From: Gryganskiella cystojenkinii
Taxonomy: Eukaryota; Mortierellomycota; Mortierellomycetes; Mortierellales; Mortierellaceae
Assembly: GCA_015852425.1 (NCBI GenBank)
Contig: JAAAIG010000023.1
Coordinates: 45,775 to 109,723 of the forward strand
Direction: 5' to 3'
Length of the DNA: 63,949 nt
Numbering within the stretch: the stretch's first letter is position 1; every line of letters begins with the position of its first letter. The notes under the pieces were generated by a model. That model was given only the letters and a program-made list of their open reading frames with translations, was not told where the DNA came from and did not search any database. Shown here piece after piece: positions 1 to 63,949 of the stretch. The position numbers and the translations under genes were made by a program.

Positions 1-579
1 ATCCTTCTTGGACTCGGACTTGGCACCGGCCTTGCTCTCGGCCTTCTCAGCCTTCTTGATCGCAGCCTTCTCAGCGGCCTCGGATTGAGGCTCCTCAGCG
101 GCACCGGAAAGGGCAGCGAAGGGGTTATCGGCCTTCCAGGGACGTCTCAAATCACCCTCAGCGGGCTTGCCAAACAAGTGAACCTGGGCGAACTTGGACT
201 GGAGAGCGTTCTTGACGGGCAAAATGGACTGAACGACAAGGGGACGAATGACACCAAACTGGAAGTGCAAAAAGACCATGAGCGCCAAGGAAATAAGGGC
301 TTGCTTCTGAGACTGAGCGTTCTGTTCGAGATCATAGGCCATGTTGGTGGTCGTGATAAGCTTGGGCTGTTCGCCAGACAAGGGCTTGGGCTGATCGAGG
401 TACTTGAGAACGGTGGTGTCATTCTTGGACTGGATGCGTCTCTGGATCAAGTAGGAGACTCCGAGGACGATGGCCTGAGCGGTGACATAGGCACCCAAGA
501 TCAACTGCTTGGTTTTGGTATCCTCGAGGTCCAAACGGTTGGTGATCTGCATTGAACCCATCACGAGGGCCATGTTCAT
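1..579 (-). CDS. PHO88: PHO88/SND3 family ER membrane protein (partial)
   Basis: Read on the minus strand, 193 codons stay open to the window edge, so the C-terminus and stop are missing. The protein matches the Pho88/Snd3 pattern: an N-terminal segment with RLDLED, a membrane helix (QLILGAYVTAQAIVLGVSYL), a KNDTT...KYL motif, a second helix (ALISLALMVFLHFQFGV), then QSILPVK and HLFGKP followed by a charged Ala/Lys-rich tail. Pho88/Snd3 is an ER membrane protein first linked to phosphate transport and later to SRP-independent targeting. The first in-frame ATG is at 577-579, but TATAATAG just upstream could be a splice acceptor. An upstream mini-exon starting at ATG 815-817 (MEVSQ) would restore the usual N-terminal length; this is a guess. 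Family assignment is confident, the 5' end is not. Confidence 0.88.
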   Translation of the reverse strand, partial: MNMALVMGSMQITNRLDLEDTKTKQLILGAYVTAQAIVLGVSYLIQRRIQSKNDTTVLKYLDQPKPLSGEQPKLITTTNMAYDLEQNAQSQKQALISLALMVFLHFQFGVIRPLVVQSILPVKNALQSKFAQVHLFGKPAEGDLRRPWKADNPFAALSGAAEEPQSEAAEKAAIKKAEKAESKAGAKSESKKD

Positions 580-1752
580 AATCTATTATATAATGAAGAA
601 GAGAGACGGTGGTTAGATATCTTTAATTTTTTTTCCTTTTCGATCGATCTCAGACGAGAAAGAGGAGAAAGGCTGAAAGAGAGGCTGAAAAAGGATAGGC
701 GCCGGCGTACTAGAGCAAGATGGAATAAAGATCGGATATAGAAGAAGAAATAAACAGCCCTTTCCGATAGTTCCTGTGTTTCCTGTTTCCCCGCACAACA
801 ACTTGGCTGACTTCCATGAAAGATTGTGGGGGTTGTGAAAGGGCAAAATCGAGCACAACGGAGATTTGATCTGCTCTTTATCTTTTGAGGTTTGAGTTTT
901 GTTGTCAATGGCGCCATAAACAGAAGTCAAGAACACAGCAACAATTGTGTGCAACTTGATGACAACAGTCGTTTCCCGTATCCTGGCGGCGGCGAATCGA
1001 TCGATCGGTTGACCGGATCAGGGGTACAAAAAGAAAAGGGAGGGTCGACTCTTTGACAGGGTCATGCTGATGATGTGTTGTCATCGTTATGACTTTTTGT
1101 TTGTTTGTTGTCTCTGTTGCGACATCCAATCTCTTGACTTTCATCTTTTGTGTCTACTGACAAAGAGATGATATTCCCCAACGCTTTGTCCATTGAAGCA
1201 AAGTAGTAGTAGAAGTGTCAAAGAGAGCAGGGTGATACAGACCACTCCTTGGTCCTCTCTGTTTCTTGCAGACTGTTGCTGATTTGTTGGCTGGCGGAGA
1301 GTCGTGTTTTCCATCTGTTGGATGCCATTGAGTTGATTTGGATGCGGTCGTTGCTGTTGTCCCTGACAGAAAAGTTCTCTTCAACAGACTGGGTTCTTAC
1401 TTGTGCGTTCATCTTGACGAGGGTATTTGGGTGGGTGAGAGGGAAGGGAGAGGATAAAGAATGAAAGAGAGAAAAGAAAGAAAAAACAAGGAACGAATAA
1501 AAACGAAGATGGATAAAAGGAAGCCCAAAGAACAAGTTGCGTTGTTCTTTTTTCTTGCTCTCTGGACACTCTTCCACGCTTCTTTCGTCTTTGTCGTTTT
1601 TTTTCCCTTCTCGACCAATCAGAGCGCACCACTCACTGGCTGTTTCATTTCAACCTTTTCAAATGGGAACCTCCGCAATAGATCACCTTTCACAAATCGA
1701 ACGAAAAAATTACTTTTGAAAAGGGTATATTGTTCTTGGAAGGATATCTTTT
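580..1752. other. Intergenic, 5' side of PHO88 and 3' side of zinc-finger gene
   Basis: This holds the leader and promoter of PHO88 and the 3' flank of the zinc-finger gene. Short ORFs on both strands are Ser/Phe/Lys-rich translations of CT-rich DNA and are not convincing genes. Confidence 0.5.
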
Positions 1753-3543
1753 CTACATGCTGCTCGCTGTTGTGGTGGTGGTGGTCTGGACCTGACTAAA
1801 ACTATGACCACAAGTGCCCCGGCGCAGGTGCCTCATCATCTGATCTCGACGACCAAACCCCTCTCCACAACCCCCAGAGCAGAGATACTTCTTGATCAAC
1901 GCATGCTTGGCATCCACATGGCGCCTCAAGTCATGTTTCCGTTTGAAGTGAAGATCACAACCGGAATAGAGACAGGGGAACGGGAAATGGTCGACATGGA
2001 TCGCCATATGGGACTTGAGTTGTGTTCGGGTAGGGAACGGCTTTGTGCAGGTCGGGCAGGGATACGACTTGACACGAGAGTTGTTGTTGTTATTGTTGTT
2101 GTTGTTGCCGTTGCTGCTACTGCTGCTACTGCTCGAACAGCTGCTGTTTCTGTTTGATGAACTTGTACCAGAGGTTGCAGCAGATCGACTGTTGGTCTGG
2201 CCATTGTTATTGTTGTTGCTGTTATTGTTAGACCGAGTAGACGACGACTGTTGACCAGAGGCACCGTTCGAGCATGAGGTCGAACCGGCAGTCATGGATC
2301 GCTGATGAGATCGTTGCGGTTGCTGAGAATAATACATATACGAATGATGTTCTCGAGCATTAGACTCATAGGGTCGCACACCCCCCGGCAGGGACAAGTT
2401 GCGCTGGTGAGTACGAGCCGCCCTCTTGGCCGCCAGGGCCGAAGCCATGGTCATGGTCGTGGGCACAGGCGAGCTGTAATAGGAATACGTCGACTGCTGT
2501 TGTTGCTTTTGCTGCGCTGACTGATTATATTGACTGTCCGTGTGTGAAATGTATCGGCCGAGATCAGACATGTTGTTCAGGGGCGAGGTGGAAGGAGTGG
2601 AAGACGAGGTCTCAAAGAGAGAGTATCCCCAGGTTGTCGCAGCGGGCTGTTGTGATGGCTGTTGCGATTGTGGCGGTTGTTGCTGAATCAGAGGACTCGA
2701 GTGGTTGCTGCCGGTGCCGCTCCATTGGTGCTCCATCTGCATACTTGGGGTCGAGGGACTCCAGTAGGGCAGATCCGTTGTCACCGAGTTCTCTAGCGCG
2801 AGTGTGGGCGAGGCCGAGGATGCATAGCTGTAAGGGGATCGGGGTGGAGTCATGGATCCAGACGAGCAGTTATCGTGAGTAGAAAGCTGATGGTGATGGT
2901 TATGCTGATAGTGGTGACTGTCGCCTGCACGGTGAGATCGTTGGTAGTAATCCTGGAGAACGTCCATGGACTGTTCGTTCAAGATTACAGAGGGAATCGA
3001 GGAAGTAGTGGAGGAAGGCGAAGAAGAAGGCGAGGACATCTCAGTCATGACTTGATCATCGAGGGAAGGGCAGGTGGGCTTTGCGATCGCAGGGATGGTT
3101 GGAGGGAAAGGGGTGATGCCCATCAAAAGTTGCTCTAGCTCAAAGAACATATCCTGAGACGGAGCAGTGCCGCTGTTTCCGCTAGAGGTTGTCAAAGTCG
3201 AGACCGAGACCGGCGCGGCAGTGCTCGTCGAATTATTGCTGCTTGTGGACATGGGAGAAGGCTCAGCCGCCGCCGCTGTCGCTGTTGTTGTCGTCGGGGT
3301 CGATTTTGGGGTGAACTCTGGGACTGAAAGGGTATCGTCAGAGCGCAAGGTATATTGAGGCGTTTGAGAGTACTTTTGATGTTGGTAAGGGTTGTACGGG
3401 TATTGTGGCTGTGAGAATTGGTATTGTTGTTGCTGGAGCTTTTGTTGGTGCTCAGTGCGATGTTCGTGTGAGAGAAGCATGTTGTAGGAAGAAGCTGGAT
3501 GATGTTGACGAGAGAACGGTGTTGTGTTTTTGTAGACCTGCAT
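1753..3543 (-). CDS. C2H2 zinc-finger transcription factor, Q/S/N-rich
   Basis: Single-exon gene of 596 aa. Residues about 492-580 carry three zinc fingers: CPTC...HMAIH (C-X2-C-X12-H-X3-H), CLYSGC...HVDAKH (C-X4-C-X12-H-X4-H), and an atypical CSGGC...H-X5-C finger. The rest is low complexity: Gln-rich near the N-terminus, Ser/Thr/Pro-rich in the middle, and Ser and Asn runs just before the fingers. This is the usual layout of a fungal DNA-binding regulator with disordered activation regions. The frame is open upstream to ATG 3679-3681, which would add 46 residues. I chose ATG 3541-3543 because the extra segment is Lys-rich and looks like translated leader, while the protein from MQVYKN onward looks natural. 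Target genes cannot be inferred. Confidence 0.85.
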   Translation of the reverse strand: MQVYKNTTPFSRQHHPASSYNMLLSHEHRTEHQQKLQQQQYQFSQPQYPYNPYQHQKYSQTPQYTLRSDDTLSVPEFTPKSTPTTTTATAAAAEPSPMSTSSNNSTSTAAPVSVSTLTTSSGNSGTAPSQDMFFELEQLLMGITPFPPTIPAIAKPTCPSLDDQVMTEMSSPSSSPSSTTSSIPSVILNEQSMDVLQDYYQRSHRAGDSHHYQHNHHHQLSTHDNCSSGSMTPPRSPYSYASSASPTLALENSVTTDLPYWSPSTPSMQMEHQWSGTGSNHSSPLIQQQPPQSQQPSQQPAATTWGYSLFETSSSTPSTSPLNNMSDLGRYISHTDSQYNQSAQQKQQQQSTYSYYSSPVPTTMTMASALAAKRAARTHQRNLSLPGGVRPYESNAREHHSYMYYSQQPQRSHQRSMTAGSTSCSNGASGQQSSSTRSNNNSNNNNNGQTNSRSAATSGTSSSNRNSSCSSSSSSSSNGNNNNNNNNNSRVKSYPCPTCTKPFPTRTQLKSHMAIHVDHFPFPCLYSGCDLHFKRKHDLRRHVDAKHALIKKYLCSGGCGEGFGRRDQMMRHLRRGTCGHSFSQVQTTTTTTASSM

Positions 3544-6361
3544 CGAGTTTATCTGATCGCGGAAATACAGTTGAAATGTAAGAGGGCGGGGGAAGAGCGA
3601 ATATTTTGCTGCGGTAAGAAGTGCGTTTCTGGCGGAAGTTTTTTTTTGTTTTGTTTGTTTTGAAAGGTGAACAAGAGTCAATGGGGTTCAAATTGAAGGA
3701 GAGAAGAAACAAGAGTGGAGGTTGAAGGTACTATTTTGCCTGTTGAGTTCAGAGTTAAGAAACGACTTTTCCGGAGAGTTGGGGGGAATGATGACCTTTA
3801 TATGAAAAAAATAATCTCCACGATCAGGTTATTATGCTTTCGTGTTTTGCTCTCTTCCAAGGCTGTCCGGGAGTAAATAACCGTTTGTTTATTTCGATAC
3901 AAAACAGATTTTCTTGGCCTTTGTTTGCATTCTATTTTTTCGATCTGCGGATTATGTTCTCTCCTTTTGCCTTCCAAGAATGGTTATCTCGTTCAGCCCC
4001 ATTCATTGTACGATGCGTTCAAAGAGGAGCCTTTTATTTTACCTCTCGTAAGCTTTGACCCACAACGCCTGGTCAAACCTCACGTTTGTTTTCTCCTGAC
4101 CTCCTTGTATAGACGTCAGAGGACGGGGATAATTTTTTGCCTGTCAAGTGCAGCACAGAAAATTCATCCTTTTGTTTTCGCTTGTTCTTTCATCCTGACT
4201 CAGCTTTCTCAGGAACAACGTAATTGCTTTTTTTTTTTTTTTTTTGCTGTGACGATTCTTTTGCAAAAGGTTCACAGCGCCTTTCTGGTCATCAATACTT
4301 CAGCTTCCTTCTCACAAGAGTAAATCTCTTTTGTTTATTGACTGTCCTATATGCGTACCCGGTACTTAACTGATCCTTTATTGAATTGAACATCCCTGTC
4401 TGTTAGAATATCCCAAGTGTCTACGGCGATCTTACCGTTGGACGAGAATTCTCCCAAAATGGGGACACAACATCCCCTCTGTGCATTTCTTGGCTTCCTT
4501 GGCTTCCTTGGCAGGATCGCCGATTCTCTTGGCGCGTGGCGTAAAAAAAAATGAAAATCGACGTTTAACCAAAAACGCGATTTTGGGAGAAGGATCGACA
4601 GCAGCGTGGAACAGAAGGGAGGAGGCGACATTGCGAGAGACTTACCAATAAAAAAAAAAGAAGCTGAGTGAGGGGTTGTGGAACATGGGAAATAATGTGA
4701 GCAATCGACAGAACCCTGGAAAATTGGGTAAAATAAAAAAAAGTCTTGGCAATGCCAAGAAAATCGCTTGCTTGCCAGTGCCAAGCAACGAAAGTGGGAG
4801 GGAAATTTCGCCAAGAAAAACGTCGACAGTCACAAACCGCACTTTTTTTTCTCCCGCGGATAAGTCGACCAAGTCCAGCGGAGCCACGGAAGTTTTTTCG
4901 TTGTCTGTGGAGGGAGCCCTTGGTCTGAGTGGGACAGGAACTCTTGACTGTTCCACAGAGAAGGTGTTCCCTTCGTCGGGGATGGAAGAACATGCAACCA
5001 AAGACGAGAGTGTGGCGTAAAAAAATGGAACTGAAACAAAAACAAAAACAGGTTTTTTGATGATCTGGCTGGTCTGAAGGTAACGTATGATGCTCTTCTC
5101 TCTCTATTTCTTTTCAGGTGGCAGTGACAAAGAAACACGAGAAATGGAGAAGAGCGATTTCGGAGAGACTTTATTCCCCCCTCTCCTCTTAAAATGAAGC
5201 AAAACCTTTTTTTTTCAACTTCTGTTCACAGTCGAGTTTGCACGTTTTTTTGTCTTTGAAAGTAGGCAGAAAGTTATCCCGCTGCTATCTTAAGTAGGTC
5301 AAGCAAAGCTAAAATGGAAAGATAATGCAGCGATCAGAGGAGCATCGGCCAAAAACACAACCAGTACTTGTTTTTATTTTGCTTGCGTAGACCGTAGACA
5401 CAAATAAACAATAACCAGATTGGACGAGCAACGCGTCAAGAGGCTGTCTCCTATCCCGACATCGTCATATTCCGATCGAGAGCAAAGGTGGGATGTTAAG
5501 CCCAAGCTCAAGCTGCAGTGATGGCATGGTTCTCGCTCTATGAAAGCATCGTTTCTATTATTTGATTATCGAGTCACTCAAATATGATGATAACACTCAA
5601 AAGTTAACTCGTACTCAAAGCTGTCTTACGGCAACCTTGCTTGTTAATTTTCACCCCTCCTGATCCTGGATTGTATCTTTTTGGCCGGAAAGAAATTTGG
5701 GGATTGACAACAACAGAGCATAAAGGAGTGACGGGTAAGACGCTCAAAAGATGAAGAAAAAAAGATGGGAGACTGTTCCCAAGGTCAAAAAAGCATCCGA
5801 TCGAAATTTTGAATGTTGATTTTTGAGTGTCCCTCTTTTCTGAGTTTGGCGAGCACGGGCTTTTGCCGCGACGAGCAAATGTTCGCCTTCTTAAAACTTG
5901 GTTTCCCTTTTCTGATAATATAAGCCAATTCTTCGTTCTTACCACGTCTCTCCAACCTCGGTAAACATTTTCCTACCTCTGCCATATCGCCTTTTACCTC
6001 CATTTCCATCTGCACCTCGCTCAGCACCACCGCGGCGTCATTGGGACCTCCGCCGTTCCCGCTACTATCTATCCGTTCGAACTGAAACTAACCTACTGTC
6101 GACGTTCTTCCTGTTCCGCGTCATACTGCTCGCGAATTTGAACAACTGCGATTTCGAACCCTGTTAGTATTCGCTCTTCTCCAGCTACTGGATCGACTGC
6201 GTGCGGCTATTATCACGTTAACACGGACACTCTCCACTCGCCAACAAAGTAAGCAATATTTCCGTTGTAGTTCAAGTTTGCTGTCTTTGTCTAATCCAAG
6301 TCTCACACCCGCATTTTGTCTACCTGGATGATATCAATCCAACTCACAGTAACTTTAAAAG
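3544..6361. other. Long intergenic region, no convincing gene
   Basis: About 2.8 kb with several short overlapping ORFs on both strands, none with a recognisable domain. It includes a T17 run near 4230-4247, tandem cttggcttc units near 4488-4515 and TTGGC/GCCAA palindromes (see findings). The part upstream of 6362 could be the leader of the doubtful ORF there. Confidence 0.4.
4745..4759. repeat. Perfect 7-bp palindrome CTTGGCA/TGCCAAG
   Basis: CTTGGCAATGCCAAG is an inverted repeat with a single central base. A looser copy (GCTTGCCAGTGCCAAGC) lies about 10 bp downstream. It has the form of a dimeric transcription-factor site or a small hairpin; no function is shown. Confidence 0.4.
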
Positions 6362-6757
6362 ATGAAAATCCATGTTCCGTTAACAGTGTTGTTAGCTGTT
6401 GGTTTATCCGCAGTTGTAGCTACAGGTTCTGTAGAAATCATGACAGACGAATTGGTGGGTTTCCTGAAAAATGCACTAGTGGCTTTTGTAACTGGAGGAG
6501 AAGCACTGGCTTCGAAGGAATCGATATCGAAGGTGTCCACAGTACTATCCGATAAGAACTCTGAAAATGCACTCTCTTTTCAGGCACCATCTCTTCGAGC
6601 GAGGATTGCAATCTCCTTAATAAATTTCATTATCCACACGCTGACCATTACCATGCAGACCAGTGACATTAAAAAACCGACATCCACAAGCGTGTGTACA
6701 CATCTAATACATGAACTTCATAACGATAGTCAACTCCCATCTAACGCTCAGGACTAG
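6362..6757 (+). CDS. Doubtful small secreted protein
   Basis: An uninterrupted 131-codon frame starts with a good signal-peptide-like segment (MKIHVPLTVLLAVGLSAVVATG), followed by a mixed-composition region and a second hydrophobic patch (IAISLINFIIHTLTI). No family is recognised. It sits tail-to-tail with the glycosyltransferase at 6964. The composition is more natural than that of neighbouring spurious ORFs, but there is no homology support and no splice evidence. It could also be chance or part of a decayed gene. Confidence 0.35.
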   Translation: MKIHVPLTVLLAVGLSAVVATGSVEIMTDELVGFLKNALVAFVTGGEALASKESISKVSTVLSDKNSENALSFQAPSLRARIAISLINFIIHTLTITMQTSDIKKPTSTSVCTHLIHELHNDSQLPSNAQD

Positions 6758-6963
6758 ATTTCTCTAGAAGAAAGAGCCGAACAATGAAGAGCCAAAAAGC
6801 GGCATCACAACTACCCCTCAATGCCTCGTGCTTTGGTTGACCAGGTGGACGTGAACAGTCCAGAAACGCTCATCAAAATGAAATGGTCGTTTAGTATACA
6901 TGTGACAAAAGAGAGTAGTCAATGGTGGTATCAAAGAAAAGGACGGAAAGCGAGGAAACACTC

Positions 6964-7767
6964 TTAACACTTGACATAGGGCTTGTACCTGATCGAGACC
7001 CTACGATCTTCATAGTACCGATGCTTGAACGCATCCACATCCAGGCTACAGACCAAGTTTTTGTCATAGATACTGAGAAGATCCGACATCTGGACATCCT
7101 CCTCTTTGGTGTAGTATTGCAATACGTGGCCATTGTCCCGAAGTTGCTGCTTCATGTAATCGGTCTTGACCAAAAACAACGGTCCACTGGCCCAGAACAA
7201 ACCCGCTTGTGTCTGACGCATCGTTCCAGCAAATTTGCATTCTGACTGTACAAAATCGGCGACCATGCCGTCGAGTGTATCCTTCGAGACGATCGTATCA
7301 TCATCCAGCTTGACCAAGACCTCGTTCTGATCCAACATCTCTTGGAAACGTTCAGAATTGAGCCATTCCGTGGTCTTGATGGCGAGTTCATCATAAGTAT
7401 AATCCCTTGTGAGCTTGACGTCGCACATCCGATCCGCACTGTGGAGATCACAGACCTTGACAGCCTGACTAATCGTCCAAAAGACTGCGGCAAACGGACT
7501 GGCGGTACATCCGAGGTACATGTAGATGTCGTATTTGGTCTTGCCAAGGTGCGCTGCATTTCGGTCCAGGGACCTAGCAGTAATGATCTTCAAGTCCAGT
7601 ACTCCTACTTCCATTCGGTTTCTCCAAGTGTGGTAGTCGACCTCGAGGTTCATAGTCGAAACCAGGATAAAGATCATGATTATCAAAAGGATGAGGAGCT
7701 TCTTCAATTGACTCCGTGGAAGCCAGTCCAAGGCTAGACCAGGATACATTGCCATGGCTACTGTCAT
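6964..7767 (-). CDS. Type II membrane glycosyltransferase (GT31-like)
   Basis: Single exon, 267 aa from ATG 7765-7767. After a short cytoplasmic N-terminus comes one strongly hydrophobic anchor (LLILLIIMIFILVS, about residues 24-38), then a luminal domain with a DDD motif in VKLDDDTIVSKD, typical of nucleotide-sugar binding in galactosyltransferase-type enzymes, and later Cys/Trp-rich segments (FWASGPLFLV; EEDVQMSDLL). This is the shape of a Golgi galactosyl- or N-acetylglucosaminyl-transferase-like enzyme. The frame extends upstream to 8079, but that region is Ser/Phe-rich and reads like leader. Sugar and acceptor specificity cannot be given, and GT31 membership is from pattern only. It is divergent from PMT2, another glycosylation gene. 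Confidence 0.75.
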   Translation of the reverse strand: MTVAMAMYPGLALDWLPRSQLKKLLILLIIMIFILVSTMNLEVDYHTWRNRMEVGVLDLKIITARSLDRNAAHLGKTKYDIYMYLGCTASPFAAVFWTISQAVKVCDLHSADRMCDVKLTRDYTYDELAIKTTEWLNSERFQEMLDQNEVLVKLDDDTIVSKDTLDGMVADFVQSECKFAGTMRQTQAGLFWASGPLFLVKTDYMKQQLRDNGHVLQYYTKEEDVQMSDLLSIYDKNLVCSLDVDAFKHRYYEDRRVSIRYKPYVKC

Positions 7768-8774
7768 CGTATCCCCTTTAGTTCGACGAGAAAGTGTGTG
7801 TGCGCGTTTCTTGGGCGTCGTTTCGTGAGACTGTTGGCAGGTAGCTGTTGTGACGACAAAAAAAGGAGCGGTTAGCGGAAAGACCTCAAATAGAAATATA
7901 ATTTTTCTTTGATGCAACTTTGTCGACATGTTGTTCTTCAATACTGTAGCCCTATTTTCTTGTATGTCCAGAACTTCTATTGTTACCTTGATAGGAGAAG
8001 ACGACGAGAGGAGATCGATCGGCTCGGGAAACAGGGAAAACTGAAAAGGAAAGCTCGAGCTCGAGAAATGAGAAGACAAAATAACCAGAAGAAGGGTAGG
8101 GACGATTGCAGAGACTGATTGAAGAAGAAAACATAAAAAGAAAAGGGGCTGCCAGGAGACAGAATCAATTTTTTTAATTGGACTGTGGTTGTTGGCAGGG
8201 AGGGGGTGCTTGGCCAGATTTGCCGAGTGGACGTTTGACCCCTCCTTGTTGGCTATGTCTCCTTCTTCAAGGCGAGCAGTTACGACGCGGAGTCGGTCGT
8301 TGCTCGCAATCGATATATAAACGCTTCTATACGGTTCTCGGTTCAGTAGCGGTTCCTTTTTCGGATTATCCTCTTAACTGTCTCGCCTGCTCGAAGGAAC
8401 AGTTAACCAAGACAGCGACGACAAAGAAAGAGAAGAATTGACAGTCTTTCCCAAACTCGCGTCCTGCTCCCTCCTCTGTGGCTTGGCTATGCCTAAACCA
8501 CGACAAATTTTGCACGTAAATTATTTGGTGGCGTGTTGCAACATGATGTTGGCTCCCCCTTTTTTTGCAGTGACAGAACGGACTTAAGCGAAAAAGAGTA
8601 AAGGACATTCCACTCCCTATTTCCTCTCTGCTTTGGTTCTTTTTTGTTGCCTGCTCGCTTTCTTTTTTTCATTCATCTTTACTTTCTCTCTTTATTCCCA
8701 TTCGCATCTCTATTCTTTTGAAAAAAAAGAGAGACAAGGCCCTTCCTTACCCTCCCTCTCTTTTTTTATCTGTC
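7768..8774. other. Divergent promoter region, glycosyltransferase/PMT2
   Basis: About 1 kb between two divergent genes. A TATA-like atatataaa lies near 8311-8319, and a CT-rich tract runs into the PMT2 start. No gene is seen. Confidence 0.5.
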
Positions 8775-11700
8775 ATGGATTCAACCCAAAGACACACGCT
8801 TCAGGAGAGCGCCTTCCCCCAGGAAGATTTCGATAACGAAAAACTATATCGAATCGATTACCAAGATGATGAATCTTATTGCCCAGTCAAGGAAAGTAGG
8901 TTTTTAAGCGCGGTTTCTGCAGCCTCCGCCACAACAAACGCGTCCTTAAATTCTGATGACGGAAAACTCGTCAACATCCAGGTCGACACCAGTGGGGTAA
9001 CAAAGAGAACAAGAGTGAAATAGCAATGTGATAAGATCTATTGAAGCACTCGGTAACAGTTAACCTTTTTTATGTTACTTGGACACTTGGACCTGTCTAG
9101 ATCAACACGTTTGTAGACCAGTATGCCTCCTTTGCAATGACGATAATCTTGACTGGATTGTCAGCTTGGACACGATACAGAGATATCGTTGGAAATACTA
9201 ATGTATCTTGGGATGAGGTATGTGCCCTTTACACTATGATTTGCTTGTCAAAGTCTTATTCTCGAAAATCTATATAGCTGTTCTCCAACTAATGCCTTTC
9301 TTCTCTCTCGACTTGACTTTTCATCCGTTTTCCAGGCCCACTTTGGCAAGGTGAGTTTATACAACAAAGCAAAATTGACACCCATTCTTCAACGCGTCGG
9401 TCGATTTATTTTTACATTTAAAATAAAATGGGAGGATTGACATGTTTTCTTTTCTTCTCTCCCGCTCTATTGAAACACATTATTGGAAATTTGGGAACAT
9501 CGATCTTCTCCACAATAGTTTGGCTCGTTGTACATTAAGCGTTCTCATTACTTTGATGTCCACCCTCCTCTCGCCAAGATGTTGGTCGGTCTTTCAGGCG
9601 TCCTGGCAGGATACGATGGCTCGTTCGATTTCACCTCCGGGGCACCATACCCGGATATCAACTATCGATTCATGCGGCTCTTCAATGCGACCTTTGGCGT
9701 GGTTATGGTCCCGATCGCGTACTGGACCGCCCGTGAATTAAAGATGTCAAGGACAGGAGCAACATTGGCGGCGACCATGGTGCTGCTTGATAATGCATAT
9801 TTGACGATCAGTCGGTATATCCTCTTGGACTCTATGTTGTTATCCTCGACGTTTTTTGTTGTTCTCGCCTATGTCAAGTTCAAGAATGCGAGACGCGAGT
9901 AAGTTCAGACGATTCGATCCTATTCAAATCGAACTGATCCAATTTCTCAAGGAAATTTAGTAACGATTGAATGCTCTTGTATGTGTAGACCGTTCTCTGC
10001 CAGATGGTGGTTATGGTTGTCTCTGACCGGTCTTGGAATCGGCTGTGTCGCCAGTGTGAAGTGGGTCGGACTCTTCGCCACAGCTCTAGTCGGCCTCGTA
10101 AGTCGATTATGCTGCTTGTGTCAATACTTGTTATTCCATTCTTGATTTCTTCCAAAGGCATTGACCTCGTTTTTATGTTATATTTCTGTTTAGCATACGA
10201 TCGAAGAACTGTGGGATCTTCTTGGCGATCTCAAGCTATCGTGGACAAAATACATCACACATTGGATTGCCCGTATCCTCTTCCTGATCGCTCTACCTAT
10301 GGGCATCTATGTGGCCTGCTTTGTAGCCCACTTCAAGATTCTGACCAACACTGGATCAGGCGATGCCAATATGAACTCACTCTTTCAGGCGGGTCTAAAC
10401 GGAAGCACCTTAAAAGACAACCCTCTCGGTAAGAGTGTAAAATTTCCCAGTCTTTGTCGCCTGTTTTTTTAAAAAAAAAAATCAGTTGGCTTTTCATGCT
10501 TTTAACGCGATTTTTTTTTTATTGTGCGTCTGTAATCAACAGAGGTGGCTTTTGGATCCAAGGTGACGATCAAGAATAATGGTCACGGTGGAGGGCTCTT
10601 GCATTCTCATATCCAAACTTACCCTGAGGGGTCACTTCAACAACAAGTCACCTTGTATAGCCACAGGGACCATAACAACGAATTTGTGATTCAAAAAGGA
10701 CATGGAGAGGTGGAATCAGACACCATCGAGATTGTAAAGGATGGAGCTATTCTCCGACTCTTGCACAAATCAACTGGTCGACACCTTCATAGTCATCCGG
10801 TCCGAGCTCCGCTCACTCGAGATCAGTGGGAAGTTTCAGGGTATGGTAATCCTAATGAAGACGATGAAAATGATGACTGGATCCTGGAGACTGTCGATGA
10901 AAGAGCCCATAATCCACGAGATGGGACCCTGAGATCCTTGACGACGACGATTAGACTCCGTCATCGTGTCCTCGGTTGTCTACTGAGCGCAGAATCCAGC
11001 AAGCATTTACCTCCCTGGGGGTTCAGTCAAACGGAAGTCTATTGCGATCAACGGAACCAGACCTCGAGCGCATACTCAATCTGGAATGTGGAGGAACACT
11101 GGAACGATAAACGTAAGGGGGTTATTTCGTGTTTTTGACACTTTGTACTGTGACGAGTAGCACAATAATGCATCTCATATCAATTCATGTTTTTTTATGT
11201 TGTTGGCGATAGTCCCTAAGGGAGACGCAAGTCAGTACAAATCCAGTTTCTGGCGAAACTTTCTACATTTGAACGTGGCGATGTTGTTGGCGAACAATGG
11301 TCTGATCCCAGATCCAGACAAGCTGGATCAATTGGCTTCGTTACCCTCTCAATGGCCTCTTCTTGCCGTCGGGCTACGCATGGGCGGATGGAATGACAAT
11401 CAAACAAAGGTATATCTCCTTGGTAATCCGATCGTTTGGTGGTCTGGAACGCTTTCACTCTTGGTCTTTGCCGTGACTTGGATTTACTATTCGATCACCA
11501 GAGCTCGCGCCGAGGCCGCTGCCATTGCGGCCGAGAAGAAAGATAGGGAGGAGACGACAACGATATCGATCCAAAAAAAGTCTTCAGGGACCACCACTAT
11601 GACCACCTCTGTCACAACTTCCGCTGCCGATAGCATCATCTCCAGGGACGATTGGGTCGAGTTTCATTCCACGGGCAAGATCTTGATCGGTGGTTGGTTC

Positions 11701-12003
11701 TTACATTACATGCCATTCTGTGTGATGGGTCGTGTCACGTATTTGCATCATTACTTCCCAGCGCTCTACTTTACCATATTGCTCTGCACTTACCTGACGG
11801 ATCATTTCTTAAAACGACCGGGGACAAGACTCCAAACAAAAGTCCTGGTCTGGACAGTAGCCTTCGCAGCCGTAATCTCGACGTTCCTCTGGTTTGCGCC
11901 CCTGAGTTACGGGGTAAAAGGACCTATCGAGGCTATGAAAGGTCGTCATTGGCGATCGAGTTGGAATCTATTGGAACAACATAGCCATGCCAGCCGGTTT
12001 TAA
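8775..12003 (+). CDS. PMT2: Dolichyl-phosphate-mannose protein O-mannosyltransferase, PMT2 type
   Basis: Eight exons join in phase: 8775-8996, 9101-9217, 9336-9350, 9519-9898, 9989-10097, 10194-10428, 10543-11112, 11213-12003; 812 aa, close to the family norm. The enzyme transfers mannose from dolichyl-phosphate mannose to Ser/Thr of proteins entering the ER. The N-terminal PMT domain shows the acidic pair in SWDE followed by AHFGKFGS, then [13 protein letters not shown] and GYDGSFDF. A central MIR region carries [16 protein letters not shown] and QQQVTLYSH. The C-terminus has several membrane helices and [11 protein letters not shown]. The motif spelling suits the PMT2 subfamily better than PMT1 or PMT4. 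Exon 3 is only 15 nt and encodes AHFGK within the conserved loop. The start is the first ATG that follows the CT-rich leader. Confidence 0.93.
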
Positions 12004-12917
12004 ACCACGCCCACGGTACCACGGAGAGATAGAATCCCTCTAGGCTCTTTCAATATTCATTAGATCATTTCTTTCTCAATATATATCCACGTTGCACTCT
12101 TTGAACGGTTTGTGCTGAACCGTCTCAACCGTGAAGCTTTGAACCCAGCCACCTCTACAGCTAAAAAATTTCAACACAAGCAGTGCGAACGCAGTACTGT
12201 TCTGCAGTGCAAAGGTTGATCCAGTCACTTGTAGGTAAATAAAGTCGGAGTTCATTCCGTCTCCAGCCCTGCTGTTGCATTCTGTAGCCCCAATGAAAAG
12301 GACGGGACATCAGTTACAGGGAAGAGATGAATAACTGGACCTCAAAATCTTCAATAGGAACATCGCTCAACATACCACGAAGAAGGATACCAATTCGCAT
12401 TAGTCCAACAGAACCATGGTGAGCCCGGTACTTGGGAAACACAAAAATCGTTGGCTTCCCCTTCTGGTTTCCCCACACCAACTAGAAGAGCAGCAGGAGT
12501 GGCGAAGGAGAAAACCCTGCAAGGACGAGCCGACTCTCGACCACCAGGTAATCAGACACATTCCAAAAAAAAAGAAACACGCTCTATGAACGAACAACTA
12601 GTTGGCCGTAAAGAAATAAAGTTCACACCGTGCCTGTGCCTGTGTGCCGTCCAATTGACTAATGGGGGTGCGGGATTGCGAGGCGGCTCACAGTTGTCGA
12701 GGATACTGCTGTTGAGGGCGAAGTGGATAAACTTTCAAAGAGCATCAGGAGGATCATGCGAGAGCGTGTGCTAGATAAGTGTAAGTTCCCAGCGGCTGTG
12801 GTCTCCTCTCCGAGGCAAAGCCGAAGACAGCGATGTTCACTTGTCGAGGTATATATACCGAAAGAGATGTCACCACTCCTCCCCTTTCACTCTTCATTCT
12901 TCCCTAATAGCATCACC
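12004..12917. other. Intergenic, PMT2 3' flank and prolyl oligopeptidase promoter
   Basis: No gene is seen; ORFs here are short and unrelated to any family. A TATATATA element lies at 12850-12857, about 60 bp before the oligopeptidase ATG. Confidence 0.5.
12850..12857 (+). promoter_or_regulatory. TATA-like element upstream of prolyl oligopeptidase
   Basis: TATATATA inside gtatatatac, about 60 bp upstream of the chosen ATG. The spacing is plausible for a core promoter, but the call rests on sequence alone. Confidence 0.35.
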
Positions 12918-15483
12918 ATGGTCAACGCCGAAACTTTCTCCGTCACCTCCCTGGACGGCAAGATTGTCTATCCTCAAGTCCGCCGAGTCGATACCACCCA
13001 CACTCAGCACGGCGTTACTGTTGCCGATCCTTACAGTTGGCTCGAAAATCTCGACTCGGAGGAGACAAAGTCATTTATCGAGGACCAGAACAAAATCTCT
13101 GCCGAGGTTATCGACAAATTTGAGGACAGGCAAAAATTCAGGGAGCGGTAAGGATGGTACTCGTTATTCATGTGAATTGCTTCATTGCCATCTGCCATCA
13201 TGATGAACAAAAACCAAATGAGAACATGTTGTTGAACTTGCACTCTTTTTCTGTGCCTCAGCTTGACTGAGCTCTTTGACTTTGAGCGTTTTGGCTCTCC
13301 TCGAAATCATGGCGATTACTACTACTACTTCCACAACTCAGGTCTGCAACCCCAAAATATCATTTACCAGCAGGATGTAATCGGGTCCGAACCGCGTGTT
13401 TTCTTGGATCCTAGCCTCTTGGAAGCTGATGGGACAGCCTCCCTGAAGACATACGAGTTCTCACGCTCGGGAGAGTTGTTCGCCTATGCCATTTCCAAGT
13501 CGGGATCAGACTGGAGCACGGTCTACCTCAAGGACTGTCATGGCAACAAGCTGGACGATGTCATTGAGTGGGTCAAGTTCACACAATTCGCTTTTACCCA
13601 TGATGACAAAGGTTTCTTCTACTCTGTAAGCTTTCGCTCTGTTTTTTTTTTTTTTTTTTTTGGTCAGTGGGTTTGCGACTAACTTCTTGTTCAAACACTC
13701 CAAAAGAGCTATGAGAGACCCAATGTCGACGCAGTAAAAGCAGGAACTGAGACTAGCGCCAACAGCAACCATCGATTGCTCTACCTCCGGATTGGTACGC
13801 CTCAATCTGAGGATGTCCTCGTCCACTGCGACACCGAGAACCCTTTGTACAGATTCACTCCCGAGATCTCGGACGACGGAAAGTATATCCTCATGACTAT
13901 CAGAAAGGGCAGCCTCACCTGCATGTTGTACGTCGGAGATCTTGACGCCACCGGAGGTGTTACTTCATCAGGTTACGACTGGAACAAGATTGTCGACAAC
14001 TTCGACGCTAAATATTTCTAGTAAGTAGCGCACCGTCCCATACCTTTGATGAACGCGTTGGGTTGTTGTTATGTTGTTGTTCGAAAGCCATACAGCGTGC
14101 CTATTAGATCTCTCTGACATTCATAATCTTGGGCCTTAGCCTGACCAACGACGGCACTGTCTTCTACTTTCGGACAAACAAAGATGCTCCCCGGAGCAGG
14201 ATTGTCAAATACGATTTGATCAAGCCCACGGAGGTAAAGGTGTTCTTCTCTTTCGTGGGATACATTTTTTGACTTGTACTTTTGCACAATCCACATGACG
14301 CTCACAAATCTTTTCCAATTACTGCAATTTGCAGGGGTTTGTCGACCTCGTACCTCAAGCTGAGGATGTGTTGGTCGGTGGTCTTGTCGTGGATGGCAAC
14401 AAGCTGGTTCTCAATTACATGCGTGATGTCAAAGATGTCCTCGCTTTGTATGATTTAACCACCGGGCAATTCGTCCACGAGATCCCTCTTCCCGTTGGTA
14501 CCGTCGCCAACATTATTGGAAACCGAGAGAGCAAGGAATTCTTTATCTTCTTCACATCCTTCCTCACTCCTGGTACCATCTACAGATACGACTTCAGCGT
14601 GGAGGATCAGGAACAGCGTTTGTCGATATTCCGTGAAGTCAAGGTCAAGGACTTTGACAACACCTTGTTCGAGACCAAGCAAATCTTCTACGAGAGTAAG
14701 GATGGAACCAAGATCCCCATGTTCGTCACTCACAGAAAGGACCTTGTCTTTGATGGCAACAACCCGACGTTTTTACATGGATATGGCGGTTTCTCGATGT
14801 CGGTCACGTCCAGTTGCACGATCGCCTACATTGTCTTCATGCAACACTTTGGAGGCGTGATCGCCATCGCCAACCTTCGCGGCGGTGGAGAGTACGGTCA
14901 GGAATGGCACCGCGCCGGCACCTTGTTGAACAAACAAAACGTCTTTGACGACTTCCAGTACGCTGCCAAATATCTAATTCGCGAAAAGTACACCCAACCC
15001 TCCAAGTTGGCCATCAACGGACAATCGAATGGTGGTCTTCTTGTCGCGGCCTGTGTCAACCAAACCCCCGAACTCTTTGGTGCCGCCGTGGCTGAGGTCG
15101 CCGGCCTGGATATGTTGCGATTCCACAAGTTCACCATTGGTCACGCTTGGCAATCCGAATACGGTTATCCAGATGACAACTCTGAGGACTTCCATAACCT
15201 TCTCAAGTACTCGCCCCTCCACAACATCCACAAGAACAAGCCGTACCCTGCCTTTGCTTTGTTCACCTCTGACCACGATGACCGCGTGGTTCCCCTACAC
15301 TCGTTCAAGCACATCGCAGAGCTGCAGCACACAGCCGGGCCTTTCACCAAGAACCCCCTTATTTTGCGAACCCAAACCAAGGCTGGACATGGAGCGGGAA
15401 AACCTCTTACAAAGCGTATAGAAGATACCACTGATAAATTCTCGTTTATTGCTGCCGCTCTCGGTGCGACCTGGAGAGATTAG
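12918..15483 (+). CDS. Prolyl oligopeptidase (S9A serine peptidase)
   Basis: Five exons (12918-13147, 13262-13625, 13707-14020, 14140-14233, 14335-15483) give 716 aa, essentially the length of animal prolyl oligopeptidase. The enzyme cuts short peptides after proline, usually in the cytosol; no signal peptide is seen. The N-terminal DPYSWLENLDSEETK and the propeller segment YYYYFHNSGLQ are family hallmarks. The C-terminal alpha/beta-hydrolase domain has the nucleophile in NGQSNGG (Ser565), the acid in SDHDDRV (about Asp649/650) and the base in KAGHGAGKP (His686). GGVIAIANLRGGGEYG is also present. All catalytic residues are intact, so an active enzyme is expected. An in-frame ATG 17 codons upstream is less likely as the start because family alignment begins near MVNAETF. 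Confidence 0.95.
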
Positions 15484-16613
15484 AATCAACGAACAGATGA
15501 AATATAAAATAAAGAAAAAACACATAATGTTACTCTCGCTGCACCTACCACTCTGTTTCATGTCCTCGTCCTGTCCCACTCCTTGCCCATGTCCACGTCC
15601 ATGCTCTTGTCCTGATCCCTGTCCTGTTACCACGCAGGGAATACCCATTGCTGTGTTGCATGGACAAAATGTAGATCGTCCTCGTGGGCACAGTTGGATC
15701 GATGACCCTTCATCAGACTCTGGATGTGCTTGATCCACGTCGCTGTGAATGATTGAAGCCTGTATGTTTTAAAGTGACGTCGCCAACCGATAATTGTTCC
15801 AACACAGAAAGATTCTCGACCACATCATCATCGTAACTGCCAGAACTGCCAGCCGTCTCATCCTGCTGGCAAATATGAGAACCTGGACATCGATATGCAA
15901 AGAAGTCCTGATTCGGCTGGCTCCACTGTTATTGAAATCGCCACAGGAGAAGAACGTCATTGACGCTCTGGAATGCCCTTGTGGTATGGCCGACAGACTT
16001 GACAACACTTTCCAAGACGACCCGAGCAGATTCAGGCTCTTTCCTCCTGCAGACACGTTTTCCTCGCGTTTGTGGCATTGATGTCGGGCTATCAAGGTAG
16101 CGGAGGACGTAGAGCGAGGACCTGTCTCTGGCTGTGCGACTGAAGAAAGAAGTTCCTGGTTTGCAGTGGCGTCGTTATCCCGTTTGAAAGCCCTATGAAT
16201 GTGAGTTCTCCCTGCTTCGTGTTGCACTGGAACGGCCTCGAATACATACTCTTTACCATCTTGACCCTGTTCCCCTCTACACATATATACACACCTTGTA
16301 CCCTCCTCCCTCGACCCAGACTTGGAAAGGTTATCTTGACTCGCCTTAGTCCTGGTTCACGACACTTACAAGATATCCTGCTTTTCGATGATTTTTTGTC
16401 AGTCTTTTTCATGGTCGGTAATTCAAGGAATGTGTCCACTCGGTTCCATACATAATCATATAAGAATTATTGTCAAAGACTCAATGAAGGTTTGAGCAGT
16501 GGCTTCTCGAAAGGCTCTCCTCGCGCCTACTATGTGAAAAGACTGGGTAAATTTCGAGATACAATGCGATACAATCTCGACATTAGAGTAAACGTAGAAG
16601 ATAAGCTTACCGC
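15484..16613. other. Intergenic, no recognised gene
   Basis: ORFs of up to 171 codons occur on both strands (for example 15769-16284 minus and 15794-16081 plus), but none shows a domain or splice structure. A Cys-Pro-rich stretch near 15560-15630 comes from a repeated tcctgtcc-type sequence. Confidence 0.4.
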
Positions 16614-17189
16614 ATGATATAGTGCTTTGATGAGCGGACGAAAGCCTGGGTCGGATTCCTCTTCCAACATTTCAAGCTCATCAATCGCGTCATCGGTTGT
16701 CGCATCACCCTCGTCATCCACTTCACCCTCGTCATCTACTTCGAGTTGATAATAGACTGGATCATCTTCATCGTTGCCAATACCATCTACGACTTTACCG
16801 GTTTTTGCACTCTTGGCAACCTCCAGTAGATCTATGCATCTCTCGACAACAGAAATCCAAAAGCTTAACATACCAATACCTCCACTAGTCGCATTGTGTT
16901 GGCCTTGATAAGAACGAAATCCCAAAGACGACTCATTGAGTGATGCATCTTGCGCCACTACGGCATAATGATAACAAGTTTTCCTTTGCTCAAGCTCCAG
17001 CAAACGTTCATCCGAGTAACCGTCGAGGTTCAGATTCACAAAAGAGCAGTACCGCTTCTTCAGGTATGCCCTGCAAGACTGCCTGATTTGCGTTGACTCG
17101 ATCAGGTTCTCGTACAACCGCTGGGAAGGCACCTGGTCCTTGAGGTTGAAGGTGTCGACAAACGTGGTTAGAAACGTGCTCTCTTTTTT
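16614..17189 (-). CDS. Unrecognised gene, probably incomplete or decayed
   Basis: A natural-looking frame on the minus strand (FVDTFNLKDQVPSQRLYENL, later KTCYHYAVVAQD and an acidic tract VDDEGEVDDEGD) ends at a good donor (GCG then GTAAGC at 16613). It has no ATG of its own and is preceded by an in-frame TGA at 17190-17192. An upstream ATG at 17324-17326 opens another frame (MSNSKKDSRQ..., acidic), which could join only through a weak splice. After the donor, acceptors near 16520-16535 give short tails. Either a multi-exon gene with boundaries I cannot fix, or a degraded copy. No family is recognised. Confidence 0.35.
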
Positions 17190-17962
17190 TCAAAGCGAAG
17201 TGCTCATGTCAGTAGTGGTTGAAACTCCAGCCCCTCCTCTTCCTCCAGATCCTCCTCCACCTCCACAGCTTGGGTTTGCGCTGTCGTGGATTGGTACTGT
17301 CGGCTGTCTTTTTTAGAGTTGGACATGTCACGGAATCAAGGACGCGGGAGAGGGCGGTGTCGTCTAGAAGTGTCGTCTAGATACGCTGGAGAAATGGTTG
17401 GAGGCGGTCCAGAAAGATAATTTCATAGTTATAATATTTACACACGAAGACAAACAAGAAGTGACTGTTCATCAATCACGCTGGAATTCGCCACGTGAAC
17501 CCGACAGCCTGGCCACACGAGCATGTCGTGCCTCGAGACTGAAAGCTACCTTGCTTGCGACCACTCCTCCCCGGTCGGCATGGCACAGAATTAACCGTTA
17601 ACCATGCTGGACCTGAAGGAGGACACGCGTGACAGGACAAGACTTCCATGTGATTTGGGATATTCACGAGCAGTTTACCTGAGAATGCTTGCCGCCAGTG
17701 TACTTGCGAGCGGTGATTGATGTGATTGTTGAGTGGTTCGGGTTCGTCACAACATGCGAAATGCGGACGTAGCGCGGTATGATTAAGAGGGAGAGAGAAA
17801 ATGATGGGCCGCGGGAGCGAAGGATTTGGCATATTTGATCCTGTGGCTGCTTTCTTGGCAAGGTTGTCAAATTGTGGCAATGGTCAAAAAAATTAAAATG
17901 TCAATTGACTGATTGTTTGACGAGGAAAATATATTATTGTTGAGTATTTCTATTTTTTTTTT
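17190..17962. other. Intergenic with upstream part of unresolved gene
   Basis: The region near 17200-17326 may hold a first exon of the unresolved minus-strand gene. The rest is the 3' flank of the acyl-CoA synthetase. Nothing else is supported. Confidence 0.35.
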
Positions 17963-20919
17963 TTACAACTTTGCAACAGGTGTAGTGGCATGAATCTCCT
18001 CGTACATGGCCTGGATCTGTTCCTTAAAGTACTCGGCAACCTGGGGCCGACGGACCTTGAATGTAGGGGTCATCATACCATTGTCGACCGAGAACGCGTC
18101 CGTGGTCAAGTAGATACGCTTGACAAACTCAAATCCACGGAGCGCGCCAGCCTTGCCGGCCTTCTCCAACTCCTTCAAGAATCCAGCCTTGACCTTGGGA
18201 TCCTGGCAGAGCTTGGCAATACCCTCATTATCGCCAATGCTCACGTTCGCACCAGTCAACGCGTTCGCAAAGGGAACAAATGTCTCGGGCTCGGGAACAG
18301 CGACACAGACGAGTGTGCTCTCCAAGGAATCACCGTGGACATAGATCTGTTGGACGAGGTTACAACGGGCGGTGAAGATGTTTTCAATCTTCTCGGGGGC
18401 AATGTATTCACCCTGGGCCAACTACAAAAGGCCAGAATATAAAATGCAAAGATTTCCAGTCAATAAATCGCTAATACATTTTTTTTGTCATATGCACAAT
18501 TCACAAAGACGAGGACGAGTTTATCGATCATTACCTTGAAGATATTCTTCTTGCGATCGACAATGGTGAAGCATCCACGGTTGTCGACGAATCCGATGTC
18601 ACCAGTCGCAAGCCATCCCTCGGGATCGATCGTCTCGCGAGTGTTCTTCTCATCCTTGAAGTAGCCCTTGAATACACAGTCGCCACGGATCCAGATCTCA
18701 CCGCGGGGGAAAGGCTGATCCGTCGAACGGTAATTCATCTCAGGGACATCTACAAGCTTCAACTCGCTTCCAGCACGAGGGCATCCAATGTGTCCAGGAA
18801 TGTATTCGCTATCAAATGAAAACGTTTTGGGCAACTTAGTGCGTTAGTTTTACAGTAGAAAAATTGACGTTATTCACAATTTTATGCGAGAGAAAAAACC
18901 CCATCTTGAAAACATACTCAGCCATGGTAATGGTGGCGGTAGCCATGCCTTCAGTTGATCCATAACCCTCCAGGACAACGCATCCGAACGCAATACGCAA
19001 GAAGCTCAAAACCTCCTTGGCGATGGGGGCCGAACCCGTCAAGATAACCTGGACACGACCTCCAAGAGCCATCTTGACCTTGTTGAACAACAAACGGTCC
19101 CAAAGTGCGTGGTTAACACCCTTTCCAGCAGCCAAGTTGGCCATCTTGGCAGCAACACCACGACGGGCCAAAGCACCAACAAGACCGGGAGCCTCAATGG
19201 TCGAAGCGACCAGCTTGGCGTAGATACGGTTCAACAGACGAGGAACCGCAGGGAAGAACGTGGGGCGAAGTTCAGCAACATCCTCGAGAAGCAAAAGAAT
19301 ATCACCACGGAAGTAACCGATCTTGCCTCCAGCATACATGACACATGTATCGATCACACGACCCATAATGTGAGCCAGAGGCAAGAAACTGATCAAGACA
19401 TCGTCCTGAGTAAAGACCATGCCCTCACGGTTGGTACCGACAGTCGCGACAAAGTTCTTGTGGGTCAACATGGCTCCCTTCTAAACTCGACAAAAATAGT
19501 AAAATATCATACTCAGCCACCGAGAACATCAACAGAGGTAATAATAACAGCAAGAACAATTAAAAGGTGCAACAGCCATGAGAGTGACTTACAGGCTGAC
19601 CAGTGGTGCCGGAGGTATAGCAGAGCGATGCAACCTCATCCTCGGTAGGGGGAATGTGCTTACGAGGGAACTCAGCACCAAGGGACTCGATCTCGTTGAA
19701 GTCATAGACCTTGATACCCTTTTGAGCACCCCAGGCACGCAAGACCTGGGCGGCGGAGGTGGCGCCGGGAACGGGGACGGTATCATGAAGAGAGTCCATG
19801 CTGACAATCGCCTTGAGCTTGGGCAACTTTTCAGCGTTCTCGAGCAAAGAGGCAATGTGGTTGGCTGATTTTTTTTGACATGCAGAAGTTTTGTTGGAAA
19901 ACGTCGATTAGGCATAAAGACAAACAGGTAAAATTTCACGTGGGGACAAAACAAAGAAAATTGTGATCGAACAAATAACCCATCCTCTCGCTTCATCCGC
20001 ACACAAAACTTACCGCTGGAAACAACGATCTGGACATCAGCATGGTTGACAATGTACTCGACGGCATCGGGACCCAGGGTATCGTAAAGAGCGACCGAGA
20101 TCAGGTTATAGGTATTGCAGGACATCTCGGTAATGAACCACTCGGGACGTCCATGAGACCAAATACCAAGAGACCAACGGTTCAACTGCTCATTGCCCAG
20201 GATGACTTCATTGAGGTGCATGATTCCACTTCCGAACGCATTCACACGCTGGTTGATCTGGCGGTAGGTCTCCCAGGTGTATCCTCCATAGGTCTGGGCA
20301 ACAGTGTTGAAGGGGCGGTGGCCCAGGAAATCGCTATCGGCGTACTTGGTCGAGGCTGTTCAAGAATAGAAATAATAGATGGCTCGATCGGTCAGTGTTG
20401 TTGAAAACTAGACCGTTAAGAGTGATCGATCGGGTATCTTTGATTCACGGGGCTTGAAATCCTTACCATGCTGCCACATGTCGTAAAGGGTCTTGAGTTG
20501 AGGAGCCTCACGGATGTTGTTCACCAAGGAGTCAGCATAGCCGATATGACGGTAGTGACCTAATTATCAAGGGACAAATACGTTGAAGGAAGAAAAAAAG
20601 AAGTATGAGAACTTTGGATCAGAAACTCTGCTTCGATCTGTCAGGGTGGAGGTTCAACCCCACAGATCATCAGAAACAAAGGAGTGCGAGGAGGGGGAAT
20701 GATGCTTCTGTCAGTGATCGAAATATGTCTTTCAAATCAGGAGGGTCAGGTCCGAAAAACTGAAAAAAAGCCCGAGCGTGAAGAGAGTGGGAAGAGAGTC
20801 GCTGATCAAAGAGGAGATCCTGTAGAGCATAAATAACACATGCCTGTGGCGCCAGTGGTGCGTGTTCCCGGGAGCTCGACACTTTGCTTGTCGAGGTTGA
20901 AGTACTTGAAGGAAGGCAT
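17963..20919 (-). CDS. Long-chain fatty acyl-CoA synthetase with peroxisomal AKL tail
   Basis: Seven exons, in transcription order 20919-20844, 20559-20467, 20355-20014, 19864-19593, 19480-18918, 18808-18535, 18421-17963, give 692 aa. The enzyme activates fatty acids with ATP and CoA. Visible motifs are TYGGYTWETYRQIN near the N-terminus, the P-loop CYTSGTTGQPKGAMLTH (split by intron 4 between P and K), GYGSTEGM, the adenylate region GWLATGDIGF and IVDRKKNIFK. The last residues, VAKL, form a PTS1-like AKL tail, suggesting a peroxisomal, Faa2-like role supplying beta-oxidation. Intron 1 must use a GC donor (CACAG/GCATGT) because only that join keeps the frame into GHYRHIGY. The gene lies on the minus strand, divergent from the FMC1-like gene. 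Confidence 0.94.
20635..20668. repeat. Hairpin in first intron of acyl-CoA synthetase
   Basis: GATCTGT and ACAGATC form a perfect 7-bp stem, with GGGT/ACCC inside it. It lies in the GC-AG intron. The loop resembles a tRNA T-loop by chance, but no acceptor, D or anticodon arms are present. Confidence 0.35.
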
Positions 20920-21790
20920 GTCGAGATATGTGAGCTAGGGAGAGGGTGAGAAGGAAGGAGTGGAGAGGGTGATGGAGAGGAAAGAGGAGGAATGAGATGC
21001 GAAATGAAGGAGAAAAAGAAAAGGAAAAANNNNNNNNNNGTTTCATGGGACTAAAAAAAAAAAAAATGGAAATAAGGGGGGAAAAGAGTGGAGGATCGAA
21101 AGCAAAGAGAGTTTGAGGAAAAGCAGGACCGGTTTGCGGAGAGATCAACGGACAAGTTGACCCCTTTAGCGAACCATTATTGGACGAAGACATTAAACAG
21201 GGCCAAGGCTCGCTCTCTCCGTTGAGGGGGCGAAAGTAACATCAAGGTCCGTCTCGGTCGTGGAGCAGGAGGAAAGGGAGATCGTGGAGCGAGTAGCAGT
21301 GGTGGAGAAATGAGGACGGGTTTTGCTTCCGTAACTTCCACGAACAAAATGAACACAAAAAGGAGTCCAATGTTGGTTGCACAGTGGGGGAGACCAGGGG
21401 TGGCACACGGACTGACAGCGGACAGGATCATGGAGAGTTTGGCTCTGAGAGCAAACAAATGAAATGGTCCTTGTGCTTCTGTTCCTTTTTTACCCCGGAG
21501 CGCGGTGTCATTGGCCTTCTTGAGATCTCCGTCTCGGTCCAGGCATCTATTCAACCACAGCGGAAATCATTTTTCCGTCACAAATGTCGTGGTGGCCGAT
21601 CTGTTATTTCCATTCAAAGCTGGAGTGCAGTATTCAGTATTCCTTATTTCCATTGCATATTGATTTGGTGGCTTTGCTGTTGTCCTGTCCCTGGAGCAGA
21701 CACTCCCTTGCGAAATGCATCGCATCGCAGAAGCTTTTTACATGCTCGTAACCCACTTTCAGGACATCAACCCAGAAACCGACCTTAACA
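20920..21790. other. Divergent promoter region with assembly gap
   Basis: The leader and promoter for the acyl-CoA synthetase (leftward) and FMC1-like gene (rightward). It is purine-rich around 20935-21110 and contains the N run. No gene is supported; ORFs crossing the gap are artefacts. Confidence 0.5.
21030..21039. other. Assembly gap (10 N)
   Basis: Ten N bases flanked by A-rich sequence; true gap size is unknown. Confidence 0.99.
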
Positions 21791-22468
21791 ATGGCTTCAG
21801 TCACTTCGTCATCACGGTCCCAGGGACTCGCTCACTTCAGACGTATCCTCCGCGAGATTCACCTCCAATACACCCACCCGAAGGACCTGCACCCTGGAAA
21901 GGGACATCTCGGCATTAACGTCCATGCCAACAAGGTCTGGACCGAGGCTTTGAAGGAATCCTTCCGCAAGAACGCTCACGAGACCGACCCTGTTCAGCTG
22001 AACAAACTTTATACTGATGGCGAGGATCTTGCTGTCTACCTCGAGAGTCAGCGTCAGCACAAGGTACAAAGACGGATCTATCTTCGATTCAAACAAAAAA
22101 TTGGTGGCGATCTCTTCCTATTCTGACTTTTTTCTTGACCTTTTCTTTATTCATAGGAATTGGTGGAGAGATACAACCCTAGCTTTTGGGACGAGGAAAA
22201 GGGGCTTCAGGTCGAGAAGACTGCCAAGATGGTTGGATTCGAGATGCCCTCAGAGTTTGATGAGTCTCAAAAGGACCAAGAGCTCACGCCTGCTCCAAGA
22301 TTCACCAAGGTTGGCGAGGCACAAAGCGTAGCACCAACAGACAAGTACGAGGAACTGGAGGCACCCGAAGAGCCCAAGAAGCGTACTTATAACATCCCCA
22401 AGGCCTTTGGATTCGCCGAGCAGGCCCAGGATGACTTTGGTCGCCCAGGAGATCGCGAGATCAAGTAA
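21791..22468 (+). CDS. FMC1: FMC1-like LYR protein (mitochondrial ATP synthase assembly)
   Basis: Two exons, 21791-22063 and 22157-22468, give 194 aa. The N-terminal helix (HFRRILREIHLQY) and the segment YLESQRQHKELVERYNPSFWDEEK...KTAKMVGFEMP match the Fmc1/Complex1_LYR_2 pattern, including the ERYNP motif and the following VGLxxP-type turn. Fmc1 assists assembly of the F1 sector of ATP synthase in mitochondria. The C-terminal 60 residues, ending RPGDREIK, are longer than in yeast. ATG 21791 was chosen because the LYR-type helix follows soon after; an upstream ATG in another frame is not used. Confidence 0.85.
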
Positions 22469-22793
22469 AAAACTACCACTTAAAAGGTTGACACTTTTAG
22501 AAACCCGAGCTTCATGAAGCTGGAATGTAATATATACTTATGTTTTTAGATACAATGCTAAGCAGCTATTGTGTTGCTTTTGATGTAGTCCGATGCTTTT
22601 ATTGTTGTACAATTTGATGACCCCTTTTCGAAAGAAACCCGCAGCCCTTATCATTGGATTCGGCGACTCTCATGTATCCGAGGTCGAGGGTAAGGGTCTC
22701 TTTTCCAAGAGTCCTGTCAGCCCCTCCCTTATATTTCTAAGTTTAATGTGGGGGAGGGGGTGTCTTTTTGCTTCCTGTCCCTGGCTCTTGTCC
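22469..22793. other. Convergent intergenic, FMC1-like/HOT13-like
   Basis: Short 3' flanks of two converging genes; nothing else is seen. Confidence 0.5.
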
Positions 22794-23507
22794 TTAACCC
22801 ATTCTGTGAGAAATGTCGGCATCATAGTCAAACATGGTCTTCACGTTATCCTCCTTGAGTCGCAGATCCTTCTCGAACCTAAGAATATTACGCCAGAAAT
22901 TTAAAATACAAGTCAGAACATAGATCACGATTGCAATGTGGGACGAACCGCGACCCGGGAAATATCTGCCTCTGTTTTTACCTGTTGCCCATTCTCTCGT
23001 CATGGCCCTCGACGGCAATACCCATCTGAGGCGTCTTGGCTTCGACGATATATTTGTTGTCGCAATGTGGGCAGTACTCGTCTTCTTCCTCAAAGTGCCT
23101 ATTCAGAGAGCATGAAATATAATTGTGTGGTCAGTTATCGAGTGTGTGTGTTCGAGAATCCTGTCAATTGTCCGCGCTGTACTCTGAGCTGGTAAAAAAG
23201 TGCCTGTTTTCCTCTTACTCCATGTCCTTGCGAAAAACTTTTTTGCATTTTTTGCATCCAAAGACCATCTCATTGGTCTTGCGGAGAGGGTGGTCAGAGG
23301 CTTCACCATGGCATTCTGCACAGTCGAACCAAAGTTTGCAGCATGGGGCGCGGATGGAGGCCTATTTGTTTAAGAGATGAATGGAACAAGCATTTCCGTT
23401 AGGATGTCATCAACGGCGAATGTGCTACAAGTGTCGAGTAATTCCAGGGCATGGCAGTTGTCTGTAGAAATGATGCATACTTGGACGTTGAGGATATGTT
23501 TGCACAT
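22794..23507 (-). CDS. HOT13: CHY zinc-finger protein, HOT13-like
   Basis: Four small exons (23507-23481, 23361-23219, 23098-22982, 22878-22794) give 123 aa, too fragmented for simple ORF finding. The joined protein starts MCKHILNVQASIRAPCC, then WFDCAECHGE, the CHY-like FGCKKCKKVF, and DEYCPHCDNKY. This is the Cys/His spacing of the CHY zinc finger as in yeast Hot13, an intermembrane-space protein that supports Mia40-dependent import of small Tim proteins by keeping Mia40 zinc-free. Yeast Hot13 is 116 aa. The splice phases (0, 2, 2) all fit. The C-terminal exon is a charged helix. Confidence 0.85.
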
Positions 23508-23765
23508 GGTCGTAAGAGTGAATGTGGAGTCGAAAGAAAAGGAATGAGTCGTTCGTGTATTAATATTATTATTTTTTTGGTGGCTGTCCCTCTCCAGTGA
23601 GGGCTGTGCCTGTCTCGCGGGCTTTTTTTACTCTTTTGTCAAAGAGAAGTGGGTGTGTTTCTTTCTTCTTCTTCTTCACCCTCCTCCTCCTCGTTCATCT
23701 CTCCTCCGCTACATTTCGTCTTTTCCTCCTTCAACTAAATCCACTTAATCCACCAACCTCACACA

Positions 23766-24957
23766 ATGGCCATCTGGGGAATGACCTCGACCCTCAACAG
23801 TGAGGATGTAAGCTTATTTTCGTATTTTGCTCCTGCAAGAAAGGAATCGCTCCACTGGCCTTTCATCCACTCAGACTTGGCTGCAACAATGACTGGGCGT
23901 CGACCATTTCTTTTATTCCTCTATTCTTTACTGACTTTTCCCTTGTTCCTCGCTGACCTCAACTGAACACACCTTAGGTTATGGACGACTCTAACCCTCT
24001 CAGCTGCTTCAGCCTGACCCGCACTCAGAGGTTTTATGGTTTTGGAATCTGGTACGACAGCCAACCGACCCCACATGAGCACAAGGAACAGGGATGAGAA
24101 AACAGAGAAAAAAAGTGATCCAAGGAGATTCAGAGGAAAGGAAAACAGAGATTTCACCCACACACTCGCCAACCCTTGCGACAAAGATAGACTTTTCTCA
24201 TGAACAAGAGAGCGACGAAACAGTGACAACTTTATTCCGTTACCTTTTTTGCTCTCGAGAGAGGACCCAGGGAAACCGAGAAGGATTCTCTGTTTATTGA
24301 CAAACTTTTGCACCTGGAATAACCACGGCGTAGACCCAACAGACCTTCAGGCGCATCCCTCGTGGACAGGGACGGACAATCTCAAAAGTGTGGACATTGA
24401 CCTAGGCTCCCTGTGGATCGAACATATATTGACACCTTTCTTTGTCTGGTACTCTTATTTTTTTTTATTCAGCTTCCTTGTTGGATTCTTGATCTCAATC
24501 TTGGTAAGAACAAAAAGTGCTAAAAAAGCACCGGAGAGTCGAACTATCAAACGATCAACAGGTTTCACATCGTGTGTTTGAACGCCCTAACCGACCTCTT
24601 TGTTGTCTCTTTACTCTACCACAATAGTCCACGTTGTCTTTGACGACAGCCCAAATAACCCTCTTTGCCGTCTTCTTCACCCTTGGAAACTTGATCTCGT
24701 TGTTCAGCACAACCTTCTTGATCGGACCTGGCAAGCAAATCCGCACCATGTTTGCGCCTGTCCGCATTGTCGCCTCGATCGTATACCTGGGCTTGATTGT
24801 CGTTACGCTCGTGATGGCTTTTTGGACAAAGAACGCGATCTTGTGCTTGGTCTTGTGTCTGATTCAGTTTGTTGCGCTGTTCTGGTACAGCGCCTCTTAT
24901 ATCCCCTATGGCCGTGCAGCGATCAAGAAAGTCGTTGGAGGCTGTATCGACGTTTAA
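23766..24957 (+). CDS. SFT2: SFT2 family Golgi vesicle-transport membrane protein
   Basis: Four exons, 23766-23807, 23978-24051, 24473-24503 and 24628-24957, give 158 aa. After FSLTRTQRFYGFGIC come four membrane helices, with the conserved FTLGNLISLFSTTFLIGPGKQ between helices two and three and FWYSASYIPYGR after helix four. Sft2-type proteins act in retrograde transport to the Golgi together with Got1-like proteins and SNAREs. Exon 3 is only 31 nt and supplies most of the first helix. The last three splice joins are supported by unbroken hydrophobic pattern and phase. Confidence 0.92.
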
Positions 24958-25446
24958 TATCGAAAGAAAGAAGGAAGGCTGGCGATTCACTTCCCCCGCA
25001 TTTGTATCATCCTTACATACTTTAAATACAATTTGGACTCAAATCTCCTAATTTCGAGCTCGGTTTTCAGAAGATACTCTACCATTGTTACTGAATCGCG
25101 GGCAAGGCAGACTTTAGCGCTGCTCAGTCAATACGACATGGCTGCTTGTATGGTTGTGTATGGGCGGCGGTTGCTAAGGCCCCACCCCAATGAGAATCGT
25201 TCATTACAATCGAGTGTAGAGCGGCAACAAAAGTGCACACAAGAGCACCAAAACCGATTCCCTCTGAGTTTTTTCTTGCTTTGTGTCTGATGTTTTATTC
25301 GTTTTCGAGTCGCTCTAACGTGCAGGTTTGGGTATTTGACTATGTTTAAGAGCCATGATCAAGAAAACATACAAAGCGAGGCGTTGGTCAATTATAAGTT
25401 TATACATTGAATAGTCAAAGCAACACATTTTGAACCTTTCCTGGTC
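24958..25446. other. Convergent intergenic, SFT2/DPB2
   Basis: 3' flanks of two converging genes; no gene is seen. Confidence 0.5.
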
Positions 25447-27903
25447 TTACCAGATATCAGACCGCCGACTGGATGGATAATACACCATCCAGGAATAATC
25501 GCTGGTCGGAAAACTACCCGGGTTCATACAATGACAGTTCTGGTACTTGAAGTTATAAGCCTCAAATTTGTCCGCTAGGATCAATGCATCCGGGATCGGG
25601 TACATTCTCAGTGCATGATCATGTGCCCAAGAGACCTGTCGAGTCGTCAACGGTAACGGACAAAGATGAGCCCCATCCAGAATGGTTCGAACCAGTTGCT
25701 TTTGGATCACGACATCACCGCAAGGTGGGACGATACAGTTGCGGAGCAATCGATTCAAAATATCCTCACGAAAGATCACAATCTCCTGGTCACAGTACTT
25801 GATTCTATAGAGCCATGCCATTGACAAAATAGGTATGTTAGAGACGCACAGTCGTGTACATGATCAAAAAATATCGTCCGCCAGTACAGAAATGATTAAA
25901 ATAGCTCACCGGCATGGGTTAGAAGTAAAGACAGCGCGTTTAACAAGAGATCTCATTTTAGCCGTATAAAAGTCTGGGATCTTGGGGCGGGGCAAAATGC
26001 TACCTCCCCAGGGATCATTCGGACCAGGGACAAAGATGAAATAACTCGAGGCTGCCATAGTCGGGAACTCGGCGATTAGTTCTGCCAATGTGTTGAATCC
26101 CTCCCGATATTGACCTGACTCGAGACCGTTGTAAAGGAATGGATTGGATTTGAAGTTGCCGCAGAGAATAAACGCCAGTGGTAAAGTCGAGTTGGAGTAG
26201 CCTTCAAAAATGATCCTCAGAGTTGTAAAAGTCTAAAAAAATATGATTGATTTGATTAAAACCAAACGTGCAAAACCAGACTTGTTTGTCACCGGCCAAC
26301 GAAGGCACTATTCGAAAATGGAGAGCAGACATACCTTGGGTTGGTCTAGCCAAACATCCGACAAGATTACAAACGAGATGTCTTCGTACTCTTCCGAGAT
26401 GACTCTGAGCTGCTCCTCGCTTCTCATTTCCCTGGGTGCGCCTAAAAAGTCGATGTTTCCGAATACTTTTCTAAAAGGTGGAAGGGATTCGGGTCAAACA
26501 GAGGTCTTTTTCATAATGGATAAATAATCCGTTGTAGTCCAGGTCGAATATTGTATTCCTTACTTTGATTCTTCGCGGAGCTCAGGTGGAGGTAATCCGA
26601 TAGTCTCTACAATGATCACATTATCGTCTGTATATTGTCCCTCAACCAAGACAAAGCAGTTTTCCGTAAATAATCCAGCAGAGTTTTGCTATTATTTTTT
26701 GGTGAATAAAGCCCAAACAGGTTGAGAGTTGAGTGAACGCAATCCATACAGCTAAACCCCCAAAAAAAACCATCTACGTAGGCGACTGGCACTTACACTG
26801 TGATCCAGGACGAGTTCGATCCGATCATCCGCATCCTCCAGACTATACTTTCCAGAGCTCATCTGAACCAACATACCAAACATCAGGAATCTCTCGCCAG
26901 AACGACCCTTGAGCGCCTTCAACGGTGTCAGTTTCAAGTACCGATCCTGCTCCATGCCTCCTGTGAACACTGGCGGAGCAAAACACTCGTTCCTCATGAT
27001 CCGCTGTAACAGGATCTGATAACGAGCCCGAAACATGGCTGTCTTTTCCTCGGCCATTCCTAAGACTTGGTTCGTACTGGTCTGATGGCCCGGGGTGTTG
27101 GTGTGAGATTCGTATTGGAGGTTTTGGTTCTTAACCGCGGGATCAACTCGAGTAAACGTCTTGACATCCGAGGACCAGGCCCATCGAGGCATCTTGAACG
27201 CATCGATGACGTGTAACAGTTCAGTGATATCGACATCGTCCTCCTCGGCACCTTCTTCGCCATTGGCGCCGCCGGGTCCATATCCTTGACTCTGACTGTA
27301 CCCGTTCATGTCCTGATCGTCGTAGTACTGCTGATCTGGGTGTGCCTCCATCTCTTGGATCCTATCTCGCATAGAGTCGAGTCGCATCCGATCCTCCTCA
27401 GCATACTGTGAATCGGTCATCTCAAAGGTCTCAAGATCGCTTCGATCTGGTCGGCTCTGACTCTGTGGTGCGGGATGACGCAAGATCGGTTGTTGTTGAT
27501 GTTGAGATTTATGAGGGTCGAGAGGGTTCTGGGTCGGTTTCTCGTGCAGGTGATGGGTCCATTTCTGCATACTCTCGAGCACATTCTCCAGTCGAGCACG
27601 ACTGACAAGACTCAGTCCTAAAAAGATCATATACAAGATTATTATTTTACTTATTTAGTGGCCAATGTCAGAGACGAGAGGTTTTCCTCAACTGTTTTGT
27701 GGCGGCCCTTTACCTTCTCGGGCAACATAACCCTCTGCAATGTTCTCGAGAGTGTCGTTCAGGTCCTCGGGTGGTACATCCTGAGCGATGAGTGTCCCCT
27801 CGAGGAATTCAGTGGCATCGAGCTGGAGTGTGAGCTGATGTCTCTTGAAGGTACGAAACATTTGCCGCCGCATGGCCATCGTCCGAGCCTTGGTCGAGGA
27901 CAT
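25447..27903 (-). CDS. DPB2: DNA polymerase epsilon subunit B
   Basis: Six exons (27903-27714, 27617-26797, 26688-26564, 26470-26335, 26232-25910, 25804-25447) give 650 aa, near yeast Dpb2 (689). The subunit has no catalysis of its own; it is an essential structural partner of Pol2 that links leading-strand polymerase to CMG helicase. Visible parts are an N-terminal helical domain (ATEFLEGTLI), a Gln/acidic linker at about residues 85-155, the OB-type region (RMPRW-like FKMPRWAWSSD; GKYSLEDADDRIELVLDHS), and a calcineurin-like fold with FGNIDFLG, VPGPNDPWGG and SNPCRIKYCDQEIV. The C-terminus is HALRMYPIPDALILAD. An upstream in-frame ATG at 28020 was not used because the protein from MSSTKAR aligns with the family. 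Confidence 0.93.
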
Positions 27904-28525
27904 TTCGGTTGTGAGAGTGAACGTCCAATCAAGTGAAGGGTGTCGCGAGAGGAAGAGAGCGCAATCTAGCTTCAAAGGAGAAAAAGGAAGAATTCTCGAG
28001 GTTGGATGGTTGATGAACAAATGATTTCCGCTTGAACTGAACGGAAATAAAAACGCGTCGTACCTGTCCCTGAAGCACAGGCACGAGACGTGTTGTTGTA
28101 AATGACACTGTTGTTTATTTGTTTTCGATTTTCATGATCTTGTGTGTGCAAGAAAACGCGTCTGTTATAGCAGTCACTTTTTCTTTTCTTTTTTTCTCAT
28201 GCCTCTTGCTCCATCTTTTGCTTCAAGAGGACAATAGCATTTTTCTTTGTTGGTATGGCTCGTCATTGCCTCTGCTTTGGCTCAAAAATAACAAGGGTTT
28301 CATTTCTATGCTTGCCCGTAAACTAGAAGAAAACATGTTAGAGGAAGTGGAGGCAAGAGCTGCCCCCTCCTTTTTTTCTGTTGGGAATGAAGACCGAGTC
28401 CCTATTGACATTTTTTTTTTTTTGGCCATCTCCTCTTTTCCTGTCTCCCCTTTGTAACTCCTTCTTGTTCATCCTTCTGTCTCCAAACTCTTTACCTATC
28501 CATCAGACACTCAAATCTAAAAAAA
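27904..28525. other. Divergent promoter region, DPB2/carbonic anhydrase
   Basis: About 620 bp. CT- and T-rich on the carbonic anhydrase side. Small ORFs here are not convincing. Confidence 0.5.
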
Positions 28526-29781
28526 ATGAAGCTAGTGCTTAGTGCCATTGTTGCTACGGCAACGATCCTTGTTGTTGCTCAAACAAATAAAATCGCCAAG
28601 CGCCAAGCGCCTGTAGTGCACTGGGATGTAAGTCTTCCCATGAGTCGCTCCAATTTTTTTTCTTTGCCCTCTTTCCGCCAATGCTGCATATCATCCCGAC
28701 ACATCCTTTTCTCCAGATACTCATCCAGCAACGTTTACCTGAAAAATAATAAAACCTCCAATAGTATGGCGCAGATCCTGCTGGTGAGTCCCATTGGGGT
28801 CTCTTGGACCCCGCCTACATCACATGCGACAGCGGTTTACACCAATCTCCCATCGATATCAACAAAGCCGTGCTCGGCACGATTGTGACCTGCGCCAAGA
28901 CCGCCATGGTCTTCGATTACCAACCGATCAAGGGCTCGGTCGTTCATTGGAACGGACACGCCGTCGAGGTCGATTGGACGCCCAACGCCTTGACCCATAA
29001 CAACTCGATCACCATTGGCACCAAGAAATTCAACCTGATCCAGTTCCACTTCCATACCCCATCTGAACATCGTATCAATAACCGTCATGCGGATGCAGAA
29101 CTGCATCTCGTCCATCGTAATCCGGACGATAATGCGCTGGCGGTTATCGGTGTCCTGTTGCGCGCACGGCCAAACAATGTCCCGCTCTTCAGTTTCATCC
29201 CCCAGCTGAGCAAGAAGGTCCAAGCCGCGTTCTCATCCGATTCAGACGACATGATGCCGATGGAGGAGGAGGAGTCCGAGATCCCCTCTGACGTAGACGC
29301 ACAAAACAAGGAAGGGACGGACGACGATGAAGATGAAGATGAGGATGAGGGCGGTGCCGATTTCGAATCCCAAGAAATCGATTGGGATCAAGACGACTAC
29401 GAATCGACCCAACGACTTTTTGAGCGGTCCCAGACCCCAGAGGTCTCACCCAGTGGCATCGCAGATGACTTTACCACGGACAACAACGGTGGCAAGTCCG
29501 AGGACCTGATCTGTACTGGTGGACGGCCGACGAACGAGGGCGCTACATCGGTCGATCTCAAACTCAAGCCAGTCGATTTCGCACCGTTGTTGCGTGTCGT
29601 TGGCAAGTTCTCGCCTCGCTGGGAATACTCGGGCTCTCTCACGACCCCTCCTTGTTCCGAGAACGTGGCTTGGAACGTGATGCATAACGTATTTCCTATT
29701 GGATTGGATCAACTTCATGCCCTTGTTGACCTTCAGGGCTTCAACGCTCGCGATTTGCACCAGGATGCGCCAGTGGCCTAA
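28526..29781 (+). CDS. Secreted alpha-class carbonic anhydrase with acidic insert
   Basis: Two exons, 28526-28627 and 28765-29781, give 372 aa. The enzyme hydrates CO2 to bicarbonate. An N-terminal signal peptide (MKLVLSAIVATATILVVAQ) and a Lys-Arg site (AKRQ) imply secretion. The joined HWDYGADPAGESHWGLLDPAY matches the family's N-terminal region, confirming the acceptor at 28764; other acceptors break the frame. Zinc ligands are His129 and His131 in QFHFHTPSEH and His148 in AELHLVH; QSPIDI and the C-terminal SGSLTTPPCSENV are intact. Between these, residues about 190-300 form a very acidic Asp/Glu/Ser insert not normal for alpha carbonic anhydrases. The core motifs look complete, so activity is likely. 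No GPI-type tail is seen. Confidence 0.92.
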
Positions 29782-30265
29782 AACCATCAACGGGCCTATT
29801 CTTTCATCGCCTTTCAAGAATGCTTCCAAGAAAAAGAAAAGAACCCCCCCCCTATCCTCTGTGTTCTCTCCTAAAATCTACAAAAATTTCCGTTTTCAGT
29901 CTCCTTCCTTGCAAACCCGTTATACCCCTCCTCCTTGCATCAAACTCCTTTGCAGTGCTAAATTTTCACTCGTCGATCGGGCAATAATACACCCCAATTT
30001 TGCATCTGGCTACCCCTGCCTTGATAGGTGAGATTACGATGCATGTTTATGGTCATTCAAAATGGCATCAATATTACTTTTAAAGTAGAATGAGTGGGAA
30101 TGATACAACAAGAAAAGGGGGGGAACAAGATGAACTAGGTGTAAGTATGTGAAGATAGCTCTGTATGCTTTTTAAAAAAAGATGAAGAAAAAATAAAATC
30201 ACTGACAGGAAAGTAAGTGAGGGTAGACCAAAAAAAAAAAAGGACAGTACTCAAGATCCAATGCT
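29782..30265. other. Convergent intergenic
   Basis: 3' flanks of carbonic anhydrase and the DUF1647-like gene, C- and A-rich in parts; no gene is seen. Confidence 0.5.
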
Positions 30266-31644
30266 CTATGAATCTCCGTCGTCCTCATCCTCTCCTAATG
30301 ATCCGCCCATGAACTCTTTCTCGTCTTGACCGAGGCCCTTCATGATCTTGTAGGCCCTTATCCGTTCCTTACAGACCTTGTCCTGATGGACCGTGACGCC
30401 ATAATGTTCTGGGAAATGACGACATTGCTCCATATACCGCATCTTCTTGACTAGGTACGTCAACGCAGCTTGATCCTGTCGATGGTTCGATCTCGAGGAT
30501 CCCTCAGGCGCGATACAGGCCTTGGTCCGCGAACATTCATACCATTTCTGCAACAGGCCGTTGTAAACCTTGTCTTGAGAGGCATCAAACGCAATCGCAG
30601 CTCCGTTACAGTTGGTCTCTTGTGCGTAATTCTCGAGATCGTCCTGGAAATAGGCCGGCAAACCCGGATGGGTATATTGTTTAAATGTTCCGGAACTCTG
30701 AGGGCTCCAGAATCCAAACTTTTCGAGGTAACCGGGTAAATACCTCAGGAAATCCAACGCCAACATGTTGCCGGAATCCAGCCAGAGGATCAACCCCCGA
30801 TACTTGTCTGCGACCTCTTTGATCATCCCGGCCTTCCAACCGTATTCTCCGCGGGCAATGCTGATATCCCAAAAGGCCGGGTAAGCTGAATAGTCGAAAT
30901 CTTTGTACTCGTCAATGTACTGATTGTCCTTGAGGTACTCGAGTTGAGCACGCTGTTCTTGATCCATGCCACCGAGGTTATAGACGACCAGGGTGGGTCT
31001 TCGTTCCGTCCGTTCTAGACCCTCCATGAGCTCGGACATTGAATAGAGAAAAGATTCGAGGGCACAGAAATGATTTGACGAGGCCGCAGTGACGATGGTA
31101 AAGTTGAGTTTCAAGGTCTCGAGCGGGGACGAGGTTCGATCCAGGACAAAGGGAAGGTTCCGTTCAGGGTCTTGGGGTCCTGCATCCGATCCATCCTCAT
31201 CCTCGTCGTTTTCGTCCAGGAACCCTGGTCCACTGTTGCTGTTGCCATTATTGTTGTTCGTCCCTGCCCCTGCTCCTGCTTCTGCTCCTCCAGGGGATTG
31301 TCCTTTGTTGCTATGAGAAGGCTTGGTCGTTATGCTGCTTGTATCCCTATCATTATCTACAAAAACGAACGGATTCGATTGGTACAATTCGTTACCGACA
31401 AATAGTAGGAAAAGGAGGATGTGCACGAACGTTTTTTTGTGTTGTTGCTGTTGTTAGTTTGAGATAGTGCGAAAAACGGCTCAACTCAGACATAGGCTCA
31501 AAAAAAGGTTCTGTGTTCTGTTTTTCCAGGGTTGCTGAAGGGAAGTTTACCTCGCAGACGAATGCTAGTCCACACTAGCCAAAAGATGACGAGCGTTGAC
31601 AAAAGGATTATCGAGTGCAGTGATGAGAACCGCTTGGAAGACAT
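30266..31644 (-). CDS. Type II membrane glycosyltransferase-like protein (DUF1647-like)
   Basis: Two exons, 31644-31551 and 31356-30266 (acceptor by phase, plus or minus one base), give 394 aa. Exon 1 supplies the start and a membrane anchor (SIILLSTLVIFWLVW). Exon 2 begins with a disordered stalk rich in Gly, Asn, Asp and Glu (to about residue 90), then a luminal domain with FTIVTAASSNHF, LVVYNLGG, WKAGMI and LILWLDSGNML. The SSNHF and YNLGG pair recalls DUF1647 and related GT-A-like proteins, and LWLDSG may stand in for a metal-binding acidic motif. The C-terminus is acidic. A Golgi location is inferred; the reaction is unknown. Starting inside exon 2, as a simple ORF would suggest, loses the anchor and has no ATG. 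Confidence 0.75.
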
Positions 31645-32457
31645 GAGAATGATCGTGTGTGTTTTAAAGACTGAGAATCGTCAGGGTGGGAATGAGAGCT
31701 CAAAAAGAAAAGGAGAGGAGAAGGGAGGGGGAGGAGAGAGAAGGGTGGAAGACGAAAAAAGGGCAAAAAGAGTGAGGGCTGAGGAGTGAGGGTTGTTGTG
31801 GGCTTGGACCGGATTTCAAATGTTTTTCCAGCAAGAAGGTAGGGAAATGGCGGTAATGAGCAAGGGTAAAGAGATGTTAGGGGGAGAGGTGCTGGATGGA
31901 CATGAAGGGCAGGAGCGTGGGTGGATGGACAAAAAAATAAAGGGCGGTGCTGGAACTCAAAAGTGAACATTGGACGACCGAAAAAGACGTTGACTTTTTT
32001 TTTTTGCTCGTGGGTGCAGTTCTAGGATCAGTGCCCTCCATCTTCTGTTTTTTCGCCACTGGAGGACTGGCCACTTATCTCCTCATTGTCCTTCTTTTCT
32101 TATGTTTGTTGCTTCTGGCCCCAGCCCTTTGGTCCTGCTTTGGTCGGCTTTGGCCTCGGCGTTGGGCAAAGTTCTTTCCCTGCTTGTCCGCGCACCATAA
32201 ATTACACAGAGCACACACATGGTCATAAATAGGGCCTTTCTGTCCAAAAGCGTAATCCACACGGCGCGCTCTCAAAATGCGAATTGAGCGTCTTTATTTC
32301 CCGGCGCATCTTAGATTCGTTATTTCCAAGCACAACGAAACAGAGATCCTGTGACATTTGCCGCCAACCATTCATCCAGTCTGCTTGCGACCACCATCCC
32401 TCAGCTACTACAACTCAACATATCAATCACAATACAGAAGCACATCTAATTCACGCC
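31645..32457. other. Divergent promoter region
   Basis: Lies between the DUF1647-like gene and the CENP-W-like gene. It is purine-rich at 31690-31790. Short ORFs on both strands lack any domain. Confidence 0.45.
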
Positions 32458-32922
32458 ATGACGCGGCTCTATCCCCGATCGACCCTCAAACGCATCATCC
32501 ATGCCCATGAGCCAACCATGAAGATGGCCAAGAACGTCGACATCAAGGTCAGCATTGATAATCAAATCATAAACTCACCCGGCCTTTGCTCTCCTCTTTC
32601 TTGCCTTGTTCAGTACGTGAATATTCATGCTCCTTCCCCCACTATTGTCATTTTTCTTCTTTTTCTTATTCCTGCCTCTTGACAGATCTATGTGCTCTAC
32701 CTGCTATTCCTGCAGAGAATCGTCTCTGAAGCAAGTCGTCAGGCGCAACTGAGCCACGACAGCATTATCCAGTCCCGCCATGTCACGCATGCCTTGAAGG
32801 TTGGTCTGTTTTTTTGTTGTTTTGTCTGAGTTGGATCCGACCTCGGGCCACGAACCCATTATTTTTAACCCCTATGCCCTTTTCCTTGTTAATAGACGGT
32901 ATTGCAGCAGTTCAAAGGATAA
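32458..32922 (+). CDS. CENP-W-like histone-fold protein
   Basis: Three tiny exons, 32458-32547, 32686-32799 and 32896-32922, give only 76 aa, with phase-0 joins throughout. The protein has the histone-fold layout: a basic N-terminus with PRSTLKRIIHAH, helix 2 IYVLYLLFLQRIVSEASRQA, a loop, and SRHVTHALKTVLQQFKG. The length, the basic start, the long middle helix with EASR and the final KG-type ending resemble CENP-W (Wip1), the partner of CENP-T in the inner kinetochore. Short histone folds are hard to tell apart, so a different small histone-fold partner is possible. ATG 32458 was chosen as the nearest start giving a full helix 1. Confidence 0.72.
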
Positions 32923-33645
32923 AACACGGTGGCTCCCAACATCCGCTCTCATTTTTTTCTCTCTCCCGTGCTCTACCAACAATCAGGAACACGACCGATA
33001 CCCCCCTGCTCTCTCTACTTTCTTCTTCTCATCTAACCACCTCTATTCTTTCTTTTCTCGCGTGTAACAACATCTTTTTTTTTGTAAAAATAAACCCTTC
33101 AATTTCACTCTTGTACAACGCGTCTCTCCCTTCCTCGAAATCGGATTGGATGGCGCACATAAATGAAGATGAATCTGGCCTTGAACAGTACATACACCAT
33201 ACATACTTCGCCCCCAGCTTCCTGTCCATTTGCTGTACTGCACCTGCTTTGCACTCTGCCGATTGAAAGGCAGACAAAGTTTGTACTTTGTTTTTACCGG
33301 GGGCGATGAGGGCGAATCGAGCAAAAAAAAAAAGTTTTCCCAGGTTCACAGCGCGCTCTCAATCAGGCTCCGAAGGACGAGCAACTTTTCTGTTTAGAAC
33401 AAACCGAACAAGATGCCGGGTCATCACGACTTGTTGGCAATTGGTGCTCATTCACTGTCTGAATTGACCCCCCTCCTCCTCCTTCTATAAAAGAAACGAC
33501 CCAGAAAGGGACCCCCAAACAACAAAGACTCCATTTGCACTCCACCAAACGCCAACGCCCACTTTCCTTCACGTTGTGAACCAACATCTCCACCCGACTA
33601 CAGTTACGCCACCAAAAAGTAAACTAATTATTCCAAGACATATTA
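32923..33645. other. Intergenic, promoter of arrestin 1
   Basis: No gene is seen. A TATAAAAG element lies at 33486-33493. Confidence 0.5.
33486..33493 (+). promoter_or_regulatory. TATA box candidate for arrestin 1
   Basis: TATAAAAG about 150 bp upstream of the ATG at 33646, followed by a C/A-rich leader. A good sequence match, not tested. Confidence 0.45.
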
Positions 33646-34947
33646 ATGGCACCCGAGCAAGAAAAGAAGGTAAAGTCCTTGGTCCTTACCATCGACACTC
33701 CCAGCAAAGGCCCCTTTGGTCTTCCTTTGATCACTGGAACGACCGAAGCCCCCGCTAAGATCAAGGGAACTGTCAGGTTCACGAGCAATTATGATTGCAA
33801 AGGTGGTGATATCACCATCCACTACACGGCCCAGGCTGAGGTCAAGTGGTCAAGTAAGTTCACCACTCTCTCTCTCTCTCTCTCACGCACACACACACAT
33901 ATACGCGCCTTCTCTATCTCTACTCGAACCCACCTTTGACACTCTTTCCGAAAAGTTTATGTGCAAACCAGACCCTAATCTCTCCTACATTTCTTTGGGT
34001 CGTTTCTCTAGAACGAAGCGGCAATACGACCTACAACTATCACGGTCGGCAGATGTTTGACGAGCGTTCGTTCCAGGTCAAGTTGGATCACCCAAAGGTC
34101 GGGACTGTCACCGCTGGAAACTATGTCTCTCCCTTTGAGATCCCCATCCACCCAGAGACACCTTGTTCTTCCAAGGGAACATATGGTTCCATGACCTACA
34201 AGATCAAGGCCATCCTCGTCCGTGGCTTCCCCTCCATTAACGTCGTTCATGAGCAAAGGATTTGGGTTATGACTTCTCTCCTTCCAAAACCTCAACGTCC
34301 TCTTGCCGAGACACCCGTGACGATGAGTCGATTCAATGGAACGCATGGCGCCAAGCTCCCTTACATTTGTGTGATCCCCTCCGAGGTCTTGTATCTCGGA
34401 CAACAAGTCCCCGTCACGTTCAAGGTCCAGGGTTCTGCCACAACGAGTCTCCAGGTCGTGAGCGCGATCGTCAAGCTGAAGCAGTATACGACACTGTCGG
34501 TCAAGACTGGACGAAAGTTCGATTCCAAGGACATCTTGAATGTGAGGGCCGATGACGGTTGGCCTCATGCTGTGATCGGTCAAGGATGGCAAAAAACCGT
34601 GGTGGTCTCGATCCCAGGTGCACCCCAGTTGACGCCCACCGTGATCTCGCCCATGATCGAGAAGACTCACAAGTTGAAGTTGATCATGCAAGTCAAGACT
34701 GCGGATGGTCGTGGACCCAGGGAACTGAGAGTTGAGAGTAAGTTATCTGATTTTTATATTGTTTTTTTTTTGCCTTTGCTCTACCTTTTGTTCTTCTTGT
34801 TGTTTGATATAGGACACTAATCACTATACCATTTGTTCATTCCTCTCGTAAATAGTGCCAGTAATCATGACCGCACCAAGACCCCCAACGGACCCATACC
34901 CTTACTTTGAAGTTCAAAGATACCTGGCTTGCCTGGACTCGATCTAG
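33646..34947 (+). CDS. Arrestin-domain protein 1
   Basis: Three exons, 33646-33853, 34012-34737 and 34856-34947, give 341 aa. Both introns are phase 1. The N-terminal half (SLVLTIDTPSKGPFGLPLITG, YDCKGGDITIHYTAQAEVKW) has the arrestin beta-sandwich pattern; the C-terminal half has LPYICVIPSEVLYLGQQVPVTF and PLTP-like segments ending VEMPVIM. Fungal arrestin-like proteins (ART family) usually adapt ubiquitin ligases to membrane cargo. No PPxY motif is obvious here, so ligase binding is unproven. The compact length makes this the simplest of three paralogues in the window. Intron 1 holds a CT/CA microsatellite. Confidence 0.85.
33866..33900. repeat. CT/CA microsatellite in arrestin 1 intron
   Basis: A (CT)n run followed by a (CA)n run, serving as part of the intron after the donor at 33854. 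Confidence 0.8.
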
Positions 34948-35297
34948 ATTAGTATATTTCTGCTCAAACGATCGGCTCCTGTGCTGTAGAGCCCAAAGCC
35001 TTGTGATATGAAGGAGTTTATTAATCCCATATCGCAAAGAACATACCGAGAAGAATACAAGGGCGCACGAAAAGACCATGGAACCTCCTCAAAAGTACGA
35101 GAACTATCTCAGTGTAACAACATAATCCCTTCCTTACCGCATTCATAGCAAAGAAACAAAAATATATCCACCCAAATATTCCCTAAGCATGATAAGGATT
35201 CATCGAGAACACCGATAACAAGAGTAAAAGAAACAAGCGCAATTTGGTGGCGACAATTGTGGTTTTATTCAATTCGTTAAAAGATGAAACCTTTTCT
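34948..35297. other. Convergent intergenic
   Basis: 3' flanks of arrestin 1 and the small secreted protein; no gene is seen. Confidence 0.5.
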
Positions 35298-35744
35298 TCA
35301 AGTCAACGCGGGTCCTCGTTGCAAGGCCAACTTGGCCTCTTGATCGTATCGAACCGGTGCGATCGAGGACTGGGCCGTGTTCAATGCACTCCCATCGGCC
35401 GCCAAGGTCGTCAGGGAATGTGTTTGCATGTAATCCTGTGCTGAGAGTCCCTCTCTCCGTTCCAGCTTGACCACCTTCGAGTTCTCAATTTGGGTCGGTG
35501 CTGTAGTCATCTGAATGCACGTGCCTTGATCGTCCCAAGGAGTCTCGAGATCCATCTCCCTCTTTTTAAAGAGCTTAGATTCATGTTGTTGTAGTTGCTG
35601 AGTTGAAAGCCGAGGGAACGTTGGGTCCGTAACAGGTGCCATAGTCTTGGTCATGGTAGGGAGTGCCAGCGTGAGTTGAGGTAGGAATAAAGCAAGCGTC
35701 ATCGCCACAGTGAGCGCAGTAGTTGTCGCTGTCGTGATCTTCAT
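35298..35744 (-). CDS. Small secreted protein with dibasic sites
   Basis: Single exon, 148 aa. A clear signal peptide (MKITTATTTALTVAMTLALFLPQLTLALP) is followed by a Thr/Gln-rich stretch and two dibasic sites, KLFKKR/E and LERR/E, spaced about 33 residues apart. Such sites suit Kex2-type processing in the Golgi into two or three peptides. There is one Cys, so it is not a disulfide-rich effector. No family is recognised. The start ATG lies at 35742-35744, with an A-rich leader upstream. The product may be a secreted peptide precursor or a cell-wall-associated protein; this is inference. Confidence 0.65.
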   Translation of the reverse strand: MKITTATTTALTVAMTLALFLPQLTLALPTMTKTMAPVTDPTFPRLSTQQLQQHESKLFKKREMDLETPWDDQGTCIQMTTAPTQIENSKVVKLERREGLSAQDYMQTHSLTTLAADGSALNTAQSSIAPVRYDQEAKLALQRGPALT

Positions 35745-36577
35745 CAGTTATGTGGATGCTGATCAGAATCGAATCAAGTGTGAAAAGTGTTAAAAGTGCA
35801 AGAGAGAACCGGAGAGGCTCAAGAGAATATATAATGTGAAAATATGGGGTTGGTGGTCAAAGATCCAAAGTAAGGAAACAAAACAAGGAAAGGAAGAGGA
35901 AAAAAGAATAGAGGAAAAGAGAGGAGCAGCTTCAGCCCCTCTTGCTGTACTTCATCCAGTCAGCATCCAGGCCCTCCCCTTCCCCTTTCCGCCTTTTTGG
36001 TGTTATTTTCCAGTCCGGTAGGTTAGGAATGCAAGAGACAAGGTTAAGCTATCGCAGCAACAACAGATAACAGACAAAACAGAAAAAAAACAAAAAGAGC
36101 TAGGCGAACGGGTTTCGACCATCCCTTTCCTTTTCACGCTCTCGTTCTCCTCTTTCTCTTTTGCTCTACCAACCCCACGAATTGTCATTTCCTCCTTTTT
36201 CCAAACGATGCCAGACCGAATGCAGGGCAGAGAGGCAAGGCGAGGATATGGATTCACGGAGAATATTCCGCCAATAAACCATATTCAAGTCAGTCATCAA
36301 TCTGTTAACGAGGGCGATTCCATTGCGCTTGTTGACTACATGAGGGCAGTTACGAAATCTGGGTGATCGCGCAGGAATATATGCTGTCAAGCCTCAACCT
36401 GATTCTGAACCAACCAAAAAAGTGAAGAGGGGATCCAGATCCCCCATCTTCATATCAATCATAATGTTAATAGACAAAAGAACTATATTTTTCACTTTCA
36501 CCAAATTGCTGCCTGGTCGCAAGAGATCAAAAATAAGACCCTGTGTACACGTATCTGAGGAGAAGGGAGGTCGAGCC
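35745..36577. other. Intergenic, no gene seen
   Basis: About 830 bp between two minus-strand genes. Purine-rich tract at 35860-35930 and CT-rich at 36118-36170. Short ORFs are not convincing. Confidence 0.45.
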
Positions 36578-39500
36578 TCACTGACGCGAGTGCCGGTCCT
36601 GTGGTGTTAATCGCCGTGGTGACTGCGTTGTCTCGTCCTCAAACTGGCTCAGCATCACCACGGATGGCTCGCTCTGGAGGGTCGGGATCGATGGCATTGA
36701 GGGCAGAGACGGCGGAGAAGGAAACGACGGTAGAGAGGGCATCGACGGCAGGGTTGAGAAGGAGTAGTTCAACGACGGCGGTGAAGGAAATGTGGGATCA
36801 TCGCGAATACCACCGTCCGCTCTTGCAGTGTAATTGCTGCTACCGTACAAAAACTGGTCATGATCCCGTTGTTGATGTTCTCCACTTCCTCCATTCCGAT
36901 AGACATTTCTCCGACCGGCAGCCCTTGGAACTTCCAAGGGTGAGTACTTGGGTTCATCCATCAGCATCAGACTATTGTCATCGTTCCCAAAGCTGTCACT
37001 AGCCGGCATATCACTATCGCCACTGCCTCGGATGATGCTTCGGCCGTGGCTCGCCATTTTATCAGAGTATCGTCGATGCGAGAGCGGAGATGCAGTGGCA
37101 CTCGCCAGTAATCCAAAACTCGAGGGCTCGATAATCGGCTGTGCTAGAATCGGCGATTCGTCCTCGTCCTCTCCTTCATCCTCCTCATAATTGTCCCCTT
37201 CCTCTTCTTGCAATCCGACAAGTCGACCTCCGGAAGCGTTGCTGCCCGGTCGTCTTTTCTTTGCATGTTTTCCACCAGATTTCTTGCGCTTCAAGCCCAG
37301 TTCTTGTAGACAGGATGCCGTCAGTTCCGAAGGTAAAGAATGCAAGGCCGGGTCGTCTTGTACTGGTTCTGGTTGTTCCAGTACAGGCTCGGGTTTCAGC
37401 ATCGGCTCTTGCGTCGATCCTGGTTCTAGATCTTGTGTTGGCTCCGGTTCGGGTTCTTTGTGTGGCCCTTGTGGCTCTTGTGTGTCTGGCACCAACATGT
37501 TTCGTCGGTAATAAGCTTCCTCGTCCTCTTTGACCGCAAGGCGATCGACCATCTCTTCATCACCTCCTTGTTCATAAAGGAAGGAAGGGAGCGAGCTTGC
37601 AGGGTAAGAATCCTGAGTTCGCTTGTGTGCCCCAACAACAGTCGAGAGATCATCGTCTCCATATGGATCGTCTCCTCCTCCATGCTGCAAAGCTCCACTG
37701 TCTTGCCGAGCCAACATTGATTGAAGGTCCGAGGGATCCTGGTTCAAAGGAGCTGGAGGTACCGAGGGGATCGAATCCTTGGCCAAAACCTTTGATGGGA
37801 CCGCTTTAGCTGGTTGTTGTCTTTGGCGAGGCTGAGGCTGCCTTCGTCGATGGTTCAGTAAAAGGGCCTCCAGAGGATCAAGCATCGGATCTTCTTCCTC
37901 CTCATCATGTTCTTGTTCTTCCTCAGGTGCTTCTTCCTGTGAGGTATGAACCACAGGATGGGATGAATGCTGATCATCAGTCACCGATGGGGATTTCTCT
38001 CGGTTCTTGTCTCCAGTTCTTGAAAAATGGGGTGGTCGTCTCAATGCAACCCGTCGAGTGGTCGATGTTGAGGCGTCGGACGTGCCTTTAGACTTTGCAG
38101 TAATGGAAGATGATTTCGTTTTTGCAGGGTCTGTGGTAGTTACGGCGGCGGCTTTGAGGCCAGCAGTGGTGACTGCTCCTCGGGTATATGTGTTGTCTGG
38201 CTTGTCGTTTTCAAAACCTTGCTCGCCAGCATTCGCTTCTCCTTCTTCCCGTTGTTGCATGGCCTCTTGGACACCTCCCATCCAGCGTGCAATCTTGTCC
38301 ATCTCGATGGAGGGCAGACCAACAGGACTATCGTCAGATTTAAAGGTCGAATCAATGGAGACGACGGATTTCTGCCTTTCGAGGAGTGCCGCAGAAGGTC
38401 CTTCAGGACCATCACCGCCATTCTCGTCATCAAGATGAATATGAATTTCCTCCATTGGGGAGGTCGGTAATGAGGATGACAGGATAATCGCCTGCGACAG
38501 TTGACGTCCTGTCTGAGGAGGTCGAGCAGGCTCGGGCGGCGGCGCATGAATAGGCTCAGCTTGCGCCGCTGTCTTTTGAACCAATGGCTTTGCTCGAGAT
38601 CTCTTGGGAATAAGGTCGGCAATGCTCTTTGTTACTGCAGCTTTGCTGGTCGACGATGTCTTTCCTGGCCCTGGTGTTGATGATTGTGCCACAGATTTTG
38701 ACGATGCTCCTGTTGTGGATGCTGGTACCTTTGTTGCCACGGATTTTGAGGCCGAGGATGAAGATGGTCGTTTTGTTGATGTACTCGGTGTTGATGTGGA
38801 TTCTTTTGTCGTCGAGGTATATTCTTGAGGCAGTGGTACTTTATCCCGTGTATGAGCCTCGGCGGTTTTCTTGCCTTTTGAGGGTCTTTGTGACGCTGCT
38901 ACTGCTGCTGCTGTTGTTGTTGCTGTTGTTGCTTTCTCAGTTGCTGCTATCAGAAAGGAGATATTTCCGTTATTTAGTTTCATCAAAAATGGGCGATAAA
39001 AAGTAGAAATAAAAAACTCTGTCGCCTTGTTAGTCTGCGATGCGTTATGGTACCTTTTTCCATCATCCTTGGCAGCATAGTGTTAATCTTTGGTTGGAAC
39101 TGAGAGAGTTTGGACTGGATCGCCGCCAGGGCATCCGAGTCTCTAATGTTGTTATTGGCCCCTCCTACAGTCGTATTTGTGCTAGTTGGATCCGATGATT
39201 GTTGTTTCCGAGATTTCGATGTCGCCGCCTCTGGGGTTTCTGGCGCTGCTTTCTTGGTCATGGTGATGGCGCTCGAGAGAACAGACTGTCGATAACGAGT
39301 GGGAGAAGGTTCTGGAGAGGGGGAAGCTGGTGGGTCCGATAGGTTCGCGTATGACTTTCGTAGCCTTGACTTTGGTTCGTTTTCTTGTCGAGATGAAAGA
39401 GGGACGAGTCGGGTCTGGACCGCAAAAGACTTTCGAGGTCGTTGCTCGGATTGAATCCAACCAGATGTACCTGTGGTCGATGTTGCTCCTTTGGGGTGAG

Positions 39501-39636
39501 ATAATGAGCGTGTTGATGCAGATTTCGACGAGTTCGAACTTGAAGAAGAAGAAGAAGAAGAAGAAGAAGTTGACGAGGTGTTGCGCGCGAGAGTTGGTGG
39601 CTCGGTCTTTTCAGTTGTGGATGCACTCTCGGCCAT
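36578..39636 (-). CDS. Large disordered Ser/Pro/Glu-rich protein, unknown
   Basis: Two exons, 39636-39054 and 38946-36578, give 983 aa. Nearly all is low complexity: a Ser run near residue 30, Ser/Thr/Lys tracts, acidic stretches (EEAPEEEQEHDEEEEDP), a Pro-Glu repeat region, a basic nuclear-signal-like patch (LKRKKSGGKHAKKRRPG), and a Ser-Pro repeat near the C-terminus (PSLPSFPSPPSLPSMPS). One amphipathic segment before the intron (AIQSKLSQFQPKINTMLPRMM) may be a short coiled coil or docking helix. No domain is recognised. A nuclear scaffold or regulator is possible. The intron ends in a TAGCAG tandem acceptor giving one or two alanines. ATG 39634-39636 is used; the frame upstream lacks another ATG. 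Confidence 0.75.
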
Positions 39637-39864
39637 GGAAATGGGTCCTTTTGTGGATGGCAAATGAATGAGGATGTGTGCCTTGTTCCTTTTGTTGCAA
39701 TTTGTGCGCTCTCACGCGTCAAAAAGAAAAGACAGTCGAGTGGTGGCAAAGTGCACGTGACTTTTTAGTCCAATGCTGAAAAGAAAGAGGAAAAAAAAAA
39801 AAGAAAAAAAAGATCAGTTTCCCCTCATTTCCTCATTACTTCCATCAACCATATCTATATATAC

Positions 39865-40745
39865 ATGGAGAACTATCACCGCAGACCAAAGACCTCAAAG
39901 TCAAAGTTCGAAGACGACGATGGCGGAGACCAACCATCAGCAGGAAAGAACAAGTCGAGCACCGGGATCAATCCTCACAATAAACCTCAACAACATGGCG
40001 TCATGGTCATCTCTCCTCACGGCAAGATTCGGTCCTATGTCACTCGTGCCCTAGAAGTCTTGACCGAGACTGACACTCCCGCACTAGAGACGTCTCAGCA
40101 GGTATGACAGAGGTGGTTTCTACTTTCCAGCATACCCCATAGTATCGAATTTGGCGACTAATATCTGTCATCATTACATGTTTGTTTGTTTTCTAGCCAA
40201 CATCAACACCAACAGAGTCCACAACATCATCATCATCAGCAGCAGTAGTAGTATCAAAACCACTCTCAGGGTCAGGGACAACGACATCATCACCGAGAGG
40301 CGTCCTGACCATCAAAGCCCAGGGGAAAAACGTAGCCAAGGCCGTGACAGTCGCCGAAATCTTGAAACGTCGCATGGGGGGTTCTTTGCATCAGTTCACA
40401 GAGATCGGTCAAATCTCTGAACAAGAGATCTGGGATCCCAACCCAGATCAACCCAACCTCGATCCTTTGACAGTCACCCGTCATCGTCCCACCATCCGGA
40501 TCCGACTTTCCAAGGAACTGAACGAGGCTTCTACTCTCACAAACAGTGCAGCTGGGCTGATGCAAAATATCCCCGGCGCCAGTATTCCAAGAGACGAGCA
40601 CGCAGACCCAGAAGATGAGGACGACGAGCAAGAGGATAAAGATTCACAATTAGAACGTTGGCCCGGTGCAATCTTGGATCGAGATGCGATCGCAAGACGG
40701 TTTGTGGGATACCAAGCACCAACAGGGAACGACATTTACTTGTAA
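39865..40745 (+). CDS. Alba-domain protein, Rpp25-like RNase P/MRP subunit
   Basis: Two exons, 39865-40101 and 40197-40745, give 261 aa. The Alba fold is visible as HGVMVISPHGKIRSYVTRALEVL, then after a low-complexity Ser/Thr insert at the splice join, GVLTIKAQGKNVAKAVTVAEILKRRMG and later PTIRIRLSKEL. This order matches eukaryotic Rpp25/Pop6-type Alba proteins, which bind RNase P and MRP RNA in the nucleus. The C-terminus is acidic (PEDEDDEQEDKD). The Ser/Thr insert lies between strand and helix units of the fold and is unusual but plausible as a loop. The ATG follows directly after a TATATATA tract. Confidence 0.82.
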
Positions 40746-41036
40746 AAACGCACAAGAAATTGAAAAATAAAGGGAAAATCAGAGTTTTTTTATTCGAGGC
40801 GGTGATGTTGCGGAACAAATTATTAAAGGCGACAAGGTAGAAAGCGTAGATGGGGCTTTTTTTTTCTTCTTTCTTTTGTTCTGATTTGGAGAGGGTACTA
40901 TACAAAATTCAACTCTTTTGGAAAGGGTAACTTGAAAAGAGAGAAACGAAAAGCAAAGAACAAAAGGAAACATAACAAAGAGGTGGGGTGTGGGTGGGGT
41001 GGGAGGGATGCCACAGCTAGAGAAAATGACAGGTTA

Positions 41037-44000
41037 TCACTTTCCGGGACTGCCATTCAGTCCATTCCGTTTTTGATACTCGGCCAAAGCAGACTCTGCA
41101 AAGCCCATCAACTCGTGCAGATGCAAATGGGTCCCGACAGGCCATATAATCTTTTGAATACTGGTGTTGTGAACCGTTCGCTCCACCAAGGTCGATCCAA
41201 TCTGATCCGGATGAATACACCACTTCCTGAACGAATCTGGAAACTGTTGACGAGCAGCATCCGGTGTGAACCAGTTTCGACAATCATCCATTCGCTTTTG
41301 AATCTGCGCCCAATCCTCGACGTTTTGGATCAAACGCGTCGCGATGTCTGTCGAGACTGGGACTGTCGAGCTTTCGCCACTTTCCCTGGATCCTGCTGAG
41401 GAAGCAGCCAGAGCTGCCGGTTCAAACTGTCCACTCTTGCGCATCTCCTTTCGAAGACTCGCCGTGTGATAACTATAGACCTTGAAACATACCAAGACCT
41501 CCATCAATGCGCTAATTTGTTTAGAGGAGAAAAATCGGATCAGTCTATACGTTCCTTAAGAGGTACAAGTATCGAATATCGAAATAACCAGATGACCAAG
41601 GTATTATTATATTACCTCAACCCATCCAGGCCAACCATCTTGTTGGTATGGCACTGGTTTGTAAGCGCATTAATGAACTGTCGCATGGTCTCCCATGAGG
41701 TGATCGATTCCTTGACAGCAATATCCGGTCGTCCCGGATTCGAGAGGTTGTGGTACTTGTCATTCGCATGGAAGGCAGCAATGAACTCGAGAGAACTCAG
41801 AAAGTATTGAATTGCACATAACTTTGGATCATTCTTCTTTTTGAAAATATCGTCCGCACTGTGCTTGAAAGCCACACCGTTCGCGCGTCGACTAATGGGT
41901 CCACAGGAGAATTGTTAGTGACGCTGTGGAAACATGTTGGAACAATAGCAAAGCATATGGAATCTGTAAAAGAAGAACGTACAGTCGGAAGGTGTTAAAG
42001 TACTGGGCAATCTTCTCGGCGACCTCGGGTGCTGGTGTGGGTTTGCCACTACCACTGCTACTACTCGTGCTGCTGCTGTTACTAACCGAGGGCTTTAGCT
42101 CGGTGGACTGCAATTTGGAGACAGTATCTTTGAAGATTACTGGTGATTTACTGTTGTCCAATGCCGGTGAATCCGATGCAGCCTTAGGAGTATCGACCTG
42201 GACCACTCTCGTGCGCTGATAATCCCCAATCGACATCCGTTTGACGACCGTGGCAGCATTCAGAGAACTACTCGAAGAGGAACGCGCGAGACCTTCCTGT
42301 GTTGATGAACGAGAGTCAGATGATGCGGCAGAGGTACCTGCGGTTGATGCCGCCATAGCTGTAGCAGCAGCAGGTTGTTCTTCCTTAATCAACTGGGAGG
42401 GTCGACGCAGCGCACTGGACGAAGCAGACGAAGACGGTCCATGCTTGCTCTCAGATTCACGGCGACCGCCCAAACTGCTCGACTTTGTAGAGTCCCCTTG
42501 TGCTGAACGAGCATTGACGGGACTAGCAGATCGATCTCTGCCTCGACGGTCCACATCCTTGCGACCAATTTCCTGACGTTCTCTGGATCTCGACCGGCGC
42601 TTCTTGTTATCCCGACTGAGGCTCCTGTCTCGACTGCGATCCCGGCTTCTATCACGGGCAAAGCGGTCCCGACTACGGGCCCGTCCACGATCGTTTCTCT
42701 CCCGACTGCTGTCCCTCTGTCGACCACTGCCATCTTGCTTGCGCCTCGACGACCGGTCATCATCATAATCTCTCCTGTCGCGAGTAGACTTTCCATCCCG
42801 CCCCAAGGGTGACCCACGATTCCGATCATAGCGACCTCTGGGGGATCGAGACCTTGAGCGACTGCGACTGCGACCACGAGCACGGTCCTTGTTGGTAGAG
42901 GTGGAGGGACGATCCTTGGCACTCGAGTTTCTGTTGGCAACGTCATCCCGGGATTCCTTCTCCGATCGAGGTTTGGTATCTTTTGCGCCCCCATCTCTGC
43001 CAGTGCGTCCTCTGGGAGACATTGGTGTGGCTGTGGATCCGTTGCGGTCGGCTTTGGGATCGATTTTGTTGTTGTTGCTGCTACTACTGCCGCCTCCTGT
43101 TGCACGATTGATTGGGACAGTTGCTGTTCCATCATCATCCTTCGAAACCCTGCGATCCTTTGCAGAGGCCGCAAGTGCAGTCCTGTCGGACTTGTCCTTG
43201 ATCTCACGGGCATAATCATCCTCCTTGACATTGCGCCGACCTTCGGCATACTGAGTACTGCGATCCCTCGAATCACTACGCTTCTTTGGATCGGCTTTCA
43301 TATCCTTGGATCCAGACTCAGTTCGGCTTCGACCCTCGGCCTGCGATCTCGAAGGCTTTGGTTCCTCAGAGCCCTCGCGACGTCGCCTTTTGATAGTCTC
43401 TTCCGCATCCGCTTCGTCTGTGCTATGGTAGGAGGGTCGTCGGTTCCTGTCCTTTCCGCGTTCAGAGACTGGTGAGAGTGACTGTGCATCCTTGGGACGA
43501 GCAGATACAGGCTTACTCGTGCTAACCACACCTTTATCGTTCTTGTCCGTAAACTTGGAGACGCCGACAGAGATGGAATTACTCGGTTTGATCAAGGCGC
43601 CGATAACAGGACTGTCCATGGGATACTTCTTTCTGGATTCTACCGGACTCTTGTTGGTGGTGATAGGACTCCTGGTTCTATTTGGACTATGCGCTCCCGA
43701 TTTTGAGTCCCTGTCCCTTGATCGCGCTCTGCCATTTCTCTTGTTTTCAGACCCTGAACTGTCAGGGGAAAAAGACCGGACACGCTTCGAGCGACTGTCT
43801 GTACTCCGTTTACCATCTGCCGGGCTGTTAGAAGACTGTTTCCGCTTGCCGAGAGGACTCTTGGGGCTGTTGGTTCCCAGAGCATGATCATCACGGTCAT
43901 CATCATCATGGTCTCGACGGCTCTTGTCCTTGATCTTTGCCTTTGACTTCTTTCTCTCGTCCGATCCTGAAAGTTCAGAAGAATACGACCGTGAGCGCTT

Positions 44001-47000
44001 CGAACGACTTTCAGAGTACCTCGAATCCAAAGGCTTTTTGGATCCATCCTTTGAAGAATACCGAGAAGATCCCTTGCGGTCCTTGTCAACATCATCGTCC
44101 GAAGAAGAATAGTGGTCATTTTTGGGACGTGAGGGTTTCGAGTTGATAGGTGGTCTGGTCTTGGGGCTGTCTCTCGAGGATTTCTCCCGAGAAGAACCGG
44201 ATTTAAGGAGAAGTGAGGGTATACAGATTTTAACCACGACGGGCGATCGGGACAGACCCACACTGGTAATCCTGCGAGCCATTTCTGCGACTTGTTTGGA
44301 GGAAAGGATACTGCAAAATTGTCCCACAGAGGTCTTTCGCGCCCTCGAATCCTTTGGTGACGGGCGGGAGGATGAATCCGGAACACCCTTTCCTGAGATT
44401 ACTCCTGCTGGTCGTTTGCCTGCTACAACCTCCGATTTTGAGTTCCGTCGCAGAGCCGTCTTTCGACTATTTGGGAGTAAAAGTCAAAAATAAGAAACGA
44501 AATAGGACCATTGTCAATACCAAAAAAGGCTCCAGAGAACCCATTTGTACCAGGAACGCATTTCCAAAATACTCCAAGAGTCCAACCAAGTGATCGTCAT
44601 CTTACCCAATGCTCTTCCTCTGTCGAGAGTTTCCGTCAACGTCACTGGCAGTGACGACTTCTGATTCGGCATCCGAAGAGTCGCTTACCGAACCCGAATC
44701 GGAACTGTCGTCACTGCTTGCGCCAATGTGAATTGGTACAATGGGTACCTTTCCTGGTTGCTTTCCTCCTGTGACACTCCTTGCTGGTGTTGGCCATGGT
44801 GGGAGCGTTGGACTTGGCATCGGTGGGAGTTCTTCAATCATCTGTTGAGGGAGGAAGTAAAAAAATGCACGATGCGGCAAAATGAAAAAGGTGTTAGAAA
44901 GGCGAAAGCTTATCTCAATTTGTGCACATGTCAGGGAGGGTAGGGATTCGACCCAGATGGTGAAACAGCAGTAAATGAGAAAGATATGCCCATGAACATA
45001 CGTCGATAACCTTGCGAATCTCGTCCAAAGGAGGCGTAGGTGGGCTCTGAGAATTCCAGGTACAATAAAAAGAAGGAAAGAACGATTGTGGGTCAGTTTG
45101 TTGATTTCCAGTATCCAGGAGGGGGACAATCAGTTTCTCTGTTGTTGGTTCGCAAGGTTGAACAAGGCAGTCTTTACATGATGAAAGTGAGGACGGATAT
45201 TGCCGTTCGGATGCGAGCTTGTCACTGGTGTTCCCTTTTCACGACTACAAGGGAGAAGGGGATGAAGGAGAAGATAAAGAAAAAAGAGTAAAGACATTTG
45301 TCAGTAACAGAAATAGGTTACAAAGAAGCAGTAGAGGACGGGGGGTGGTGCAATCGAGAGACGACTTTGTCATCTCCTCTCTTCCTTTCCGCGTGGGGGA
45401 GCCTTTTTTGTTTGTTTGTGTTCAGCCTTTTTCTAGACCACTCGCGCTGCTTCCTTTTCCATCCCCACAGACGATTGATCACAAAATCCAAGGTGGGACC
45501 AAAATTTTCGTTCAGTCTTTCATCCATCCTTCCTCGAAGAAAATGCCTCTGATGTTCTGCTCGATGGTGGGCCTCGTCTATCGAATGGCACTCTGCAAAT
45601 CCTCATTCCTAAGGTCGTGCCCCGTGGAGATTGAACAATGGTGTGGAGAACATTTGATTTGCCCTGGAAAAAAGGGGGCATAATCAATTGAATGGAGGAA
45701 AATATGGAAGAGTGGAAATAGTCTTATCCAGGGCTATGTTGAGGTGTGCACAGTACATACTCTTCTCTCCCTTCCATCACGGTCTGGGCCAACATTACAC
45801 ACAAAAAACAAAGGTGTCCAAAAGGTGGTTCAAAAAGCAAGGCTTAGAGAAAGGAAAAATACAAACCCACGGCAACAGCTCTTTTTGTTTCCCTCGGTCA
45901 TCAACAAATCCGTGCCCGTCCACTTTGCTTGCCTGGGGGTTTTTTTACCCTTCAATTCAACTACGAGTATTCAATGCCACATGCCATCCAAAACAGACAA
46001 AGACGCTCGCGCCCTTGGTCTACCGGTCCGCCGCTGCTCCATCGTCAGTGTTTTTTTTTTCTCTTGCATAAACCTTTTCTTCAGATCCTCCGCGCAGTTC
46101 ATAAGTTCGGTCTGTCATCGGCTGCTCAAAAAAGCCAGCCCACGTAACCCCAACCCCAAGTTGCCATCACCAATCCTGGGAGGAACCCTCTCTCTTCTTT
46201 AATTTTGGCGAGGCGTCCAATGTACCCATCATCCGAATGCTCTGTCCGTAGTAAAGTCGTACTCTTTGAGCTGTGGCAAGTCCTCTTTATCTTTATCCGA
46301 AATATCAATAGCTCAGAAAGATGTTGGCCCTTCCGTTTGTTTGATTTCTCACGCTGCCTGGGCCCTCACAAGAAGAAAAAATAGGATGAATCCCATCCTG
46401 GACTACACTCAGCCTGCTTGGAGGGTGACAACAAAACGGAGATCCAGCCAGATCAACGACCATGAACTGAACTAAACTGACTATGGTTGCCAACCTCCTC
46501 CCACTTCCCTTCCCTCTCTCGATCTTCTTTTGATATCGAGATTCACCGCTCGCTATTCTCTTGCGAGTCGTCTTGAATAGGTTCCCAAAATATGATTTGA
46601 CCTTTTGAAAACTTACCCCGACATGTGTGGGATTTGCATCCCTGCTGCCCAGCCGGTAATGGTGGGAGGACAGGTCGGTACCACCCAATCAAACTTGTTA
46701 TGAGCGCCTCCTGCTCCAATATTCGGTGATCGGTCCCTGAGAGGCCTATCTTTTAAGCCCCAGAGTCGAGGATTGAACGTCAGGTATTCGATACAGCCAT
46801 GCATGGGTTCTGGTCCATGGTGTCCACCGCCAGCGGTCCAGTTCTTTTTAAACTCGAGAATCTTTTGATCGATATCGTCGTGTAGATGACCAGAGAGGTG
46901 TTGATGATGGGTCGAAGTTGGGGTGTTGAGGGAACTGGCAGTCGAGGAAGAAGCCATGATAGAGTTGGGACTTGGGATAGAGGGGCTGGGCGTGGCCTCC

Positions 47001-47017
47001 TGGTCTTTTCTGCTCAT
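41037..47017 (-). CDS. AF4/FMR2 (AFF)-like elongation scaffold
   Basis: Seven exons (47017-46617, 45244-45178, 45046-45002, 44841-44606, 44466-41983, 41891-41616, 41511-41037) give 1327 aa, every join in phase. The N-terminal region is Ser/Pro-rich; residues about 172-250 include ELPPMPSPTLPPWPTP and a Ser/Asp tract. A hydrophobic motif VVVKICIPSLLLKSG (about 326-340) recalls the AFF motif near its Ser tract. The middle (about 780-900) is an Arg-Ser/Arg-Asp repeat. The C-terminal 260 residues are helical: KHSADDIFKKK, YFLSSLEFIAAFHAND, RLIQNVEDWAQIQ and HLHELMGFAESAL, in the order of the AFF C-terminal homology domain. AFF proteins scaffold the super elongation complex. The join of exon 1 across a 1.37-kb intron is the weakest part; 46617-47017 could be a separate gene. 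Confidence 0.68.
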
Positions 47018-47471
47018 GATACAAAAAAGTAAAAGTAGAACCTCTTCTTTTTACCCCGAAAGATTGATGTGGACGTTTTGGAAGAAGCTCTTTTTGTGAG
47101 AGTGTGTGGAGGAGGTATGGTGTGTGAGTGTTTGTTTTTTGAAGAGAGGAGGAAAAGAAGAAAAGGAAGAGAGGGAGGGCGATTGGATAGAAAACAGAAA
47201 AAGAAAAAAGAAAAAAAGATATGGTGTAAAAAAGATTAAAGCCTCGGAACTGAGAAGGAACGAGAGGGGATTGAGAGACTGATCAATGATATGGCACCAA
47301 TCGAGGAGAGTAAGGTAGTAGAGGCAGCAGGGGATTGCCTTGTTAATCTACCAAGAAAAGAGGAAGAGTGGGTGGCCAAAGGGCCGATGGTCCAGGATCG
47401 ACTCTCTTTTGAGAACGAGATTGTAAATCGGGAGTCAATTGAATCCTGATGCGAATCCTGCACAGAATGTA

Positions 47472-47507
<36 letters not shown>

Positions 47508-49545
47508 AAATGTGCAAGATTAGAATTAAATGGAGAAACGCGCGTTGAAAATTGATTGCTCTTGTCTGTGAGTGAGATTGAGATTGAGATTAGGAAGAAG
47601 AAGAAGACGACGAGAAGAGAAGGAGGGTGGAGAGTGTGGCGATGATTTGTAATTTCCCAAATTGAATTAGAAGAGATAATTTGGCCAACGAGCAAAGGAG
47701 GGGAGAAAGAGGGAATGAGGAAATGGGATGAAAATGAAAATGAATTGTTCAATTAAAAGAAAAATAAAAAGGAAGGGGTATCTCCTCTTTTCCGTGTTCC
47801 TTTTCATTTCCCGTCTTTCAGTGCTCTCTTTCCCCTTTGACGAGGTCTTTATTTCTCTTTCCATGGTATCTTTGCCAGTGAACGGCGCAAAGAAAGGGAA
47901 AAAATATCGATTCCTTGCCGAGCAAGTTGAATCACAGCTCTTGAATGAGGAGTAGACACTGCACGATCGCCGTGACCCTCTTTCTCGCTCTTCTCTTTTT
48001 CTTCTTCTTCTCCTTCTCCAACAATACCATCCTCCTCGTCCTTTATTTCTTCCGAGGAAGAAGAAAAGAAGAAAAAATCGCTTCTCAGCTGGACGGACCT
48101 CCTCCCCTCTTGGGAAGCCACTTTTTGATCGACCTAGGGGGCAGCAGAGGTTCTCCACTCATATGCTGTGCCACAAAAGCAGAAACAAGCGCACAGAATG
48201 AATTGTACACGCTTTACAGAAAAAAGAAGGGGTGTGTATGACGCACGTTGCACACACAGCAACAACACGAGAAAATAGACACAAAGTGTGTTCTGAGGAA
48301 TGATCGTCCTTGATGGCAGCGCACGCAATAACAATCGAAATGAGTGGAATAGAGATCTGTCAACAATGAGAGCCACGAAACATGGTTGCTCCGGCGCAAA
48401 TTCTATTTGTCACTCTTCTCTGTCTCTGACTCTGACCTGAGACCAAAGATCATAAAACACCGTCATCAGGATCAGCTTCACTCCCTAAAGGGTGTATGTC
48501 CTACTTTGGCTCTGTGAACAGCAAGAACTGGCCTCACTTTTGAAAGCAATTAAACATTGATGGCATCACCGATCGCCAAGCACTAGAGCAGAGGTTCCTC
48601 TCTTGCAATCTCCACACAGTCGATTCTTTGCGGGGGGGATCCGATCCTTCTCCGCACAAAGACAAAAAGAATAAAAAGAAAATTGGTGGCAACTAAAGCA
48701 CCCCGACAAAAAAATCCAGGGCCAAACCTTGTTTTTCTCTTTCTCGTTCTCTCTCTCCTTCATCTTTTTCTGTCTCCATCGGAGATGCGTCCAAGCTGTT
48801 TTATTTTTGTGCCTTTCTAGTCTACCCACATCCATCCATGTCAGGCCAGGGCAATCACCATCATCACTGTCATCAACAACCACCTTTGTGGTAAGGTATG
48901 GATCCCCGTCTCAACGATTCCAAAGACAGGATCCCAGAGAAGGCCAGTGAGGGCAGGAAGGATCCAAACAAAACAATTTTTTTGGCCTTTTTTTTCACAA
49001 CAGACACACTCCCACTTGACAGGTCAAATCGATATCGGAATCTTGCACGATATCACTCTTTGGATCTATTTTTTTTTCTTTCCATTCGAGTCCATGACAT
49101 GACGACAAAAACCTACGAAAATAAAGGATGTGCACCTATATTTTACCTTGCGTTCATGCGAAATGAGCTTGTCCAAAAGGGAAAAAGTAAAACCTCGTCC
49201 CTTCTCACAAGAGAAAATAAACCCACGTTGCACCACTGCCCGCCTTAACCTCATCAACTCCCCACCTCCACTCCTCTCCTTTGCTTTCCCTCTCTCTTTC
49301 TCATCACTGCCATCGTTGACGAGAAGAATAAAATACAATAAAATCTGTTCCTGTCCCTCCCGTCCCTCAAGTTTTTTTTATTCAACAGTCGTCTCACGGA
49401 CCAAAAGCTTCTCGCTCCCTCTCTCTTTTCCTTTTTTTATTTTCTCCTCCCTTTGTTCCTAGTTGCTCGTTGTTATATTTTCTCCACATCTTACCATTTT
49501 TCGGTTCATCTTTGTCTTTTCATAAGAAAAAGATCGCCAATAGTC
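47018..49545. other. Large divergent promoter region
   Basis: 2.5 kb between the AFF-like gene and the H2C2/Q-rich gene. Long purine/pyrimidine tracts and a TG microsatellite occur. Several overlapping ORFs are low-complexity reads of these tracts. No gene is supported. Confidence 0.45.
47471..47507. repeat. TG microsatellite
   Basis: (TG)n with a short TATA interruption; could form Z-DNA and be length-polymorphic. Confidence 0.85.
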
Positions 49546-52500
49546 ATGAACACCGTCGCTCTTCATCCCATTAGAAGATCGCCTTCTTCAGCGTCGGCAG
49601 CACCGGCGACATCGCCTTCATTGGCAGAATTATCTGCGACGGCAAATCTCCTTCATCTCAAAAGCAGCTCCCAGACCTTTATCAAACCTTATCCTAATCA
49701 CTCACAACCACCTCCTCATCCGTACAGCCAGAACCAGCATCATAAACAACAAGAACAACAACAGCAACAACGTCAGCTTCAAAAGACCCTCTCCTCTACC
49801 TCTCTCACTTCCCTCGCTGCCGCTACAACGAACGCAAACAACAGCTCGACCCTCCAACATAGTCATTTCCCTCCGATCAAGAACAGATCCTCGCTCTTCT
49901 TTAATACCTCCACAACCTCCCTATCACAATACCCAAAGTTCGGATCGAGTTCACGCGATTTCTTGTACCACAGTAATAGCGCCTCACGCTTGGCGTTCTC
50001 AACCTCGTACGACGGATTCTTTTCCGATGATGTGTATGCTGGTGGTAGTGACGATGTCTTGATCACAGCTGGCGTGAGTGGCGGTAGTGGTGGTAGTGCC
50101 GGTGCCAGTGGAGGAGCAGGTACGGGTATCATGGAGTTTGAGGACAGTCGGTACTATGAAGGACGATATGAAGACCGAGACCATGAATACGAAGACGACG
50201 GTTTTTATCGACACCAAATAAACCACTCAAATCAGCATAATCACCAACAGCAAAAGCAGCAACCTCAAGCTCAAGCTCGCAGCAACAGTCACCATCATCT
50301 TCCAGGCAGCCATAGTCGAGAGAACCTTTTTCGGCAACGACAATTACGCTTATCGGAGGAACCAGCCCCTTCAGAACCAACCATCTTTGCAGGTAATCCG
50401 ACCCGGTCATATGAACGTCAGCAACCGCAAGCAAGGGACCAAATAATGCCGATGGAAGTCTCTTGTTCTTCCGTTCCTGCCACGAGGCAGAGAGCACAGG
50501 AGAAAGAGAATGATGAAGAAGAAGAAGATGAAGATGAAGAAGATGAGAAGAACATCTACAACAACGATAACGTTAACGGAGAGCCAATATTACAACCACA
50601 ACCACAACACCAGCACTCGCATCACCATCATCAACACCAACAACAACAACAACGGCAGCCACACGAGATGCAACAGCGGTCTCCGAAATTGAAATCTTCC
50701 GCCTCCTCTTCTTCTTCCTCGTCGTCTTTTACTTTATCGTCGCGTTCATCTCTGATGCTTCTGCCTCTCCGTGGCCACGAGAGTCAGTCCTTCTTCCAAC
50801 GAGACTTTTGCATGGGGCAGGAGAGTGAGGAGGCTGGCCAGGAGGGCAAAGGCTGCAGTGAGGAGGAAGACGAGGACGAGAACGAGTACGGACCTCTGTA
50901 CGAATCCAAGGAGCCACAGCAACATCAAAATCAACAAAAACAAAAACAACAGCAACATCAACAGACTCAGGAGGAGAAAGGGGTCAAGGAGTCAGGGGGG
51001 ACTGAACATCTGTCCAAGTCCAAAAAGATGCTGAAGCGAAAGAGTCTTCAATTGGAACTTCATCTGCACTCGTCCGACAAGTCCTCTGTCCTGGATCACG
51101 ATCTCGACAGTGACGACTTTGGTTATGGATACCACCATCACTATCAGACAGGGTCACCTATGGCCCCCAACCAGGATCATGGTCAAGACGAAGTTATCCC
51201 CGACCAAGAGAAGCCTATGCACAACAAGAGACGGAAAAAGGGCAGTTCCTCAGACACGCGATTGGCTGTTGTGGATCCAGCAAAGAAGGGACCAGTGCAT
51301 ATGCAAGGAGAACATCAGCAACGGCAGTCCGGTGGTGCAACAACTGCCGATGAGGCAACTGATTTCCAGGGAGAATCACAGCAACAACAATACTATCGGA
51401 TGCACCACTACCAACACCAGCAACACCTGGGACCCTATGGAAGTGATACTCTGTCGCCACAAACGACAACACATCCTCTATCTATGCATCGTCCAACACC
51501 CAGTTCCCAATCCCATTTCATTGACTTGTGCGGCCATGCCACCCAGCAAGATATCGAACAAACATATGCTCATCCGCCTCAACATCAAAACCAATCGCAT
51601 GCGCGTCGTCATGACCCTGGTGATGACCTTGACCCGTCCTCGTCCTCGACTCTTTCCACCTCCTCTAGTTCTGCCTTTGCGTCCTCGCACTCGAGCAACT
51701 TTATCACCGAAGACCAGTTTCTGTTACTTGCCGAGGACTACCTCCTTTCGCTCTCGCCCAAGAAGAGAGAGAAAGCCTTGTTGTCCAACTCGATGTATCA
51801 AAAGATTCTTATGGTCTTGATCCAACCAAAGAACACCCAGGTCTCGACGGCCCAGTTCCGGTTCTGGGCGAAGAAGATGTTTACGCTCTCGACCACGCCC
51901 ACGCATCATGTCGTCTGTCATGGAGGCAAGCCCGTGGCTACTAAAGAGTGTCTGTATGACGTATTGGTCTATTGTCATCGCAAGAGTTCTCATGGTGGCC
52001 GTGACAAGACTTCTGCAGAGGTAAAGGATCTTCCAAAAAAAACAGCATGAATTTGTTTTTGACATAGCTTGATATTTTACTTATGACTTCTACTGTTTCT
52101 CCAAATTAGGTCCGTCAACACTACTCATGGGTGCCCAAGGAGTTGATTGCTCGGTTTGTGAAGCATTGTCCACTTTGCTTGAGCAGACGTACAACACAAC
52201 CACGCTCCTCTGGTCTGAACGATAGACCAGACTCTTCGGCCTCGTACTACTCTGGATACCCTCGTGGCCATGTAAAAGACGAGGAGGCCGATGACCAGTA
52301 CGATCAACACGACCAAGAACAAGTAGAGGACGAGGATTGCGATGCTCAGTCTGTACAAACGCCATTCAACGGTGACACACCAGCAGAGCAACAGTACCAG
52401 CAACGACAGTCTCCTTGGTCGCATCCTCAATGTCCTCAGGATCAGTATCCCCTTCCTCTGACTAGACCAGGGTACGACGCCCCCTTTTCGCAGCAATGGG

Positions 52501-53246
52501 ATCATCATCAACAACAACAGCAGCAGCAGCAGCAGCAGCAGAATCAACAGCACCAAACATCGCAATTTCAACGTCAGCTCAACCACCGTCATCAGATCAA
52601 CCGTCAAATGCAAAGCCCAGTTCACAGTATTTCGGACAACGAGGAAGAAAGACAACAAGACATGGTAGATTCTCACGATTTCAAGGGTGAGGATCAAAGC
52701 TGTCTCAATAGTCTCGTCAGAGGGGCTTTCCTTGGAGATGAGCGTCCGTTGCCTGGTTGTCGAGCTCTGATGTATCCTCAGAATGGTCATGCTCTCCACC
52801 AGCACTCACATGGGCTTATCCAGAAGCAGCAGCAGCAGCAACAACAATATGAGCCCGCATCACCGTCAACACCCATCGCGGTCGTTCATCCAAATGGTCA
52901 TATCCTTCACGATCGGCATCCGATCCTGAACAGTGCTCGTCTCCTAGGGCTCGATCAAGGGGTCGCTACTTCCAATGCTACCAGTGCTGCCACTGCTGCT
53001 GCCGGAGCCAGAGGAGGGATGGTGCTGTCTGCTTTCCCGATGACACCCTCACCATCCTTTCATCACCGACAAGCGCTCTCGCTGTCGCCTCTTCACCTGA
53101 ATACCGCGGCACTTCGAGCAAGGTTGTTGCCTCAGTTGCATCCTGTTTCTGGACTTGCGGATGCTGCCAGTCTAAACTCTCCCATAGACATGGACACTGA
53201 ACAAGCGGAAGGCATACTTTCTGAGGATCGCTGTCAAGATCTTTAA
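49546..53246 (+). CDS. Q-rich protein with integrase-type H2C2 zinc domain
   Basis: Two exons, 49546-52020 and 52110-53246, give 1203 aa. Most is Gln/His/Ser-rich with acidic and Gly tracts, typical of a nuclear regulator. Around residues 735-850 lies an ordered block: an acidic helix (EDQFLLLAEDYLLSLSPKKRE), FRFWAKKMFTLS, VCHGGKPVATKECLYDVLVYCH and HGGRDKTSAE, then across the splice VRQHYSWVPKELIARFVKHCPLC. His811, His816, Cys845 and Cys848 give H-X4-H-X28-C-X2-C, the zinc-binding pattern of retroviral/Ty3-type integrase N-termini, without any catalytic integrase core. Related fungal DNA-binding proteins, such as Spt10, use a similar finger. A domesticated DNA-binding role is inferred. ATG 49546 was chosen; upstream in-frame sequence is hydrophobic leader. 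Confidence 0.8.
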
Positions 53247-53545
53247 ATGCCACCAAATACCCAGCCTGATCCCAACCGAATTAAAAAAACCCCCCATATC
53301 TAAGTTTGAACCCCTTAAGATCAGCCTCTGCAGTAATGAGTGAGCCCTCCAATGCACTTTGAACCGTTTCGCGAAGAGCGCGATTCCATCATTCGCATCA
53401 TCACAGACTCAACAAAAGATACAAGGATAAAGAACATCGACACACGGAACAAGACCAAAAACAGGAAGCCAAGAACAGAACAACTCAGATACCTCGTCTC
53501 TCCCATCACCACCATCAGCTCTCACATCAAGAAGTTCACATCATT
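53247..53545. other. Short intergenic before BET5
   Basis: 3' flank of the Q-rich gene and A/C-rich leader of BET5; no gene is seen. Confidence 0.5.
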
Positions 53546-54277
53546 ATGATTTACAACATGTACATCTTTGACAGGCACTGTCAATGTATCTACTACCACG
53601 ACTGGCATCGAGGACATACCGCCAAGACAGCCTTTGAAAACAATGATCCCCTGGCGTCCAACCCCAGTGGCGGCGGAGGTTCGACCACGACTACAACAAC
53701 CATGACTGACCCAAGACAAGGCATGAACATGTCCCTAGAAGAAGAAGGCAAACTTGTCTATGGTGTCGTTTACTCGCTCAGGAACCTAGTCAAGAAACTC
53801 GGCAAGACGTGAGTGACCTTTCTCTTTTTTTTTGTTTGACTGGTTTTTTATTGCTTGCCTCTTTTTCTTTCATCGTCATCCATTTTGGCACGGCCATTGA
53901 TCTCTAAGCTGGAAGAGAAATCAAACAACAAGTTAGGGGAAACAGAAACTAAACCCCCTTGCTCGCTTTTTTCTTGTCACCGTTGAAATAGCCAGGATGG
54001 ATTCATCGCTTACAAGACCTCACACTACAAGTTACATTACTTTGAGACGCTGACTGGACTCAAGTTTGTGCTCAACTCGGACCCAGGTGTTGAATCACTT
54101 CAGGGAGCACTCCGTCAAATCTATACCCAAATCTTTGTCGAACTCGTGGTCAAGAACCCTCTGGCGAGTGCATCTCTTCAACAAGGTCAAGTCAACCCAG
54201 AGACGATGGGCGCAGAGGGATTCAGAAATGGCGTCGATCGGTTCGTACGGTCATTGACCATGTTCGAAACTCTTTGA
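53546..54277 (+). CDS. BET5: TRAPP complex subunit BET5/TRAPPC1
   Basis: Two exons, 53546-53808 and 53992-54277, give 182 aa. The sequence begins IYNMYIFDRHCQCIYYHDWHR, the signature longin start of Bet5/TRAPPC1, then after a low-complexity Gly/Thr insert, EGKLVYGVVYSLRNLVKKLG; exon 2 has YKTSHYKLHYFETLTGLKFVL and the terminal helix IYTQIFVELVVKNPL. The protein is a core subunit of the TRAPP tether, an exchange factor for Ypt1/Rab1 in ER-to-Golgi traffic. It is about 23 residues longer than yeast Bet5; the insert accounts for part of this. Phase and motif continuity support the join. Confidence 0.93.
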
Positions 54278-54855
54278 TTCTTATATGTCAGAAGTAAAGA
54301 GACCGAATGAGTGAGAGAGAGGCTGTCCCAATTCTTCATGCTCGGGAAATACCATTTCCGATGGAAATAATCAACAACATCAGAATAGACAGCATCAACA
54401 ACCACTACAGAGAACACGGCCGTGCACCTCAGCACACACAACTCAAATAAAACAAAAAAGCGAGCAAACAACAAAAAAAAAAAAAAAAGAGAGAGAGTGC
54501 CAGTTGATATCTTCCTGGCGCTCATGTGAGTTGGCCTTTACCTGTTCCTTTCCGTTCAATGATGCAGGAAAGAAAGGGAGGGCTTGGAGACTCTGCCCAA
54601 GATGAATATGACAAGCTTTAAAGATCTGTGGGTATCCAATTGACCAGTTCTCAGTATTGTCAGTTCCGTGTCCAGCAGCGCATTTTTCTACAGTGCCACA
54701 TGAGCACAAGCATGAACTTTATCGATTTCGCCTGAATTACTTACATTTTGCAGACGCACGTCCTTTTTTTTTTCTTCTCATTCTTTGACTTCCCATTCTC
54801 TCATTCCTTACCTCAATCCATTTTTTTCCCCTCATAAAAACACAAACAAGCGATT
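54278..54855. other. Intergenic, BET5/arrestin 2
   Basis: About 580 bp with an A16 run near 54473-54488; no gene is seen. Confidence 0.5.
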
Positions 54856-56388
54856 ATGGCCATTGTTAGGTATAAAAAACTGAGTCTCGAGGTTCCTTCG
54901 TTTGAAGTTGGACCAAACGGCATCCCAATCTTTTACGGGACTGCAGAATCTCCGGTGACGATCCGAGGACGAGTTACCTTCGAAACCCAGCATGAGTGCA
55001 AGGGTAGTTACGTCCATGTCCAATTTTTAGCCGTTGAAAAAGTCGAATGGAGAGGTATGCATCATATCTAACAAGAGCAGGGCTTTACCAGTTAGAGTTA
55101 CTCCTCACGCATTTTTTTTTTTGGGCTTCTGTTCTTTTTTTTAAAAAAAAAGTCAGCGCCGGGAATATGGATCGCGTCTACAAAAACCAACAAGTTTTTC
55201 AGGATTTTAATTTCAGGATGAAACTCCCTCATGTGCCCGTGATCGAAGAAGTCGATCCGGTCTCGGGAAGGACCGTCCTCAAGGGTCTCCAGGACCGAGT
55301 CGTCCCCGGGGCTTACTCTCAAGAGTTCACGATCCCTATCGATCATGGCTTGCCCTCGTCCTCGATCGGGCTGTACAACAAGATGCGTTATCGAATCATT
55401 GCGACCTTGGTCCGAGCTTCTCCTAGTTCAAACGTCCAGGTGAAACAGAGACTATGGGTCCTGAACAGCAAGATCCCAGCCCCTGAATTGAATCCCGATG
55501 ACGAGGATGAACTGCGTCAGAGAGGGTGGAGCACATACTCGGGGGTGTTTGATAGAGATATTCGGTATCAGTGTTCTTATCCATGGTATTCAACCCGTCT
55601 TGGTTACAAAGTCCCGATTTGGTTCCGACTCGAATCCATTGATCGCAAAGTGGAAAAGAATCGAGACACAGTAGCGGCAGCAGCAGCAGCGACAGCGGCG
55701 ACAGTGACAACGGTATCGGTCATTGGATCGACCGCAGAATCACAACTGCAACATCAACAAGCATTGGGGACCAGAGATCCGTCACCTCAACAATTCCCAC
55801 AAAGGATGCAATCTGAAGGTCGAAAGTTCAAGGTCTCGGGTGCGACTGCTCAACTGGACGAGAAACGCGTGGTTCGATCCGCGAATGGCTATCAACACAG
55901 CATGGGTCGAAAGATCTTCAGATTAGATATCCTCAAGGAGCACGATCACTGCCCGATTCATGCCAAAAGCGCCAGCGAAGAGTCGTCCTCGAACGATGAG
56001 CCCAAGAGCAGTGCCAATAAGACTAGCAGTAGTACACGCTGGCAAAGACTCATCTTGGTAGACCTTCCAAACATCTGGACTATGAACCCGGATTCGAGAA
56101 CAAGGTTAATCACAACGTGGCATATTCTCAAGGTCAAGATCGATATCAAGTTTGGGTTCCTGCACTCGCTGCAGTTGGAGTATAAGAGTAAGCTTGAAAG
56201 ACGTTGTCAACCCATCACGAAAGTTCTTGTTGACATAAATGACTTGCGGATCTAGCCTAATCATACTCTCATCCTTCAAAAATCTGACTATTCTGCTCTT
56301 TATAGTTCCCTTGATTGTCCAGGTCCCCCGTCCTCCATCCTGTCCATCGAACAAGCGCAAGCTTCTTCCTTCAGTTGTAGGCCACTAA
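54856..56388 (+). CDS. Arrestin-domain protein 2
   Basis: Three exons, 54856-55054, 55153-56187 and 56306-56388, give 438 aa. Both introns are phase 1, matching arrestin 1 and 3. The N-terminus (KLSLEVPSFEVGPNGIPIFYG, HECKGSYVHVQFLAVEKVEW) parallels the other two. Exon 2 adds VVPGAYSQEFTIPIDHGLPSS and RYRIIATLVRASPSSNVQV. A low-complexity Ala/Thr/Gln and Ser insert (about residues 245-380) separates the two arrestin halves. The last exon, IPLIVQVPRPP, is the final strand. The acceptor at 55152 follows a poly-T then poly-A run; an acceptor 4 bp downstream shifts the frame. A cargo adaptor role is expected by family; no PPxY is evident. Confidence 0.82.
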
Positions 56389-56992
56389 ATAAATAAAAAG
56401 AAAAAAAGAAAAGCGCGTTCTTTGAACTCTGCCCTGATTGCAGGCCTTGATGGAGCTGATCCGCAACAAAACAAAGCCATTGACTCCGTTCCATCTGATC
56501 ATCAGCCAACGCCGAGCCTTTTTTTGTTCTTCTTCTCCTTCGTTTGCTGTTCTACCGTGTCGACTCGGTTAGGAGTGTCTACGAACAAGAAATGATTCTG
56601 GTCTTTTTCGCCCCTCTGCCTCGCCCGATAGGCTTCTTTGAAGAAATTAGCCGAGATCCAAGTATGCATTAGTCAAAGGGCTGTGTGCCTGAGTAATCTG
56701 TGTGACCATCTCCAGAACCACGCGTTATTTTTTTGCAACAGCCGACGCGCTCTTTTTTTCCCTGAATATATTTGCCTTGGCGATCTCTCCTCCCCTCCTT
56801 CTCCCCCTCCTCCTCCTTGCCTACCTCAGTCGCCACAAGATTACTAAGATAGTGCTGTGTCATGTCGTGCAGTGTCGTTTCGCGCCGTCGAAGGACCCGA
56901 CTTGCTGTTTTTATTCCTTGGCACAGGTCATAGTGCAATTACCGACACAAAAATCGAAAAACAAGATCCAATCAAGGACAGACAACATAAAA

Positions 56993-57010
56993 ATATATAT
57001 ATATATAATA
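56993..57010. repeat. AT microsatellite
   Basis: A run of about eight TA units within A-rich sequence. Confidence 0.8.
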
Positions 57011-58080
57011 GCATTGGCAACAGCCCATGCCAAAAAAAAACGTAGACAACCTTATTCTAGTTGGATATGACCATTGAGAGACGTTGGTTTCGTGTGAATG
57101 ATCAAATAGCTAAATGTCAGCATTAAGACAATATGACCGGAAGAACCGTGTCCGGTCCAATCCGTGCAAGCTGTGGTTGATCCTTTGAACAAATTCCGAG
57201 GTTTCACGAAAAGGTTTGAAGCGATCGAGGGGGGCCGAATGCTCCCGGTTGACTTGGCATTTTTCAATTGACAATAAGAGACTCGTGACGTCTCCGTTCG
57301 ATCATTTCTTCCTACTGGCATACTGTCTCTGACCATGGACCCATGGTCGACTTGGGGCTATCGTTCAACGAGGTCAGTCCATCCAAGCCAGAATCAATTG
57401 AACGTGGTCGTCACATTTAATTCATTCAATTGCCACCAAATTGGACAGGAAGTGTTTCACGCCGCTCTGTGGATAACGAACAACGAGGGTGACTTTGCCT
57501 CCTCCTTTTGGACATTTTTTTTCACTCTAATTCGAAGAGTCGAACATTTTCAGGGCTTCGACTTTTGAACATCAAAGCCTAGAATTGAATTCCTCTCTCT
57601 CAAAGGGTTCAAAACGATGGAAGAGAGGATCTCCCCTCGTTTGCTCAATCGAAGCCCATAAAGAACACAGCCCTGTTCCTTTTCCCCTACATGAGCTCCT
57701 ACAAAGAAAATGCCGGACGGTTGGTGGTTGTGTTTTTAAAAAAAAGCCCTTGATCTAAGAAGAGATCGAAGGTTCACCTCAATTCCTTGAAGCAAAAAAA
57801 GAAATCAAAGTGCTGTTGCCCAGCCCTGGGCATTTCTTTTCAAATGTCGGGCAGCATGTTTGGGCTGTCTTTGTACCCTGTGAGTCGTCAAGAGAAAAAA
57901 AGAAGTCCTTCTCCCATCCTGGCTTCTTGGCCATCTGGCTAATTGCAGTCAGTGCTCAGTATTCTGCCGCTGATCGGTTTTTTTTGGTATCTGTTGTTAT
58001 TGTCTGTGAGACAACAGACAACCAGAAGAAAGAAAGACACGTAGGAAGCATAGTAGAACATCCCGGGGTCTCATCCTTTT

Positions 58081-58100
58081 CTCTCTCTCTCTCTCTCTCT
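58081..58100. repeat. CT microsatellite
   Basis: Ten CT units in a longer pyrimidine tract upstream of arrestin 3. Confidence 0.85.
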
Positions 58101-58503
58101 GTCTCCACGCACAGTCTCTTTCTCTGTGTTACTCCTTGCATTTTGTTTGCCATGCTTAAAAAACAAAATATAAATACAAAGCTTTGAAAAAGGTGGGATG
58201 ACACTTTCTTTGTCTTCATCTCTTTCAAAGATCCCTTTTTTTTGCACTTTCCATCCCTGGACAATTTTTTTTATATTTGCCTTTCTCTGTCTTGGACGTT
58301 GCCCCCCTCCCCCCAAACCTCCATATTGAGATCAATATTCAGTTTTCCGTGACCTGCACCTTCTTTGTCCCAGCCCTCCTTTTTTTCTTTCTCATTCTCT
58401 TCCCGCTCTTTTTTTCTTTTTCTCTTTCTTTCACTCGTTTTTTTCTCTTTCGTTTTCCCTCTCCTCTTATATTTGTTTTATCACTCGTCATTCGAAAACG
58501 ACC

Positions 58504-61500
58504 ATGGCACCTGTTGGTGGCAAAGAAAAGTCACTCTCGATCCATATCGATACCCCATATTTCGGACCGAATGGGTTACCACTCATCTATGGTTCAACCC
58601 CTGAGAAGGCTGGATCCTTCAAGGGCGTGGTTCGATTCGTGTCCAATTATGACTGCAAAGGACGGGACATTGTCATCTTGTACGAAGCCAAGGCCGAAGC
58701 CCAGTGGACAGGTAAGATTAAAAGACTCGACTACGTTATTTTTATTCTTTGTTCTTTGTTCCTGAGATTTTGTTTGTTAATGTTGTTCCCGAACCATCAC
58801 TTCCCGACCGACCCCTGTACTACCATCGCCCACACGCAACCCAATGCAACCCAACCACTCACCCAAATATTCGCTCTTCGTGCTTCTCCTTTCTCCTCTT
58901 CATCTTTTCCCACCTTGCCCACCCATCCCCCCTCCAACCTCCGACTTTGCCTTCCACCAAAAAAAAAACAGCTCTCGAGAACAAAAAAAACGTGAACCAC
59001 CACACCGAAGAGGTCTTTGCTCGACAACTCTGGTATTTTCCGTTGACCCATACGAAACGATCCGTGGTTGCTGCAGGGACTTATGAAAAAGAGTTTCAAG
59101 TCTCGTTCAACGACTTCCCCTCCACCTCTGACACCAATGGTAACGGAGCTGGAACCAAACTTGCACCCTTGCCTCGATCAACACTCTCTGCTGTGAGTTT
59201 ATTACCCTCGAGTAGTCTTGGGACTTATGCTCGCATCAAGTACACTATCAAGGCCGTCCTTCGGAGACCGTTCCCATGTGTCACAGATGTGGAAACCTCT
59301 CAAGAGATCTGGGTCCTGCACTCGAGTTTGTTGCGCCTTCCATCGTTTAGTCCTTTATCTTTGCCACATCAGCACGCACGACCATCAACCTTTTCATCAT
59401 CGGATCATTCGCAATTCCAAGCACTGAACGCCATCGACACGGTTGAGGATCATGCTGCTGCGATTGTCTCGGGTCGTCAGGAAAACAATGATCACACGGA
59501 GTCCCGGAAGCAGCAACAACAACAACAACAACAAGAGCTGCTGACGTCTGGCGATGACAACTCGGTGACTCTCCTCTCCCCTCACCCGTCAACACCACTT
59601 ACAAAGACGTCTAGTGGCTCGATCGACGGCGACAGTGATGAGTCTCAGCCGCCCTCTCGATCATTGTTGTCCATGGCAACGCCAAGCAAAGTTCTCAAAT
59701 CAGCTATGGCGTTTCTGCCCTCGATAGATCTCTCTCGAACCCGGCAGTTGCTTACCTCAACAACTACTTCCACTCCTTCTTCCTCACCCCCTCCTGCAAA
59801 AATCTCCAACGGCAACCCCTCTTCACCTCTCCATCCCCCTACCACATCCATCCCTTCTCCCTCGGCGAAAACCACAATGATCCCAGGTGAAACATACCAT
59901 TCGACTCTCCACTCTCCAAGACTTACAACCTCACCAACCATCGCTTCTGCCGCTATCCCGCAGGGTAATTCACCTTCGTCGCCTTCCTCTCCACGGTCTT
60001 GCAAAGATTCTGGGAGAACGTCAAGTGTCCAACCCCCGTACAACGCCCATCGAGATCATCATAACCTGAAACATCCGTATCAAGAGCAACAGGATGTCAT
60101 TGACTACACTGGCGTTTGGGAACCATTCCAGATCCCGTACACTTGTTCCATTCCTTCAGAGACAGTTCACCTCGGTCAGTTGTTCCCGCTCACGATCCAG
60201 TTTGGTCCTTTGCCTCGACGACCTTTTCCACCATTTGCACCTGCAGCCATAGGATCGACCTCGATCTTTCATACCGTTGTACCGCTTTCGAGGACAAGTA
60301 ATAGTCCAGATCCCCTGAGAGTTTTGAACCGAGGCAGGAGTGGATCAGGATCGAGTAGGACTCTTGGCAATGGAAGGATTCAAAAACGGGCGAGTCATGG
60401 TCGTGCTGCCACTTCGCACCAGGCGTCCAAATCGGTGTCGATTCAGAAACCTGACGTTCACGTCAATGGCATTGGATTGAATGGGAGTAAGGACGGCCAT
60501 GGCGGCAACAGTAGTAACGATGGCTCGGATGGCCTGGGAGAACTTCGATTCCTAGTCAAGAAGGGTATTCTAAAGGTCGTGGAACACACGATCCTGAGGG
60601 AGGTCACAGTCATGCCGACGGGACATATTGCCTCCATGCTACCGCCTTCGTCTTCGTCGGGTAGGACAGCCAGTCCCGGCCCCGGCATCCATCTCAACCA
60701 TCGCCGTTCGCGCTCCTCAATGGTCTATCAGGAGCAGCTCTACAGTGCCAGTCATCCAGCTCTCACCAACAACCCGTCTCTTCTTCCTCCCTCGCCTGCG
60801 TTGTCAACTCGTCAAGCATCGATCCTCGCCAACAACAACAACGACACCAGTAACAATCGACCACCGCCACCTCCGTTGACTCTCGGAGGGGAAAAGTCAA
60901 AATCGAAAAACTTTTTTTTCAAGCGACGCAGTTTGGATCAACCTTTATCTCCGACGGACATAATAAAGAGCGCGCCATTGCCATTATCACCGACCTTAAC
61001 CCACAACACAATCAACGGCAAGAACAAGGGTACTACAAAAGTTATTAGTACGATTGAGGCTAAATTCAAGACAGAGGCTACTGTGATATCACTGACACCG
61101 ACACTTCGTGAACGGGAATTGCGATACCAATATTGGGTCTCGCAAAGTGACAGTAACTTGGACGAGGATGACCTCAACAGCGATAACAAGAGTGATGATA
61201 ATGATGATCATCATTGTTGCGGAAGCAGTAGCAGTAACAGCAACAGTGAGTTGGATGAAGAGGACGAGTCTGATTTCATCTTGGAGGAGGACGAGGGAAT
61301 CTGGAGAACAACCGTCTGGGTTCAGCTACCGGATACACCCGAACTTTCGACCTGTACAGAGACAAAACATATCCAGCGAACGCATACTCTGCAATTGATC
61401 CTGCTTTGCGGCGTCCTCGGTCTTGCCACGACACCTCCAAACAGCGGAGCAAACGTCGTTGCTACTGCTGCTTCTGCTGGCCGCAGGCCACTCATCGCTT

Positions 61501-61784
61501 CCACCTCCTCTTCTACACCATCGACTTCTTCCCGGTTCACGAGTTCAACTATGCCCAGTGCCAACAAGGAATTTCGATTGGAGAGTAAGTATTAAAATGC
61601 CTTTTTATTTGCAGTTTTTTTTTTCTATTTGAACTGAAGATACAGGAGCCGTAGGATAGCGACGTTTATTGTGTAGTTTATACTTACCTTTTCTCTATAT
61701 TATAATTGGTATCCATGCTCTCTTTCATTAGTGGACCTTCATGTCACTGGACCTCGAGCACCGGAAGAGAGGAGACGACCTTGA
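58504..61784 (+). CDS. Arrestin-domain protein 3, long form
   Basis: Three exons, 58504-58711, 58972-61584 and 61732-61784, give 957 aa. Exon 1 has exactly the same length as in arrestin 1 (208 nt), and both introns are phase 1. The N-terminal arrestin half is intact (SLSIHIDTPYFGPNGLPLIYG, YDCKGRDIVILYEAKAEAQW, LGTYARIKYTIKAVLRRPFP). The C-terminal half appears much later (WEPFQIPYTCSIPSETVHLGQLFPLTI; WRTTVWVQLPDTPEL). About 240 disordered Ser/Pro/Gln residues separate the halves, and another long disordered block rich in Ser and Asp sits inside the C-terminal half. The layout suggests a regulated, heavily phosphorylated adaptor; this is inference. Confidence 0.83.
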
Positions 61785-62360
61785 TTAGACTATGATTATC
61801 AGATTCCCATCTGAGTCAATCGGGTGCATTTTTGTTATAACGAAGCAAAAGGAGTACGGACCCCGTCGAGAGGTCTATGGGCTCACGGTCATTGGCATTA
61901 TTTACAAAGAACATAAAAAGCAAGCATTTCCGTTCGATTGACAAAAAACTTTTCAGATTTATTATAATATTTTAATATCAAAGTGCAGAAGAGAGCCAGT
62001 TTGACTGCTGGTTCGAGCTCGAACGCTCCTCCTTCCATCATCTCATCATCGAACGTCACTCCAAAGTAGTCATTCACCCGGTTGTCGAGCGAGAATATCA
62101 TGGCATTGATCCTCCCAGAGGCCACGTCCATGACATTCAGTCACTCCAAAACGTGTGGCCAGACCGAAATCGAGGGCGCAATCCAAATTGCCCACGAAAA
62201 AAAGGCTCTAAAAAACTTTATCCGTGTGCTTGTGTTTTCTTTGCGGATGCGATTGCACTGCTTTGTTCTCCATTTTTTTTTGTTCCATCATTTTCCTTTC
62301 TGAATATCACCCCACTTTATATCCTCCAGCCTGCGTTGACGATCACTCTGTTCCCATACA
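61785..62360. other. Intergenic, arrestin 3/FAD monooxygenase
   Basis: 3' flank and promoter, with a T/C-rich leader before the next ATG; no gene is seen. Confidence 0.5.
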
Positions 62361-63949
62361 ATGACCTCATTTGGTAAAGACGAACCCGTCGTGATCATTG
62401 CAGGAGCAGGAATCGGTGGCCTTTTACTCGCCCAGCTTCTAGAGCGAGCGGGTATCTCCTATCATGTGTTTGAGCGAGCGCTGAAGGTCAAACCTCTTGG
62501 TAAGAAGAAAGAAAGAGAGAAAGAAAGAAAACAACGCCTTGTGCCAGGGTGAGATAGTCCAAAGACTTGAGTAGTGGTTTAATATTTCCTTGCCGTTAAA
62601 CGAGTACAGGTGCAGCTACGACGCTCCGCCCGACAGTCCTTCCCGTCTTTGAACAGCTGGGAATGATGGAAGAGCTCAAGAGTTTTTCGGTCGAATTGGA
62701 AACCGCACAAGTTCGTAACGAGAAGATGCATGTCATTGGGACCATTGGGATGAAAAGTCAGGCTGAGATGTAAGCACTTTATTGGTGAAGGAGAAAGAGT
62801 CTTGTCTCTATGCTCATACTTCCTTTACCAGCGACTTCGACTGATCTGAACATGCATGTTTCATGTTATTAGTACTGGGTACCAGAGTCTACTCTTCATT
62901 CGCCCCGATTTTTATAACTTGATGCTTTCTCGAGTACCATCGAACAAGATCAGCTTTGGAAAAAAGATCCTGAAAGTAGAAGAGGACGAGGAAACAGGAA
63001 AGGTCATTATCCGTTGCTCCGATAACTCTACGCACCAGGGGGACATCCTCGTTGGCGCCGACGGTGCATACAGTTCTGTAAAGCAAAATATGTATAGGCA
63101 AGCCAATGAAGATGGAGTCCTACCAAAATCGGATTCTGAAGCCCTCGTCGCAGGCTACACCACCATGGTCGGCGTCACTGTTCCTTTGGACCTCGAAAAG
63201 TATCCAGACCTCAAGGATGGCGAATGCCACAGTGAATTCGTTATTGGAGGCATTTCGCACAGCGTACGTTGGCGCTCATGCAATGCGAGGCAGGCCTGGG
63301 CTTGTAAATACTTTTATTTTTTTTGGAGTTCTGACTCTCTTTCTTTCTTTCTTTCTTATTGTTTTTTTTTTTTTTTTTTCTGCTCCAAGTGGGTGCTCAT
63401 GCAAGTTCCCGGTGCTCGCGTGGCATGGGCATGTAGTCGTCAACACCAAAACGCCGAAGATGCGAAGCGTGACATGTTTAAGAGCTCCGAGTGGGGCAGT
63501 GAGTCCCTAGGTCCCATGTTGAGCGAATTTCGTGAAAAGCCCTGTCCCTATGGAGGCATTTTGGGCGACCTATTCGATGCCACTCCTCAGGATACCATCT
63601 CCAAGGTTTATCTGGAGCACAAGATGTTTGAGACTTGGTTCTACAAACGATCCGTCCTCATTGGCGATGGTAAGTCGACAACTGCAAAAGAAAAAAAAAA
63701 GACCCTCTTGATTGGTTCGCTTGCTATCATTGTTATTGTTGTCGCATGCCAAGGGTCAACAGCAAAACAACTCATTTGTACCTTTTCTTCATTCTCGTTA
63801 GCGTGCCACAAGGTAAAGAATAGCCCGTTTCAATGCATAAAATCAAAAAATGAGCATCCCATTTTTCTCATTTCAAAACGAGCAGTTTTGCCTGAAAAGG
63901 GAATCTGGGTGAGTCTGTTCAAACCATCTCATTTTGCTCGTTTTGCTCG
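62361..63949 (+). CDS. FAD-dependent monooxygenase (partial)
   Basis: Exons 62361-62499, 62610-62769, 62873-63263, 63390-63669 and an 11-nt exon 63802-63812 are supported; the gene runs past the window. The N-terminus holds the dinucleotide fold (VVIIAGAGIGGLLLAQLLERAG...VFER), then the FAD DG motif in LVGADGAYSSVKQ and the GD motif LIGDACHK split across the last two exons. This is the class A aromatic hydroxylase (FAD_binding_3) pattern. Such enzymes use NAD(P)H and O2 to hydroxylate aromatic or other ring substrates. The substrate is unknown. After ACHK the usual next motif is not seen before the edge, where inverted-repeat sequence begins. Confidence 0.82.
63875..63944. repeat. Inverted repeat around AAAACGAGCA
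   Basis: AAAACGAGCA at 63875-63884 is repeated inverted as TGCTCGTTTT at 63935-63944, and ttttgctcg is tandemly doubled at the window end. It may be the edge of a repeat family inside the monooxygenase intron. Confidence 0.45.

Follow-up and report, generated by a model that had tools for sequence, protein, structure and literature searches.

The protein encoded by a seven-exon gene on the minus strand of a Gryganskiella cystojenkinii contig is probably the counterpart, in Mortierellaceae, of the metazoan AFF scaffold (probability roughly 0.7). AFF proteins serve as scaffolds for a complex that supports continued transcription by RNA polymerase II. AFF1 is an AF4/FMR2 family scaffold of this super elongation complex alongside AFF4, and the complex has been studied mainly in animals, owing to leukaemia fusions and HIV. 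On the AFF side, the comparison reported here is with AFF4 only. The gene lies in a 63,949-nucleotide stretch of DNA (the window), which is part of contig C254 of the 35-Mb assembly used for the genome searches. When joined, the seven minus-strand exons read open over 1,327 aa to a stop at 41037, and all six introns have the form GT...AG. The peptide strings quoted in an earlier, sequence-only reading of this DNA (KHSADDI, SSLEFIAAFHAND, RLIQNVEDW, HELMGFAESAL and VVVKICIPSLLL) are all present in the translation. The features of the locus are as follows.

41037-47017, minus strand: entire coding region of 1,327 aa in seven exons (stop-free joined frame, conserved in Mortierellaceae)
46617-47017, minus strand: exon 1, N-terminal conserved module (SPSIPSPNS ... 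EYLTFNPR ... SGWAAG; query and 5 of 13 relatives)
45178-45244, minus strand: exon 2 (joined frame)
45002-45046, minus strand: exon 3, SPPTPPLDEIRKVID (joined frame)
44606-44841, minus strand: exon 4, conserved LPxxxSPTxPxW...GGKQPGKVP segment and acidic Ser tract (44659-44721)
41983-44466, minus strand: exon 5, with the ET-binding-like motif, the RS/RD block and a Ser-rich linker; helix 1 of the C-terminal domain begins here
44205-44240, minus strand: VVVKICIPSLLL, residues 326-337, resembling an ET/AHD-binding motif (20 of 24 family sequences have the pattern)
42516-42890, minus strand: Arg-Ser/Arg-Asp block, residues 776-900 (dipeptide count against shuffles)
41616-41891, minus strand: exon 6, AFF-type C-terminal domain from helix 1 (most of it) through helices 2 and 3 into helix 4 (model of orthologue P0007)
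41852-41866, minus strand: KHSAD, within exon 6
41037-41511, minus strand: exon 7, remainder of helix 4, followed by a variable loop, a handle-like helix and the C-terminal helix (model of orthologue P0007)

Whole-length alignment of the query (the Gryganskiella protein) with the first 13 relatives showed that homology was unbroken over the exon joins, and in five relatives (P0009-P0013; 1,241-1,342 aa) both ends were contained in a single annotated protein. Counterparts of the N-terminal module were observed in annotated proteins of Podila, Actinomortierella, Mortierella alpina and Dissophora, the Actinomortierella protein having a longer start than the query. Because annotated relatives carry this module and homology crosses the exon joins, the seven-exon locus is, as judged from sequence, one gene, in agreement with the earlier proposal; joins 1/2 and 2/3 have the weakest support.

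Searching proteins with the C-terminal 268 residues identified 13 relatives (E 1e-108 to 1e-67; 46-65% identical), and 10 further relatives were obtained in a second protein search using a fungal alignment as the query. All of these except P0008 and P0018 (21/23) were assigned to nine genera, every one in the Mortierellaceae, and neither search, by a method that needs shared five-residue words, returned a relative outside this family. Among the query and the first 13 relatives, conservation is seen in the N-terminal module, around SPTxPxW and the VKI motif, in the RS block and in the C-terminal domain. Residues 1-135 and 157-204 (exons 1, 3 and 4) form two conserved segments in an otherwise disordered-looking chain, with the motifs EYxTFxPR...SGWAAG and PPLEEIRK...MSPTIPxW...GGKQPGKVP. 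A second group of proteins (P0015-P0017 and P0019-P0022; 836-911 aa) shared 38-43% identity with the query and has the VKI and SPTxPxW segments as in the query; its member P0016, a paralogue, also matched the exon 1 module over residues 8-131. Modicella reniformis has both groups, represented by P0014 (a fragment from the longer-protein group, P0001-P0014) and P0021. When the Gryganskiella genome was searched for a second copy with P0016, five pieces were detected, all within the window's own locus. Mortierellaceae carry two groups of this AFF-like protein, only the longer of which was found in the Gryganskiella genome. By eye, helix 1 of the JGI protein P0018 (QEAINLKHVAD) comes closer to AFF4 than that of any other fungal protein in the set.

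Evidence for the AFF assignment comes from the C-terminal domain, which the sequence-only reading had likened to the AFF C-terminal homology domain. Structures were modelled for relatives from two disjoint sequence sets, and AFF4 was the best PDB match for both models. All three AFF4 CHD entries stood at the top of both structure rankings, 4.5 to 5.6 Z units over the best other chain, although Foldseek TM-scores to AFF4 were moderate (0.43-0.63); identity in the structural alignment was about 16%. A match to the AFF homology domain was therefore found in the comparison that had been set beforehand as the refuting test. The helical fold predicted for the C-terminal domain from models of relatives matches the AFF4 CHD/THD, and the domain itself is likely to be homologous to the AFF CHD. 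It is also strongly conserved within the fungi, with a mean column identity per 25 residues of 69-88% outside the loop (query and 13 relatives). In an alignment of the query, P0001-P0022 and AFF4, helix 1 contained K[HR]xAD in 23/23 fungal domains and KHNAD in AFF4, the latter string itself occurring in ten of the 23. Just before the handle helix, the fungal domains have [VIA]x[IV] where AFF4 has VTI.

In PMC7026398, the AFF4 CHD is described as a helix ring whose handle consists of helix 5 and the first part of helix 6; the AFF4 dimer is centred on F1014 and Y1096. At the position of F1014 the fungal domains have Tyr (16/23) or His (7/23), and at that of Y1096 they have Leu, Met, Val or Tyr (23/23); because identity in this alignment is so low, a dimer of the AFF4 type is neither proven nor excluded for the fungi.

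At the level of sequence the link is marginal. The Pfam models AF-4 (PF05110) and AFF4_CHD (PF18876) do not recognise the fungal sequence: no family was reported up to E 10 for the 1,327-aa protein, the C-terminal domain gave only sub-threshold families, none of them AFF, and no AFF family was among the matches for 10 members, 10 other relatives or 11 members. Sequence profile searches of the PDB found nothing, and a short-motif search gave 0 matches. An hhalign comparison of 11 fungal with four vertebrate AFF4 domains yielded a score of 23.2 (probability 2.9%, P 0.015), with the match running collinearly along the domain; this score was reached by 2/300 column-shuffled and 1/300 block-shuffled AFF4 alignments, the best shuffle scoring 32.7. 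The AFF side of this comparison was AFF4 only, drawn from the best 120 of 1,012 matches, which share 93-100% identity with human AFF4. We do not claim strict AFF family membership, since the fungal protein escapes the family models.

A second point of likeness is a short hydrophobic motif. The pattern [VILMA][VILMA][VI][KR]Ix[ILV] occurs exactly once in each of 20 of the 24 family sequences (query and 23 relatives) and is missing from P0014, P0018 and P0023, which are short or fragments, and from P0006, an annotated protein without the region. AFF4 also contains the pattern once, in PLIVKIDLNLL from residue 713. A profile of the fungal region matched AFF4 solely at this 713 segment, but 61/1,000 decoys scored equally high. 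The motif had earlier been said to precede a Ser tract, as in AFF proteins; both the motif and an acidic Ser tract are there, but their order is the reverse. The fungal tract (residues 212-232) is N-terminal of the motif and Ser/Arg-rich sequence is C-terminal of it, and AFF4 (P0028) likewise has a long Ser/Asp tract N-terminal of its VKI motif.

According to PMC7442819, the Taf14 ET domain binds a hydrophobic-x-hydrophobic-plus-hydrophobic-plus-hydrophobic segment, the AF9 ET-AF4 complex is set beside Taf14 ET, and the Taf14-binding coactivators Sth1, Snf5, Ino80, Taf2, Sas3 and Tfg1 carry a short hydrophobic-x-hydrophobic-plus-hydrophobic segment, as does the fungal protein. The second basic position of the yeast Taf14-ligand consensus is N, T, R, C or V in the fungal proteins and D in AFF4. 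YEATS matches were detected at four places in the Gryganskiella genome. For one of them, on contig C149 (G000:C149:46006-46353; L006 and L008), the stretch downstream, read across one intron, matched yeast Taf14 ET (E 6.5e-8), and this Taf14-like YEATS protein is a candidate partner of the fungal AFF-like protein. An AHD match (L009, E 0.040), located in a low-complexity ORF with a zinc-finger-like stretch, was judged by eye not to be AF9.

Overall, the fungal protein resembles AFF4 in the CHD/THD fold predicted for its C-terminal domain, K[HR]xAD in helix 1, a VKI motif of ET-binding type, an acidic Ser tract before that motif and a long disordered chain (1,327 aa; 1,163 aa in AFF4). It differs from AFF4 in having a shorter Ser loop and an added RS/RD block, and neither a P-TEFb-binding N-terminus nor an ELLBow can be recognised in it. 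The profile built from the fungal N-terminus did not match the P-TEFb (cyclin T)-binding N-terminus of AFF4; its best AFF4 score was -0.8, at 1062-1090, and 296/1,000 decoys scored as high. The PPLEEIRK...MSPTIPxW segment, similar by eye to the ELLBow, is not supported as its homologue, as its profile did not match the AFF4 ELLBow (best AFF4 score -5.6; 287/500 decoys matched, 274 scoring at least as high). ELL and EAF models had no match in the genome, a negative that shows little because the AFF4_CHD model misses the gene under study too; no control was matched either. An Occludin_ELL match (L020, E 0.055) was discarded as ELL, since it lies in an ORF that by eye is glutamine-rich coiled coil and controls matched in 5/14 genomes.

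The fold and the motif also bear on the strongest alternative, which we regard as unlikely, namely that the protein belongs to another branch of a broader eukaryotic THD-type family, for example one nearer to the plant CW-zinc-finger THD proteins, sharing the AFF fold without a role in elongation. Pfam has a separate THD_CWZF3-5-7 family (PF24756), whose helical domain is possibly related to the fungal one, to judge from the Pfam name and a sub-threshold match of P0018 alone (E 0.15, 12.1 bits against a cut-off of 27; one of 11 members, E 0.13). The AFF sequence link is marginal, as stated, and a shared fold by itself shows no function. However, the plant proteins have a zinc finger, whereas no Pfam family, and so no zinc finger, was found in the full-length fungal protein, in which the AFF4-like VKI motif and linear order are present too. 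A search of the genome for plant THD gave no match, a result that proves nothing, as even the gene under study escapes the AFF4_CHD model.

The RS/RD block is a conserved feature of the fungal protein (mean column identity per 25 residues, 62-86%); by eye, the AFF4 sequence is without one. It contains 50 RS/SR/RD/DR/RE/ER dipeptides, above all 2,000 shuffles of its own residues (30.3 +/- 4.1, maximum 44), and since the locus is a single gene, the proposed fusion to an SR/RD repeat is supported. Windows of 125 residues with at least 22 RS/SR pairs were found in 16/23 relatives; the numbers per 125 residues were 7-14 in P0001, P0006, P0007 and P0016, and 0-3 in P0014, P0018 and P0023. In the annotated proteins P0001, P0006 and P0007, which have fewer RS pairs, the block appears by eye in another reading frame, perhaps through gene-model errors; a BLAST comparison with one alternate frame of the window produced no match. 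The block may plausibly link elongation to RNA processing. The enrichment beyond compositional expectation and its recurrence in relatives would also suit an SR-type RNA-processing protein, in which the RS/RD block would do the work and the C-terminal domain would serve only for generic helical dimerization. We consider this very unlikely: of the RRM and RS domain that define SR proteins, Pfam analysis of the 1,327-aa protein left the RS block without an RRM or any other domain, the high identity of the C-terminal domain is unexpected for a passive tail, and AFF4 stood well over other helical chains in the fold match. That the exon joins, known from sequence alone, fuse unrelated genes, or that the fold match, with its moderate TM-scores, reflects generic helical-repeat similarity, is least probable of all, given the five annotated relatives with both ends in one protein and the Z-score lead of AFF4 with two independent models.

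As a counterpart of the AFF scaffold, the protein is best assigned, again probably, an AFF-like scaffold role in elongation. It would act as a flexible nuclear platform, in which the VKI motif would pair, as an extra beta-strand, with the ET (AHD) domain of the genome's Taf14-like YEATS protein, as AF4 does with AF9. The C-terminal domain would join two copies or dock further subunits, and the disordered RS/RD part may weakly contact RNA or phospho-proteins in the vicinity of elongating RNA polymerase II. The folded C-terminal domain that the fungal protein appears to share with animal AFF proteins suggests that the AFF scaffold predates animals. A fuller scenario is tentative and on balance doubtful: an AFF-type scaffold with an ET-docking motif and a CHD may have existed in the fungus-animal ancestor and, after duplication and RS/RD fusion in Mortierellaceae, have become a Taf14-linked, splicing-coupled elongation platform without the metazoan P-TEFb/ELL handles.

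If the AFF reading is true, a second fungal lineage has an AFF-type scaffold, dating the scaffold before the fungus-animal split; the CHD and the YEATS-ET docking motif would be old parts and the other parts possibly animal additions, and a simple fungal system would be at hand for testing the incompletely explained role of the CHD. No fungal AFF protein was found in the titles and abstract beginnings of the open-licence literature searched, nor were Mortierellaceae-wide conservation, the ET-docking-type motif or the RS fusion met there. Schizosaccharomyces pombe Ebp1 (Ell1-binding protein) is reportedly distantly related to AFF and, likened here by description only, is an earlier proposed fungal AFF-like protein, which lowers the novelty of the present one.

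Several other genes are apparent in the window. An Alba-domain ORF (40197-40745, plus strand; E 1.8e-10) lies tail to tail with the AFF-like gene at a distance of about 290 bases. Further plus-strand ORFs encode MIR and PMT_4TMC domains (protein O-mannosyltransferase; 10536-12003), a prolyl oligopeptidase domain (14299-15483), a carbonic anhydrase domain (28765-29781) and an arrestin domain (33858-34820).
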